A model generated the notes under the pieces. The model had not been told where the DNA came from. It did no database searches and worked only from the letters and a program-made list of their open reading frames with translations. Below, piece by piece: positions 1 through 39,966 of a DNA stretch of 39,966 bases. The DNA is from a virus: positions 1 to 39,966 of the IMG/VR virus record IMGVR_UViG_3300042879_000342; one strand, 5' to 3'. The position numbers and the translations under genes were made by a program. Every line of letters starts with the position of its first letter. The stretch's first letter is position 1.

Positions 1-114
1 GCGCATAGGGCTTCAGAAGTATTAGGTAAAGCGTATAATGCGGACACTATGCCTAAGACTAAAGATATAACTCCAAAAGCCGCAGCCGTAATGAAAGAGA
101 TAGGACAAATATAA
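1..114 (+). CDS. 3' end of small CxxC phage protein (contig-end copy)
   Basis: This is the last 37 codons of the 102-residue protein encoded at 39611-39919. The bases are identical to 39806-39919, so the gene is cut by the arbitrary contig end and would be whole on a circular map. It ends TEAATG-style: its TAA stop shares one base with the ATG of the next gene. Function unknown; see the full copy for the N-terminal motif. Confidence 0.8.
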   Translation, partial: AHRASEVLGKAYNADTMPKTKDITPKAAAVMKEIGQI

Positions 115-233
115 TGCCAAAAGTAGACGGAAAGAAATTCCCATACACAGCAAAAGGTAAGGCAATGGCTAAGAAAGCAGCCAAGAAGTCAGCCAAAAAA
201 ATGGTTATGAAAAAGATGGGCAAGAAGAAGTAA
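114..233 (+). CDS. 39-residue Lys-rich basic protein
   Basis: Starts at an ATG that overlaps the upstream stop (TAATG) and encodes MPKVDGKKFPYTAKGKAM followed by a tail made almost only of Lys, Ala and Met, ending GKKK. About 40 percent Lys. The short conserved head (FPYTAKGKA) followed by a poly-basic tail is familiar from small phage proteins of unknown role near capsid genes. It is the first of a run of seven tightly packed, mostly overlapping small basic genes. A second, partial version with a different N-terminus is at 39919-39966. Nucleic-acid or capsid-interior binding is a guess from charge alone. Confidence 0.7.
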   Translation: MPKVDGKKFPYTAKGKAMAKKAAKKSAKKMVMKKMGKKK

Positions 234-234
234 C

Positions 235-435
235 ATGAATACCCCTAAACCAAAAAAAATGACAGAATCTCAAAAGCGTGAAAAGGTTCTTAAAGATTTT
301 GGTATGACAATATCCCCTAAAGGTGTGGCTGCAGCCAATGCTGCCGCTAAAAAAGCACTTGAAGAAAAATATCCAGGAATGTTTATACCTCAAACTCGTA
401 CTGCTCCAGGATTAAATAAGGTTAAAAAGAAATGA
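235..435 (+). CDS. 66-residue basic hypothetical protein
   Basis: Unrecognised. Begins MNTPKPKKMTESQKREKVLK and ends NKVKKK, with a helical Ala/Lys-rich middle (residues about 28-45). It starts one base after the previous stop and its stop overlaps the start of the next gene by 4 bases (ATGA), so it is translated as part of a coupled cluster. No Cys, no membrane segment. An antisense reading frame of similar length over 205-393 is a shadow. Confidence 0.65.
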   Translation: MNTPKPKKMTESQKREKVLKDFGMTISPKGVAAANAAAKKALEEKYPGMFIPQTRTAPGLNKVKKK

Positions 436-587
436 AAAAAGCAGCAGCAAAGAAAAAGATTTCCAAGGTAATGAAAGAGTATAAGGCTGGAACTCTTAAC
501 ATTGGCAAATCTAAAAAGATGGTTAAGTCTAAGAAGCAAGCAATTGCTATTGCTTTATCTCAGGCTGGTAAGTCGAAGAAGAAGTAA
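432..587 (+). CDS. 51-residue DUF6496-like basic protein
   Basis: Too short for usual gene finders but well supported: ATG in an ATGA overlap with the previous gene, and TAATG overlap with the next. The core VMKEYKAGTLNIGKSKK ... KKQAIAIALSQAGKSKKK matches the pattern I know from DUF6496 proteins (VM-E-K-G-L ... Q-AIAIALSEA), which occur in many phages and in bacteria. No activity is established for the family. One third of the residues are Lys. Confidence 0.75.
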   Translation: MKKAAAKKKISKVMKEYKAGTLNIGKSKKMVKSKKQAIAIALSQAGKSKKK

Positions 588-730
588 TGTCATCGGGTCA
601 ACGTAAGCGTCACGACGGTTGGAATAAATCAATTATGCGAGACGGTGTAATTGTTATTCTACGTAAAGATGGGCGTGAGAAAATGCGCCTTGACCCTAAG
701 ACAAAGGAACAAATAAAGGGGACTAAATGA
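587..730 (+). CDS. 47-residue hypothetical protein
   Basis: ATG overlaps the preceding TAA by one base; the stop TGA lies in an ATGA overlap with the following gene. Sequence MSSGQRKRHDGWNKSIMRDG is followed by a beta-like stretch (VIVILRKDGREKMRLD) and a Lys-rich tail. Not recognised. Its tight coupling on both sides and codon use like its neighbours argue that it is translated. Confidence 0.6.
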   Translation: MSSGQRKRHDGWNKSIMRDGVIVILRKDGREKMRLDPKTKEQIKGTK

Positions 731-909
731 AGAAGAAAGCAAAGTCTAAAGTTAATGCTGCTGGGAACTATACCAAACCTGGTATGAGAGCAGCGTTATT
801 CAAAAAGATTAAGGCTGGTTCTAAGGGTGGAGACCCAGGAGAATGGTCAGCCCGTAAGGCACAATTACTTGCAGTTCAATATAAAAAGGCAGGCGGAGGT
901 TACAAGTAA
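727..909 (+). CDS. 60-residue small phage protein, WSARKAQLLA family
   Basis: Preceded by a good ribosome site (AAAGGGGACTAAATG). Contains KAGSKGGDPGEWSARKAQLL and ends KKAGGGYK, a motif pattern that recurs in small proteins of many phages and some large viruses (I believe annotated as DUF5872, accession not certain). Function is unknown. The stop overlaps the next start (TAATG). The conserved Trp-Ser-Ala-Arg-Lys core and GGGY end make this a real family and not a random basic ORF. Confidence 0.75.
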   Translation: MKKKAKSKVNAAGNYTKPGMRAALFKKIKAGSKGGDPGEWSARKAQLLAVQYKKAGGGYK

Positions 910-1151
910 TGGCACTTGCTAAATCTCAGAAGTCTTTAAAGGATTGGACTAAGCAGAAGTGGAAAACTTCTGATGGTAAACCATCTAAGGGCAAGAAAAG
1001 ATATCTACCTGAGGCTGCTTGGGCAGCATTAAGCCCAGCAGAAAAAGCAGCAACCAATAAGGCTAAGGCTACTGGTAATGCTAAAGGAAAACAATTCGTT
1101 AAACAACCTAAGAATATAGCAAAGAAAACCGCAAAGTATAGGGGCAAATAA
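909..1151 (+). CDS. 80-residue basic phage protein, KSLKDWTKQKW family
   Basis: TAATG overlaps with both neighbours. Carries KSLKDWTKQKWKTSDGKPSK, KRYLPEAAWAALSPAEKAAT and a tail KGKQFVKQPKNIAKKTAKYR. These three blocks in this order are the signature of a widespread small protein family of phages and bacteria with no assigned role. Strongly basic, no membrane segment, no Cys. Its place downstream of capsid genes, next to other basic proteins, suggests a packaged or DNA-associated protein, but that is inference. Confidence 0.75.
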   Translation: MALAKSQKSLKDWTKQKWKTSDGKPSKGKKRYLPEAAWAALSPAEKAATNKAKATGNAKGKQFVKQPKNIAKKTAKYRGK

Positions 1152-1432
1152 TGGCTGATTCAGTATTAAAAAGAATTGGAGTATCTGGCTACAATAAGCC
1201 AAAGCGTACTCCTAATCATCCTAAGAAGTCACACGTAGTAGTGGCTAAGGTAGGAAGTAAAGTAAAGACTATTAGATTTGGTGAGCAAGGCGCAAGCACA
1301 GCAGGTGCTCCTAAGGCTGGCGAATCAGAGCGTATGAAAGCAAAGCGTAAGTCTTTCAAGGCAAGACACGGTAAGAATATTGCTAAAGGCAAAATGAGTG
1401 CAGCCTATTGGGCGGACAAGGTTAAGTGGTAA
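1151..1432 (+). CDS. 93-residue basic phage protein, SAAYWADKVKW end
   Basis: TAATG overlap with the previous gene. Blocks GVSGYNKPKRTPNHPKKSHV, VKTIRFGEQG, and RKSFKARHGKNIAKGKMS with a C-terminal AAYWADKVKW. The RFG-Q-G ... SFKARH ... YWA-KVKW arrangement is a recognised small protein family of phages, often encoded close to terminase or capsid genes; no function is known. Last of the basic cluster, with the glycosyltransferase starting 2 bases after the stop. Confidence 0.8.
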   Translation: MADSVLKRIGVSGYNKPKRTPNHPKKSHVVVAKVGSKVKTIRFGEQGASTAGAPKAGESERMKAKRKSFKARHGKNIAKGKMSAAYWADKVKW

Positions 1433-1433
1433 T

Positions 1434-2183
1434 ATGAGTACCAAGGGGACAAAAGATAGCGTAGCCATTGTATGGTGTGACAATGGTATGGTAGATGGTA
1501 AGTTTATGCAAGGCGTAACAGATGTAATACTAAAGTCTGGTGTCGAGTTTGCAACATCATTACGCAGTCAAGGCAATCAGATTGCTAGACAACGCCAAAC
1601 AGTTATTGATTACTGGTATGATAAGACTAACTACGAATGGCTACTATGGGTAGATTCAGATGTAGTAATTAGTCCAGAGAAGTTTAGATTATTATGGGAT
1701 AACAGGGATGCTAAAGAGCGTCCATTGATTACTGGAGTATACTTTACTACAGATAATCCTGAGGAACCTTTGATGGTTCCAATGCCTACAGTATTTAGTT
1801 TTGTTAATGATGGAGATGGTGGCTTTGGATTAGCCAGAGTACATCCACTACCAGATAATAAACTAATTAAAGTAGATGCAGCAGGGTTTGGATTTATCCT
1901 AATGCATAGAAGTATAGTACCTAAAGTACGTGAAGTATCACCTGAGGGACAGGTGTTTATGGAAATGGGTAGAGGAACTAAGTTTATCGGTGAAGATATA
2001 TTCTTCTTCGCCCTATGTGATAAGGCAGAAGTACCACTATACTGCCACACAGGAGCCACTGCTCCACATATGAAGCGTTTCTCATTAGATGAACATTATT
2101 ACAAAGCATTCTTTGGTAAGCCTAAAGAAGAGCCTAAGTCAAAACTTATCACTCCTGATAAGAAAATCATTACACCTAGATAG
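1434..2183 (+). CDS. GT-A type glycosyltransferase-like protein, copy 1
   Basis: 249 residues from the ATG at 1434; an in-frame ATG at 1398 would overlap the previous gene by 35 bases and adds unconserved residues, so 1434 is preferred. The fold signals are NQIARQRQ (residues 48-55) and LLWVDSDVV (70-78), where DSD is the metal-binding DxD of GT-A glycosyltransferases, then a GEDIFFF block resembling the ED acceptor motif and a late HTGATAPHMK. It is paralogous to the gene at 8438-9139 over its whole length. Probable role: transfer of sugar to a virion protein or host surface glycan during infection. Donor and acceptor cannot be read from sequence. Confidence 0.8.
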   Translation: MSTKGTKDSVAIVWCDNGMVDGKFMQGVTDVILKSGVEFATSLRSQGNQIARQRQTVIDYWYDKTNYEWLLWVDSDVVISPEKFRLLWDNRDAKERPLITGVYFTTDNPEEPLMVPMPTVFSFVNDGDGGFGLARVHPLPDNKLIKVDAAGFGFILMHRSIVPKVREVSPEGQVFMEMGRGTKFIGEDIFFFALCDKAEVPLYCHTGATAPHMKRFSLDEHYYKAFFGKPKEEPKSKLITPDKKIITPR

Positions 2184-2191
2184 GATAAACA

Positions 2192-2455
2192 ATGGCACTT
2201 GGTAAAGCAGGTAGTAGCCTCACAGCAGAACTTAACCGTCTTGCTGGTATCACCGATATAACAAAGTATCTTGATGAACAAGGAGCAGCGAATGCATATG
2301 CTGGAACTACTGGACTTGCAACCGTTGGTGCTTTAAATGTATTAGCAGGTAAAACAACTCCTGCTGATTATAAAGATATTGATGGTATCTGTAACGAACT
2401 TGCAGGAACTACTGGTCTAGCAGCACCTGCTGCATTACGGAGCATAAACGCCTAA
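2192..2455 (+). CDS. 87-residue protein with AGTTGLA repeats, virion-associated
   Basis: Contains two copies of the motif AGTTGLA (in NAYAGTTGLATVGALNVLAG and NELAGTTGLAAPAALRSI), with the related LNRLAG and LNVLAG. Proteins with tandem LAGTTGL...AALN repeats sit next to head-tail connector genes in many phages. The stop overlaps the start of the adaptor-like gene (TAATG). The TTGL-A repeats are probably structural. No enzymatic motif. Confidence 0.7.
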   Translation: MALGKAGSSLTAELNRLAGITDITKYLDEQGAANAYAGTTGLATVGALNVLAGKTTPADYKDIDGICNELAGTTGLAAPAALRSINA

Positions 2456-3375
2456 TGACAACTACATTAACGGATTTAATAAATGAAGTTCAGATTAACC
2501 TTGCAGGTTATACCTATCAACAGGACAGAGCAACACACTTAACTAGTGCTGTTACTACTTTAACGTCTCCATCATCTTCTCCTACAGTACTATCTTTGGG
2601 TTCAACTGAGAACCTAGGTAAAGGTGTAGTTGAGATTGACGAAGAGTTAATGTGGGTAGATTCATTTGACCGTGTTGCTAACACAGCAACTGTATCTCCT
2701 TATGGTCGTGGTTATCTAGGTACTACTGCTGCTACACACACAGCAGATACTAAGGTTACCATCTCACCTACATTCCCACGTTATGTAATCAAGAAGGCTA
2801 TTAACGATACTATCAATGCTGCCGGTTCTACTATATTTGCAGTTAATGTAACTACCTTTACATTTAATGCTGCTCAAACAACCTATGATTTTGATGGGTT
2901 AAATATCCAAAACATTCTTTCAATTATGTGGCAATCAGTTGGTCCATCTCAAGAATGGATTCCTGTGCGTCGTTGGTCTTGGGATTCTAAAGCAGATGCT
3001 ACAGCATTTGGTGCTACAGCACAGACAGTAACTATTGGAGATTATATTACTCCAGGTAGAACTGTTAAGGTTGTATATTCAACTGACCCAGTTCCATTTA
3101 CTACTAATGCTCAAGACTTCTCAACACAAACTGGACTACCAAATACTTGCAAAGATGTAATTGTTCTTGGCGCTTCTTACCGTTTGCTTACTTACCTTGA
3201 CCCAGCACGTGCTGCTCAGGTTAGTCCACAAGCAGATGAGACAGATAGCAAGCGTCCTTATGGTGCTTCACAAACTGCAACAAAACAACTATACGCCCTA
3301 TATACACAACGCTTAAATGAGGAAACTCAAAGACAGCAAACTGCATATCCAATCCGCGTCCACTACAGCCGATAG
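2455..3375 (+). CDS. Putative neck / head-to-tail adaptor protein
   Basis: 306 residues. Begins MTTTLTDLINEVQINLAGYT, an N-terminal helix like those of phage adaptor proteins that dock under the portal. A beta-rich middle has VEIDEELMWVDSF and YGRGYLGT, patterns seen in virion proteins that read '...VEIGDELMYV...RG-GT'. The C-terminal third (LGASYRLLTYLDPARAAQ...) is helical again. The gene sits between a virion-associated small gene and the first tail fibre. Assigned by position and general look; specific family membership (for example SU10-type adaptors) is uncertain. Confidence 0.55.
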   Translation: MTTTLTDLINEVQINLAGYTYQQDRATHLTSAVTTLTSPSSSPTVLSLGSTENLGKGVVEIDEELMWVDSFDRVANTATVSPYGRGYLGTTAATHTADTKVTISPTFPRYVIKKAINDTINAAGSTIFAVNVTTFTFNAAQTTYDFDGLNIQNILSIMWQSVGPSQEWIPVRRWSWDSKADATAFGATAQTVTIGDYITPGRTVKVVYSTDPVPFTTNAQDFSTQTGLPNTCKDVIVLGASYRLLTYLDPARAAQVSPQADETDSKRPYGASQTATKQLYALYTQRLNEETQRQQTAYPIRVHYSR

Positions 3376-3383
3376 GTAAATAA

Positions 3384-5162
3384 ATGACAACACGCAAATA
3401 CTCCTCACGCTCACAGCAGACAACTCTGGCTTCGGCGTTAACCTCATCTGGTACTTCAGCAACCGTAGTATCAGGAACTTCATTACTTGGTGGTGTGACC
3501 ATATCTGCTGGTCAAACCTTTACCGTAGTAATTGACCCAGATACAGCGCTTGAAGAAATTGTAGATGTAACGGCGGTTGCGACTAACACTCTTACTATTA
3601 CTCGTGGTATTGATGGCTCATCTGGTGTAGCCCACTCTGCTGGTGCTGTAGTACGACATATGGCAATTGGTAGAGATTATCGTGAAGCCAATACCCATAT
3701 TGAAACATCTAATGGAGTACACGGCATTGCTGCTACTTCAAATGTAGTAGGTACAACTGATACTCAAACACTTACTAATAAAACTTTAACTGCCCCTACA
3801 ATTACTAGTCCAACAATTACTGCTGGTGCTGGTGCAGAGTTTACCTCTATTGTATTTGAAGGTACTACTGCAGATACTTTTGAAACTACATTAACAGTAG
3901 TAGACCCAACTGCAGATAGACAAATTGATTTACCAGATGCTTCTGGCCGTGTAGTACTTCGTGATACTACAGATACTTTAACTAACAAAACTTTAACAAG
4001 TCCTACTATCTCAGGTACTCCAGTTATTACTGGTCTATCTAGCGCAGGTATGATTTCATCATCTGCTACTCCAAAGGATTATGTAGATAGCATTCTAGGC
4101 TCTGCAACTGCAGCATCTACCTCAGCAGCATCTGCTGCTACTAGTGCTTCTTCAGCAGCCACATCAGCATCTAGCGCAGCAACAAGCGCAACTAGTGCTC
4201 AGACTTCAGCAACATCTTCAGCAACCAGTGCAACTGCTGCTGCTACCAGTGCTACTAGTTCTGCCACTAGCGCAACTGCTGCAGCCACTTCAGCGACATC
4301 CGCTGCTGCTTCTGCTACTGCTGCTGCAACTAGCGCTACAAGCGCTGCAGCCAGTGCTACCGCCGCTGCTAACTCCGTAGCCACAATTGCTACTTCTGCA
4401 ACTAGTGCAGCAACAAGTGCTGCTTCTGCTGCTACCTCAGCCACAAGTGCTGCTAATTCGGCAACGGCTTCTGCCACAAGCGCTACAGCATCGGCTACAA
4501 GTGCTACTGCTTCTGCAACATCTGCTAGCGCAGCAGCAACATCTGCTACTAGTGCGGCTACCTCTGCTACATCAGCAGCCACTAGCGCAACTAGTGCTGC
4601 AGCATCTGCTACATCTGCTCAGGCTTGGGCAACTAAAACTGATGGCACAGTAGATGGTTCAGAGTACTCTGCTAAGTATTATGCTCAACAATCCAATGCT
4701 GCTAATGCGGTTAATAAGACTGACATTAACGCAAAGGGTGATTTAATTGTTGGTAGTGCAAATGATGCCTATGTAATTTTACCAGTGGCTTCAACTGCTG
4801 GATATGTTTTATCTGTTGATTCAGCAACAACTTCAGGACTTGTATGGTCTGCACCTAATCCAGGAGATATAACTGGAGTAACTGCTGGTACTGGCTTAAC
4901 AGGTGGAGGAACCTCTGGTTCTGTAACCTTAGCCATTGACACATCTTCCGTTGTAACTTCTGTTACCTCAGGAAATACAAATAGAATTTCTGTTGGCGGT
5001 ACGGCTACTGCCCCGACAATAGATTTAAGTACTAGTGGAGTAACCGCTAATACTTATACCCTCTCTACTATTACTGTAGATGCTTATGGTAGAATTACCT
5101 CTGCTTCAACAGGAACAGCACAGGGCGAAACATTTAGTCCACTACTACTGATGGGAGCCTAA
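3384..5162 (+). CDS. Tail fibre with long Ala-Ser-Thr repeat shaft
   Basis: 592 residues. The N-terminal part (1-115) repeats the VEI-EE/ITRG layout of its neighbour and probably attaches to the tail: ALEEIVDVTA, LTITRGIDGSSG, HIETSNGVHG. Two TLTNKTLT...PTI repeats (about 128-150 and 197-215) follow, as in many trimeric fibres. Residues about 241-414 are nearly pure Ala/Ser/Thr. WATKTDGTVDGSEYSAKYYA (about 415-434) is a motif known from phage fibres, and the C-terminal 150 residues (GVTAGTGLTGGGTSGSVTL...) form a short beta-helix-like repeat. It probably forms the trimeric host-binding fibre. Confidence 0.85.
   Translation: MTTRKYSSRSQQTTLASALTSSGTSATVVSGTSLLGGVTISAGQTFTVVIDPDTALEEIVDVTAVATNTLTITRGIDGSSGVAHSAGAVVRHMAIGRDYREANTHIETSNGVHGIAATSNVVGTTDTQTLTNKTLTAPTITSPTITAGAGAEFTSIVFEGTTADTFETTLTVVDPTADRQIDLPDASGRVVLRDTTDTLTNKTLTSPTISGTPVITGLSSAGMISSSATPKDYVDSILGSATAASTSAASAATSASSAATSASSAATSATSAQTSATSSATSATAAATSATSSATSATAAATSATSAAASATAAATSATSAAASATAAANSVATIATSATSAATSAASAATSATSAANSATASATSATASATSATASATSASAAATSATSAATSATSAATSATSAAASATSAQAWATKTDGTVDGSEYSAKYYAQQSNAANAVNKTDINAKGDLIVGSANDAYVILPVASTAGYVLSVDSATTSGLVWSAPNPGDITGVTAGTGLTGGGTSGSVTLAIDTSSVVTSVTSGNTNRISVGGTATAPTIDLSTSGVTANTYTLSTITVDAYGRITSASTGTAQGETFSPLLLMGA
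4108..4625 (+). repeat. Low-complexity Ala/Ser/Thr-coding repeat
   Basis: About 520 bases of imperfect GCN-ACN/AGN-GCN units (SAATSATSA in the protein), inside the tail fibre gene. Codons are varied (gca, gct, gcg, gcc; tct, tca, agt, agc) although the protein repeat is regular, which suggests selection on the protein with the DNA kept from being identical. The opposite strand shows a long open frame here only because of composition. Confidence 0.85.
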
Positions 5163-5163
5163 C

Positions 5164-5493
5164 TTGGCTGCAACATATAAAGTGCTGGGTCAGGTAAATC
5201 CCAGCGCTACGACAGCAACGACTGCATATACTGTACCGTCTGCTACAGAAACTGTAATATCAACTATTACGGTGGCTAACATAGGTGCTGCACCTGCTAC
5301 ATATAGAATAGCGGTCAGACCTAATGGAGCAACTTTGGAAAACAAACATTATATTGTATATGACTCAAGCGTGGCTCCACAGAGTACAGATACTTTAACT
5401 ATAGGAATAACACTAGATGCTAGTGATGTTGTAACTGTATTTGCTAGTTCAGCAACAATGGCATTTAATCTATTTGGAAGCGAGATTGCATAA
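5164..5493 (+). CDS. 109-residue beta-sandwich virion protein
   Basis: TTG start one base after the fibre stop; the reading frame opens with MAATYKVLGQVNPSATTATT. Predicted as a small all-beta protein: alternating VISTITVANIG, ATYRIAVRP, LTIGITLDASDVVTVFASSA. Resembles the 100-residue protein at 7326-7628 in size and strand order, so the two are probably diverged paralogues. This type of short protein lies between fibre genes in many environmental phages and may decorate the fibre or tail. The stop overlaps the next start. Confidence 0.7.
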   Translation: MAATYKVLGQVNPSATTATTAYTVPSATETVISTITVANIGAAPATYRIAVRPNGATLENKHYIVYDSSVAPQSTDTLTIGITLDASDVVTVFASSATMAFNLFGSEIA

Positions 5494-6623
5494 TGGCTAC
5501 AGGAAATATCAAAGGCGGTAAAAGAAACTACGCAAGACCTACTGCGCCAAGTACATCATCTGCGTCAACTACCGCAGATACTACTACGGTAACTATTACT
5601 TATACACCAAGCACACTTGGTCCTGCAGCAACTTCTTATGTATTAACTGGTACATCAACTACTGGCGCTACAGTAAATACAACATTAACTACTTCTCCCA
5701 CTACAGTTGCTGGTTTTTCTGGTGGTCAAACTTACAATATAAGTATTGCTGGACAAAATTTTAATGGTTCTGGTGCAGCATTTGCTACTGCAACTGGTTT
5801 AGTAGTTCCAGCAGTATATAGTCTTGCATTAACTGCTAATGCAACTACAACTTACACAATACCTTCTGGTGTAACAGCCATTGCTGCTTATGGAATTGCA
5901 CCAGGCGGAGGTGGAGGCGGTGGTAGTGGTTCTGTTGTTGGTCAAAATCGTGCTGGCGCAGCAGGAGGCGGTGGAGGCGGTGGTGCTATTGTTGGATTTA
6001 TAGACTATGCTGTAACTGCTGGACAAACAGTAACCATTACTATTACTAATACTAATGGTGGTGCGCAAGGAAATAATAACCCCACTAATAGTGGTAACGA
6101 CGGCGGTAATGGCGGTAGTGGTGTTACTAATATTACTTATGGCGTTACTTCTATCGCAACTGTAAATAGCGTTGGTGGTAGTGGAGCAAATGGGGCAGTT
6201 GCTGGCGTAAGAAGTGGTAATGGTGGTGCTGGTGGTGGAGCAGGTAATGCTACAAGCAATGTTGCTGGTGCAATCACAATATCAGGAGTTGCTGGTGGTA
6301 ATGGTACTGGTGCTAATAGTAATGCAAATGTTGGTGCAGCACAAACATCTAATACTAATATAACTGGTTCAAACAATATAACTGCAATACTTCCATCTAA
6401 TACTGCTTATGGTAGTGGTGGAGGTGGTGACTTTAATTCGTCACTTGCTGGCGGAGGTGGAGGCGGTGCTGGTGGTTTTGGTGGAAATAATCGTACTGCT
6501 GGCGTAAGTGCAACTGCAGTAGGTGCTGGTGGCGGAGGTGGTGGATTTGGTAGTCCAGATGGTCCTCAACCAACAGCAGGTGGTGCTGGTGGTACTGGTA
6601 GAGTAATACTTTATACTAAGTAA
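5493..6623 (+). CDS. Fibronectin-III / glycine-rich tail adhesin
   Basis: 376 residues in two parts. Residues about 13-108 look like one fibronectin type III domain (RPTAPSTSSAS, TSYVLTGTSTTGATV, FSGGQTYNISIAGQNFNGSG). From about 112 a short beta strand segment (TTTYTIPSGVTAIAAYGIAP) leads into many Gly-rich runs (GGGGGGGSGS, GGGGGGGAIVG, GGGGGGAGGFGG, GGGGGGFG) ending GGAGGTGRVILYTK. This Gly-rich architecture is known for phage receptor-binding tips that pack as polyglycine helices (the T4-like S16 gp38 type is the described case). Likely the receptor-binding tip protein. Confidence 0.8.
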   Translation: MATGNIKGGKRNYARPTAPSTSSASTTADTTTVTITYTPSTLGPAATSYVLTGTSTTGATVNTTLTTSPTTVAGFSGGQTYNISIAGQNFNGSGAAFATATGLVVPAVYSLALTANATTTYTIPSGVTAIAAYGIAPGGGGGGGSGSVVGQNRAGAAGGGGGGGAIVGFIDYAVTAGQTVTITITNTNGGAQGNNNPTNSGNDGGNGGSGVTNITYGVTSIATVNSVGGSGANGAVAGVRSGNGGAGGGAGNATSNVAGAITISGVAGGNGTGANSNANVGAAQTSNTNITGSNNITAILPSNTAYGSGGGGDFNSSLAGGGGGGAGGFGGNNRTAGVSATAVGAGGGGGGFGSPDGPQPTAGGAGGTGRVILYTK

Positions 6624-6642
6624 AATAAACTAAGGGGACAAT

Positions 6643-7326
6643 ATGAAAAAAATAGTATTTACTAATGTGCTTGGGTTGGATTTTTTTCCACCCAAGCCAG
6701 CAGTAAAAGAAGTACCAGACTGGTACAGAAATACACCAGAATATACTGGCACTCAAGGTAAAAAAGTTATTGATGGTAATACACCACATACAATTAAAAA
6801 ATGTATACCTGTATTTGATGCTATAACTGCTGGTTATATTCTTTATACCCAAGTAGATATACAAGTATCAATAGCAGATGATTTACCTTACTACACTTGG
6901 TCAGACCAAGGTGCTATTTCTTTTCATCCAATAGAGCAAGCACCCTTACATCCAGCAAGAAATGAAGCACCATATCCTAAGTGGAATAATCCTTATGCGA
7001 TTACTACACCACCTGGATACTCAGTTTTATTTACAGCACCAATGCACAGAGAATCTGTATTCACTATCCTTGATGGCATAGTAGATACTGATACATATAA
7101 AGCCCCAGTTAATTTTCCGTTTGTATTAAAAGATACTAAATGGGAAGGCATCATCCCAGCAGGAACTCCAATGGCTCAGGTAATACCATTTAAAAGAGAA
7201 TCTTGGGAGCACAAGATAGGCTCTGATAAAGAGCGACAAGAGCAAGAAAAGATAACTAGAAAGTTAAAGACCCTGTTCTTTAATTCTTACAAACGACAAT
7301 TCTGGTCACGAAAGGAATATAAATAG
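6643..7326 (+). CDS. Conserved phage hypothetical protein (227 aa)
   Basis: Strong ribosome site AAGGGGACAATATG. Family of unknown function seen in environmental phages; recognisable blocks are DFFPPKPAVKEVPDWYRNT, GNTPHTIKKCIPVFDAITAG, the IEQAPLHP motif, APMHRESVFTILDGIVDTDT and PAGTPMAQVIPFKRESW. The combination of His, Asp and an all-beta core with a final PAGTP-QV-PF strand is cupin-like, but no metal triad can be assigned with confidence. It lies within the tail-fibre segment and could act on a glycan or fibre. Function left open. Confidence 0.75.
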   Translation: MKKIVFTNVLGLDFFPPKPAVKEVPDWYRNTPEYTGTQGKKVIDGNTPHTIKKCIPVFDAITAGYILYTQVDIQVSIADDLPYYTWSDQGAISFHPIEQAPLHPARNEAPYPKWNNPYAITTPPGYSVLFTAPMHRESVFTILDGIVDTDTYKAPVNFPFVLKDTKWEGIIPAGTPMAQVIPFKRESWEHKIGSDKERQEQEKITRKLKTLFFNSYKRQFWSRKEYK

Positions 7327-7628
7327 TGGCAGATACATCAATAACCCTGTATAGGGGTGCAGCAGCGACCTCTAATACAACGCTATATACATCACCATCA
7401 GGTGTAGCCGTAGCAGTAACTAACATTGCTATTGTTAACGACACTACATCTGCTGCTACTGCAACGATTAACTTGGCTACCATACCATTGGTATCAAGTA
7501 TTTCGTTGCCAGCCAACTCTACTCAGTTCATTGACCTAGAGCAGATTATTTACAATGGCGAAACTATTACTGGCTCTGCATCTACAACCGCAGTTGACTT
7601 TCATATTGCAGGTTACGAGGTCTACTAA
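7326..7628 (+). CDS. 100-residue beta-rich virion protein, paralogue of the 5164 gene product
   Basis: GTG start; its G is the last base of the previous stop (TAG). Opens MADTSITLYRGAAATSNTTL and is all beta by pattern (VAVTNIAIVND, ATINLATIPLV, SISLPANSTQFIDLEQIIY). The Pro-Ala-Asn-Ser-Thr / FIDL segment resembles small fibre-associated proteins that start with LY-G-p-at-tttlYT. The stop overlaps the next ATG (TAATG). Confidence 0.7.
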   Translation: MADTSITLYRGAAATSNTTLYTSPSGVAVAVTNIAIVNDTTSAATATINLATIPLVSSISLPANSTQFIDLEQIIYNGETITGSASTTAVDFHIAGYEVY

Positions 7629-8143
7629 TGGGAAATAGATTTCTAGTTCCTAGCGTAGTTCCTGGCGGTATGACTTTATTGTCTACTACTACATTAACTG
7701 GTGCATCAGTAACACTATCTTCAATACCAGCAACCTATAATTATTTGAAACTTATTGTGCAAAACCCACTGCCTGCAACTGATAATGATTTTTTAACCTT
7801 AAGAGTAAATGGCGATAGTGCTTCTAGTAGACATAAAACTACAACTGCAATTAACAATGCTACTATCAGTTTTGATTCTACTAGATGGGAAATAAGTATA
7901 GGTGAAGATAATGTTTCTACTCAAAGTATTATAGTTTGCGATATTTATGGGTATGCAAATACTACTACTTGGAAAATGGCTCAATGTAATATCCTTGCAA
8001 ATAACTCAACTACTGCTACCCAGTTTAATAATGGTCTTAGACAACTTGCTTACAATCAAACTGGAGCAGTAACATCATTAGTTTTGGCTTATGGTACAGG
8101 AAATTTTACATCAGGAACAGCCCTACTTTATGGAGTTAAATAA
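7628..8143 (+). CDS. Fibre-associated virion protein (171 aa)
   Basis: Contains PGGMTLLSTTTLTGASVTLS followed by SSIPATYNYLKLIVQN, LRVNGD and a C-terminal YGTGNFTSGTALLYGVK. The 'GMTLLSTTTLSGASVTLSSIP-TY--L' beginning is a pattern shared by tail-region proteins of many environmental phages; the rest looks like a jelly-roll or lectin-like sandwich that could bind a surface sugar. No catalytic motif. The start and stop overlap both neighbours by one base. Confidence 0.7.
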   Translation: MGNRFLVPSVVPGGMTLLSTTTLTGASVTLSSIPATYNYLKLIVQNPLPATDNDFLTLRVNGDSASSRHKTTTAINNATISFDSTRWEISIGEDNVSTQSIIVCDIYGYANTTTWKMAQCNILANNSTTATQFNNGLRQLAYNQTGAVTSLVLAYGTGNFTSGTALLYGVK

Positions 8144-8421
8144 TGACTAATCCAATAATTCGTATACACGATATATCAACAGACATAATCACGGACCGTG
8201 AGATGACTGATGAAGAATTTGCTCAATATGAAGCAGACCAAGCAGCCGAAGCAGCCCGTATTGTAGCCGAAGCAGAAGCCAAGGCAGCAGAAGAAGCAGC
8301 AAAGCAACAGGCATTTAATGATGCCGTAGCAGCAGCAGTTTCTGTAGCATTGGCTGCACAACAGACACCTGCTACTACATCTGAACCAGTAGTAGAGGAA
8401 CCAGTAGTAACAGAAGAATAA
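8143..8421 (+). CDS. 92-residue Ala/Glu-rich coiled protein
   Basis: Starts MTNPIIRIHDISTDIITDRE then MTDEEFAQYEADQ, followed by a helix of about 45 residues rich in Ala, Glu and Gln (AEAARIVAEAEAKAAEEAAK) and an acidic tail VVEEPVVTEE. Short proteins with an 'IRIHD--T-e-v-REMT-EE--q' head followed by a coiled helix often follow fibre genes and have been likened to fibre-assembly proteins. That role is inferred from position only. Confidence 0.65.
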   Translation: MTNPIIRIHDISTDIITDREMTDEEFAQYEADQAAEAARIVAEAEAKAAEEAAKQQAFNDAVAAAVSVALAAQQTPATTSEPVVEEPVVTEE

Positions 8422-8437
8422 CTAGTTAGGGGACACA

Positions 8438-9139
8438 ATGATTAAATCAAACGAAACAGTATCTATTGGCTGGTGCGATAACGGCACAACTGACGGTAAG
8501 TTTACTGAAGGGTTAGTATCTATAATCCTTGCTGGGGCTAACAATGGTGTGCCTATTGCTGGTTCTATTAGAGTACAAGGTAACCAGATAGCCCGTCAAA
8601 GACAGTCTTTACTAGACCATTGGTATGATGAAAGTAAAACTGACTGGTTGTTATGGATAGATTCTGACATAGTAGTAGATATAAATATCTGGAAACTATT
8701 GCACGATACTGCAGATAAAGATACCCACCCAATGGTTAGTGGTATTTACTTTATAGCCAAGGATAGAGATGGCAGTTTGCCAGTACCTATGCCAGTTATA
8801 TTTGATGACATAGATGAATACACAGTTAAGTATCATCATCCATTACCACCTAATCAAGTACTTAAAATTGATATGGCTGGTATGGGATTAGTAGTTATGC
8901 ATAGAGATGTTGTAACTAAACTTCGTGAGAAGTTTGGTAATGATGTATCTTTCTTTGCTGAAAATGACCAGAAGAATGATAAGTTTGTAGGAGAAGATAT
9001 ATCTTTCTTCCGCAAATGTAAGACTGCTGGTATTTCATTACACGCACATACCGGTGCAGTAGCCAAGCATATGAAGACTACTGTATGGGATATGGACTTA
9101 TACGCTTTATATTGGAATTCAAAAGCCCAACAAAAATAA
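8438..9139 (+). CDS. GT-A type glycosyltransferase-like protein, copy 2
   Basis: 233 residues with ribosome site TTAGGGGACACAATG. Aligns with the protein at 1434-2183 throughout: WCDNGTTDGKF, QGNQIARQRQ (about 47-56), LLWIDSDIVV (71-80, DSD metal site), PLPPNQVLKIDMAGMGLVVM, FVGEDISFFRKC, and HTGAVAKHMK. The central segment and acceptor-side residues differ, so the two enzymes may add different sugars or act on different targets. Placed between fibre genes and the large tail protein; probable virion or host-surface glycosylation. Confidence 0.8.
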   Translation: MIKSNETVSIGWCDNGTTDGKFTEGLVSIILAGANNGVPIAGSIRVQGNQIARQRQSLLDHWYDESKTDWLLWIDSDIVVDINIWKLLHDTADKDTHPMVSGIYFIAKDRDGSLPVPMPVIFDDIDEYTVKYHHPLPPNQVLKIDMAGMGLVVMHRDVVTKLREKFGNDVSFFAENDQKNDKFVGEDISFFRKCKTAGISLHAHTGAVAKHMKTTVWDMDLYALYWNSKAQQK

Positions 9140-9151
9140 TTAAGGAGCAAC

Positions 9152-11347
9152 GTGGCAGGTCGTGATTTAACCGAAGGTCGTGCTAATCAAGCCATTGCTG
9201 TTGATGTTGGTATTGTATCTACATCTCAATACTGGCAGAATACATCTGACTCATATGATGTAGCAGTTGGTGGACAACCATTCTTCTATGCCATAAATGA
9301 CCAACGTCCATACATTAGACAGACTGCACCTTATAGAAAAGACCAGTTTGATAATGGAGCAGAACCAGGTGAGCAATCACTTACTGGTTGGTGGATTAGA
9401 AGTCAGTCATCATTTCACGGTGGTGAGGGCATTAAGTTCTATGACCCATCTGCTGGTGAAACAGTTGCCCATAGATTTACAGATAGCAAAGGCGTTAATG
9501 TCTGGACTAAAGGTGAGGTAACTCTACTTAAAGATGTTGCTATTGGTCACGTAACTACATATCCAATTGAATCTACCAGTGGTCGTTCACTCCAACAATT
9601 ACGTTCTATTAAATGGGGCAGTAATGATGGCGTACTACTACACGATGGATATGATGTAGATAAAATTGATACAACTGGTGCAGAGACTCACTTTATTGAC
9701 TTTAATGCTGGTTCAGATGACAAGGTATATGCAATCTGTGATGATGGTACTAAAGCCTATTGGGTAACTAATGATACTGGTCCATCTGGAAAATTAGAAG
9801 TAAACTCAAAACCTTTAACTGGAAATGCGTCTACATCTAAAACAGTATTGTTTACCGCTGCTGGTATTACAGTAACTAATGCAACTATGGAATACGTTAA
9901 AGACCGTATTGTTATGGCTGCTAATAATAAGATATACGAGTTCTCTACATCAGCATCATCATTACCTACTGCTGTATATACACACTCTGATTCAGATATT
10001 ATTTTTACTTCCATTACAGCATCAGGTCCTGCTATTTATATTGCTGGCTATAGTGGTATCCAATCATTTATATTTAAGTTTACCCTTAATACATCTGGCG
10101 TTATGCCAACCCTTACTACAGCCATCACTGCAGCAGAAATGCCAGTTGGTGAAAGAATCCATAAAATTTATTACTATCTAGGTTATATGATGATAGGGAC
10201 AAACAAGGGAATCCGTGCAGCAGTTGTCTCAGACCAAGACGGCTCCATAAACTATGGTCCACTAATTGTGGAAACTACTCAGCCTTGCTATGACTTTGCT
10301 GCACGAGACAGATTCGTCTGGTGTGCAACTAGCGTAGATGGTGAGCCAGGAGTTATTCGCATTGACCTTGGCAATGAAATAGAAACTTTACGCTTTGCTT
10401 ACGCAAACGATTTATATTATTCAGGTGTATCAGGAGTAGAAACTACATCCTGTGCATTCTTGGGAGAGACAAATAGACTTGCATTCTGTACAGAAGCAGT
10501 CGACCAAAAGTCTGTAACTAATAAAGAACGTACTGGAACTACTGCAACTATTACATCTAATGCACACGGCTATGTGGCTGGAGATAAAATATATGTTATA
10601 GGTGTAGACACAGCACTAGATGGTGACTATACTATTACTTCAGTAACTACAAATACAATTACCTATACAACTGCTACATCTGGAACTATTGCATCCACTG
10701 CAATAACTACTGGATTTGTTGGCAAGCCTGGTTATTCATACTTAGAAGCAGCATCTACATTGTTGCCTACTGGTTATATAACTACAGGATATATTAGATA
10801 TGGCACGTTAGAACCTAAGAACTTCAAGCGTTTACTTGCTCGTGGAGATTTTACTAAAGGTTCATTAGTACTTGAGACTGTTGATAAAGATGGTGTTGAG
10901 TATGACCATATTACCTACGAAGCAGGAGTAACTGCAGTTGAGGTTGGTACTAATAACCCTGATACAGCACAAGAGTATGTAGCCTATAAGTTTGTACTTA
11001 ATCGTGATGCTACAACTACTAGCCTGGGTCCAGTATTTAAGGGCTATCAAGCAAAGGCTACTATTGCTACACCTCGTCAGAGAGTTATGAGATTTCCTGT
11101 TTATTGTTTTGATACAGAAACAGATAGATACAATGTAGTATCTGGATATGAAGGTAAGGCACTGGCACGACTACAACTACTGGAAGGTGTTGAAGAAAAT
11201 GGCGACGTTGTTACCTGGCAAGACCTTACTACTGGCGAAAGTCGTCAGGTAGTTATTGAGCAAATCTCGTTTATGCGTATGACTCCACCCGATAAAAGAT
11301 TCGATGGATTCGGCGGCGTAATCGAGATAACTATTAGAACGGTATAA
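9152..11347 (+). CDS. Large tail protein, propeller-like (731 aa)
   Basis: GTG start chosen because of the strong ribosome site TTAAGGAGCAACGTG. The N-terminal block FFYAINDQRPYIRQTAPYRK and GEQSLTGWWIRSQSSFHGG is shared with tail proteins of other actinophages. The middle has repeated strand units (RSIKWGSNDGVLLHDGYDV, KVYAICDDGTKAYWVTN, RIVMAANNKIYEFSTS) that look like blades of a beta-propeller. Residues about 450-515 (TGTTATITSNAHGYVAGDKI ... GDYTITSVTTNTITYTTAT) form an inserted small beta domain of a type found in many virion proteins. Likely a tail hub, nozzle or spike component. Confidence 0.75.
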   Translation: MAGRDLTEGRANQAIAVDVGIVSTSQYWQNTSDSYDVAVGGQPFFYAINDQRPYIRQTAPYRKDQFDNGAEPGEQSLTGWWIRSQSSFHGGEGIKFYDPSAGETVAHRFTDSKGVNVWTKGEVTLLKDVAIGHVTTYPIESTSGRSLQQLRSIKWGSNDGVLLHDGYDVDKIDTTGAETHFIDFNAGSDDKVYAICDDGTKAYWVTNDTGPSGKLEVNSKPLTGNASTSKTVLFTAAGITVTNATMEYVKDRIVMAANNKIYEFSTSASSLPTAVYTHSDSDIIFTSITASGPAIYIAGYSGIQSFIFKFTLNTSGVMPTLTTAITAAEMPVGERIHKIYYYLGYMMIGTNKGIRAAVVSDQDGSINYGPLIVETTQPCYDFAARDRFVWCATSVDGEPGVIRIDLGNEIETLRFAYANDLYYSGVSGVETTSCAFLGETNRLAFCTEAVDQKSVTNKERTGTTATITSNAHGYVAGDKIYVIGVDTALDGDYTITSVTTNTITYTTATSGTIASTAITTGFVGKPGYSYLEAASTLLPTGYITTGYIRYGTLEPKNFKRLLARGDFTKGSLVLETVDKDGVEYDHITYEAGVTAVEVGTNNPDTAQEYVAYKFVLNRDATTTSLGPVFKGYQAKATIATPRQRVMRFPVYCFDTETDRYNVVSGYEGKALARLQLLEGVEENGDVVTWQDLTTGESRQVVIEQISFMRMTPPDKRFDGFGGVIEITIRTV

Positions 11348-11352
11348 TACTT

Positions 11353-11547
11353 ATGACACCTAATGACTGGGCTGCATTTGCAGTTGCCTTGACAACTTTA
11401 ATCGGAGCACTAGCAGTTGGAGTTAGACACTTAGTCAAACACTATCTATCTGAACTTCGCCCTAATGGTGGCTCAAGTGTTAAAGACCAGGTCAATAGGT
11501 TAGAGCAGAAAGTAGATACCCTCTACGAAATCTTAATACAAAAGTAG
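11353..11547 (+). CDS. 64-residue membrane protein with coiled-coil tail (holin-like)
   Basis: One N-terminal membrane helix (AAFAVALTTLIGALAVGVRHLV, about residues 7-28 including flanks), a short basic linker and a soluble tail ending SSVKDQVNRLEQKVDTLYEI, a coiled coil. Small one-helix proteins with this RPNGGSSVKDQVNRLE tail sit in lysis cassettes of actinophages. Together with the endolysin and the two-helix protein downstream it probably forms the lysis module; whether it is the holin or a regulator cannot be told. Confidence 0.65.
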   Translation: MTPNDWAAFAVALTTLIGALAVGVRHLVKHYLSELRPNGGSSVKDQVNRLEQKVDTLYEILIQK

Positions 11548-11553
11548 AAAGTA

Positions 11554-12138
11554 ATGGGGATGAAAGCAAATAACTTTCCTAAATGGTTTTACGATAACAA
11601 CACAGTCCAAGACTTTGAACTAGGACTAGCAGAGTTTAAGGGTAAAAAGAATCTTAAGTTCTTACAGATAGGTGTCTTTACTGGCAACGCATCTGTTTGG
11701 TTACTAGAGAATATTCTTACAGACCCAACATCATTACTTGTAGATATAGACCCTTGGTGTGGTAACCTACCTCATGAGTCAGTCTATGACTGGGATGATA
11801 TACAAGAAGCATATAAGGAACAGATAAAGCCTTATGCTAAGAAGGTAGCCTCACATAAAGCATTTAGTGGTGACTGGCTAAAAGAACATAGAGATGTTAA
11901 GTATGACTTTATTTACATTGATGGTGACCACCTACCGGAATCAGTTACCTTAGATGCCAACCTATCCTGGGACTTATTAAAGCCTGGTGGTATTATGGCA
12001 TTTGATGATTATGAGTGGGACCATCCAGATGGTACAGATAAGAATCCTAAGCCAGCAATAAATGCTTGGCTATTAAAACATAAATCAGATATAGATATAT
12101 TACGTATGGGATGGCAAGTATGGATAAGAAAGAAGTAA
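11554..12138 (+). CDS. SAM-dependent methyltransferase, class I
   Basis: 194 residues (ATG 11554; an ATG two codons later is equally possible). Rossmann motif I is FLQIGVFTGNAS (about 31-42), acidic end of strand 2 is LLVDIDPWCG, motif IV is YDFIYIDGDHLPESV, and LKPGGIMAFDDYEW is the post-III strand. This pattern matches the TylF / Methyltransf_24 type, which often methylates sugars or small molecules. Lying in the same operon as two glycosyltransferases, it may finish a modified glycan. Substrate not readable. Confidence 0.85.
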   Translation: MGMKANNFPKWFYDNNTVQDFELGLAEFKGKKNLKFLQIGVFTGNASVWLLENILTDPTSLLVDIDPWCGNLPHESVYDWDDIQEAYKEQIKPYAKKVASHKAFSGDWLKEHRDVKYDFIYIDGDHLPESVTLDANLSWDLLKPGGIMAFDDYEWDHPDGTDKNPKPAINAWLLKHKSDIDILRMGWQVWIRKK

Positions 12139-12141
12139 ACA

Positions 12142-12588
12142 ATGACTGTTGCAAAGAGAGCCACACCTGCTGCAATTGCTGTTCTCCGTCAAGCGACGGC
12201 GTTAAGACCGAAGCGCAAGAAAGCCAGCGATGGTCTGCTACCATCTGCTGCTCATCTAAAACAGAGTCCTAACTCAGACCACAATACAGGGTATGCAGTA
12301 GACTTAACTCACGACCCTAAGAATGGTATTGACTGCTTTGAAATCTATGATAAGTTGCAGTCAGATTCAAGAGTCAAGTATCTAATATTTCAAGGTAAGA
12401 TTTGGTCAGCCAAGAATGGCGAAGCCAGATATACCGGAGTAAATCAACATAATAAACATCTACATATTTCCATCAAAGATAACTGTGGTAATGATACATC
12501 ACCTTGGTTTTCTTGGTTGGGAAAAGCAACAACAATAAACAAAGTGGTAGCGGCAACAAAGCCTTTACCGAAGAAGGAGAACAAATGA
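12142..12588 (+). CDS. Endolysin, M15-like zinc peptidase
   Basis: 148 residues. Zinc motif of VanY/M15-type peptidoglycan peptidases: SDHNTGYAVDLTH with His47 and Asp54, and HNKHLHISI with His108 as the third ligand. The N-terminal 28 residues are basic (KRATPAAIAV ... RPKRKKAS) and the C-terminal tail after about residue 125 is a Lys/Pro linker with no separate wall-binding domain. Expected to cut peptide cross-links in the host wall. It overlaps the next, membrane-protein gene by 4 bases (ATGA), the usual lysis-cassette coupling. Confidence 0.8.
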   Translation: MTVAKRATPAAIAVLRQATALRPKRKKASDGLLPSAAHLKQSPNSDHNTGYAVDLTHDPKNGIDCFEIYDKLQSDSRVKYLIFQGKIWSAKNGEARYTGVNQHNKHLHISIKDNCGNDTSPWFSWLGKATTINKVVAATKPLPKKENK

Positions 12589-12797
12589 AAGATTTAATTG
12601 CTAAGTTAAAGAGCAAGAAGACTAAGGCTGCAGTCAAGTCTTACCTTCGTGCCGTATTAGCATCGGCAGTAACAATGGGACTAGCACTGGCTGCTGACCT
12701 CACACCAGAATATGCAATCCTAATCGGTTCAGTAGCCGCACCATTGGCTAAGTGGGCTGATAAGACTGAAAAAGAGTACGGTATAGGCTCCAAATAA
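12585..12797 (+). CDS. 70-residue holin-like membrane protein
   Basis: Start set at the ATG at 12585, which has the ribosome site AAGAAGGAGAACAAATG; an upstream in-frame start at 12504 would overlap the endolysin by 85 bases. A basic head (KDLIAKLKSKKTKAAVKSY) precedes two hydrophobic stretches (AVLASAVTMGLALAA and EYAILIGSVAAPLAKW) and a charged end DKTEKEYGIGSK. This fits a small two-helix holin of actinophage type. It is the last gene before the terminator. Confidence 0.7.
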   Translation: MKDLIAKLKSKKTKAAVKSYLRAVLASAVTMGLALAADLTPEYAILIGSVAAPLAKWADKTEKEYGIGSK

Positions 12798-12810
12798 ATA
12801 CCCCTAATTA

Positions 12811-12822
12811 GCCTTTAAAGGC
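12811..12822. repeat. Perfect 12-bp palindrome
   Basis: GCCTTTAAAGGC, 14 bases after the late-operon stop codon and 18 bases before the terminator stem. Role unknown; could be a processing or protein site. Confidence 0.6.
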
Positions 12823-12840
12823 CCTTTAGAGACACGAAAA

Positions 12841-12882
12841 CCCCCCGACCTAGTAGAGATACTGGGAAGGGGGGTCTTTTTT
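12841..12882 (+). terminator. Strong intrinsic terminator of the late operon
   Basis: Outer stem CCCCCC (12841-12846) pairs with GGGGGG (12869-12874). After a GA/AA internal mismatch the inner stem CCTAGTA (12849-12855) pairs with TACTGGG (12860-12866, one T-G wobble) around the tetraloop GAGA, a GNRA loop. It is followed by TC and six T. It sits 43 bases after the holin-like gene and would stop late transcription before the early region. Confidence 0.92.
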
Positions 12883-12900
12883 CGTTTGAGATACAAGGAA

Positions 12901-12998
12901 ATATATATAACAACACAGTATATATATTATATATTATATATATAATAGACCCCTTTGGGGTCTTATATATTATATATTATATTATATACAATTATACA
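12901..12998. other. AT-rich tract with central hairpin
   Basis: Almost pure A/T made of tatatatta-like units, interrupted by AGACCCCTTTGGGGTCT at 12947-12963 (seven-base arms, TTT loop). The hairpin is followed by TTATATAT, so it could act as a weak second terminator, or the tract could be a melting element. The DnaA box at 13050 lies 52 bases downstream of the tract. The remaining bases 12883-12900 and 12999-13017 show nothing clear. Confidence 0.6.
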
Positions 12999-13017
12999 CT
13001 TAATGATTATTAATGTT

Positions 13018-13042
13018 GAACCGACTGATTACTTAACGGTTC
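13018..13042. promoter_or_regulatory. Inverted repeat GAACCG-N13-CGGTTC
   Basis: Six-base perfect arms at 13018-13023 and 13037-13042. The right arm overlaps the first bases of the palindrome that covers the putative -35 box of the early promoter. Operator candidate by position. Confidence 0.45.
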
Positions 13043-13055
13043 CACATCTTGTGGA
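13041..13055. promoter_or_regulatory. Operator-like palindrome on the -35 box
   Basis: TCCACA-TCT-TGTGGA, perfect six-base arms, covering the putative -35 and the first part of the spacer. Any protein bound here would block the early promoter. Confidence 0.55.
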
Positions 13056-13058
13056 TAA
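13050..13058 (-). promoter_or_regulatory. DnaA box
   Basis: TGTGGATAA, the exact complement of the consensus TTATCCACA. Located in the promoter spacer, downstream of a 100-bp AT-rich tract. One of two perfect boxes noticed in intergenic DNA; the other is at 25346-25354. Confidence 0.6.
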
Positions 13059-13075
13059 CCTGATATACTACTGCT

Positions 13076-13267
13076 ATGACTATACAACTTGGGGAATACA
13101 CCCTGCCTGAACATATATCATACTCTGCATTTACTACCTATATCGACTGTGGTTATCAATACTACCTAGGTCGACTACTTAATCTACCGGAAGCCCCATC
13201 AGTTTGGTCTGTTGGTGGTTCTGCATTCCATACCGCAACTGAGATGTGGGACTTGGATAATTTATGA
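13076..13267 (+). CDS. RecB/Cas4-like nuclease, N-terminal part (split gene)
   Basis: 63 residues matching only the beginning of PD-(D/E)XK nucleases of the RecB/Cas4 kind: ISYSAFTTYIDCGYQYYLGR with Cys25, then SVWSVGGSAFHTATEMWD with the conserved His52. The frame then stops in an ATGA overlap with a 79-residue gene, and the rest of the nuclease resumes at 13475 in the same frame. Cys25 corresponds to the lone N-terminal cysteine that, with three C-terminal ones, holds a 4Fe-4S cluster in this family. The protein cannot be active alone; pairing with the 13475 product is inferred. Confidence 0.75.
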   Translation: MTIQLGEYTLPEHISYSAFTTYIDCGYQYYLGRLLNLPEAPSVWSVGGSAFHTATEMWDLDNL

Positions 13268-13503
13268 TTGAAATTGTTAACGAAAAAACTAATGGGATTA
13301 CCACCATAACTTGGGAAACCTATAATCAGATTATGCGTGACAGATATCTCAATGGACTACAAGAAACCTGGTATGTTGCTATTGGTTCTATTGATTCTCT
13401 TATCGATAGGACTATGGATGAAACTGAATTAGTTGGATTACTCAATGCTAAGATAGCACTCAAGGAGGCCTTACGTGAGCACCGCTCAAAGTTTATGGGA
13501 TAA
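13264..13503 (+). CDS. 79-residue protein inserted between nuclease halves
   Basis: Unrecognised. Starts in an ATGA overlap with the N-terminal nuclease part and runs 29 bases into the C-terminal part, in another frame. Sequence MIEIVNEKTNGITTITWETY then mostly helical with acidic and basic residues (SLIDRTMDETELVGLLNAKI). The nuclease frame carries three stops across this stretch, at 13265, 13307 and near 13436, so it is truly non-nuclease sequence here. Intact nucleases of this family go directly from the His motif to the part found at 13475, so the gene looks like an insertion. No endonuclease motif seen. Confidence 0.6.
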   Translation: MIEIVNEKTNGITTITWETYNQIMRDRYLNGLQETWYVAIGSIDSLIDRTMDETELVGLLNAKIALKEALREHRSKFMG

Positions 13504-14080
13504 GGCTTGGATAAAAGAAGCAGAGGGTATTGACTTAACCTTTGCTCGTGTTGGTGGTCGAACATCTAAAGCATTTCCTAATAGAGAGAACGTAGATTTT
13601 TGGCAACACACAGGACCTGAATGGGTTCAGTCCTACATTGATTGGCGTAAGGCTAATCATAACTGGAAGATTTGGCACACTCCTGAGGGCGCACCTGCCA
13701 TAGAGTTGGGGTTAACTCCAGTCTTTGCTGATATACCAGTGAAGATGGTTCTCGATAGAGTGTTTGAAGTCGATGGTGAGTTGGTCGTGGTTGACCTCAA
13801 GACTTCACAACAAACCCCAACTAGTACCTTGCAACTTGGATTCTATAAACTAGGACTTAAACAAATCCTAGGTGTAGATGTTAAGTATGGTGCGTATTGG
13901 ATGGCAAGACAAGAAGGAACTTCTGCTATGGTAGATCTTAGTGATTACACTGAAGAGAAGTTAGAGTACTTAGTACGGTCCTTCGATAAAGCACGCAAGT
14001 CTGGTATATTTATTCCTAATACAAACAACTGCAATCGTTGTGGATTAACAGAGCATTGTCAATTCACTTCGAAGAAATGA
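13475..14080 (+). CDS. RecB/Cas4-like nuclease, C-terminal catalytic part (split gene)
   Basis: GTG start with strong ribosome site AAGGAGGCCTTAC. 201 residues holding the active-site side of a PD-(D/E)XK nuclease: AIELGL (Glu77), MVLDRVFEVDG (Asp94), VVVDLKTS (Asp107, Lys109), STLQLGFYKLGL (Gln120), and a C-terminal cluster NNCNRCGLTEHC (Cys186, 189, 195). Together with Cys25 and His52 of the 13076 protein this makes a full set of family residues. Probable role: DNA end processing or recombination during replication. It overlaps the next gene by 4 bases. Confidence 0.8.
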   Translation: MSTAQSLWDKAWIKEAEGIDLTFARVGGRTSKAFPNRENVDFWQHTGPEWVQSYIDWRKANHNWKIWHTPEGAPAIELGLTPVFADIPVKMVLDRVFEVDGELVVVDLKTSQQTPTSTLQLGFYKLGLKQILGVDVKYGAYWMARQEGTSAMVDLSDYTEEKLEYLVRSFDKARKSGIFIPNTNNCNRCGLTEHCQFTSKK

Positions 14081-14478
14081 GAAAAACAATGGCAAATGAA
14101 GACTGGAAACTACAAGTTTCCTACAAGACACCATCAGGTGATATGATAAACGTACGCGCTAATACTGCTGATGAACTATCAGTATTGTTAGAAGGTATCG
14201 GAGACTACTCTACACAGATTGCTGCTACTCAGCAAAAGATAGTGGGTTCTTATAACTTAAACCCTTTATCGACATCGAGTTCCACTACAGGCACAAGGCC
14301 CTCGAACTACTCCGCACCAACCCCAGTGTCGGGAGCATCAGGTACAGCAGCGCCAGTGTGCAAACACGGAGCACGTATATGGCGAGAGGGTATAAGTAAA
14401 GCAAGTGGTAAGCCTTATGCATTCTGGTCTTGTCCTTCACCTCAAGGAACACCTGACCAATGCAAACCAGTAAACTAA
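14077..14478 (+). CDS. Zinc-ribbon replication-region protein (133 aa)
   Basis: Start is either the ATG at 14077 (ATGA overlap) or 14089 (MANEDWKLQVSYKTPSGDM); the second reads more like the family start. N-terminal beta domain, Ser/Thr/Pro-rich linker (about 62-92), then a C-terminal zinc-binding domain with Cys95, His97, Cys119 and Cys128 (VCKHGARIWREG ... FWSCPSPQGTPDQC). This layout is common in actinophages beside the exonuclease gene. Single-strand DNA binding or recombination mediator is a guess from context. Confidence 0.7.
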   Translation: MRKTMANEDWKLQVSYKTPSGDMINVRANTADELSVLLEGIGDYSTQIAATQQKIVGSYNLNPLSTSSSTTGTRPSNYSAPTPVSGASGTAAPVCKHGARIWREGISKASGKPYAFWSCPSPQGTPDQCKPVN

Positions 14479-14521
14479 AAGACTGGCACAAATCTTTTTT
14501 CGGAACTAGAAAGGAACCAGG

Positions 14522-15304
14522 ATGCGTACACTTATCAGATCAGTTGGTCGTGCCAGTATTGGTGGGGAACCATTACCATCTTGCTTTAAAGCATTCGAAT
14601 CTAACAAGATCATCATCCGGCGTTCCGAAGTTTCAATGTTTGCAGCAGCACCAGGCGTTGGAAAATCCACACTTGCATTAGCACTAGCATTGAAGATGAA
14701 GGTACCAACACTTTACATCTCAGCAGATACAAATGCACATACAATGGCTATGCGTTTAGCCTCTATGATATCTGGTAAGAATCAAACAGATGTAGAGGGA
14801 ATGTTGCAATCTGATTTAGGTTGGACTAAGGCTACCCTATCCAAGAGTAGCCATATAGTCTGGTCATTTGAATCGGCACCAACACTACAAGATATTGATG
14901 AAGAAGTGCAGGCCTTTGAAGAATTATGGGGTTGCTCTCCAACACTTATCATAGTAGATAACTTAATGGATGTAGCCACAGATGGTGGCGAAGAGTTCGC
15001 TTCAATGAGAGCGATTATGAAGGAGTTAAAATATCTTGCTCGTGCTACCAATTCGGCTGTTGTCGTTCTTCATCACACTAGTGAGGCTGTTCTTGGGACA
15101 CCGTGTCAGCCACGCTCTGCTATCCAAGGTAAGGTGGCACAACTTCCAGCGCTTATATGTACACTTGGTGTTGTCGGAACTTCAATGGGTGTTGCTCCCG
15201 TCAAGAACAGATACGGAAGAGCAGACGCAGGTGGTGGACTAATGACTTGGATTGCATTCAATCCTGAGTATATGTTTGTTGATGACATTCCGGAGAACCA
15301 CTAA
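14522..15304 (+). CDS. RecA/DnaB-like ATPase, probable replicative helicase
   Basis: 260 residues. Walker A is AAAPGVGKST (41-50), Walker B is TLIIVDNL (141-148), and VVVLHHTSEA fits the sensor strand of DnaB/RecA-fold enzymes. Residues 65-70 (YISADT) are the strand with the catalytic acid. The N-terminal DnaB domain is missing, so the protein is only the ATPase core, as in several actinophages. Ribosome site GAAAGGAACCAGG. Works with the split primase encoded downstream to build a replication fork, or as a recombinase; the two cannot be separated from sequence. Confidence 0.8.
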   Translation: MRTLIRSVGRASIGGEPLPSCFKAFESNKIIIRRSEVSMFAAAPGVGKSTLALALALKMKVPTLYISADTNAHTMAMRLASMISGKNQTDVEGMLQSDLGWTKATLSKSSHIVWSFESAPTLQDIDEEVQAFEELWGCSPTLIIVDNLMDVATDGGEEFASMRAIMKELKYLARATNSAVVVLHHTSEAVLGTPCQPRSAIQGKVAQLPALICTLGVVGTSMGVAPVKNRYGRADAGGGLMTWIAFNPEYMFVDDIPENH

Positions 15305-15516
15305 TGCAAAAAGATATTAACAACTTTACTATAACTATAAGTAAAAATTCTCTGGACTGTTGGGGAATTGGGATGGAGTACTATGCACTATTTGAATTTG
15401 TTACTGATATTGTTCCACGAATTGACGCTAGGATTGTTAGGTTTGATTTCATTTTTTTCAATATCAATATAACTAGATACCCAAGGGTGGCGTGGCGTGA
15501 TAATAACCCTGAGTAA
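15304..15516 (+). CDS. 70-residue hypothetical protein
   Basis: Unrecognised. ATG overlaps the ATPase stop (TAATG). Rich in aromatic and Ile residues (GIGMEYYALFEFVTDIVPRI, FDFIFFNINITRYPRV), alternating as beta strands. Overlaps the next gene by 20 bases. Base composition is more AT-rich than neighbours. Could be an immunity or regulatory peptide, but nothing in the sequence says so. Confidence 0.5.
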   Translation: MQKDINNFTITISKNSLDCWGIGMEYYALFEFVTDIVPRIDARIVRFDFIFFNINITRYPRVAWRDNNPE

Positions 15517-15979
15517 AGATGAGGTTAGAGTCTGCACTATGCTGGCAGTAGAAAGATGGCTGGCTAAGTTTGGCTCTACTGATCAACCTAACTATGCACA
15601 AGGTAAGGCTGACGGTAAACTAGAACCTGAGATCAATGCTAACATACGTGCTAATGTGTGTGAGTGGGCTGTTGCTAAGCATTACAATATGGCTTGGAAT
15701 AATCCTTGGTATCCTAATGTACTACATAAGAAGCGTCACTCACTACCTGATGTTGGAACTAATGTAGAGGTAAGGTCAATCAGAACTCAAGATAGCATAC
15801 CATTCTGGCGTAAGGATGAGGGTAAAGTTATCATAGGTACTAAGTGTTTAGATCTAGAATATTTTTCTGAGGTAGAAATATTTGGTGCCGCATATCCGGA
15901 AGAGTTTACTAAGCCTGAGTACTATGATAGTTATATAAATGGTTGGCGCATACCTATAAGTGGGTTCACTCATGAGTAG
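15497..15979 (+). CDS. Conserved phage protein, possible PD-(D/E)XK fold
   Basis: 160 residues from the GTG at 15497. The order NANIRANVCEWAVAKHYN (Glu in a helix), SLPDVGTNVEVRS (Asp, then Glu-Val-Arg on a strand), IIGTKCL and a late NGWRIPISG resembles a family found in many phages that reads 'E-AVAK ... DVG--VEVR ... GW--G'. The spacing of Glu, Asp and E-x-R is compatible with a PD-(D/E)XK nuclease core with Arg in place of Lys. Activity is not established. Lies between ATPase and resolvase genes. Confidence 0.6.
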   Translation: MIITLSKDEVRVCTMLAVERWLAKFGSTDQPNYAQGKADGKLEPEINANIRANVCEWAVAKHYNMAWNNPWYPNVLHKKRHSLPDVGTNVEVRSIRTQDSIPFWRKDEGKVIIGTKCLDLEYFSEVEIFGAAYPEEFTKPEYYDSYINGWRIPISGFTHE

Positions 15980-16325
15980 TTATGGTAAGCGTAAGGGTTC
16001 AGCCTTTGAGACTGGTGTAGTTAAGTGGCTTAGGTCTAGAGATATTCTAGCAGAGAGATTGACTAAGGCTGGTGCCAAAGATGAAGGTGATGTGGTTGCA
16101 TTCCTAGATGGAACAGCAAACATATTAGAATTAAAAGCAACAAAGAAGTTAGACTTACCACAGTTCTGGCGAGAAGCAGAAGTAGAAGCAGTGAACTATG
16201 CTAAGGCTAGAGGATTAAAAGAAGTACCATATAAGTTCGTAGTAATAAAACGTAGGCAAGCAGGTATAGATAAGGCTTGGGTGGTGGAAGATTTTGAACA
16301 ATGGATTAAGAGGACGGGCAAATGA
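15972..16325 (+). CDS. Holliday-junction resolvase-like nuclease (Hjc type)
   Basis: 117 residues from the ATG at 15972; an in-frame GTG at 15960 would add four residues. PD-(D/E)XK residues are clear: SAFETGVVKWL (Glu13), DEGDVVAF (Asp40), ILELKAT (Glu53, Lys55), with the basic GKRKGS head typical of archaeal-type Hjc and phage resolvases. Would resolve recombination or replication junctions before packaging. Overlaps its upstream neighbour by 8 bases and the CHC2 primase part by about 32. Confidence 0.8.
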   Translation: MSSYGKRKGSAFETGVVKWLRSRDILAERLTKAGAKDEGDVVAFLDGTANILELKATKKLDLPQFWREAEVEAVNYAKARGLKEVPYKFVVIKRRQAGIDKAWVVEDFEQWIKRTGK

Positions 16326-16683
16326 CTTACCAGATATCAGAGAAGTACTTATGCACTACGGAGCACAAGTCAGAGAAGGACACGGACAAGTTAACCTCAA
16401 GTGTCCTTTCCACTCCGACACCCACCAATCAGGAAGTGCTAATCTCAACAATAACATATACATATGTTTCGCCTGTGGAGTCCAAGGTAACAGTCTACAA
16501 ATTATCGCACAGCAGGAGAGGGTAGATATACGTGAAGCAAAGTCAATCGCAGAAAGAATTGTTGGATCTAGCAACACAGAGATACGCAGCAAGCATTTAT
16601 CAGGCAGAAGATTACCTCAGAAGCAGGGGAATATCAATGGAAGCAGCACGTCTGGCACGATTAGGCGTAGTAGGGGAGCCTGA
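16294..16683 (+). CDS. DNA primase, CHC2 zinc-finger part (split)
   Basis: The reading frame opens with TTG at 16294; the only in-frame ATG (16351) would cut off the conserved DIREVLMHYGA helix, so TTG is taken, with GGTGGAAG just upstream. Zinc finger CPFHSDTH ... YICFACGVQG (Cys37, His40, Cys58, Cys61 by this start) is the DnaG-type CHC2 domain, followed by the usual helix SLQIIAQQERVDIREAKSIA. After about residue 90 the frame loses homology-like character (Ser/Gly/Arg-rich) and overlaps the TOPRIM frame by about 150 bases. Confidence 0.75.
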   Translation: MNNGLRGRANDLPDIREVLMHYGAQVREGHGQVNLKCPFHSDTHQSGSANLNNNIYICFACGVQGNSLQIIAQQERVDIREAKSIAERIVGSSNTEIRSKHLSGRRLPQKQGNINGSSTSGTIRRSRGA

Positions 16684-17155
16684 GATTGGACACGAACAAT
16701 TCCAAGGGCGACTATCCATACCATATCTTACTAAGACTGGTGTTGTCGACTTGCGTTTTCGTTCTCTTAATCCTGCTGTTGAACCTAAGTATATGGGTAT
16801 GACTGGTGCAGAGACAAAGATGTTTAATGTATTAGATATAGAAAAAGCAGGTAACTATATAGGTGTATGTGAAGGAGAACTAGATACTATAACTATGTCT
16901 AGTTGTATTGGTATACCTTGTATTGGTGTGCCTGGTGCTAACTCTTGGAAGAAACATTACACAAGATTGCTTGCAGACTTTGAGAGAGTATTTGTTTTTG
17001 CAGATGGTGACCAACCAGGAAAAGAATTCGCTAACAGTCTAGCAAGAGAACTACCAGTTACTATTGTTCAACTACCAGATGGTGAAGATGTTAACAGTTC
17101 ATATGTTAAGTATGGTGCAGACTATATAAGAGAGAAAGCAGGGCTAAATGAATAG
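16532..17155 (+). CDS. DNA primase, TOPRIM catalytic part (split, +1 frame)
   Basis: 207 residues from the GTG at 16532, in the +1 frame relative to the CHC2 part. TOPRIM motifs: GVCEGELDTI (Glu114) and VFVFADGDQPGKEFA (Asp158, Asp160), with IPCIGVPGANSWK between. N-terminal YLRSRGISMEAARLARLGVV is the usual start of the RNA-polymerase domain in DnaG-like primases. AGGAGAGG lies about 12 bases before the GTG. Either two subunits or one product joined by a +1 frameshift. Overlaps the next gene by 8 bases. Confidence 0.8.
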   Translation: MKQSQSQKELLDLATQRYAASIYQAEDYLRSRGISMEAARLARLGVVGEPEIGHEQFQGRLSIPYLTKTGVVDLRFRSLNPAVEPKYMGMTGAETKMFNVLDIEKAGNYIGVCEGELDTITMSSCIGIPCIGVPGANSWKKHYTRLLADFERVFVFADGDQPGKEFANSLARELPVTIVQLPDGEDVNSSYVKYGADYIREKAGLNE

Positions 17156-17486
17156 GGAAATCCCACCTTGTCCTCAGTGTGGTGAGCGATTCGAAAATGT
17201 GTTCGAAGCAACTGACCACTTACTTGAAGATGATGATGACTTCGACCCAGCATTAGTGCTACCTAATGGTGCTAGACTTATGGTAGGTTCCCTACTCAGG
17301 TGCTTGTATAAATATGCAGACAGACCAGATCAGATAAAATCCATAACCCAGTCTACATATATGACATTGTTTACGGCAGAGACACAACCGGAAGCAATCA
17401 AAGATATAGTAGAGGAAATGATAATCGAATCACAGATGATGGACATAGATGATGAGATTAAAAAACTACTAGATGGAGACAAGTAA
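17148..17486 (+). CDS. 112-residue zinc-finger-headed hypothetical protein
   Basis: N-terminal CPQCGERFENVFEATDHLLE has the Cys-x2-Cys ... His spacing of a C2H2-like finger; then an acidic stretch EDDDDFDP and helices (GSLLRCLYKYADRPDQIKSI). Very acidic at the C-terminus (MDIDDEIKKLLDGDK). Not recognised further. Start overlaps the primase; stop overlaps the next ATG (TAATG). Sits between primase and nucleotide-metabolism-like genes. Confidence 0.65.
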   Translation: MNREIPPCPQCGERFENVFEATDHLLEDDDDFDPALVLPNGARLMVGSLLRCLYKYADRPDQIKSITQSTYMTLFTAETQPEAIKDIVEEMIIESQMMDIDDEIKKLLDGDK

Positions 17487-17611
17487 TGGCTAGTATAAAA
17501 GAACTAGATAGGCAAGAAGAATTTAATAACTGGTACTACGAAAGACTTCAACAATCAGTTAATAAAATAGTAGAAAAAATTCCAGCAGATAAGGATACAA
17601 ATGAGCAGTAA
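17486..17611 (+). CDS. 41-residue hypothetical protein
   Basis: Short frame with TAATG overlap upstream and an 11-base overlap with the gene downstream. Sequence MASIKELDRQEEFNNWYYER continues as an amphipathic helix LQQSVNKIVEKIP. No family recognised. Without it there would be an unusual 115-base gap in an operon where all genes touch, which supports it. Confidence 0.55.
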   Translation: MASIKELDRQEEFNNWYYERLQQSVNKIVEKIPADKDTNEQ

Positions 17612-17918
17612 AGAATGGGAAGTTAATTATCCACCAAGTGCTGAGTCATTTGAGGTAGCAGTAGCACAAACATTCCAAGAACTATTGGACTTGTTGCTAT
17701 CTAAGCATAAGGATTACGGACCAAGGAATATTGCTGACGCCCCAGGTGGTGCTGTCAATGGACTGCGTGTTCGTATGCACGACAAGTTGGCACGTATAAA
17801 TAATCTAGTTGATAGCGGTAAAGAACCTGAACACGAAAGTCTTGAAGATTCCTTCAAGGATATGGCAAACTATGCAATCATAGGGTTGCTAGTTCTTAGA
17901 GGAAAGTGGGACAGATGA
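17601..17918 (+). CDS. DUF1599 / nucleotide-modification-associated domain protein
   Basis: 105 residues, all helical. LSKHKDYGPRNIADAPGGAV, GLRVRMHDKLARINNLVD, ESLEDSFKDMANYAIIGLLV match the pattern of PF07659 (KH-DYG-N, R--DKlaR--nL, E--eDt--D-a-Yaii). The family is related in look to all-alpha NTP pyrophosphatases and is often found with phage nucleotide metabolism or DNA modification genes. A role in nucleotide handling is likely; no base-modifying enzyme is visible nearby. Confidence 0.75.
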   Translation: MSSKEWEVNYPPSAESFEVAVAQTFQELLDLLLSKHKDYGPRNIADAPGGAVNGLRVRMHDKLARINNLVDSGKEPEHESLEDSFKDMANYAIIGLLVLRGKWDR

Positions 17919-18655
17919 AGGTTATAGTCTGCGTATCTGATTTACAGGTACCTTATCACGATAGGAAGGCAGTATCCGTACTGTCTAAATTTATAAAACA
18001 TTATAAACCTGACGAGGTGGTATCGGTTGGGGATGAAATGGATATGCAGACTATCTCAAAGTGGAGTAAAGGTACTGACCTTGAACACGAGAAGTCTATT
18101 GCTAAAGATAGAGATGAGACTCATCGGATACTTGAATCATTAAAGATTAAACATATGATTAGAAGTAATCATACAGATAGATTGTTTAATACAATTAAGA
18201 TGAGAGCACCGGGACTTGCTGGTCTACCTGAGTTGGAACTTAAAAACTTTCTTAGACTAGATGACTTAGGTATTACCTATCACGAGAAGCCATATGAACT
18301 AGCACCTAATTGGTTATTACTACACGGAGATGAAGGTAATATCCAACCTACTGCTGGTGCTACTGCGCTTGGGTTAGCAAAACGTGCAGGTATGTCCGTC
18401 GTGTGTGGGCATACGCACCGTATGGGCTTAACACATTACACTCAGTCATACTTTGGTGGTCATCCTAAAACTATTTGGGGATTAGAAGTCGGTTGTTTAA
18501 TGGACTTTAAGTTTGCTAAATATATTAAGGGTGGATTGTTTACTTGGCATAAGGGATTTGGTGTCTTATATGTAGACGGAAATAAAGTCATACCTCATCT
18601 TGTTCCAGTTAATATGGACGGCTCATTCGTATTCGATGGGAAGGTATGGAAGTAA
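17915..18655 (+). CDS. Calcineurin-like metallophosphoesterase
   Basis: 246 residues from the ATG at 17915 (ATGA overlap; GTG at 17906 is possible). Motifs in order: VSDLQVPYHD (Asp9, His15), VVSVGDEMDM (Asp40), MIRSNHTDR (Asn-His), LLLHGDEG (His), VVCGHTHRMG (GHTH). This is the complete metal-binding set of phosphoesterases, of the single-domain phage kind related in fold to SbcD/Mre11 but without a partner SbcC. May process DNA ends or nucleotides. Confidence 0.85.
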   Translation: MKVIVCVSDLQVPYHDRKAVSVLSKFIKHYKPDEVVSVGDEMDMQTISKWSKGTDLEHEKSIAKDRDETHRILESLKIKHMIRSNHTDRLFNTIKMRAPGLAGLPELELKNFLRLDDLGITYHEKPYELAPNWLLLHGDEGNIQPTAGATALGLAKRAGMSVVCGHTHRMGLTHYTQSYFGGHPKTIWGLEVGCLMDFKFAKYIKGGLFTWHKGFGVLYVDGNKVIPHLVPVNMDGSFVFDGKVWK

Positions 18656-19303
18656 GTGGATTGGGATAGCATTGAGAAGTGGGATTACATTGTAACAGCG
18701 GTTGCCTCAGAGTACCATAGGAAATTTTCTATGGTAGAGTTAGAGGATATAAGACAATCGCTGTATCAATGGTTCGCAGAACACCCAAATAAACTTAAGG
18801 ATTGGGAAGCAATAGGTGAGAAGGACGCTAAGAATTTAATCTATCGTTCACTTCGTAATCAAGCATTGGATTATTGTCAGCGTTGGAAGGCTAAGTCTAT
18901 TGGCTATGATGTTGCTGACTTACATTATTATGAATCAGAAATGGTAGAAGCATTACTACCACCGGTGTTGCGTGGTGAGTATGGTGTTACACATAAGTTA
19001 AATCTTGGTAGACCAGGCAGACCATCTGCCCCTGCCGAAGGTGGCAACCTAACTATTATGATGTTAGAAGTAGACTCAGGTTACTGGAAGTTAAACAAGG
19101 AAGACAGAAGAATTATATTCTTGCGCTATGCAGAGAACTTAGACTTCGGTGATATAGCAAACTACTTGGAACTTGGAACTGATAGTGCCGCACGAATGAG
19201 ATTAAAGCGTGCTATTCGTAGGCTAATCAATAAGATCGGTGGGTACAAACCATACAATGATGTTGATACTACCAGTCCCGAAGAACAAGAAGTAGAAGAA
19301 TAG
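18656..19303 (+). CDS. Sigma-70-like transcription factor
   Basis: GTG start directly after the previous stop. 215 residues. The N-terminal half (EDIRQSLYQWFAEH, AKNLIYRSLRNQALDYCQRW) looks like a divergent sigma region 2. The C-terminal part DRRIIFLRYAENLDFGDIAN followed by DSAARMRLKRAIRRLI is a sigma region 4 helix-turn-helix. Ends with a very acidic tail. Actinophages often carry such a protein at the end of the replication genes; it could turn on the late genes or the leftward operon. Last gene of the rightward early operon. Confidence 0.7.
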   Translation: MDWDSIEKWDYIVTAVASEYHRKFSMVELEDIRQSLYQWFAEHPNKLKDWEAIGEKDAKNLIYRSLRNQALDYCQRWKAKSIGYDVADLHYYESEMVEALLPPVLRGEYGVTHKLNLGRPGRPSAPAEGGNLTIMMLEVDSGYWKLNKEDRRIIFLRYAENLDFGDIANYLELGTDSAARMRLKRAIRRLINKIGGYKPYNDVDTTSPEEQEVEE

Positions 19304-19309
19304 TATTCA

Positions 19310-19486
19310 CTATCCTCCAGTTGAATAGAATCCTGTGCCTTTGAAGTGGACAGGATTAGGTTGATACTCTCGTATCATTTCTCTATTACATTGCGGACAC
19401 TCAACTAAGTCATCTCTGTCATCAACATTACGGCTTAGTTCTAGTAGTGTCTTATCGTCTTGACATCTATAAGAATAGGTTGGCAT
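19310..19486 (-). CDS. FmdB-like zinc-ribbon protein (58 aa)
   Basis: Reads MPTYSYRCQDDKTLLELSRN, VECPQCNREM and HFKGTGFYSTGG on the minus strand. This is the complete FmdB/Zn-ribbon_8 pattern: a PTY-Y-C start, a CP-C pair and an F-G-GFY-T end. One of its expected cysteine pairs is reduced to a single Cys (YRCQD in place of C--C). TAATG overlap with the upstream gene. Its stop lies 6 bases from the stop of the convergent sigma-like gene. Role of FmdB-like proteins in phages is unknown, possibly transcription regulation. Confidence 0.8.
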   Translation of the reverse strand: MPTYSYRCQDDKTLLELSRNVDDRDDLVECPQCNREMIREYQPNPVHFKGTGFYSTGG

Positions 19487-19662
19487 TATAACTCCTCACT
19501 ATCTTCAGGTGTTGGTGCTGTTGCAAGAGTGCCACATAAAGCACACTCCATATCTAAGAAGTACATATCAATCTCACCAGTCTCATCATCAAAGACAGTC
19601 TTTAAGTTCCAGATATTACAACCACAAGGACACACAGTAGTGGCGCTACCGCGTATGTCCAT
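19486..19662 (-). CDS. 58-residue zinc-ribbon protein
   Basis: Minus-strand frame with Cys pairs TTVCPCGCNIW and MECALCGTLA about 28 residues apart, a zinc ribbon around a beta hairpin (VFDDETGEIDMYFLDME). ATG at 19662 is the only usual start; an open frame continues upstream (IKPKHITELKPDYKSA) with only ATT available, so the true protein may be about 16 residues longer. Sits between the transglycosylase-like gene and the FmdB-like gene. Confidence 0.65.
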   Translation of the reverse strand: MDIRGSATTVCPCGCNIWNLKTVFDDETGEIDMYFLDMECALCGTLATAPTPEDSEEL

Positions 19663-19709
19663 AGCAGACTTGTAGTCTGGTTTAAGTTCTGTTATATGTT
19701 TAGGTTTAA

Positions 19710-20111
19710 TTAGTAGTATCCATTCTTAGTAAAGAACTTCCACGCTTCGCAAGGTGTGTGATACCTATGATAGATATAAGACAAGCCTCTATCAATTTGT
19801 TTTGGCGCAGGAGTATTGGGGTCTAGCCCTAATAATTGTGGAATACCTCCAGCATTTTTACCCATTACTTTAATTTTATTATATGCGTTGGGTCTCCAAT
19901 TGCTTTCTTTAGTCCACAGTTTATTAAGGCAAGACCATTGCTTATGCTTCCACTCGTATAGTTTATCCTTTGCGTATGCTTTACTATCCAATACAGTCCA
20001 GTTATCTTTTATATTTTTATTATTTGTAGGACTATTGATCGGACTAGCAAACATAACACTAACTAACACTAGGATAGTTATAGTAAGTGTTAACATAAAA
20101 CCTCGTCTCAT
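19710..20111 (-). CDS. Secreted lytic transglycosylase-like protein
   Basis: 133 residues. Basic start MRRGF, one hydrophobic segment (MLTLTITILVLVSVMFA, about 6-22) that is a signal or anchor, then an SLT-like domain: WSCLNKLWTKESNWRPNAYN with catalytic Glu69, AGGIPQLLGL, and QIDRGLSYIYHRYHTPCEAW ending FFTKNGYY. Cys61 and the Cys of TPCEAW may form a disulfide outside the membrane. Unlike the endolysin it lies in the early leftward operon, so it may remodel the wall of the living host or block other phages. The ATG overlaps the stop of the upstream small frame (ATGA). Confidence 0.8.
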   Translation of the reverse strand: MRRGFMLTLTITILVLVSVMFASPINSPTNNKNIKDNWTVLDSKAYAKDKLYEWKHKQWSCLNKLWTKESNWRPNAYNKIKVMGKNAGGIPQLLGLDPNTPAPKQIDRGLSYIYHRYHTPCEAWKFFTKNGYY

Positions 20112-20200
20112 AATAGAGCACCTATAAAGTAGAGAACTAAAAGAAATATAAGAGTATATGGTATGGTCGCACCACCTAGAATGAATAGTGAACCAACCAC
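20108..20200 (-). CDS. Possible 30-residue membrane peptide
   Basis: From GTG at 20200: VGSLFILGGATIPYTLIFLL then VLYFIGALL, hydrophobic along its whole length, ending in an ATGA overlap with the transglycosylase-like gene. The open frame extends upstream to 20240 (VKILKFIGFNFV) but offers no ATG. Tight fit between two genes supports translation; start uncertain. Confidence 0.4.
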   Translation of the reverse strand: MVGSLFILGGATIPYTLIFLLVLYFIGALL

Positions 20201-20240
20201 AAAATTAAATCCTATAAACTTTAGTATCTTTACACCTCTC

Positions 20241-20417
20241 TCAGATTTCCTCTGCTATTACATCTTTGCCTTGTGGCATATCAAACTCAGACACTATCCA
20301 TTCTTTATATGGTGCGTCTATTGCTAACTCAATCGCTCTATCTATATCATACTCTGATACATAATAGACTAGTTCTGCTTGAGTCTTGATTGTTATTCTG
20401 TAGTTATTCGTATTCAT
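20241..20417 (-). CDS. 58-residue hypothetical protein
   Basis: MNTNNYRITIKTQAELVYYV followed by SEYDIDRAIELAIDAPYKEW and an acidic end DVIAEEI. Not recognised; strand-helix-helix layout. Overlaps the preceding gene in the operon by 14 bases in another frame. Shorter than usual gene-calling limits. Confidence 0.6.
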   Translation of the reverse strand: MNTNNYRITIKTQAELVYYVSEYDIDRAIELAIDAPYKEWIVSEFDMPQGKDVIAEEI

Positions 20418-20577
20418 TATCGAACAACCCTTCTATATCTCTGTCGCTAGACATCTCTTCATAAGTGATATAAACCAAGTCGTCTAGTTCTCTGATAAGC
20501 AAACTTATCTTATCCTCAGACCAGCCAACTACCATATCACTAGTGATAGCACCTTGCCACACTAAATTGTTATCCAT
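20404..20577 (-). CDS. 57-residue acidic hypothetical protein
   Basis: MDNNLVWQGAITSDMVVGWS then SEDKISLLIRELDDLVYITY and an acidic end SSDRDIEGLFDNEYE. Unrecognised. Its start overlaps the end of the WhiB gene by 8 bases. The small gene at 23637-23816 begins with the same MDNN head but is otherwise unrelated. Confidence 0.6.
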   Translation of the reverse strand: MDNNLVWQGAITSDMVVGWSEDKISLLIRELDDLVYITYEEMSSDRDIEGLFDNEYE

Positions 20578-21001
20578 TTATACCTCGCTCTCTTATAGTT
20601 TTTCTAACCTTATTGGCGAACTTAACTTTCATCATGTTGTAAGAATTCTTGGTTACCTTGCCAAGCATAGCCAGTCTTTCACCGGGCATAGTGCCACCAT
20701 ATATACCGAAGTGTAATTGTGGACCACGCATACCTAGTTCTAAACAGTTCTCCTTAGCGGGACAGTTCTTACATACAGACAAGGCTGATATAGCCTTATC
20801 TATTTCTATATTAACTCTGCGAGTTTGGTCTTTGGTATTTCTCCATACCTCACCCTCAAGTAACTCTACCTCACCAGCAAACCATAAGTCTGGGTCGTCG
20901 TGTCCTACGCATAACCCATTACTTACATCTACCTTAGGGTAGTTCATAAGATGATAACTCATTGAACTAGTGGGGTATCCTGTACCTATAGTACCAGCCA
21001 T
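20570..21001 (-). CDS. whiB: WhiB-family Fe-S transcription regulator
   Basis: 143 residues with the four cluster cysteines Cys31, Cys77, Cys80, Cys86 (GLCVGHDDPDLWF ... SVCKNCPAKENCLELGM) and the WhiB turn GIYGGTMPGER. The gap between the first and second Cys is longer than in host proteins (45 residues), with an acidic insert. The basic C-terminal tail (KVKFANKVRKTIRERG) probably binds DNA. WhiB proteins are confined to actinobacteria and their phages; phage versions are known to act against host WhiB regulation (TM4 case). Start overlaps the stop of the next upstream gene (TGATG). Confidence 0.92.
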   Translation of the reverse strand: MAGTIGTGYPTSSMSYHLMNYPKVDVSNGLCVGHDDPDLWFAGEVELLEGEVWRNTKDQTRRVNIEIDKAISALSVCKNCPAKENCLELGMRGPQLHFGIYGGTMPGERLAMLGKVTKNSYNMMKVKFANKVRKTIRERGING

Positions 21002-21141
21002 CAGTTATGTATTCCGTGAGCAAAGCATACGCTTTGTACTGCTAATGATAACTCTGATATCATCTCTTTTATTTCCTCTTGCGATAGGCTTTCAACCTCA
21101 GACTTCCTAATAAAAGAAGTCCATATATATTCCTCTAACAT
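21001..21141 (-). CDS. 46-residue hypothetical protein before whiB
   Basis: MLEEYIWTSFIRKSEVESLS, then a helix QEEIKEMISELSLAVQSVCF and AHGIHN. Ribosome site AGAGAGGACAATATG. Its stop overlaps the whiB start, so the two are probably translationally coupled. Not recognised. Confidence 0.6.
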   Translation of the reverse strand: MLEEYIWTSFIRKSEVESLSQEEIKEMISELSLAVQSVCFAHGIHN

Positions 21142-21164
21142 ATTGTCCTCTCTGTGTTGGTGTA

Positions 21165-21184
21165 GGTGGGGCGATTACCCCACC
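21165..21184. other. GC-rich hairpin upstream of the whiB segment
   Basis: GGTGGGG (21165-21171), loop CGATTA, CCCCACC (21178-21184): perfect seven-base stem between the gene at 21202-21492 and the gene at 21001-21141. No T-run follows on the minus strand, so it is not a standard terminator; it may be an attenuator or an mRNA processing or stability element that separates expression of whiB from upstream genes. Confidence 0.7.
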
Positions 21185-21201
21185 CACAATTAACTAGTTT
21201 A

Positions 21202-21492
21202 TTATGGGCGGAATACTACTGAAGTGTAACCTTCAAGGCGTGAGTGTTTAGCGATTAAGCCCTTCTCACCAGTCAAGTGTTTATACTTGCCATTGCCCAA
21301 CGATACCCACATAGACTTAGGCTTGAACCTAGTCTGATCAGGTAGTGCTTTAAGTATTGTACCTCTTGGTTCATATCCGCTAGCGTCCTCTAAATCAAAG
21401 TGAATTGTTGCCAACTCATCTGATAGGTCTGCTAATGCTAGAGATATATTAGCCAAGTAGTTTTCTATCTGTTCTGCTGTCGTGGTTGTCAT
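21202..21492 (-). CDS. 96-residue hypothetical protein
   Basis: MTTTTAEQIENYLANISLAL opens a helical first half (ADLSDELATIHFDLEDASG); the second half is beta-like with GNGKYKHLTGEKGLIAKHSR and ends TSVVFRP. Ribosome site GAAAGGTAAAGT. Unrecognised. It stands alone between two hairpins in the leftward operon. Confidence 0.65.
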   Translation of the reverse strand: MTTTTAEQIENYLANISLALADLSDELATIHFDLEDASGYEPRGTILKALPDQTRFKPKSMWVSLGNGKYKHLTGEKGLIAKHSRLEGYTSVVFRP

Positions 21493-21541
21493 ACTTTACC
21501 TTTCATTGTTATCCTCTTGGCAATTTACCAAGTGGTGTCTG

Positions 21542-21571
21542 TTGGTATCGATAGTGATTACTCACTACCAA
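21542..21571. other. Hairpin after the amidotransferase gene
   Basis: Inner stem AGTGA (21553-21557) and TCACT (21562-21566) around TTAC, plus outer arms TTGGT (21542-21546) and ACCAA (21567-21571) with a bulge. It begins 3 bases past the amidotransferase stop on the minus strand. No T-run. A further small inverted repeat CTTGG-CAATTTA-CCAAG lies at about 21525-21541. Confidence 0.5.
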
Positions 21572-21573
21572 TT

Positions 21574-22419
21574 CTAGAAGTCAAGTGGTTCTTTACTATA
21601 CCACTTGTTGCCGTACTCATTTCGTATCATATCTTTAGCGATAGGATTATAGCATAAACAATCTAAGAAGGTTGCGCTACAATCGAAGCAACACTCACAC
21701 ATATTACAATACAAATCATTCTCCCACAAATCTATTAGCGACTCACAACTGGGACACTCGAACTTGTTGTCCTCAAAATCGCTGGCTTGGAAGTGGCTAT
21801 CTGTTGCTACGATATCATAAACGCTAGGTTCGTAACTGTATGGCTTGGTAATGGGCGTAGACTTATACGAAGTATTACTCCACCACACACCATTGTCGTC
21901 CCAACTACCTAAGTTCTCGTTGATAATATACATCTTGTATTGTGTGCTAGGGTCATTGGTCATCACCGCTATCTTACTACCACTAGCCCATGAACTAATC
22001 ATATCATATAGATAGTCGTCATCTAGCGCAGACACACCGCCTAATCGTGGCAGTAATTCATCTGCTAGTATGCGAGTATCGCTACGCTTATCATCTTTAG
22101 GTATTAGAATATCTAACACACCATTGTGTGCCAAGTAAGTATCGTGCTCACCCTCTAACTTAAATGGGTGGCAGTTCAGTTCGTTCTTTACTCCGTGAGT
22201 AGCATACCTAGCGTGCCACATAGCATAGCCATTAGGATATTGCTCTCTAAGTTCTAAGAACCTTTTAATAGATTTCTTAGCGGACATACTGCGTTCAGAT
22301 ATAATACCACTACCAGTATCTATTGCGAACCCAAATCCGTGTGGGTTCTTACAAGCACCAGTAGTAAGGTCATCTTTACTCGGTGTGGAATTAGGATTAC
22401 ACACCACTAACAAACACAT
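21574..22419 (-). CDS. Class II glutamine amidotransferase-like protein
   Basis: 281 residues. Starts MCLLVVCNPN, so removal of Met exposes Cys as the N-terminal nucleophile of class II (Ntn) amidotransferases. Family motifs: NPHGFGFAID, MWHARYATHG (68-76), YLAHNGVLDI (95-104), KRSDTRILAD. The C-terminal 60 residues add a Cys-rich ribbon (FECPSCESLIDLWENDLYC, CECCFDCSATFLDCLC). Would free ammonia from glutamine for a partner enzyme; the adjacent amidoligase is the obvious partner. Ribosome site AAGGGGGG. The two genes lie 11 bases apart. Confidence 0.85.
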   Translation of the reverse strand: MCLLVVCNPNSTPSKDDLTTGACKNPHGFGFAIDTGSGIISERSMSAKKSIKRFLELREQYPNGYAMWHARYATHGVKNELNCHPFKLEGEHDTYLAHNGVLDILIPKDDKRSDTRILADELLPRLGGVSALDDDYLYDMISSWASGSKIAVMTNDPSTQYKMYIINENLGSWDDNGVWWSNTSYKSTPITKPYSYEPSVYDIVATDSHFQASDFEDNKFECPSCESLIDLWENDLYCNMCECCFDCSATFLDCLCYNPIAKDMIRNEYGNKWYSKEPLDF

Positions 22420-22430
22420 ACTTACCCCCC

Positions 22431-23627
22431 TTACGCATTGACTAACTCCGTGCTATCGATTACTAACTTATCCACTCTACTCATACGCATGTAGAGTTCA
22501 GGATATAAACCATTGTTGGCTTGTATCCAATCAGCAAACCACTCCCAACTTAACGCACCCATTTTTACATCTGATAGGGTTAAGTTGCGTGTGTATTCTA
22601 CTGTAGCGTGTGCTAATTGTATAGCACTAAGCACACCCTCAGGGTTCATAGTCCCTCTAAAGAACCTGAGTTCTAGGGTGTGTTCGTTCTGCGTATTTAC
22701 CGCAGAATATCTTTCGGTCATTGACCTGCTAGGGTGAGCGACCTTATGCTTTAGTGTGAAGTATGGTCTATCGAACTCATCATACTGCCACACATCATTG
22801 AACTGTGCGTATCTAGACTTGCGACCCCCTAACTTCATCATCTTATCTGAGTTCTTGTAGATAAGGGATAAGAACCTGTGCGTGTGAGCACCACCCTTGA
22901 ACCCTGTTCTACTGATATGTATATGTAGTCCGCAACTCTTAGCGTCCCAACTTCTAGCACTATGAACCTTGCGTAGATAATCTAGCGTAGCCCATAAGTT
23001 CTTACCTTCAGCGAAATAATCTAGGGTAGCAGGGTGAGATACCATTTCGAACCCACGATATCCACCGCTATTGATACTACTATCCTCTTTAAGATAGGTA
23101 AAGTCGCCTAGCATTTCCATAATATAACTAGCACTATCGCTTAGGTTGTTATCCCTAATCTCCATTTCCAATTCTATGCCGAAGTATAGATTATCTTTAG
23201 AGTTGCCATAGAACTTAGGGTCAGGCTTGTAAGAATAGTTATGGATTATCCTAGAACTATCATCACAACTATCACAACCATCTCGGTTGTATTGGTCGCA
23301 ACTATCACACCACTCAGCGTTCTCTTGGCAACACTCCTCGCACCAATAGACACCGATATCAGCAACCTCATAACTAGAGTGATTATCAGAGTAGGTACTC
23401 TCGCAACGCTCACACCAAAAGGTATAGTTATCAGCGCACACCTCGCAATAAGTACCATAACCCTCTACATATCGACAACCTTCTTCATAATCAAAGTTGT
23501 CGCAACGCTCACAATAGATACGACAGTCAGAACATAGCACCTCTCCACTTCGAGTGGTGGCTAAGTCATCTGGGCTATACTCACTAGAGCATTGAGCGCA
23601 CTCAACTAACTCTACTTCATCAGCCAT
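22431..23627 (-). CDS. Cys-rich amidoligase
   Basis: 398 residues. The first 121 residues hold 18 Cys, mostly as CxxC pairs (10/13, 32/35, 39/42, 61/64, 72/75, 96/99, 107/110, 118/121), a chain of zinc ribbons or LIM-like knuckles. The catalytic part follows: LYFGIELEMEI (148-157) with metal-binding Glu, EDSSINSGGYRGFEMVSHPA (181-200), SCGLHIHIS (231-239), and late ELRFFRGTMN. This is the pattern of the glutamine-synthetase-fold amidoligases (Amidoligase_2), which join an amine to a carboxylate using ATP. The zinc array may bind the target protein. Ribosome site AAGGAGTTGAT. Confidence 0.85.
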   Translation of the reverse strand: MADEVELVECAQCSSEYSPDDLATTRSGEVLCSDCRIYCERCDNFDYEEGCRYVEGYGTYCEVCADNYTFWCERCESTYSDNHSSYEVADIGVYWCEECCQENAEWCDSCDQYNRDGCDSCDDSSRIIHNYSYKPDPKFYGNSKDNLYFGIELEMEIRDNNLSDSASYIMEMLGDFTYLKEDSSINSGGYRGFEMVSHPATLDYFAEGKNLWATLDYLRKVHSARSWDAKSCGLHIHISRTGFKGGAHTHRFLSLIYKNSDKMMKLGGRKSRYAQFNDVWQYDEFDRPYFTLKHKVAHPSRSMTERYSAVNTQNEHTLELRFFRGTMNPEGVLSAIQLAHATVEYTRNLTLSDVKMGALSWEWFADWIQANNGLYPELYMRMSRVDKLVIDSTELVNA

Positions 23628-23636
23628 ATCAACTCC

Positions 23637-23816
23637 TTACTTAATTGGTAGTTCTAACTCTATCATAATATCATTGACTTTATTTCTTAGCAAGTTGGTA
23701 GCCATAGCCATGCTCTTAAAGTCTGACCTTGAATACCAATTTTCTTGAGTTCTTAAAGACTTGCGGATTAACTCCAACTCATCTTTAGTAATCTCTATTA
23801 CTATATTGTTATCCAT
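23637..23816 (-). CDS. 59-residue hypothetical protein
   Basis: MDNNIVIEITKDELELIRKS continues as helices (RTQENWYSRSDFKSMAMATN, LLRNKVNDIMIELELPIK). Not recognised. Begins 3 bases past the stop of the upstream membrane-protein gene and ends 9 bases before the amidoligase start, so it belongs to the same unit. Confidence 0.6.
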   Translation of the reverse strand: MDNNIVIEITKDELELIRKSLRTQENWYSRSDFKSMAMATNLLRNKVNDIMIELELPIK

Positions 23817-23818
23817 GA

Positions 23819-23971
23819 TTACTTGCGTTCTCTGAATAACTTGATACTTCTTAGGGTGATAGCGATTACCGCTAGGATAATCAGCGTTCTATGGGGTAGC
23901 CATATCTCACCAAAGTAAGTGCTTAGGTAGGTAGCCATGCTATCCACGCTAAACTCTTTAATTATTTCCAT
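23819..23971 (-). CDS. 50-residue single-span membrane protein
   Basis: MEIIKEFSVDSMATYLSTYF precedes one hydrophobic span (LIILAVIAITLRSI) and a basic end KLFRERK, so the C-terminus should be inside. Ribosome site GGAGAGGGAGAACC. Lies 44 bases downstream of the promoter at 24015-24043. Unrecognised. Confidence 0.6.
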   Translation of the reverse strand: MEIIKEFSVDSMATYLSTYFGEIWLPHRTLIILAVIAITLRSIKLFRERK

Positions 23972-24014
23972 TGGTTCTCCCTCTCCTAACCATTAGTGAT
24001 TAGGCTACCCTCTA

Positions 24015-24043
24015 AGGATATCATACCCTTAAAGGATAGTCAA
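24015..24043 (-). promoter_or_regulatory. Leftward promoter, CTTGAC family
   Basis: On the minus strand CTTGACT (TTGACT at 24038-24043), 17-base spacer, TATCCT (24015-24020). It lies just inside the end of the 24048-24263 gene's downstream gap and would serve the genes from 23971 leftward, including the amidoligase pair. Confidence 0.6.
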
Positions 24044-24047
24044 GCCA

Positions 24048-24263
24048 CTACTTTAACCTACTAAATATCTTATCGATAGTGCCATCATAACTTTCAGCAC
24101 CCTCTCCATCAGCACCTTCTAACCATACGATTTTCTTACCCACTCTAATCGTAGAACCCTCGCCATGAAGGCTCATCAATAGTGGTGCGCCGTAATCATC
24201 TGAATTACACTTAGCAATTAAGCGACCTTCAGGGTCATAAGCGTCTAAGGTTATCTTAGCCAT
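24048..24263 (-). CDS. 71-residue hypothetical protein
   Basis: MAKITLDAYDPEGRLIAKCN then beta-like (GSTIRVGKKIVWLEGADGEG) and a helical end DGTIDKIFSRLK. Acidic, one Cys. Unrecognised. Ribosome site GATGGAGAATAA. Directly downstream of the promoter at 24292-24320. Confidence 0.6.
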   Translation of the reverse strand: MAKITLDAYDPEGRLIAKCNSDDYGAPLLMSLHGEGSTIRVGKKIVWLEGADGEGAESYDGTIDKIFSRLK

Positions 24264-24291
24264 TTATTCTCCATCTATTAAGTTATACCTA

Positions 24292-24320
24292 AGTATAGCA
24301 TACTCAGGGCAACAAGTCAA
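24292..24320 (-). promoter_or_regulatory. Leftward promoter, CTTGAC family (best match)
   Basis: Minus strand CTTGACT (TTGACT at 24315-24320, 5 of 6), exact 17-base spacer, TATACT (24292-24297, 5 of 6). Start of transcription would be about 24285, 20 bases before the ATG at 24263. Its -35 box begins 17 bases past the end of the tRNA-like element. Confidence 0.75.
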
Positions 24321-24336
24321 GTTCTGACTTATGGCG

Positions 24337-24388
24337 TGTCCTGCTAGGGGTTCGCACCCTACACTCACCGCGCCACTACGGGCAGGAC
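24337..24388 (-). ncRNA. tRNA-like fold without anticodon arm
   Basis: On the minus strand: GTCCTGC (24388-24382) pairs perfectly with GCAGGAC (24344-24338) as a 7-bp acceptor stem; CCG (24381-24379) and CGG (24370-24368) close an 8-base loop TAGTGGCG that has the GG of a D-loop; six linker bases TGAGTG; then a 5-bp stem TAGGG/CCCTA with loop TGCGAAC, close to the T-loop TTCRANN. One discriminator-like A follows; no CCA encoded. An anticodon arm is absent. It lies 10 bases past the stop of the 24399-24722 gene. Confidence 0.6.
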
Positions 24389-24398
24389 TATCTTACAA

Positions 24399-24722
24399 TT
24401 ATAGGTAGTTCTCAGCAGGTCTAGCCAGTAGGCTAGCCATCATAGCCTTACGCTCATCAAGCGCAATTCTACGCAACTCATCATCAGTTAAGGGTTTAGG
24501 GGTAGTATCGGGTTTAGGCTTAGCGTTCTTAATTGTACGCCTTGCCAGTTTAACCGCTTGACTATCTTCGATAGCCACGATTATATTGCCCGACTTATCA
24601 CGCACCACTAGATTAGAGAACCGCTTACTGCGTGAACCTAACCACGCAGGGGCAGAACGCACATCTCTAGGGGGTGTGATAATGCTACCGCTAACCCCAT
24701 AGGGGTTATACGACACTATCAT
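24399..24722 (-). CDS. 107-residue hypothetical protein, first gene of leftward operon
   Basis: MIVSYNPYGVSGSIITPPRD is followed by a beta hairpin (RFSNLVVRDKSGNIIVAIED), the basic helix SQAVKLARRTIKNAKPKP and a C-terminal helix LTDDELRRIALDERKAMMAS. Unrecognised. The basic middle could bind nucleic acid. Ribosome site GAAAGGATATG. First gene behind the operator/promoter cluster, so it is a candidate early regulator by position. Confidence 0.65.
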   Translation of the reverse strand: MIVSYNPYGVSGSIITPPRDVRSAPAWLGSRSKRFSNLVVRDKSGNIIVAIEDSQAVKLARRTIKNAKPKPDTTPKPLTDDELRRIALDERKAMMASLLARPAENYL

Positions 24723-24739
24723 ATCCTTTCACTAGGGGT

Positions 24740-24761
24740 TAGGCTACTAGTGAGTAGTCTA
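24740..24761. promoter_or_regulatory. Operator-like 22-bp palindrome, copy 1
   Basis: TAGGCTACT-AGTG-AGTAGTCTA: nine-base arms with one mismatch around a 4-base centre. Ends 18 bases upstream of the ATG of the first leftward gene. Same arms as copy 2, different centre, as expected for a dimeric repressor site. Confidence 0.65.
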
Positions 24762-24810
24762 GTTAGTATCCCATCAGCGCAACCGCCGATATTCTAGGGG
24801 CGTATCTCTC

Positions 24811-24832
24811 TAGGCTACTTACTAGTAGTCTA
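24811..24832. promoter_or_regulatory. Operator-like 22-bp palindrome, copy 2
   Basis: TAGGCTACT-TACT-AGTAGTCTA, identical arms to copy 1, 71 bases away. It lies just downstream of the expected start point of the promoter at 24847-24875, a classic position for repression. Confidence 0.65.
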
Positions 24833-24846
24833 ACCTTGTAAGAACT

Positions 24847-24875
24847 AATCTACACTATCCTTTACCGCTTGTCAA
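24847..24875 (-). promoter_or_regulatory. Leftward early promoter, CTTGAC family
   Basis: Minus strand CTTGACA (TTGACA at 24870-24875, 6 of 6), 17-base spacer, TAGATT (24847-24852, 4 of 6). Likely main promoter of the leftward operon, followed by operator copy 2. Confidence 0.65.
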
Positions 24876-24894
24876 GTTCGACACGCCGTAAGTT

Positions 24895-24910
24895 CTAAAA
24901 TATATTTTAG
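24895..24910. repeat. 16-bp perfect AT palindrome
   Basis: CTAAAATATATTTTAG, a perfect palindrome between the two tandem leftward promoters. Echoed by an 18-bp palindrome of similar make-up at 25372-25389. Confidence 0.6.
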
Positions 24911-24926
24911 TTCTTTATTTAGTTAT

Positions 24927-24948
24927 ATCGGGTTATTTCTAACCTGAT
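24927..24948. promoter_or_regulatory. Imperfect 22-bp palindrome (different operator type)
   Basis: ATCGGGTTA-TTTC-TAACCTGAT: nine-base arms, one mismatch, 4-base centre. Located just downstream of the -10 of the upstream leftward promoter (24955-24960). Confidence 0.5.
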
Positions 24949-24954
24949 AAGAGA

Positions 24955-24983
24955 ACCTTAGTACATAATTAAGCGTAAGTCAA
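24955..24983 (-). promoter_or_regulatory. Possible second leftward promoter, CTTGAC family
   Basis: Minus strand CTTGACT (TTGACT at 24978-24983), 17-base spacer, TAAGGT (24955-24960, weak). Included because the -35 and spacing repeat those of the three other leftward promoters. Confidence 0.4.
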
Positions 24984-24999
24984 GCGTGTCGCAAATAAT

Positions 25000-25025
25000 C
25001 TCAAATAGTAAGACGCTCAAATAGT
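25000..25025. repeat. Iteron-like direct repeats
   Basis: CTCAAATAGT at 25000-25009 and 25016-25025, 16 bases apart, with a related CGCAAATAAT at 24990-24999. Sits next to SOS box 1. Confidence 0.5.
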
Positions 25026-25040
25026 GTTAGGTACATCACA

Positions 25041-25054
25041 CGAACACTTGTTCG
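25041..25054. promoter_or_regulatory. SOS box 1 (LexA site)
   Basis: CGAAC-ACTT-GTTCG, followed by A. Perfect five-base arms of the Gram-positive/actinobacterial LexA operator CGAAC-N4-GTTCG; one of the four centre bases deviates from the Bacillus-type consensus. Confidence 0.75.
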
Positions 25055-25086
25055 AATATAGGGGGGCTAAGGGTCGGGGAGATAGT

Positions 25087-25102
25087 TCGAACATGCGTTC
25101 GA
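25087..25102. promoter_or_regulatory. SOS box 2 (LexA site)
   Basis: TCGAAC-ATGC-GTTCGA, perfect 16-bp form of the actinobacterial SOS box, centre also matching RNRY. Its centre is 47 bases from that of box 1, on about the same helix face if counted as four and a half turns, so looping is not implied. Confidence 0.85.
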
Positions 25103-25123
25103 TTATTTAGATTTTAATATATC

Positions 25124-25143
25124 TCTCAGGTAGTTCTCAGGTA
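25124..25143. repeat. Direct repeat TCTCAGGTA x2
   Basis: TCTCAGGTA at 25124-25132 and 25135-25143, 11 bases apart, one helical turn. A second short tandem repeat, AGGTAAGT x2, is at 25171-25186. Protein-binding array is possible. Confidence 0.45.
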
Positions 25144-25191
25144 TCTAGTAAAGGTTTAGGGTAGAAAAATAGGTAAGTAGGTAAGTAGATA

Positions 25192-25207
25192 TATCGACAA
25201 ATCGATA
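25192..25207. promoter_or_regulatory. Palindrome TATCGA-CAAA-TCGATA
   Basis: Perfect six-base arms with a 4-base centre, a third type of operator-like site in the control region. Another small inverted repeat, TTAGG-TGG-CCTAA, is at 25276-25288. Confidence 0.5.
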
Positions 25208-25345
25208 AAACTTTGACCCAGACTTCTTTAATTTACGCACAGTAATATATATATGTCTTACCCTATAACTTTATGTTAGGTGGCCTAATATATATACATA
25301 TCGGACATTTATAAGAAATATCACCCTAAGTTGTTCGCTTTTCAG

Positions 25346-25354
25346 TTATTCACA
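25346..25354 (+). promoter_or_regulatory. DnaA box
   Basis: TTATTCACA, an exact TTATNCACA match in AT-rich non-coding DNA, 18 bases before an 18-bp AT palindrome. Confidence 0.6.
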
Positions 25355-25371
25355 GGTTATCTATATATGTA

Positions 25372-25389
25372 ATATAAAATATTTTATAT
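25372..25389. repeat. 18-bp perfect AT palindrome
   Basis: ATATAAAATATTTTATAT. Directly between the DnaA box and the hairpin pair; would melt easily. Confidence 0.6.
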
Positions 25390-25390
25390 A

Positions 25391-25429
25391 CGGAGATTCC
25401 TCCGTTTGATCTACGGAATCTCCTATAAT
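25391..25429 (+). promoter_or_regulatory. Alternative hairpins and -10-like box before terminase
   Basis: GGAGATTCC (25392-25400) pairs with GGAATCTCC (25415-25423), perfect nine-base arms. CGGAG (25391-25395) can instead pair with CTCCG (25400-25404). The two folds exclude each other. TATAAT follows at once (25424-25429) but no good -35 is found at 16-19 bases, so an activator or phage sigma-like factor may be needed for late transcription. Confidence 0.55.
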
Positions 25430-25508
25430 AGTATATATATAATAATATATATAATGGGATAACTCTGCCGTTAGGTAGATACCGTTAGATTAGTCTTAGG
25501 GGCGTTAA

Positions 25509-27365
25509 ATGGCAAAGCAGAACCTGACCAAAGAAGAGGCCCAGTATAAGGTTATCACCCAACTCAAACAAGGCCAAACTATCAAGATGGCTATGGAGTC
25601 GGTTGGTAGATCTGAGGCCGCTTTTCGCCAATGGACACTTACTGAACCAAGTTTTAAAGAACAGGCTGACAAGGCTAGGCTAGAAGCCAAGGGCGTCAAG
25701 ACTGACTTAGCCGAACTTAAGGATATCTCCTTCGAGGATTTCTCTCAGGAGTTTCTAGACACTTCCCTTTTTGACCACCACCTTGACTGGGTGGATCTGG
25801 TAGAGGGTAGGGAGCCTAGGTGGGTACATCCATCTATGACCTACGAGCCAGGTGCTTCTAACCGTGTACTTATAAACGTACCACCTGAGCACGCCAAGTC
25901 AACTGTTGTTACAATTAACTACGTTACCTACCGCCTTGCTGTAGATCCTAACGTTAGAATCATTATAGTTTCAAAAACCCAGGGTATGGCCCGAAAGTTT
26001 CTTTCAGCCATCAAGACTAGACTTAGTCACCCCAACTGGACTAAACTACAAGTGGCCTTCGGCCCACAGGGTGGATACAAAGCAGACTCCAATACTTGGT
26101 CTGCTGATATGATCTATCTAGGTTCAGGTAGAGACTCTGGAGAAAAAGACCCAACTGTTCAAGCATTAGGATTTGGATCTCAGATTTACGGTGCTCGCGC
26201 CGATCTGATTATCCTTGACGATGTGGTGATGAATGCAAATGCCCATGAGTGGGAGAAGCAAATTGAATGGCTTCAAAAAGAAGTCATCACCCGTTTGGGT
26301 CGACACGGAAAACTACTTATAGTAGGAACCCGTGTCGCACCTATTGATCTTTATAAGATGATGAGAGATCCCGGTCAATGGACTGGTGGCAAATCTCCAT
26401 TCACTTACTTTAGTCAACCAGCAGTATTAGAATTTGATGAGAACCCTGCCAATTGGAAAACCTTATGGCCCAAGACTGACAGGCCTGAAGGGGAACAAGA
26501 TGAGCCAGACAAAGACGGATTATATACCAAATGGGATGGACCCTCGTTATTTACTAGAAGGTCTGAAGTTGCTCCGTCAGTATGGGCGCTTGTCTACCAA
26601 CAAGAAGATGTTATGGAAGACTCGATCTTCTCGCCAACTACTGTCGCTGGATGCGTCAATGGAATGCGAAAGAGAGGACCTCTCAAGGCTGGAGTCCCAG
26701 GCCATCCAAAACATATTGATGGTTCTTATACCGTTATCGGCCTCGACCCTGCTATGGCAGGAGCCACAGGAGCAGTAGTAGTAACCTACAATCGCTCTGA
26801 TGGTAAGATCTATATATTAGACTGCGTCAATATGACAGATACTACCCCACAAAGAATTAGAGATCTCATAGAAGAATGGGTTATCAAATACAAACCCCAA
26901 GAGATCCGAATAGAAATTAACGCCCACCAGAAGGCTTACGCCTTAGATGATGATCTACGCAACTGGTTGGCGGCTCACGGCTGTACCCTCAACTCTCACT
27001 TCACAGGTAAGAACAAATGGGATACAGGATTTGGTGTAGCCTCTATGGCATCACTGTTTGGGACAACAAGAGATTCTCGTTTCCAAGATAATAATCTAAT
27101 TGAACTTCCTTCTAATGAAGGCTCTGAGGGCTTAAAGTCCTTAGTACAGCAATTAATTACTTGGAAACCTGATACCAAAAACCCAACCGACTGTGTGATG
27201 GCACTATGGTTTGCCGTTATAAAAGTCCGTGAACTTATGCAGCAATCATCATATGCTACTAAGTTTGCTAACAATCGTTGGGCAACTAGAGCACAAAAAG
27301 ATAAAAGATACGGAATCAATTTAGACGACGCCTTTGCAGAGCAATGGCAAGAAACCTATGGTTAG
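25509..27365 (+). CDS. terL: Terminase large subunit
   Basis: 618 residues. Residues about 8-60 look like a helix-turn-helix (KVITQLKQGQTIKMAMESVG, RSEAAFRQW) of the kind normally found in small terminase subunits. ATPase: NVPPEHAKST (123-132) as Walker A variant, ADLIILDDVV (231-240) as Walker B with the acid, IVGTRVAP as coupling motif. Nuclease: VIGLDPAMAG (409-418), IRIEINAHQK (466-475) and a late Asp in NPTDCVMALW. It cuts and pumps genome DNA into proheads. No separate small subunit gene was found. Confidence 0.92.
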   Translation: MAKQNLTKEEAQYKVITQLKQGQTIKMAMESVGRSEAAFRQWTLTEPSFKEQADKARLEAKGVKTDLAELKDISFEDFSQEFLDTSLFDHHLDWVDLVEGREPRWVHPSMTYEPGASNRVLINVPPEHAKSTVVTINYVTYRLAVDPNVRIIIVSKTQGMARKFLSAIKTRLSHPNWTKLQVAFGPQGGYKADSNTWSADMIYLGSGRDSGEKDPTVQALGFGSQIYGARADLIILDDVVMNANAHEWEKQIEWLQKEVITRLGRHGKLLIVGTRVAPIDLYKMMRDPGQWTGGKSPFTYFSQPAVLEFDENPANWKTLWPKTDRPEGEQDEPDKDGLYTKWDGPSLFTRRSEVAPSVWALVYQQEDVMEDSIFSPTTVAGCVNGMRKRGPLKAGVPGHPKHIDGSYTVIGLDPAMAGATGAVVVTYNRSDGKIYILDCVNMTDTTPQRIRDLIEEWVIKYKPQEIRIEINAHQKAYALDDDLRNWLAAHGCTLNSHFTGKNKWDTGFGVASMASLFGTTRDSRFQDNNLIELPSNEGSEGLKSLVQQLITWKPDTKNPTDCVMALWFAVIKVRELMQQSSYATKFANNRWATRAQKDKRYGINLDDAFAEQWQETYG

Positions 27366-27372
27366 GATATAA

Positions 27373-29160
27373 ATGGCTTTATCAATAGACCAGATTGCAT
27401 CAAGGGTTCAATCACTTCAGTACCGTGCTTCTGAGCGCGATGCTAGAGCAGGCGATGTACTTGCTGTGCGTCAAGGTAAAATCTCTGAAGTTTATCCTGA
27501 TTTTTTCCCTGAGGGTGTAGATACAAATGTCGTGGCAAATTTTATTGATATCGTTGCCAGAGATCTTTCAGAGGTTATGGCACCGCTTCCTGCGGTTAAC
27601 TGTTCATCCGCTAACCAGGTCAATGATCGTGCTCGTAGGTTTGCTGACAATCGTACTCGTATTGCTTCTAACTATTTTAATCATTCCGATTTACAAGTTT
27701 CTATGTACACAGGGGCGGACCACTACATAACATATGGATTCCTACCATTCGTAATTGAATTGGACCAGGAAGCAAAACTGCCTCGCATCCGCCTAGAAAA
27801 CCCAAGGATGGCTTATCCTGAATTTGATCGCTATGGACGATGCATTGCATTTGCAAAGCGATACACACTTACACTTGGTGAACTTGTAGCACAATTCCCA
27901 GAGTATGAAGGTCAACTACTTGGCCCATCTGGATTCAAGCAAGACATAAACAACTTGATTGAAATTATCCGCTACTATGATAAAGACCAATCTGTTGTAT
28001 ATATACCATCTAGACAAAATTTAATTTTATCTCAAGCACGTAATCCGCTAGGCAAGATGATGGTTGTAGTTGCCAAGCGCCCATCTATTGATGGTGAAAT
28101 GCGTGGACAATTTGATGATGTATTGGGAATCCAATTACTTCGTAATCGTTTTGCTATGTTGGCTATGGAGGCTGCAGAGAAATCTGTACAGGCTCCTATT
28201 GTACTTCCACAAGATGTACAAGAACTACAGTTGGGTGGAGATGCGGTTATTCGTACCTCTAATCCAGCAGGTGTACGCCGTGTAGAACTTTCAATACCAC
28301 AAGGCGCATTCACTGAGCAACAGTTATTAAATCAAGAGTTACGCGTCGGTGCTCGTTATCCAGAGGGACGTACTGGTAACATCGACGCTTCCATTGTTAC
28401 TGGTCAAGGTGTACAGGCTCTTATGGGAGCATTTGATACACAAGTTAAATCAGCCCAAGCAATCTTTGCTACAGCACTTCGTGATGTTATTAGCCTTTGC
28501 TTTGAGGTTGATGAGATGTTCTTTGATGAAGTTAAAACAATTCGTGGTGTAGATGCTGGTTCACCTTACGCATTAGAGTACAAGCCAAGTAAAGATATCA
28601 AGAAAGATTATTCTGCTGATGTACGTTACGGAATGCTTGCAGGATTAAACCCAGCACAAGGACTTATATTTATGTTACAGGCTCTTGGAGGCAAGTTAAT
28701 CTCTAAGGACATGGCGATGAGAGAGTTACCATTTAATGTCAATGTTACACAAGAGCAAGAGAAAATTGAAATTGAAGATATGCGTAATGCTCTTATCGGT
28801 TCACTCCAAGCATACACACAAGCCATTCCACAAATGGCCGCTGGTGGCCAGGATCCTTCTGACATTGTTAGAAAGATTGCTGAAGTCATTAAGTCACGAC
28901 AAAAGGGACAAGCAATAGAGGATGCAATTGAAGAGATATTCGCGCCTCAAGCGCAACAAGTTCCTCCTGCTGGCGCACCTTCTCAGGTTGAGCAAACGTC
29001 CCCTGCTCCCGTTGCTGCCCCAGTAGGAGGTCCTACACCTGAACAAGGTATGGCAGAATTACCACCGGCAGAAGTAGCACCAGAAATTCAAAGTCTTTTA
29101 TCTAGCCTAACATCAGGCGGAGAAGCAAACGCAAGCGTAAGAACTATTCGACGACGATAA
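27373..29160 (+). CDS. Portal protein
   Basis: 595 residues, 7 bases after terminase. N-terminal helices with VVANFIDIVARDLSEVMAPL, then YITYGFLPFVIELDQEAKLP and RIRLENPRMAYPEFDRYGRC, typical of portal wing and stem regions where 'P--v-p-yd--g' occurs. VRRVELSIPQGAFTEQQLLN and GNIDASIVTGQGVQALMGAF belong to the stem/crown. The C-terminal 80 residues are Pro/Gln/Ala-rich and disordered. Forms the dodecameric DNA gate. Assigned by position and by general match. Confidence 0.85.
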   Translation: MALSIDQIASRVQSLQYRASERDARAGDVLAVRQGKISEVYPDFFPEGVDTNVVANFIDIVARDLSEVMAPLPAVNCSSANQVNDRARRFADNRTRIASNYFNHSDLQVSMYTGADHYITYGFLPFVIELDQEAKLPRIRLENPRMAYPEFDRYGRCIAFAKRYTLTLGELVAQFPEYEGQLLGPSGFKQDINNLIEIIRYYDKDQSVVYIPSRQNLILSQARNPLGKMMVVVAKRPSIDGEMRGQFDDVLGIQLLRNRFAMLAMEAAEKSVQAPIVLPQDVQELQLGGDAVIRTSNPAGVRRVELSIPQGAFTEQQLLNQELRVGARYPEGRTGNIDASIVTGQGVQALMGAFDTQVKSAQAIFATALRDVISLCFEVDEMFFDEVKTIRGVDAGSPYALEYKPSKDIKKDYSADVRYGMLAGLNPAQGLIFMLQALGGKLISKDMAMRELPFNVNVTQEQEKIEIEDMRNALIGSLQAYTQAIPQMAAGGQDPSDIVRKIAEVIKSRQKGQAIEDAIEEIFAPQAQQVPPAGAPSQVEQTSPAPVAAPVGGPTPEQGMAELPPAEVAPEIQSLLSSLTSGGEANASVRTIRRR

Positions 29161-29174
29161 GTAGGTAGGGGACA

Positions 29175-29717
29175 ATGACAACGATTATCGGAATAGAACA
29201 CAAGGATAAATGTTTTATAGTTGCTGACAGTCAAACGACTGATGCAGATGGTAAAATTTATTCTCATCCTGAAGTTAAAAAGATTACCGAAAACGGTTCA
29301 TTTTTAATTGCAGGTTCTGGAGAAACTTTAGCCTGTGACATAGTACAACATATTTGGGAACCACCAGTTCCTACAAAACAAGACAAAGAAGATCTTTATC
29401 GATTTATGATTGTAAAGGCAATGCCATCTCTTCGTAAGTGTATGACAGATAATGGCTATAACTTTGATGAAGATACTAAAGAAACTCGCTTTCAGTTTAT
29501 TATGGCTGTAGGTGGAGAAATCTTTGATGTTGACCAAGAGTTATCAATAAGTAAATCTGCAGATGGAGTATACGCTGCAGGCTCAGGAGCAGCATATGCA
29601 CTAGGTGCAATATATGCAGGAGCAGATGCTTATGAAGCAATGGAGATTGCATCTAGATTAACTGCATTTACTGCAGGTCCATATATATCAAAAGAACAAC
29701 CTAGAAAAATTAAGTAG
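29175..29717 (+). CDS. HslV/proteasome-like Ntn hydrolase
   Basis: 180 residues, ribosome site GTAGGGGACAATG. Starts MTTIIGIEHKDKCFIVADSQ: removal of Met exposes Thr as nucleophile; with that Thr as 1, Asp17 is in place and a Lys pair lies at about 34-35 (EVKKI), near the Lys33 of the family. FLIAGSGETLA and AAGSGAAYALGAIYAGADAY correspond to the two Gly-Ser turns of HslV. Known HslV needs an ATPase partner; none is seen here. Between portal and internal-protein genes it may serve as the prohead or internal-protein maturation protease. Confidence 0.75.
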   Translation: MTTIIGIEHKDKCFIVADSQTTDADGKIYSHPEVKKITENGSFLIAGSGETLACDIVQHIWEPPVPTKQDKEDLYRFMIVKAMPSLRKCMTDNGYNFDEDTKETRFQFIMAVGGEIFDVDQELSISKSADGVYAAGSGAAYALGAIYAGADAYEAMEIASRLTAFTAGPYISKEQPRKIK

Positions 29718-29725
29718 GAGGAACT

Positions 29726-30160
29726 ATGGCAGAGAACAGAGGCGGTTATCGTCCAACTGCACCACAGAATAATCCTGCAAACATATCAGCAACTGGTGGA
29801 GCAGGACAATCAGGTACACAACCTGCACGCTATATGTCAGGCTTAGCCTACGGACAAGGTCAAGCACAAATGGAGCAACAAACTTCTGCACCTATGGCTG
29901 GTAACCCTGTTGCCGCTACTGCACAACCTGTGGCTTCTGCACCTCAGTTTACACCAGTTATTCCATTAACTGCTCCTACACAAAGACCTGATGTTCCAAT
30001 TACAAATAATTTAGATCAAGAACCTATGTTGCCAGCAATGGTACCTCAGCAACAACCAGATAATTCAGCAAAATTAATTCAGGCACTATATCTTCAAGAT
30101 CCAAGCAATGAAGATGTTCGTCGTATGTTGGAGTATTTGAGCGCTGAAGGCAGGATCTAG
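29726..30160 (+). CDS. 144-residue disordered structural-operon protein
   Basis: Pro/Gln/Ala/Gly-rich through most of its length (TAPQNNPANISATGGAGQSG, PMAGNPVAATAQPVASA), ending in a short helix SAKLIQALYLQDPSNEDVRR with LEYLSAEGRI. Ribosome site TAGGAGGAACT is near perfect, so it is well translated. The helix resembles a docking peptide. Could be a scaffold-like or cargo protein for the giant protein downstream, with which it overlaps by one base. Confidence 0.65.
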   Translation: MAENRGGYRPTAPQNNPANISATGGAGQSGTQPARYMSGLAYGQGQAQMEQQTSAPMAGNPVAATAQPVASAPQFTPVIPLTAPTQRPDVPITNNLDQEPMLPAMVPQQQPDNSAKLIQALYLQDPSNEDVRRMLEYLSAEGRI

Positions 30161-33100
30161 TGTCTCTTCCCAATATTAAAAAAGACGCTAATGGAAACTA
30201 TGTACTTGAAGGTATTCAAGAGCGTGAAATATCTCAGAATCAATTTGATTACAATGAGGTTGTTCAAGCAACACAATTTTTAACTGGTCCCCAGGGGGCT
30301 GCTGCTCGTGCAGCCATATCAAAAAATACAGATATTTCTGCTGGAGTTATTGCTGGATTATATAAAAATGGAAACATTGGATCTAGCCCACTAGTAGATA
30401 CCTTTGTTGAAATAGATAGACAAACCGCTGCTAAAAGATATCAAGATCAATTTAAAGAAGCACAAAGAATTTCCAACGAAGAGTTTCAGAAAAAGATCTG
30501 GGGTAAAGCCTGGACTGGTTTTAAAGGAGCAATTCGTAATACTGGATTAGCACTTACTACTCCAATTGAAACTTGGTTTAGTGGACTTGGTAACACAATT
30601 GGTTTAGTTGCAAAAGAGTTCCAACTTCAGGCTCAAGGAAAATTAACTTGGGATGGTAAGCCAACTGATCCGAATGAGACAAGAGAAAGTCTTGGATTAA
30701 CTTCCGAAAAAGAATTACTTAATATAGCCCTTAATCCAATAATTCCACTTAAGCAGACTACAGCATTCCAAGCAGGCAAGCAACTTATTGATGAAGGTAG
30801 AATTGATCTAGGTCAAGGATTTTTTCCTAGTGAAGAAATGGGTGCTGGGTTTAAAGCACGCCAAGAAAAAATGAAGTATGCTAAAATTCCAGTTTACCAA
30901 AACGGTGAGCAAGTAAAAGACGCCGAAGGTAATCTTATATATAGACCATACTCTCCTGTAGATCCAGTATCTTTTGTTATTACAAAAGGACTTGGACTTG
31001 ATGAGAGTAATGCAAGATTTATTAATGCTCTTGGTGAACTAGGAATAATGGTTATATCAGATCCTACATCAGCATATGCTAGAGCCGCTAGACTTAAAAA
31101 ACAATTAGAACAAGCAAAAGCATTTAATGCTGGTGTTTTACCAGGCAAGCAAATGCAAAGACTTACAATGCTAGAGACTCAAGTTGATGAGGCTCAAAAG
31201 GCAGTCGAAGAATCTCTTGCTCAAATGAACGTTTTCAATGGCATGACAACTGGTCAAAAGATTACTAACTATAGAGCCGCACTTGCAGAGCAAACTAAAA
31301 TAGAATCAGAGTTTGCTACAGTATTATCTAAAGAAATAAATTATGAACCAATTGCTGCGTTTATAAGTGGTAGCAATGGATCTCACATTGTAGATGCTAT
31401 TGTTGAATTAAATGACTGGAAACAAATCTACAAAATTAGTAAGGTGGGTGGCAAACTTGGATTTACCCAAGAGCAAGCAAGAGTTTTGGCTGCCGCTACA
31501 AGTAGAGAAGAAGTATTAAGAGCAATTGCTCCATATATAGCAAATGGTGATGTTGCACAAAATCTTTTAGAGACAGGAACTACTACTAGTAGATTCTTAA
31601 ATAAAATTGTTCCTGGTAAATTGGCTCGTCCAGCAGAGGGTATTACAGGTTGGGCCGCAAAAGGTATTCGCAAAGTACCATTCATTCAGAAGACATTAAC
31701 TGGATTAAGTAAATCTTATTCTACATATGTTCCGCTTAGTGGTTCATTTGTACACTATGCCGACAAAGATGCATTAATTGAAACAATAATTAACTATGGA
31801 CGATCTACTAAGGTAGATGAAAAAGTTATCGATTCAATTATAGATGAGATTGCATTTTCAACAGATGCATCCGTTGCTGGATTCAAGGGTGTGACCAAAT
31901 TATTTGACGCCATATTTGAATCTAACAAGGTTGCTTTTGCTAAGGCTGGTATAGATGATGCAGGGTTGAGAAAATTAACTAAAGTATTTGATGCTGAACG
32001 TAAAACGCAGTCAGCATACTGGGCTGAACTTCATGCTAGTGGAGCAGAAATAGATTTTGTAATTGCTAATGGCAAGAAGTTTACACTTAGTGGTCCACAT
32101 TTAGACTCAGAGTTTTTAAATTCTATGGTTTATTTCCCATCTGCTACAGATATTATGTTGGAAATATCAAAAATTAGTAAGTTGTCTAAGGCTACTGGTG
32201 GTTTATCTAATAAACTTATCAAGCCAGCAGATTGGTTTACTAGCAATTTCTGGAAAAAGGTAGTTTTAACTAGACCTGCTTATGTAATCCGTAACATTAC
32301 TGAAGAGCAGATACGAGTTATGGCTACTGGCCACGTATCTTTTTTTAATAATCCTGCTATGGCTATAGGAATGTGGTTAGGGCGTGAGGGTGGACCTAAA
32401 TGGAAATCTCTTTTAAACACATTTGATCCATATAGGCACACAGTATTTGGAACTCAATTTAAATTAGCCAATTCTGCAGATGAATTATTGTTTGAATCAA
32501 TGGCACACGATCAAGGCTTTAAATATATGGATTTTATGCAGAGCCAAGCAATTGGTGCTGCTAATGAAACTCAAAGAGTATCTACTTTAAGAGGATACAA
32601 AAACGTTCAGGTAGATGAGCCAAGATTTTGGGAAGGTATTGCAAACGAAATTCGTATGCTACAAGCCAGCCCTATTGCTAAAGCGGTTGCAAGAACACAA
32701 CCAGGTTACGAACAAGCAACTATTGATTATCTATTAAGAGGTCAAGGTAAAGATGCTTGGACTAGATTTGTTAATGCTAGAAATGAAGAGACTAAAGCCT
32801 GGTTATTAACTGACCAAGGTGCTCGTACCTACTTATTTGACGGAGTTACTTCAAATGGTAGAGCCGCATCTTTAAGATCACGTATAGAAGAAGTTGCTGG
32901 TCAAGGTGGACCTGCTTCTTCAGCAATACGTAAATTAATTTCTGATGGTTCATTTGAGACTGCTGGTTATTCTTTGAAAGTTCCTACTGCTGCAGATAGT
33001 GCAAGAAACTCTGTTAAGAATGCTCAGGAAGTTTCTAAGAATCGTAAGTCAATTAAAGATGCTAATGAAGAATTTGCTGAACAATTAGAAAAAGTATTTA

Positions 33101-35040
33101 AAGGCCAAGGCAATTGGGCTGGAATAAGATTCAAAGTATCAGACCCTACAACCGTTATATCTAAAGGTGAGGGTGGCCCTAAGTGGGTAGACAACTTCTT
33201 TGATTTTACTATTAGGCTTGAGAAGACAACTACTATGGGTCCTGAATGGCGTCAAAAATACTGGGACGTAGTAAGAACTATGGCTTTATCAGCAGACTCC
33301 AATGCTTTAAAATTATTAAAAGAGACAGCAGATAAATCTTTACGCCCACTAGTTAACCCTAATGGTATTAGAATTGGTGATAAGCACGCTGCTTGGAACA
33401 TTCTTAATAAAGCAAAAGGTGATGGTCCACTAACGATTGATGAGATCCACGAATATGCTTCTAAGATTGCAAGCAATCATACAAAAGAATTATTTTATAA
33501 CGCATCAAAGAGACGTTTAATATGGCATCAATTAAGATTAATTGCACCATTCGGAAACGCTTGGAGCGATACTATTGCCAAATGGTCTAAACTTTCATTT
33601 GATAATCCAGATCAAGTATATAAGATATCAAGAAATTTAAACTGGCTTAACTCACCAGAATCATCTGCATTATATGAAGTAACAGATGCTAAAGATTATT
33701 ATGACCCAAATCAAGGATTCTTTTTTACAGATCCTTTAAGTGGTCAACGTAATTTCTTTGTACCGTTTATGTCAACTGGTATGAATTTTATGACGAACCT
33801 ATTCAAAGGCGACCTTAGCCTAAAGGGTCCTTTTGCTGCTGGTGCTAGCCCTCAATCTTTTAACTTCGCACTTGGATCTGGAATTGTACTTCCTGGATTT
33901 GGACCTGGAATTTCTCTAGGTTTAACTGCACTAGATAGTACAAATAAGAATCCTCTAGATATGCTTCCACCTGCGTGGAAAGATGAGATGTATAAATTCA
34001 TATATCCATTTGGTCAAGCAGATTTAAGTATAGCATCTCAGGCCATAGGTTCAGTGACCAGCGGAAATATAGGAAGAGTATTTGCTGGAATAACAGGTTC
34101 ACAAGAATCTTATGCTTCATCATTCTCTCCGATTATGAATTATCTTGCATCAAGTGGCGATTATAATATAGATGATCCAGCCGATCAAAGCAAGTTAATT
34201 ACAGATACAAATAGATTTGCTCAATACTTTATGTTGATGCGAGGTTTATTTGGTTTCGTATCTCCAGTTGCTATTCAACCAAAAGATTTAACCAATGATA
34301 AAGATGGAAATCTTTTATTAGCCTCATCATTATACTCTGATTTCAGAACTTTAGAGCAGGCTAATGGATCTAATAGAAACAAAGCATATGCAGACTTTCT
34401 AGATATATATGGTCCAGAGCAAGTATTTGCTATAATATCAGCAACATCTGGTGGCCCTAATAATCTTTATACATATGATTTAATCCAAAGAGATCCTACT
34501 GTGGTTGACCAATACTCTGATGTATATGGTTACTTTTATCCTAATGGTGGATTCTCTCAAGAATTGTATAGATGGCAAGTGCGTAATAAGAAGCGTGAAA
34601 AATTATCTTCTCAAGAGATTCTAGAAAAGGCGACTAATGTTCGCTACTATGCTGCTAAAGATAGGTTATTAGCACGTTCTGTAGGTGAGACTTGGGACTC
34701 TAAGAGAACTCAAAAAGCACTGCAAGATCTGGGCGATTCATATGAAATGCGTAATCGTAAAGTCATATTTGATGCTACTAAGGAACCAAGAATCCTTGCT
34801 CAATTAAAACAGGCAGCATATGATGAAAGATTCATAGACTCTGAAGCCGTTAATGGTTTAAGAGATTACTTGCATTTAAGAGATAAAGCAATTACTGCTA
34901 GTGGTAGAGTATCTTTAAAGAATCAATCTAGCCTACCTCAAAGAGAATGGCTTGCTCAACAAGCACTTGATATTATAAAGAAATACCCTGATTTCCAGAA
35001 ATTATATTATTCATTCTTTAAAAAAGAATTGGAAGGTTAA
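30160..35040 (+). CDS. Giant internal virion protein candidate (1626 aa)
   Basis: GTG start shared with the last base of the previous TAG. The longest gene of the genome, 12 percent of it. Mostly helical with long charged and Gln-rich stretches; a Gly/Leu-rich segment near residues 1220-1300 (SFNFALGSGIVLPGFGPGIS) and one near 125-150 could contact membrane. A block ANKTDPNEFRESLG-like (DPNETRESLG) and LDIYGPEQVFAIISATSGG are the only motif-like parts. No lysozyme or transglycosylase motif was found. Size and place suggest an ejected core protein like those of podoviruses; a polyprotein is also possible. Confidence 0.7.
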   Translation: MSLPNIKKDANGNYVLEGIQEREISQNQFDYNEVVQATQFLTGPQGAAARAAISKNTDISAGVIAGLYKNGNIGSSPLVDTFVEIDRQTAAKRYQDQFKEAQRISNEEFQKKIWGKAWTGFKGAIRNTGLALTTPIETWFSGLGNTIGLVAKEFQLQAQGKLTWDGKPTDPNETRESLGLTSEKELLNIALNPIIPLKQTTAFQAGKQLIDEGRIDLGQGFFPSEEMGAGFKARQEKMKYAKIPVYQNGEQVKDAEGNLIYRPYSPVDPVSFVITKGLGLDESNARFINALGELGIMVISDPTSAYARAARLKKQLEQAKAFNAGVLPGKQMQRLTMLETQVDEAQKAVEESLAQMNVFNGMTTGQKITNYRAALAEQTKIESEFATVLSKEINYEPIAAFISGSNGSHIVDAIVELNDWKQIYKISKVGGKLGFTQEQARVLAAATSREEVLRAIAPYIANGDVAQNLLETGTTTSRFLNKIVPGKLARPAEGITGWAAKGIRKVPFIQKTLTGLSKSYSTYVPLSGSFVHYADKDALIETIINYGRSTKVDEKVIDSIIDEIAFSTDASVAGFKGVTKLFDAIFESNKVAFAKAGIDDAGLRKLTKVFDAERKTQSAYWAELHASGAEIDFVIANGKKFTLSGPHLDSEFLNSMVYFPSATDIMLEISKISKLSKATGGLSNKLIKPADWFTSNFWKKVVLTRPAYVIRNITEEQIRVMATGHVSFFNNPAMAIGMWLGREGGPKWKSLLNTFDPYRHTVFGTQFKLANSADELLFESMAHDQGFKYMDFMQSQAIGAANETQRVSTLRGYKNVQVDEPRFWEGIANEIRMLQASPIAKAVARTQPGYEQATIDYLLRGQGKDAWTRFVNARNEETKAWLLTDQGARTYLFDGVTSNGRAASLRSRIEEVAGQGGPASSAIRKLISDGSFETAGYSLKVPTAADSARNSVKNAQEVSKNRKSIKDANEEFAEQLEKVFKGQGNWAGIRFKVSDPTTVISKGEGGPKWVDNFFDFTIRLEKTTTMGPEWRQKYWDVVRTMALSADSNALKLLKETADKSLRPLVNPNGIRIGDKHAAWNILNKAKGDGPLTIDEIHEYASKIASNHTKELFYNASKRRLIWHQLRLIAPFGNAWSDTIAKWSKLSFDNPDQVYKISRNLNWLNSPESSALYEVTDAKDYYDPNQGFFFTDPLSGQRNFFVPFMSTGMNFMTNLFKGDLSLKGPFAAGASPQSFNFALGSGIVLPGFGPGISLGLTALDSTNKNPLDMLPPAWKDEMYKFIYPFGQADLSIASQAIGSVTSGNIGRVFAGITGSQESYASSFSPIMNYLASSGDYNIDDPADQSKLITDTNRFAQYFMLMRGLFGFVSPVAIQPKDLTNDKDGNLLLASSLYSDFRTLEQANGSNRNKAYADFLDIYGPEQVFAIISATSGGPNNLYTYDLIQRDPTVVDQYSDVYGYFYPNGGFSQELYRWQVRNKKREKLSSQEILEKATNVRYYAAKDRLLARSVGETWDSKRTQKALQDLGDSYEMRNRKVIFDATKEPRILAQLKQAAYDERFIDSEAVNGLRDYLHLRDKAITASGRVSLKNQSSLPQREWLAQQALDIIKKYPDFQKLYYSFFKKELEG

Positions 35041-35046
35041 TCTAGT

Positions 35047-36357
35047 ATGTCATCACTTGTACCTATTGCTAAGACTGTTGCTAAAAAAGTTGTACCTAAA
35101 TCTAAAAAAGGTAAAATTGCAGGCGCAGCAGCAGCCGCATTTGGTATCTCTGCCGTAAGAGATAAAAATGAAAAGCCAACAGAGTCAACTACTATGACTC
35201 CTAGCCTAGATGCACAGAATACAAATGCTCCAGCAGGTGGTTCAACTGAAAGTAAAGGCTTACTAGGATTACCTATAGGAACTCCCATAAGGGCTGGTGT
35301 TAGCGAAACTACTTCAGGTGGCTTTTCCGGAATTCCATCAGGTTCAACTTTTGCTCCAAGTTATACTACTGCATCTGCAAATAAAGGTGATGCAGAAAAA
35401 TTTCTTGCTAGTCAAAGTACTGCAGAAAAAGCAGCATTACTTCTTAGGTTAGGGCAAGTTCCCAACTTATATCCTAGTGGTCAAGCACCTACTCCTGCAT
35501 ATGTACAGAGTATGGGTAATAGAATAATATGGCGACCAGCAGATGCTACAGCACTAGAGGGTATTTTAGGAATTCAAGATCAATTAGGTGACCCAACACC
35601 AAATGCTACCCTAAGTAATCTTATATCGAATCCTGTATTAGCATCTAAGTATTTTGGTAGAGTTACTACTAAAGCCAAGGCAGTTACATCTTTAGCCGCT
35701 ATAGAGGCAGAACTAAATGATAAGTTTTTAGATTTGTTTGAAACTCAAGCAGATGCTAAATTAATTAAATCTTATGCTAAAGAAGTTAATGCGCTTGAAT
35801 CATCTCCAGCAGGAATAACTGCTCAGCAAAAAGAAGATATTCTTTTAAAGTATATTCAAAGAAAAGCCAATGAAGTATATAATATTAGCCAGACTGGATT
35901 AACCCCAGGGGCTATAGATAAAGGATCTTTAGGCCGAGTTGTTAGAAGCATTAGAAGTGCTTATGATGATAATGGTATTCCGACTAATGAAAAAGATATT
36001 TATAATAAGGCAGTTCAATCATTAAGAAGTGCTGATGCATATAAGAATGTAATTGATGGTGTTATGATGCAGGCTAGCACGGTTATGCCAGCATTTAAGG
36101 ATCTGTTTGCACAGGGTAAAAATGCTAGAGAAGTATTATCTCCTTGGATAAATACTAGATCACAAGTGCTTGGTATACCTGCAGATCAAATTAAGGTATC
36201 TGATATGTATGAAATTGGTTCAGGTCCTGCTCCATTATCTATACAAGACTATAAGAAACAACTTTATAAAAGCCCAGAGTTCAAGAAAACAGATGCATAT
36301 AAGCAACGTTCCTTGGGTGATTTGCAGACATTACTTAAAGCATTTAACATAGGATAA
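35047..36357 (+). CDS. Probable internal virion protein A (436 aa)
   Basis: Opens with a basic segment (AKTVAKKVVPKSKKGKIAG) and an Ala-rich hydrophobic patch (AAAAAFGISAV), then a disordered Ser/Thr/Gly linker to about residue 110, then all-helical sequence (KFLASQSTAEKAALLLRLGQ, TSLAAIEAELNDKFLDLFET). Ends DLQTLLKAFNIG. Not recognised. Situated between the giant protein and an Ala/Gln-rich protein of identical length; all three probably are core or ejection proteins. Confidence 0.65.
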   Translation: MSSLVPIAKTVAKKVVPKSKKGKIAGAAAAAFGISAVRDKNEKPTESTTMTPSLDAQNTNAPAGGSTESKGLLGLPIGTPIRAGVSETTSGGFSGIPSGSTFAPSYTTASANKGDAEKFLASQSTAEKAALLLRLGQVPNLYPSGQAPTPAYVQSMGNRIIWRPADATALEGILGIQDQLGDPTPNATLSNLISNPVLASKYFGRVTTKAKAVTSLAAIEAELNDKFLDLFETQADAKLIKSYAKEVNALESSPAGITAQQKEDILLKYIQRKANEVYNISQTGLTPGAIDKGSLGRVVRSIRSAYDDNGIPTNEKDIYNKAVQSLRSADAYKNVIDGVMMQASTVMPAFKDLFAQGKNAREVLSPWINTRSQVLGIPADQIKVSDMYEIGSGPAPLSIQDYKKQLYKSPEFKKTDAYKQRSLGDLQTLLKAFNIG

Positions 36358-36364
36358 GGAAGCA

Positions 36365-37675
36365 ATGGCGACTCCAGGTAAAAAAGTTACTAATCAAGCA
36401 CAAATTGCTGCCGCTCAACAACAGAATGCTGCCGCTCAAGCAAAGATTGTAGAAGCACAGGCTAAAGCCGCAGCAGCCGATGCTGCTCGTAAGCCAGTAC
36501 TTAAGCAAACCGTTGCTGGTATTGCTGGAATTAACAAAGCCACTCAAGCAGCAATGGCTGTAATTAATAATCCAAAATCATCACAGGCTCAAATAAACAA
36601 AGCACTTGCAGATGCAAAAACGGCTTCGGCTGCACAAAAAGCAAACCTTGCTAGCATTACCCCAGAGCAAAGAACAATGGCTATAGAACAAGGTCAAGTA
36701 TATACCCAAGCAATGTCAGATGTTGATAGGTATAATGCAATGATAGTGAATGTTCCTAGCGCTATATATGAAGATGAGAAACAAAAATCTGCAAACGTAG
36801 CATATGATACCATTGGTAAAATTCTTGAATCATACAGAATTACCGGACTTGCTTCAGTGCTAGAAACTATTCGTGATGAATATCCAGAGGCTAGCAGTGA
36901 AGATGTATTAACATTATTACAATTTGACTCCAGGTACAATGCTAAATTTAATGAAAGATTTGCTGCCAATGCTGACAGATTAAAGGCTGGTAAGCCAGTT
37001 CTATCTCCAGGAGAATACTTAAAATTAGAACAAGGATACATGAAGGTATTCAATGCCTATAATCTACCTACATTTAATACTCAAAGTTACTATGATACAT
37101 TCATTAGGGGAGATCTTGATATAGCAGAGGTAACTGATAGGGTTCAATTAGGATACGATAGAGTATTAAATGACCAAGCAGTTCAGTCTACATTTAATAA
37201 ATTCTTCTCATCATTAGGCTTTAATGATATAGTTGCTGGTATGCTTGATACAACAAATCAATTACCTGCACTAGAAAGAAAGGTTAAGGCTGCTGAAATT
37301 GGTGGCGCTGCACTTCGTCAAGGATTGGTTGCTAGCGAACTTGCTGCAACTGAAGATCAGGCAAATGTAGGATATACTAATGTTACTAGAGGTACAGTAG
37401 GTGCTGATGTATTGGGACGCCAAGGAGTAACTAAAGCCCAGGCAGAAACAGCATATAGAAATATTGCACAAGTATTACCAACTGCTGAAAAATTAAGTTC
37501 TATCTATGGTGGAACTGAAGAGCAATATGGTAGACTGGAAGCAGAACAAGAACAATTACAAGGTTTAGCATCAGCGGCTCGCAAGAGACAGAGACTAACA
37601 GAACTTGAAACAGCACAATTCCGTAAACAATCTGGTCTAGCCAAAGGCGCACTAAGCAGCATAACCAACGTATAA
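36365..37675 (+). CDS. Probable internal virion protein B, Ala/Gln-rich (436 aa)
   Basis: N-terminal coiled helix made of Ala, Gln and Lys (AQIAAAQQQNAAAQAKIVEA) to about residue 45, then helical segments (TRIDEYPEASSEDVLT-like: EYPEASSEDVLTLLQFDSRY) and a conserved-looking PVLSPGEYLKLEQGYMKVFN. Late part LRQGLVASELAATEDQANVG and SIYGGTEEQYGRLEAEQEQL. This is similar in style to podoviral internal core proteins. Ribosome site AAGGAAGC. Confidence 0.65.
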   Translation: MATPGKKVTNQAQIAAAQQQNAAAQAKIVEAQAKAAAADAARKPVLKQTVAGIAGINKATQAAMAVINNPKSSQAQINKALADAKTASAAQKANLASITPEQRTMAIEQGQVYTQAMSDVDRYNAMIVNVPSAIYEDEKQKSANVAYDTIGKILESYRITGLASVLETIRDEYPEASSEDVLTLLQFDSRYNAKFNERFAANADRLKAGKPVLSPGEYLKLEQGYMKVFNAYNLPTFNTQSYYDTFIRGDLDIAEVTDRVQLGYDRVLNDQAVQSTFNKFFSSLGFNDIVAGMLDTTNQLPALERKVKAAEIGGAALRQGLVASELAATEDQANVGYTNVTRGTVGADVLGRQGVTKAQAETAYRNIAQVLPTAEKLSSIYGGTEEQYGRLEAEQEQLQGLASAARKRQRLTELETAQFRKQSGLAKGALSSITNV

Positions 37676-37797
37676 ATAGAATCCTGACGCGGATCCATCG
37701 GCCCTCGCGCAGTGTATAAGACCGATAGCAAGAGCCAACCAATTTCCCCGAATTGACTTGAGGCTTGCGACTACAACGAATAGAAGGGTGGGTTGCT
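37676..37797. other. Gap before scaffold and capsid genes
   Basis: 122 bases, higher in GC than its surroundings (CCTGACGCGGATCCATCGG, CCCTCGCGCAG). Contains TTGACT at 37753-37758 but only a weak -10 (ACGAAT, 17 bases on), and ATCGG/CCGAT arms about 20 bases apart. A promoter boosting scaffold and capsid expression is plausible but not shown. Confidence 0.4.
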
Positions 37798-38277
37798 ATG
37801 AGCAACAACTACTGGGAAGACGAAGACGACGATCTGGATACAGATACAGATGTACAAATGGATGGAAGTGACTTACTTAAAAAGTTACGTAAAGCCAAAC
37901 GTGCAGATGAAAAACGTATCAAAGAACTCACTGAGCAACTTGAGGGATTATCCAAGGTGCAGCGTGAAAGAGTTGTCAAAGAAGTCCTAGAAAAGAAGGG
38001 TGTCAACGCAAAGGCTGCTAGACTTGTCCTTAAAGACTTAGACGATGTTAACGAAGATACAGTGAATAACTGGCTCGATGATAACGCTGATCTATTTGGA
38101 ATTAAGATTGACAAAGAAGAGCCTAAAATTAGTGAAGTAGATAGAGCAGCCTTAAGGCAGCAAGATGTACTTACACAAAATGCTATGACCCCGGATAGAG
38201 CAGAGGATTTAAATCTTCGCATCGATAATGCAGATTCAATGGATGCGTTATTGGATGTACTTCGCTCACAACAATAA
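37798..38277 (+). CDS. Scaffolding protein
   Basis: 159 residues from ATG 37798 (GAAGGGTGGGTTGCT upstream); an in-frame ATG at 37765 would add 11 residues unlike the rest. Acidic head EDEDDDLDTDTDVQMDGSDL, then a long charged coil (KKLRKAKRADEKRIKELTEQ, LEGLSKVQRERVVKEVLEKK) and an acidic C-terminal half ending SMDALLDVLRSQQ. This composition, length and position right before the capsid gene are typical for phage scaffolds. Confidence 0.8.
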   Translation: MSNNYWEDEDDDLDTDTDVQMDGSDLLKKLRKAKRADEKRIKELTEQLEGLSKVQRERVVKEVLEKKGVNAKAARLVLKDLDDVNEDTVNNWLDDNADLFGIKIDKEEPKISEVDRAALRQQDVLTQNAMTPDRAEDLNLRIDNADSMDALLDVLRSQQ

Positions 38278-38309
38278 TTCCGTTCATAGTCACTTGGAGG
38301 TGACAAACA

Positions 38310-39266
38310 ATGGCAACAGTAAACTATACTACCACAGGTAGTTCCTCTCTTGGAGGTACCGCTGGTGCTGCTGGTTTGGTTCAGAAGGCGTATGACCGTC
38401 TTCTTGAATTCGCTCTCCGTTCAGAACCCCTAATTCGTTCTGTCGCAGATAAGCGTCCAGCACGTCAAGCAATCCCAGGTTCAACAGTCGTTTTACAACG
38501 CTATGTTGACCTATCAACAGCGACAACTGCTTTAACTGAAAACGACGATGTCGATTCAGTAGCAATGTCAACACCAACATCAGTAACCATTACTCTTAAC
38601 GAGTACGGTAACTCAGTGTTGGTAACACGTGCGTTGGAACTATTCAGCCTTGCTGATGTAGACCCAGCAATCGCAAACATTATCGCTTACAACCTAGCAG
38701 ATTCTATTGATTCCGTAGCAATGACAACATTGCGTGGCGGTTCAAACGTAATCTACTCAGGTTCAACAGCGACCTCAACAGCAACAATTACTGCTGCTGC
38801 TACACTTTCATCTGCAAACCTACGTAGAGCCGTTGCTAAGTTACGTGCTAATAAAGCCGTTGCTCGCAAGGGTAGCCTATACTGGTGTGGTATCCACCCA
38901 GAAGTTTCACACGATCTTCGTGCTGAGACAGGTTCCGCAGGATGGTTGCTTCCTAACCAATACGGATCTGCACAAGACCGCATTTGGGCAGGAGAGATTG
39001 GAACATACGAGGGTGCATACTTCGTAGAGTCTCCACGTCTATACAACGCAACAGATGGTTCTTCATCTGCTCGTGTATACCGCACAATTCTAGCAGGACA
39101 GCAAGCACTTGCTGAGGCAGTGGCAGAAGAGCCACATGTAGTTATCGGACCAGTAGTTGACCGCTTGATGCGTCACCGCCCAATGGGTTGGTACGGCGTA
39201 TTAGGATTTGCTCGCTACCGTGAAGAGGCACTATACAGAATCGAATCAGGTTCTTCAATCGCTTAG
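38310..39266 (+). CDS. Major capsid protein, N4-gp56-like
   Basis: 318 residues with the best ribosome site of the genome (CTTGGAGGTGACAAACAATG). FALRSEPLIRSVADKRPARQ, IPGSTVVLQRYVDLSTATTA and ENDDVDSVAMSTPTSVTITL, followed by NEYGNSVLVTRALELFSLAD, fit the N4-gp56 family of HK97-fold capsid proteins. HPEVSHDLRAE, GEIGTYEGAYFVESPRL and the end MGWYGVLGFARYREEALYRI support this. Codon choice here favours more C- and G-ending codons than neighbouring genes, as for a highly expressed gene. Confidence 0.88.
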   Translation: MATVNYTTTGSSSLGGTAGAAGLVQKAYDRLLEFALRSEPLIRSVADKRPARQAIPGSTVVLQRYVDLSTATTALTENDDVDSVAMSTPTSVTITLNEYGNSVLVTRALELFSLADVDPAIANIIAYNLADSIDSVAMTTLRGGSNVIYSGSTATSTATITAAATLSSANLRRAVAKLRANKAVARKGSLYWCGIHPEVSHDLRAETGSAGWLLPNQYGSAQDRIWAGEIGTYEGAYFVESPRLYNATDGSSSARVYRTILAGQQALAEAVAEEPHVVIGPVVDRLMRHRPMGWYGVLGFARYREEALYRIESGSSIA

Positions 39267-39276
39267 TTGATTGACG

Positions 39277-39310
39277 GCTAAGCAGGCAGCACACGTGTTT
39301 CCTGCTTGGC
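39277..39310 (+). other. Stem-loop after the capsid gene
   Basis: GCTAAGCAGG (39277-39286) pairs with CCTGCTTGGC (39301-39310), ten pairs with one T-G wobble, around a 14-base loop that contains the palindrome ACACGTGT. No T-run, so it is either an attenuator or an mRNA end-stabiliser that sets capsid mRNA apart from the downstream genes. Confidence 0.7.
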
Positions 39311-39332
39311 AGTAAGTTCATTAAGGAGAATG

Positions 39333-39602
39333 ATGGCAGATTACATATTTACAACACCTAATGTACAAGAAGGACCTTCGGGTAAACACCGTCTGTTCTA
39401 CTTCTATAAAAGAAATGTTGGCACTTCTGTAGTAAAACAGAATGGTTCATATAGAATCAATCGCTATCCTTTAGACCCAAGTGTAGAAACATATCAAGAG
39501 TTCTATATAGGTGGGCATAAACACATAGTAGATGACGTTACCAAAGCAGCACTAATTGCTAGTGGTATAGGAGTTACAGAAGCAAATTTTACAGCAGTAT
39601 AA
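39333..39602 (+). CDS. 89-residue hypothetical protein after capsid
   Basis: Start at the second of two adjacent ATGs (39330, 39333), which gives AAGGAG a 4-base spacing; an upstream frame from 39306 overlaps the stem-loop. MADYIFTTPNVQEGPSGKHR, LFYFYKRNVGTSVVKQNGSY, then YQEFYIGGHKHIVDDVTKAA and IASGIGVTEANFTAV. A beta-rich start with a C-terminal helix. Similar small proteins follow capsid genes in other actinophages; a head-completion role is inferred by place. Confidence 0.65.
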   Translation: MADYIFTTPNVQEGPSGKHRLFYFYKRNVGTSVVKQNGSYRINRYPLDPSVETYQEFYIGGHKHIVDDVTKAALIASGIGVTEANFTAV

Positions 39603-39610
39603 GGGGATAA

Positions 39611-39919
39611 ATGAAACACTGGGAACATCATCCAACTCCTATTGAAGGATGTTTTGGATGTAAAGGTTTAAGTCTTCAGATGAATACTGGAGATGCTAAG
39701 AGAGATATACCAGATAAGAAATGGAACTCTGAGTTACAGGCATATAGAGATGCTAGAGCACAGGGGATACAACCAGCAGGAACAACTATGCGTCACGTAC
39801 AGGAAGCGCATAGGGCTTCAGAAGTATTAGGTAAAGCGTATAATGCGGACACTATGCCTAAGACTAAAGATATAACTCCAAAAGCCGCAGCCGTAATGAA
39901 AGAGATAGGACAAATATAA
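39611..39919 (+). CDS. 102-residue CxxC phage protein
   Basis: Complete copy of the gene whose end is at base 1. MKHWEHHPTPIEGCFGCKGL has a CxxC knuckle next to two His (HWEHH), a likely zinc or DNA-binding head; the middle (SELQAYRDARAQGIQPAGTT, MRHVQEAHRASEVLGKAYNA) is helical and basic. Proteins beginning with this H-P-P--GC-GCK head are common in actinophages near capsid or terminase genes; role unknown. Ribosome site AAGGGGATAA. Confidence 0.8.
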   Translation: MKHWEHHPTPIEGCFGCKGLSLQMNTGDAKRDIPDKKWNSELQAYRDARAQGIQPAGTTMRHVQEAHRASEVLGKAYNADTMPKTKDITPKAAAVMKEIGQI

Positions 39920-39966
39920 TGCCAAAAGTAGGAAAAATGGAATTCCCTTACACAGCAAAAGGTAAG
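39919..39966 (+). CDS. 5' end of Lys-rich small protein, variant copy
   Basis: 16 codons of the gene at 114-233, cut by the window end: MPKVGKMEFPYTAKGK, against MPKVDGKKFPYTAKGK at base 114. Seven base changes fall in 17 positions directly after 126 identical bases; four change residues next to each other. It represents either strain variation at the circular joint or a second gene. Confidence 0.6.
   Translation, partial: MPKVGKMEFPYTAKGK

Follow-up and report, generated by a model that had tools for sequence, protein, structure and literature searches.

Two adjoining minus-strand genes of a 39,966-base virus record (IMGVR_UViG_3300042879_000342), analysed at full length and referred to here as the window, encode an amidoligase with a cysteine-rich N-terminal arm and a class II glutamine amidotransferase (GATase). 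The best explanation as a whole, to which we give an about even chance of being right, is that the two genes specify one two-subunit, glutamine-dependent amide synthase that modifies a host macromolecule. The amidoligase gene lies upstream and the GATase gene second, transcription running from position 23627 downward. The features of the pair are as follows.

22431..23627, minus strand: Amidoligase_2 gene (glutamine-synthetase-like ligase), 398 aa; open reading frame, Pfam, PHROG, AlphaFold2 model
23265..23600, minus strand: predicted zinc-finger arm, amidoligase residues 10-121; cysteine conservation, LIM-like spacing
22512..23192, minus strand: glutamine synthetase (GS)-like catalytic core, about residues 146-372; alignment of 120 sequences
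22434..22469, minus strand: predicted disordered C-terminal tail, residues 387-398, ending in [N/E/Q]-Ala-COOH; pLDDT < 50
22420..22430, minus strand: 11-nt spacer with ribosome-binding site GGGGGGTAAGT; sequence
21574..22419, minus strand: class II glutamine amidotransferase (Ntn glutaminase), 281 aa; open reading frame, Pfam, phrog_25883, AlphaFold2
21652..21756, minus strand: predicted GATase zinc cluster, residues 222-256; C-x2-C-x12-C-x2-C-x2-C-x2-C-x6-C-x-C

Both proteins retain their catalytic residues

The two reading frames and the sequence motifs named for them in a preliminary description of this DNA were correct. The amidoligase matches PF12224 (Amidoligase_2; E = 1.1e-8, 35.7 bits with a cut-off of 22) and the PHROG families phrog_22302, phrog_16683 and phrog_2443. 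The GATase matches phrog_25883 (E = 9e-37) as well as GATase_6 (9.2e-6, just under the cut-off) and GATase_4 (2.3e-5, over the cut-off) in Pfam. The PHROG families span most of the amidoligase and most of the GATase, and none of them carries a function label. A sequence search of the PDB with the amidoligase returned no relative and hence no solved structure. When its AlphaFold2 model (pLDDT 83.5) was compared with the PDB by Foldseek, matches to YbdK, GmaS, Dop/PafA and GS were obtained (E 3e-5 to 1e-3). An alignment of 120 amidoligase sequences from phages, plasmids and bacteria revealed the core motifs FGIELEMEI, D182-x-S184, G192-x-E194, GLHIHxSR, N311 and T317-x-ELRFF, with E152, E154, D182, S184, E194, H235, H237, N311, E319 and R321 kept in 119-120 of the 120 proteins. 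Among these, E152, E154, E194, E319 and R321 are the conserved acidic and basic metal/ATP residues of the GS-like fold. The preliminary description had named loss of metal- or nucleotide-binding residues upon full alignment as an outcome that would speak against it; no such loss occurred and the catalytic residues are kept.

The GATase model (pLDDT 76.5) matches the glutaminase folds of GlmS, PurF and EgtC in the PDB (E 4e-6 to 3e-4). Cys2, R71 (the Arg of HARYATHG), H98-N99-G100 and D114-T115 (SDT) are invariant in 25 relatives and unchanged across 10 diverse members, including those of Marvin, MEP402, ctgrD200 and StenR_269. The N-terminal Cys nucleophile, the Arg, the Asn-Gly oxyanion hole and the Asp for glutamine that define a class II GATase are all present. 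Judged by these residues, both proteins are probably active enzymes. In the literature searched, neither a characterised member of the Amidoligase_2/GATase pairs nor an experimental test of one was found.

Cysteine-rich regions are present in both proteins

The 18 cysteines counted earlier in the first 121 amidoligase residues were confirmed. With the cysteine content of 0.48% found in 24 other open reading frames of the window, at least 18 in such a stretch would be expected by chance with P ~1.6e-21. They include C-x2-C knuckles at residues 10/13, 32/35, 39/42, 61/64, 72/75, 96/99, 107/110 and 118/121. Across 31 phage relatives, in which identity otherwise falls to 46%, 14 of the arm cysteines are invariant and 2 near-invariant. 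Their spacing (C-x2-C-x18-C-x2-C-x3-C-x2-C-x18-C-x2-C, plus two more pairs) is LIM-like, and Foldseek returned weak matches of the arm to LIM domains (LHX4, FHL2, Isl1, PINCH) over ~100 residues. The Pfam LIM family (PF00412) yielded no match to the window amidoligase at E <= 0.1, and its best score in a bacterial relative, 15.3 bits, lies below the cut-off of 22.9. From the cysteine pattern we infer a tandem array of LIM-like zinc fingers with predicted metal binding. The array is variable in length: members of the phage clade have 7 to 11 CxxC pairs, and bacterial copies no more than 11; an additional four-Cys unit is inserted in some relatives (L078 and L092 type), and the copies of C. difficile have lost the arm. 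Note that the arm is acidic (32 D+E versus 6 K+R in 125 residues; the median excess of acidic residues is 26 for phage and 18 for bacterial proteins), and docking of a protein or substrate is therefore favoured over nucleic-acid binding. That the arm recognises the substrate is plausible.

While the preliminary description was right about the amidoligase arm, it missed the second, eight-cysteine cluster on the GATase. All eight residues are invariant in 25 relatives, and the cluster is predicted to bind zinc. It is also present in the GATase of Marvin and absent from those of MEP402, ctgrD200 and StenR; 61 of 66 bacterial partner GATases are devoid of CxxC in their C-terminal part.

The amidoligase of the phage clade ends in a conserved dipeptide

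At the C-terminus of the amidoligase, Ala is the final residue in 83 of 86 distinct loci of the phage clade and is preceded by Asn, Glu or Gln in 82 of the 86, an ending not seen in the bacterial homologues. The terminal Ala is specified by all four codons, and Asn by AAC (33) and AAT (32). The idea that the Asn-Ala end is a side effect of the ribosome-binding site that follows it was rejected, because this site is located 3' of the stop codon. Given this position and the use of all four Ala codons, the constraint looks to act at the protein level. The tip looks like a short linear motif, be it for GATase docking, for degradation or for self-modification.

The two genes form a conserved pair on phages and other mobile elements

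The spacer between the two genes holds GGGGGG, and a distance of 0-15 nt is kept in nearly all relatives. Within the clade of the window, the genes are adjacent and in the same order in all 110 distinct phage contigs in which both are readable, and every clade member without the partner gene ends at a contig edge. Separation of the genes in related phages, the other outcome that had been named as contrary evidence, did not occur. The amidoligase also precedes the GATase in Marvin (gp105-106), MEP402 and ctgrD200, on the mycobacterial plasmid pGD21-2 and in a human-gut phage, there with a different GATase subtype. Where bacterial loci leave room downstream, a GATase directly follows the amidoligase in 63 of 73 cases; the 10 exceptions comprise a frame-shifted join and some tandem amidoligases. 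In C. difficile, the copies on phage and plasmid likewise lack a GATase partner. Because these and the 10 bacterial copies are unpaired, the ligase can occur without that GATase. In two Ruminococcus-type genomes (L223, L229), zinc-armed amidoligases are arranged in tandem with no neighbouring GATase.

Bacterial pairs occur mainly in Oscillospirales and also in Coriobacteria, Ignavibacteria, Victivallis and Phycisphaerales. A hallmark of mobile elements (resolvase, relaxase, integrase, P4-type primase, DUF3846 and others) was found in 48 of the 59 longer bacterial loci. Amidoligase and GATase distances are correlated (Mantel r = 0.87, 0 of 2000 permutations as high), which co-inheritance alone could yield. 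A joined reading frame (L172:5173-7218) was considered as fusion proof of pairing and rejected, since a single indel separates it from an unfused, 97% identical locus (L170). Furthermore, on a contig of 6.4 kb from a metagenome-assembled Thermoproteota genome (L217), a zinc-armed amidoligase lies near a GATase and a COOH-NH2 ligase (PF14395), the only match among 29 genomes of that phylum searched. If this copy were truly archaeal, its substrate could not be peptidoglycan; contamination is possible, and the copy was dropped as an argument against peptidoglycan.

The pair resides in a conserved minus-strand block

The plus strand of the window carries head, tail and replication genes. The pair is part of a minus-strand block of small genes between a sigma-factor gene and the terminase, which also contains the following.

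21202..21492, minus strand: 96-aa open reading frame right behind the pair, function unassigned; 88 of 90 relatives
20570..21001, minus strand: WhiB-like regulator; Pfam Whib 1.1e-7; 88 of 90 relatives
19710..20111, minus strand: exported lytic-transglycosylase-like protein; phrog_12661 transglycosylase 3.5e-18

Together with genes for two small Cys-containing proteins, one of them with Zn_ribbon_8, these make up a segment (19310-21492) that is kept in 86-88 of 90 relatives. Pfam and PHROG profile searches with the 96-aa protein gave no match. The WhiB-like regulator points to an actinobacterial host. The transglycosylase-like protein, in which an N-terminal hydrophobic signal and ES-x-W...G-x-PQ can be read, is kept in 88 of 90 relatives with a median identity of 61%. 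The block had been described as an early operon on account of its position only; with 23 promoter-like sites in the region versus 19.7 +/- 4.6 in shuffles, early expression found no backing. Between the divergent block and the terminase, ~790 non-coding bases (24722-25509) contain many short ATATAT repeats and are a possible control region or origin. Elsewhere in the window, two open reading frames flanking tail-fibre genes (1398-2183 and 8438-9139) match phrog_34859 ('glycosyltransferase') and have no Pfam match; they are likely paralogues. A 1,626-aa open reading frame in the structural region (30160-35040) matched nothing in PHROG and Pfam searches.

Comparison with known systems

In the core tree, the armed group is set apart from the arm-less LUZ24/phiEco32/StenR group (support 100/98), and the clade of the window stands beside the copies of Marvin and of mycobacterial plasmids (support 100/99). 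Marvin gp105 and gp106 (cluster S), both annotated merely as 'glutamine amidotransferase domain protein', are arranged like the window pair, are each 32-34% identical to their counterpart there and both carry zinc knuckles; they differ in that the arm is shorter (4 CxxC) and the amidoligase carries a long C-terminal extension. In the cassettes of LUZ24, phiEco32 and UFV-P2, a class II GATase likewise comes after Amidoligase_2, but there the amidoligase lacks the zinc arm, the GATase comprises 510-676 aa, and a COOH-NH2 ligase, an ATP-grasp protein and GGCT are added. The window pair is without all three: RimK-type ATP-grasp (PF08443), GGCT (PF06094) and COOH-NH2 ligase (PF14395) were searched for in the 40-kb record, which may be incomplete, and gave no match at E <= 1. 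As neither a peptide nor a peptidase was seen either, the peptide tag envisaged in the preliminary description is, like early expression, unsupported. What stands of its interpretation is a real, conserved and, by its residues, probably active amide-bond-forming pair whose arm is predicted to bind zinc.

The OM43 phages MEP401 and MEP402 resemble the window in having a two-gene pair that adjoins replication genes, and differ in that only two CxxC are present, in a long unrelated N-terminal part, and that the GATase has no zinc cluster. For the OM43 phage pair PF12224 and PF13522 have been named, and the superinfection idea has been repeated (PMC10580990). That idea, wall modification against superinfection in phiEco32, goes back to Iyer et al. 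2009 as cited in PMC10580990, and a related cassette has been called a peptidoglycan modification cassette (PMC5498523). The suggestion of wall or peptide modification in the preliminary description is thus present in the literature, and is older than was implied. The kind of enzyme was predicted in 2009; the zinc-armed, two-gene subfamily spread widely over mobile elements is new.

PafA/Dop (Pup ligase/deamidase), YbdK and GmaS have the GS-like fold in common with the amidoligase but neither a glutaminase partner nor a zinc arm. MurT/GatD and LtsA/AsnB combine a glutaminase with ATP-dependent carboxylate activation. The window pair is like these two systems (for MurT/GatD see PMC3267633) in logic only, and its amidoligase is not homologous to their ligases, which have the folds of a Mur ligase and an ATP pyrophosphatase, respectively; GatD, moreover, is a class I glutaminase.

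Proposed mechanism and alternative explanations

In the amide synthase that we propose, the GATase would hydrolyse glutamine at Cys2 and hand the ammonia to the GS-like amidoligase, the two subunits presumably forming a complex. With ATP, the amidoligase would convert a carboxylate of the substrate via an acyl-phosphate into a primary amide (carboxamide). The LIM-like arm, in the phage clade together with the GATase zinc cluster, would keep the two subunits in contact, dock the substrate, or do both. Glutamine-dependent carboxylate amidation is the simplest chemistry because a glutaminase and a GS-like ligase are all that is present, and since ATP-grasp, GGCT and COOH-NH2 ligase were not found, ammonia would be the nucleophile, needing no further enzyme. 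Most likely, the enzyme would serve to modify a host macromolecule in a way that favours the mobile element, the benefit being a guess. Peptidoglycan stem carboxylates would be the best single candidate substrate, likewise as a guess, which is mildly favoured by the conserved, exported transglycosylase-like protein encoded in the block. Against this argument, the transglycosylase-like protein may be the phage's own lysin, and the presence of the pair on conjugative elements fits a protein or defence target equally.

Ntn proteins with EgtC-like folds can be gamma-glutamyl hydrolases instead of ammonia donors, and it is to EgtC that the GATase model shows its highest target-normalised TM scores (~0.5). 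As the best PDB matches of the amidoligase model include the GCS2-type carboxylate-amine ligase YbdK and the gamma-glutamyl-methylamide synthetase GmaS, the amidoligase might add gamma-glutamyl or another amino acid to an amine or protein, from which the GATase-fold protein would remove it. EgtA/EgtC and PuuA/PuuD are precedents for such pairs of gamma-glutamyl ligase and hydrolase. We nevertheless consider this, the chief alternative, unlikely, because the tight, ordered and co-translated pairing suggests a stoichiometric complex instead and a gene for making an amine acceptor is absent from the neighbourhood. It also appears improbable that the pair amidates or tags proteins so as to disable a host defence or takeover target, with the acidic zinc arm as protein-docking platform. 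In eukaryotes, LIM-like arms serve as modules that bind proteins, and the weak LIM fold matches, an acidity unlike that of a nucleic-acid binder and the variable number of CxxC pairs agree with such a role, as does the occurrence on both phages and conjugative elements, which fits a role in conflict; however, neither a target nor a tag peptide was seen, a PADLOC match is absent and the C. difficile copies have lost the arm. Protein-directed amidation or tagging in which the LIM-like arm docks the target, the system's own glutaminase feeds the reaction, a host protein or defence component is changed and the [N/E/Q]-Ala tail serves as docking or self-modification site is possible, if doubtful.

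Very unlikely, in our view, is an auxiliary metabolic function, i.e., extra nitrogen assimilation or synthesis of an amide metabolite in infection. It has been proposed for a phage with genes for GATase, amidoligase, glutathione synthase and GGCT (PMC10945688), but the window-type pair is also present on conjugative and integrative elements, where metabolic neighbours are absent, and an arm with 14-16 cysteines seems superfluous on a small-molecule enzyme. Membership in a known anti-phage defence system was rejected, PADLOC having returned no match for the amidoligase, the GATase or their bacterial relatives. The same applies to a role in DNA modification: no supporting modification genes were recognised near the pair, and only an unrelated methyltransferase (11554-12138) was found.

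Implications

Amidoligase and GATase genes are common in phages, and their function, wall change against superinfection, has been guessed at since 2009, as the later papers citing that work relate. The zinc-armed two-gene subfamily described here, whose genes always occur as a pair within one large phage clade, is common to Marvin and the mobile elements of gut bacteria. Since it is shared with the tractable mycobacteriophage Marvin, the old question can now be tested in M. smegmatis. Should the arm act as a substrate selector, mobile elements would have a new means of altering host molecules. Protein-directed amidation or tagging, if true, would have no counterpart among characterised systems and would be distributed over bacterial phyla by phages and conjugative elements alike.
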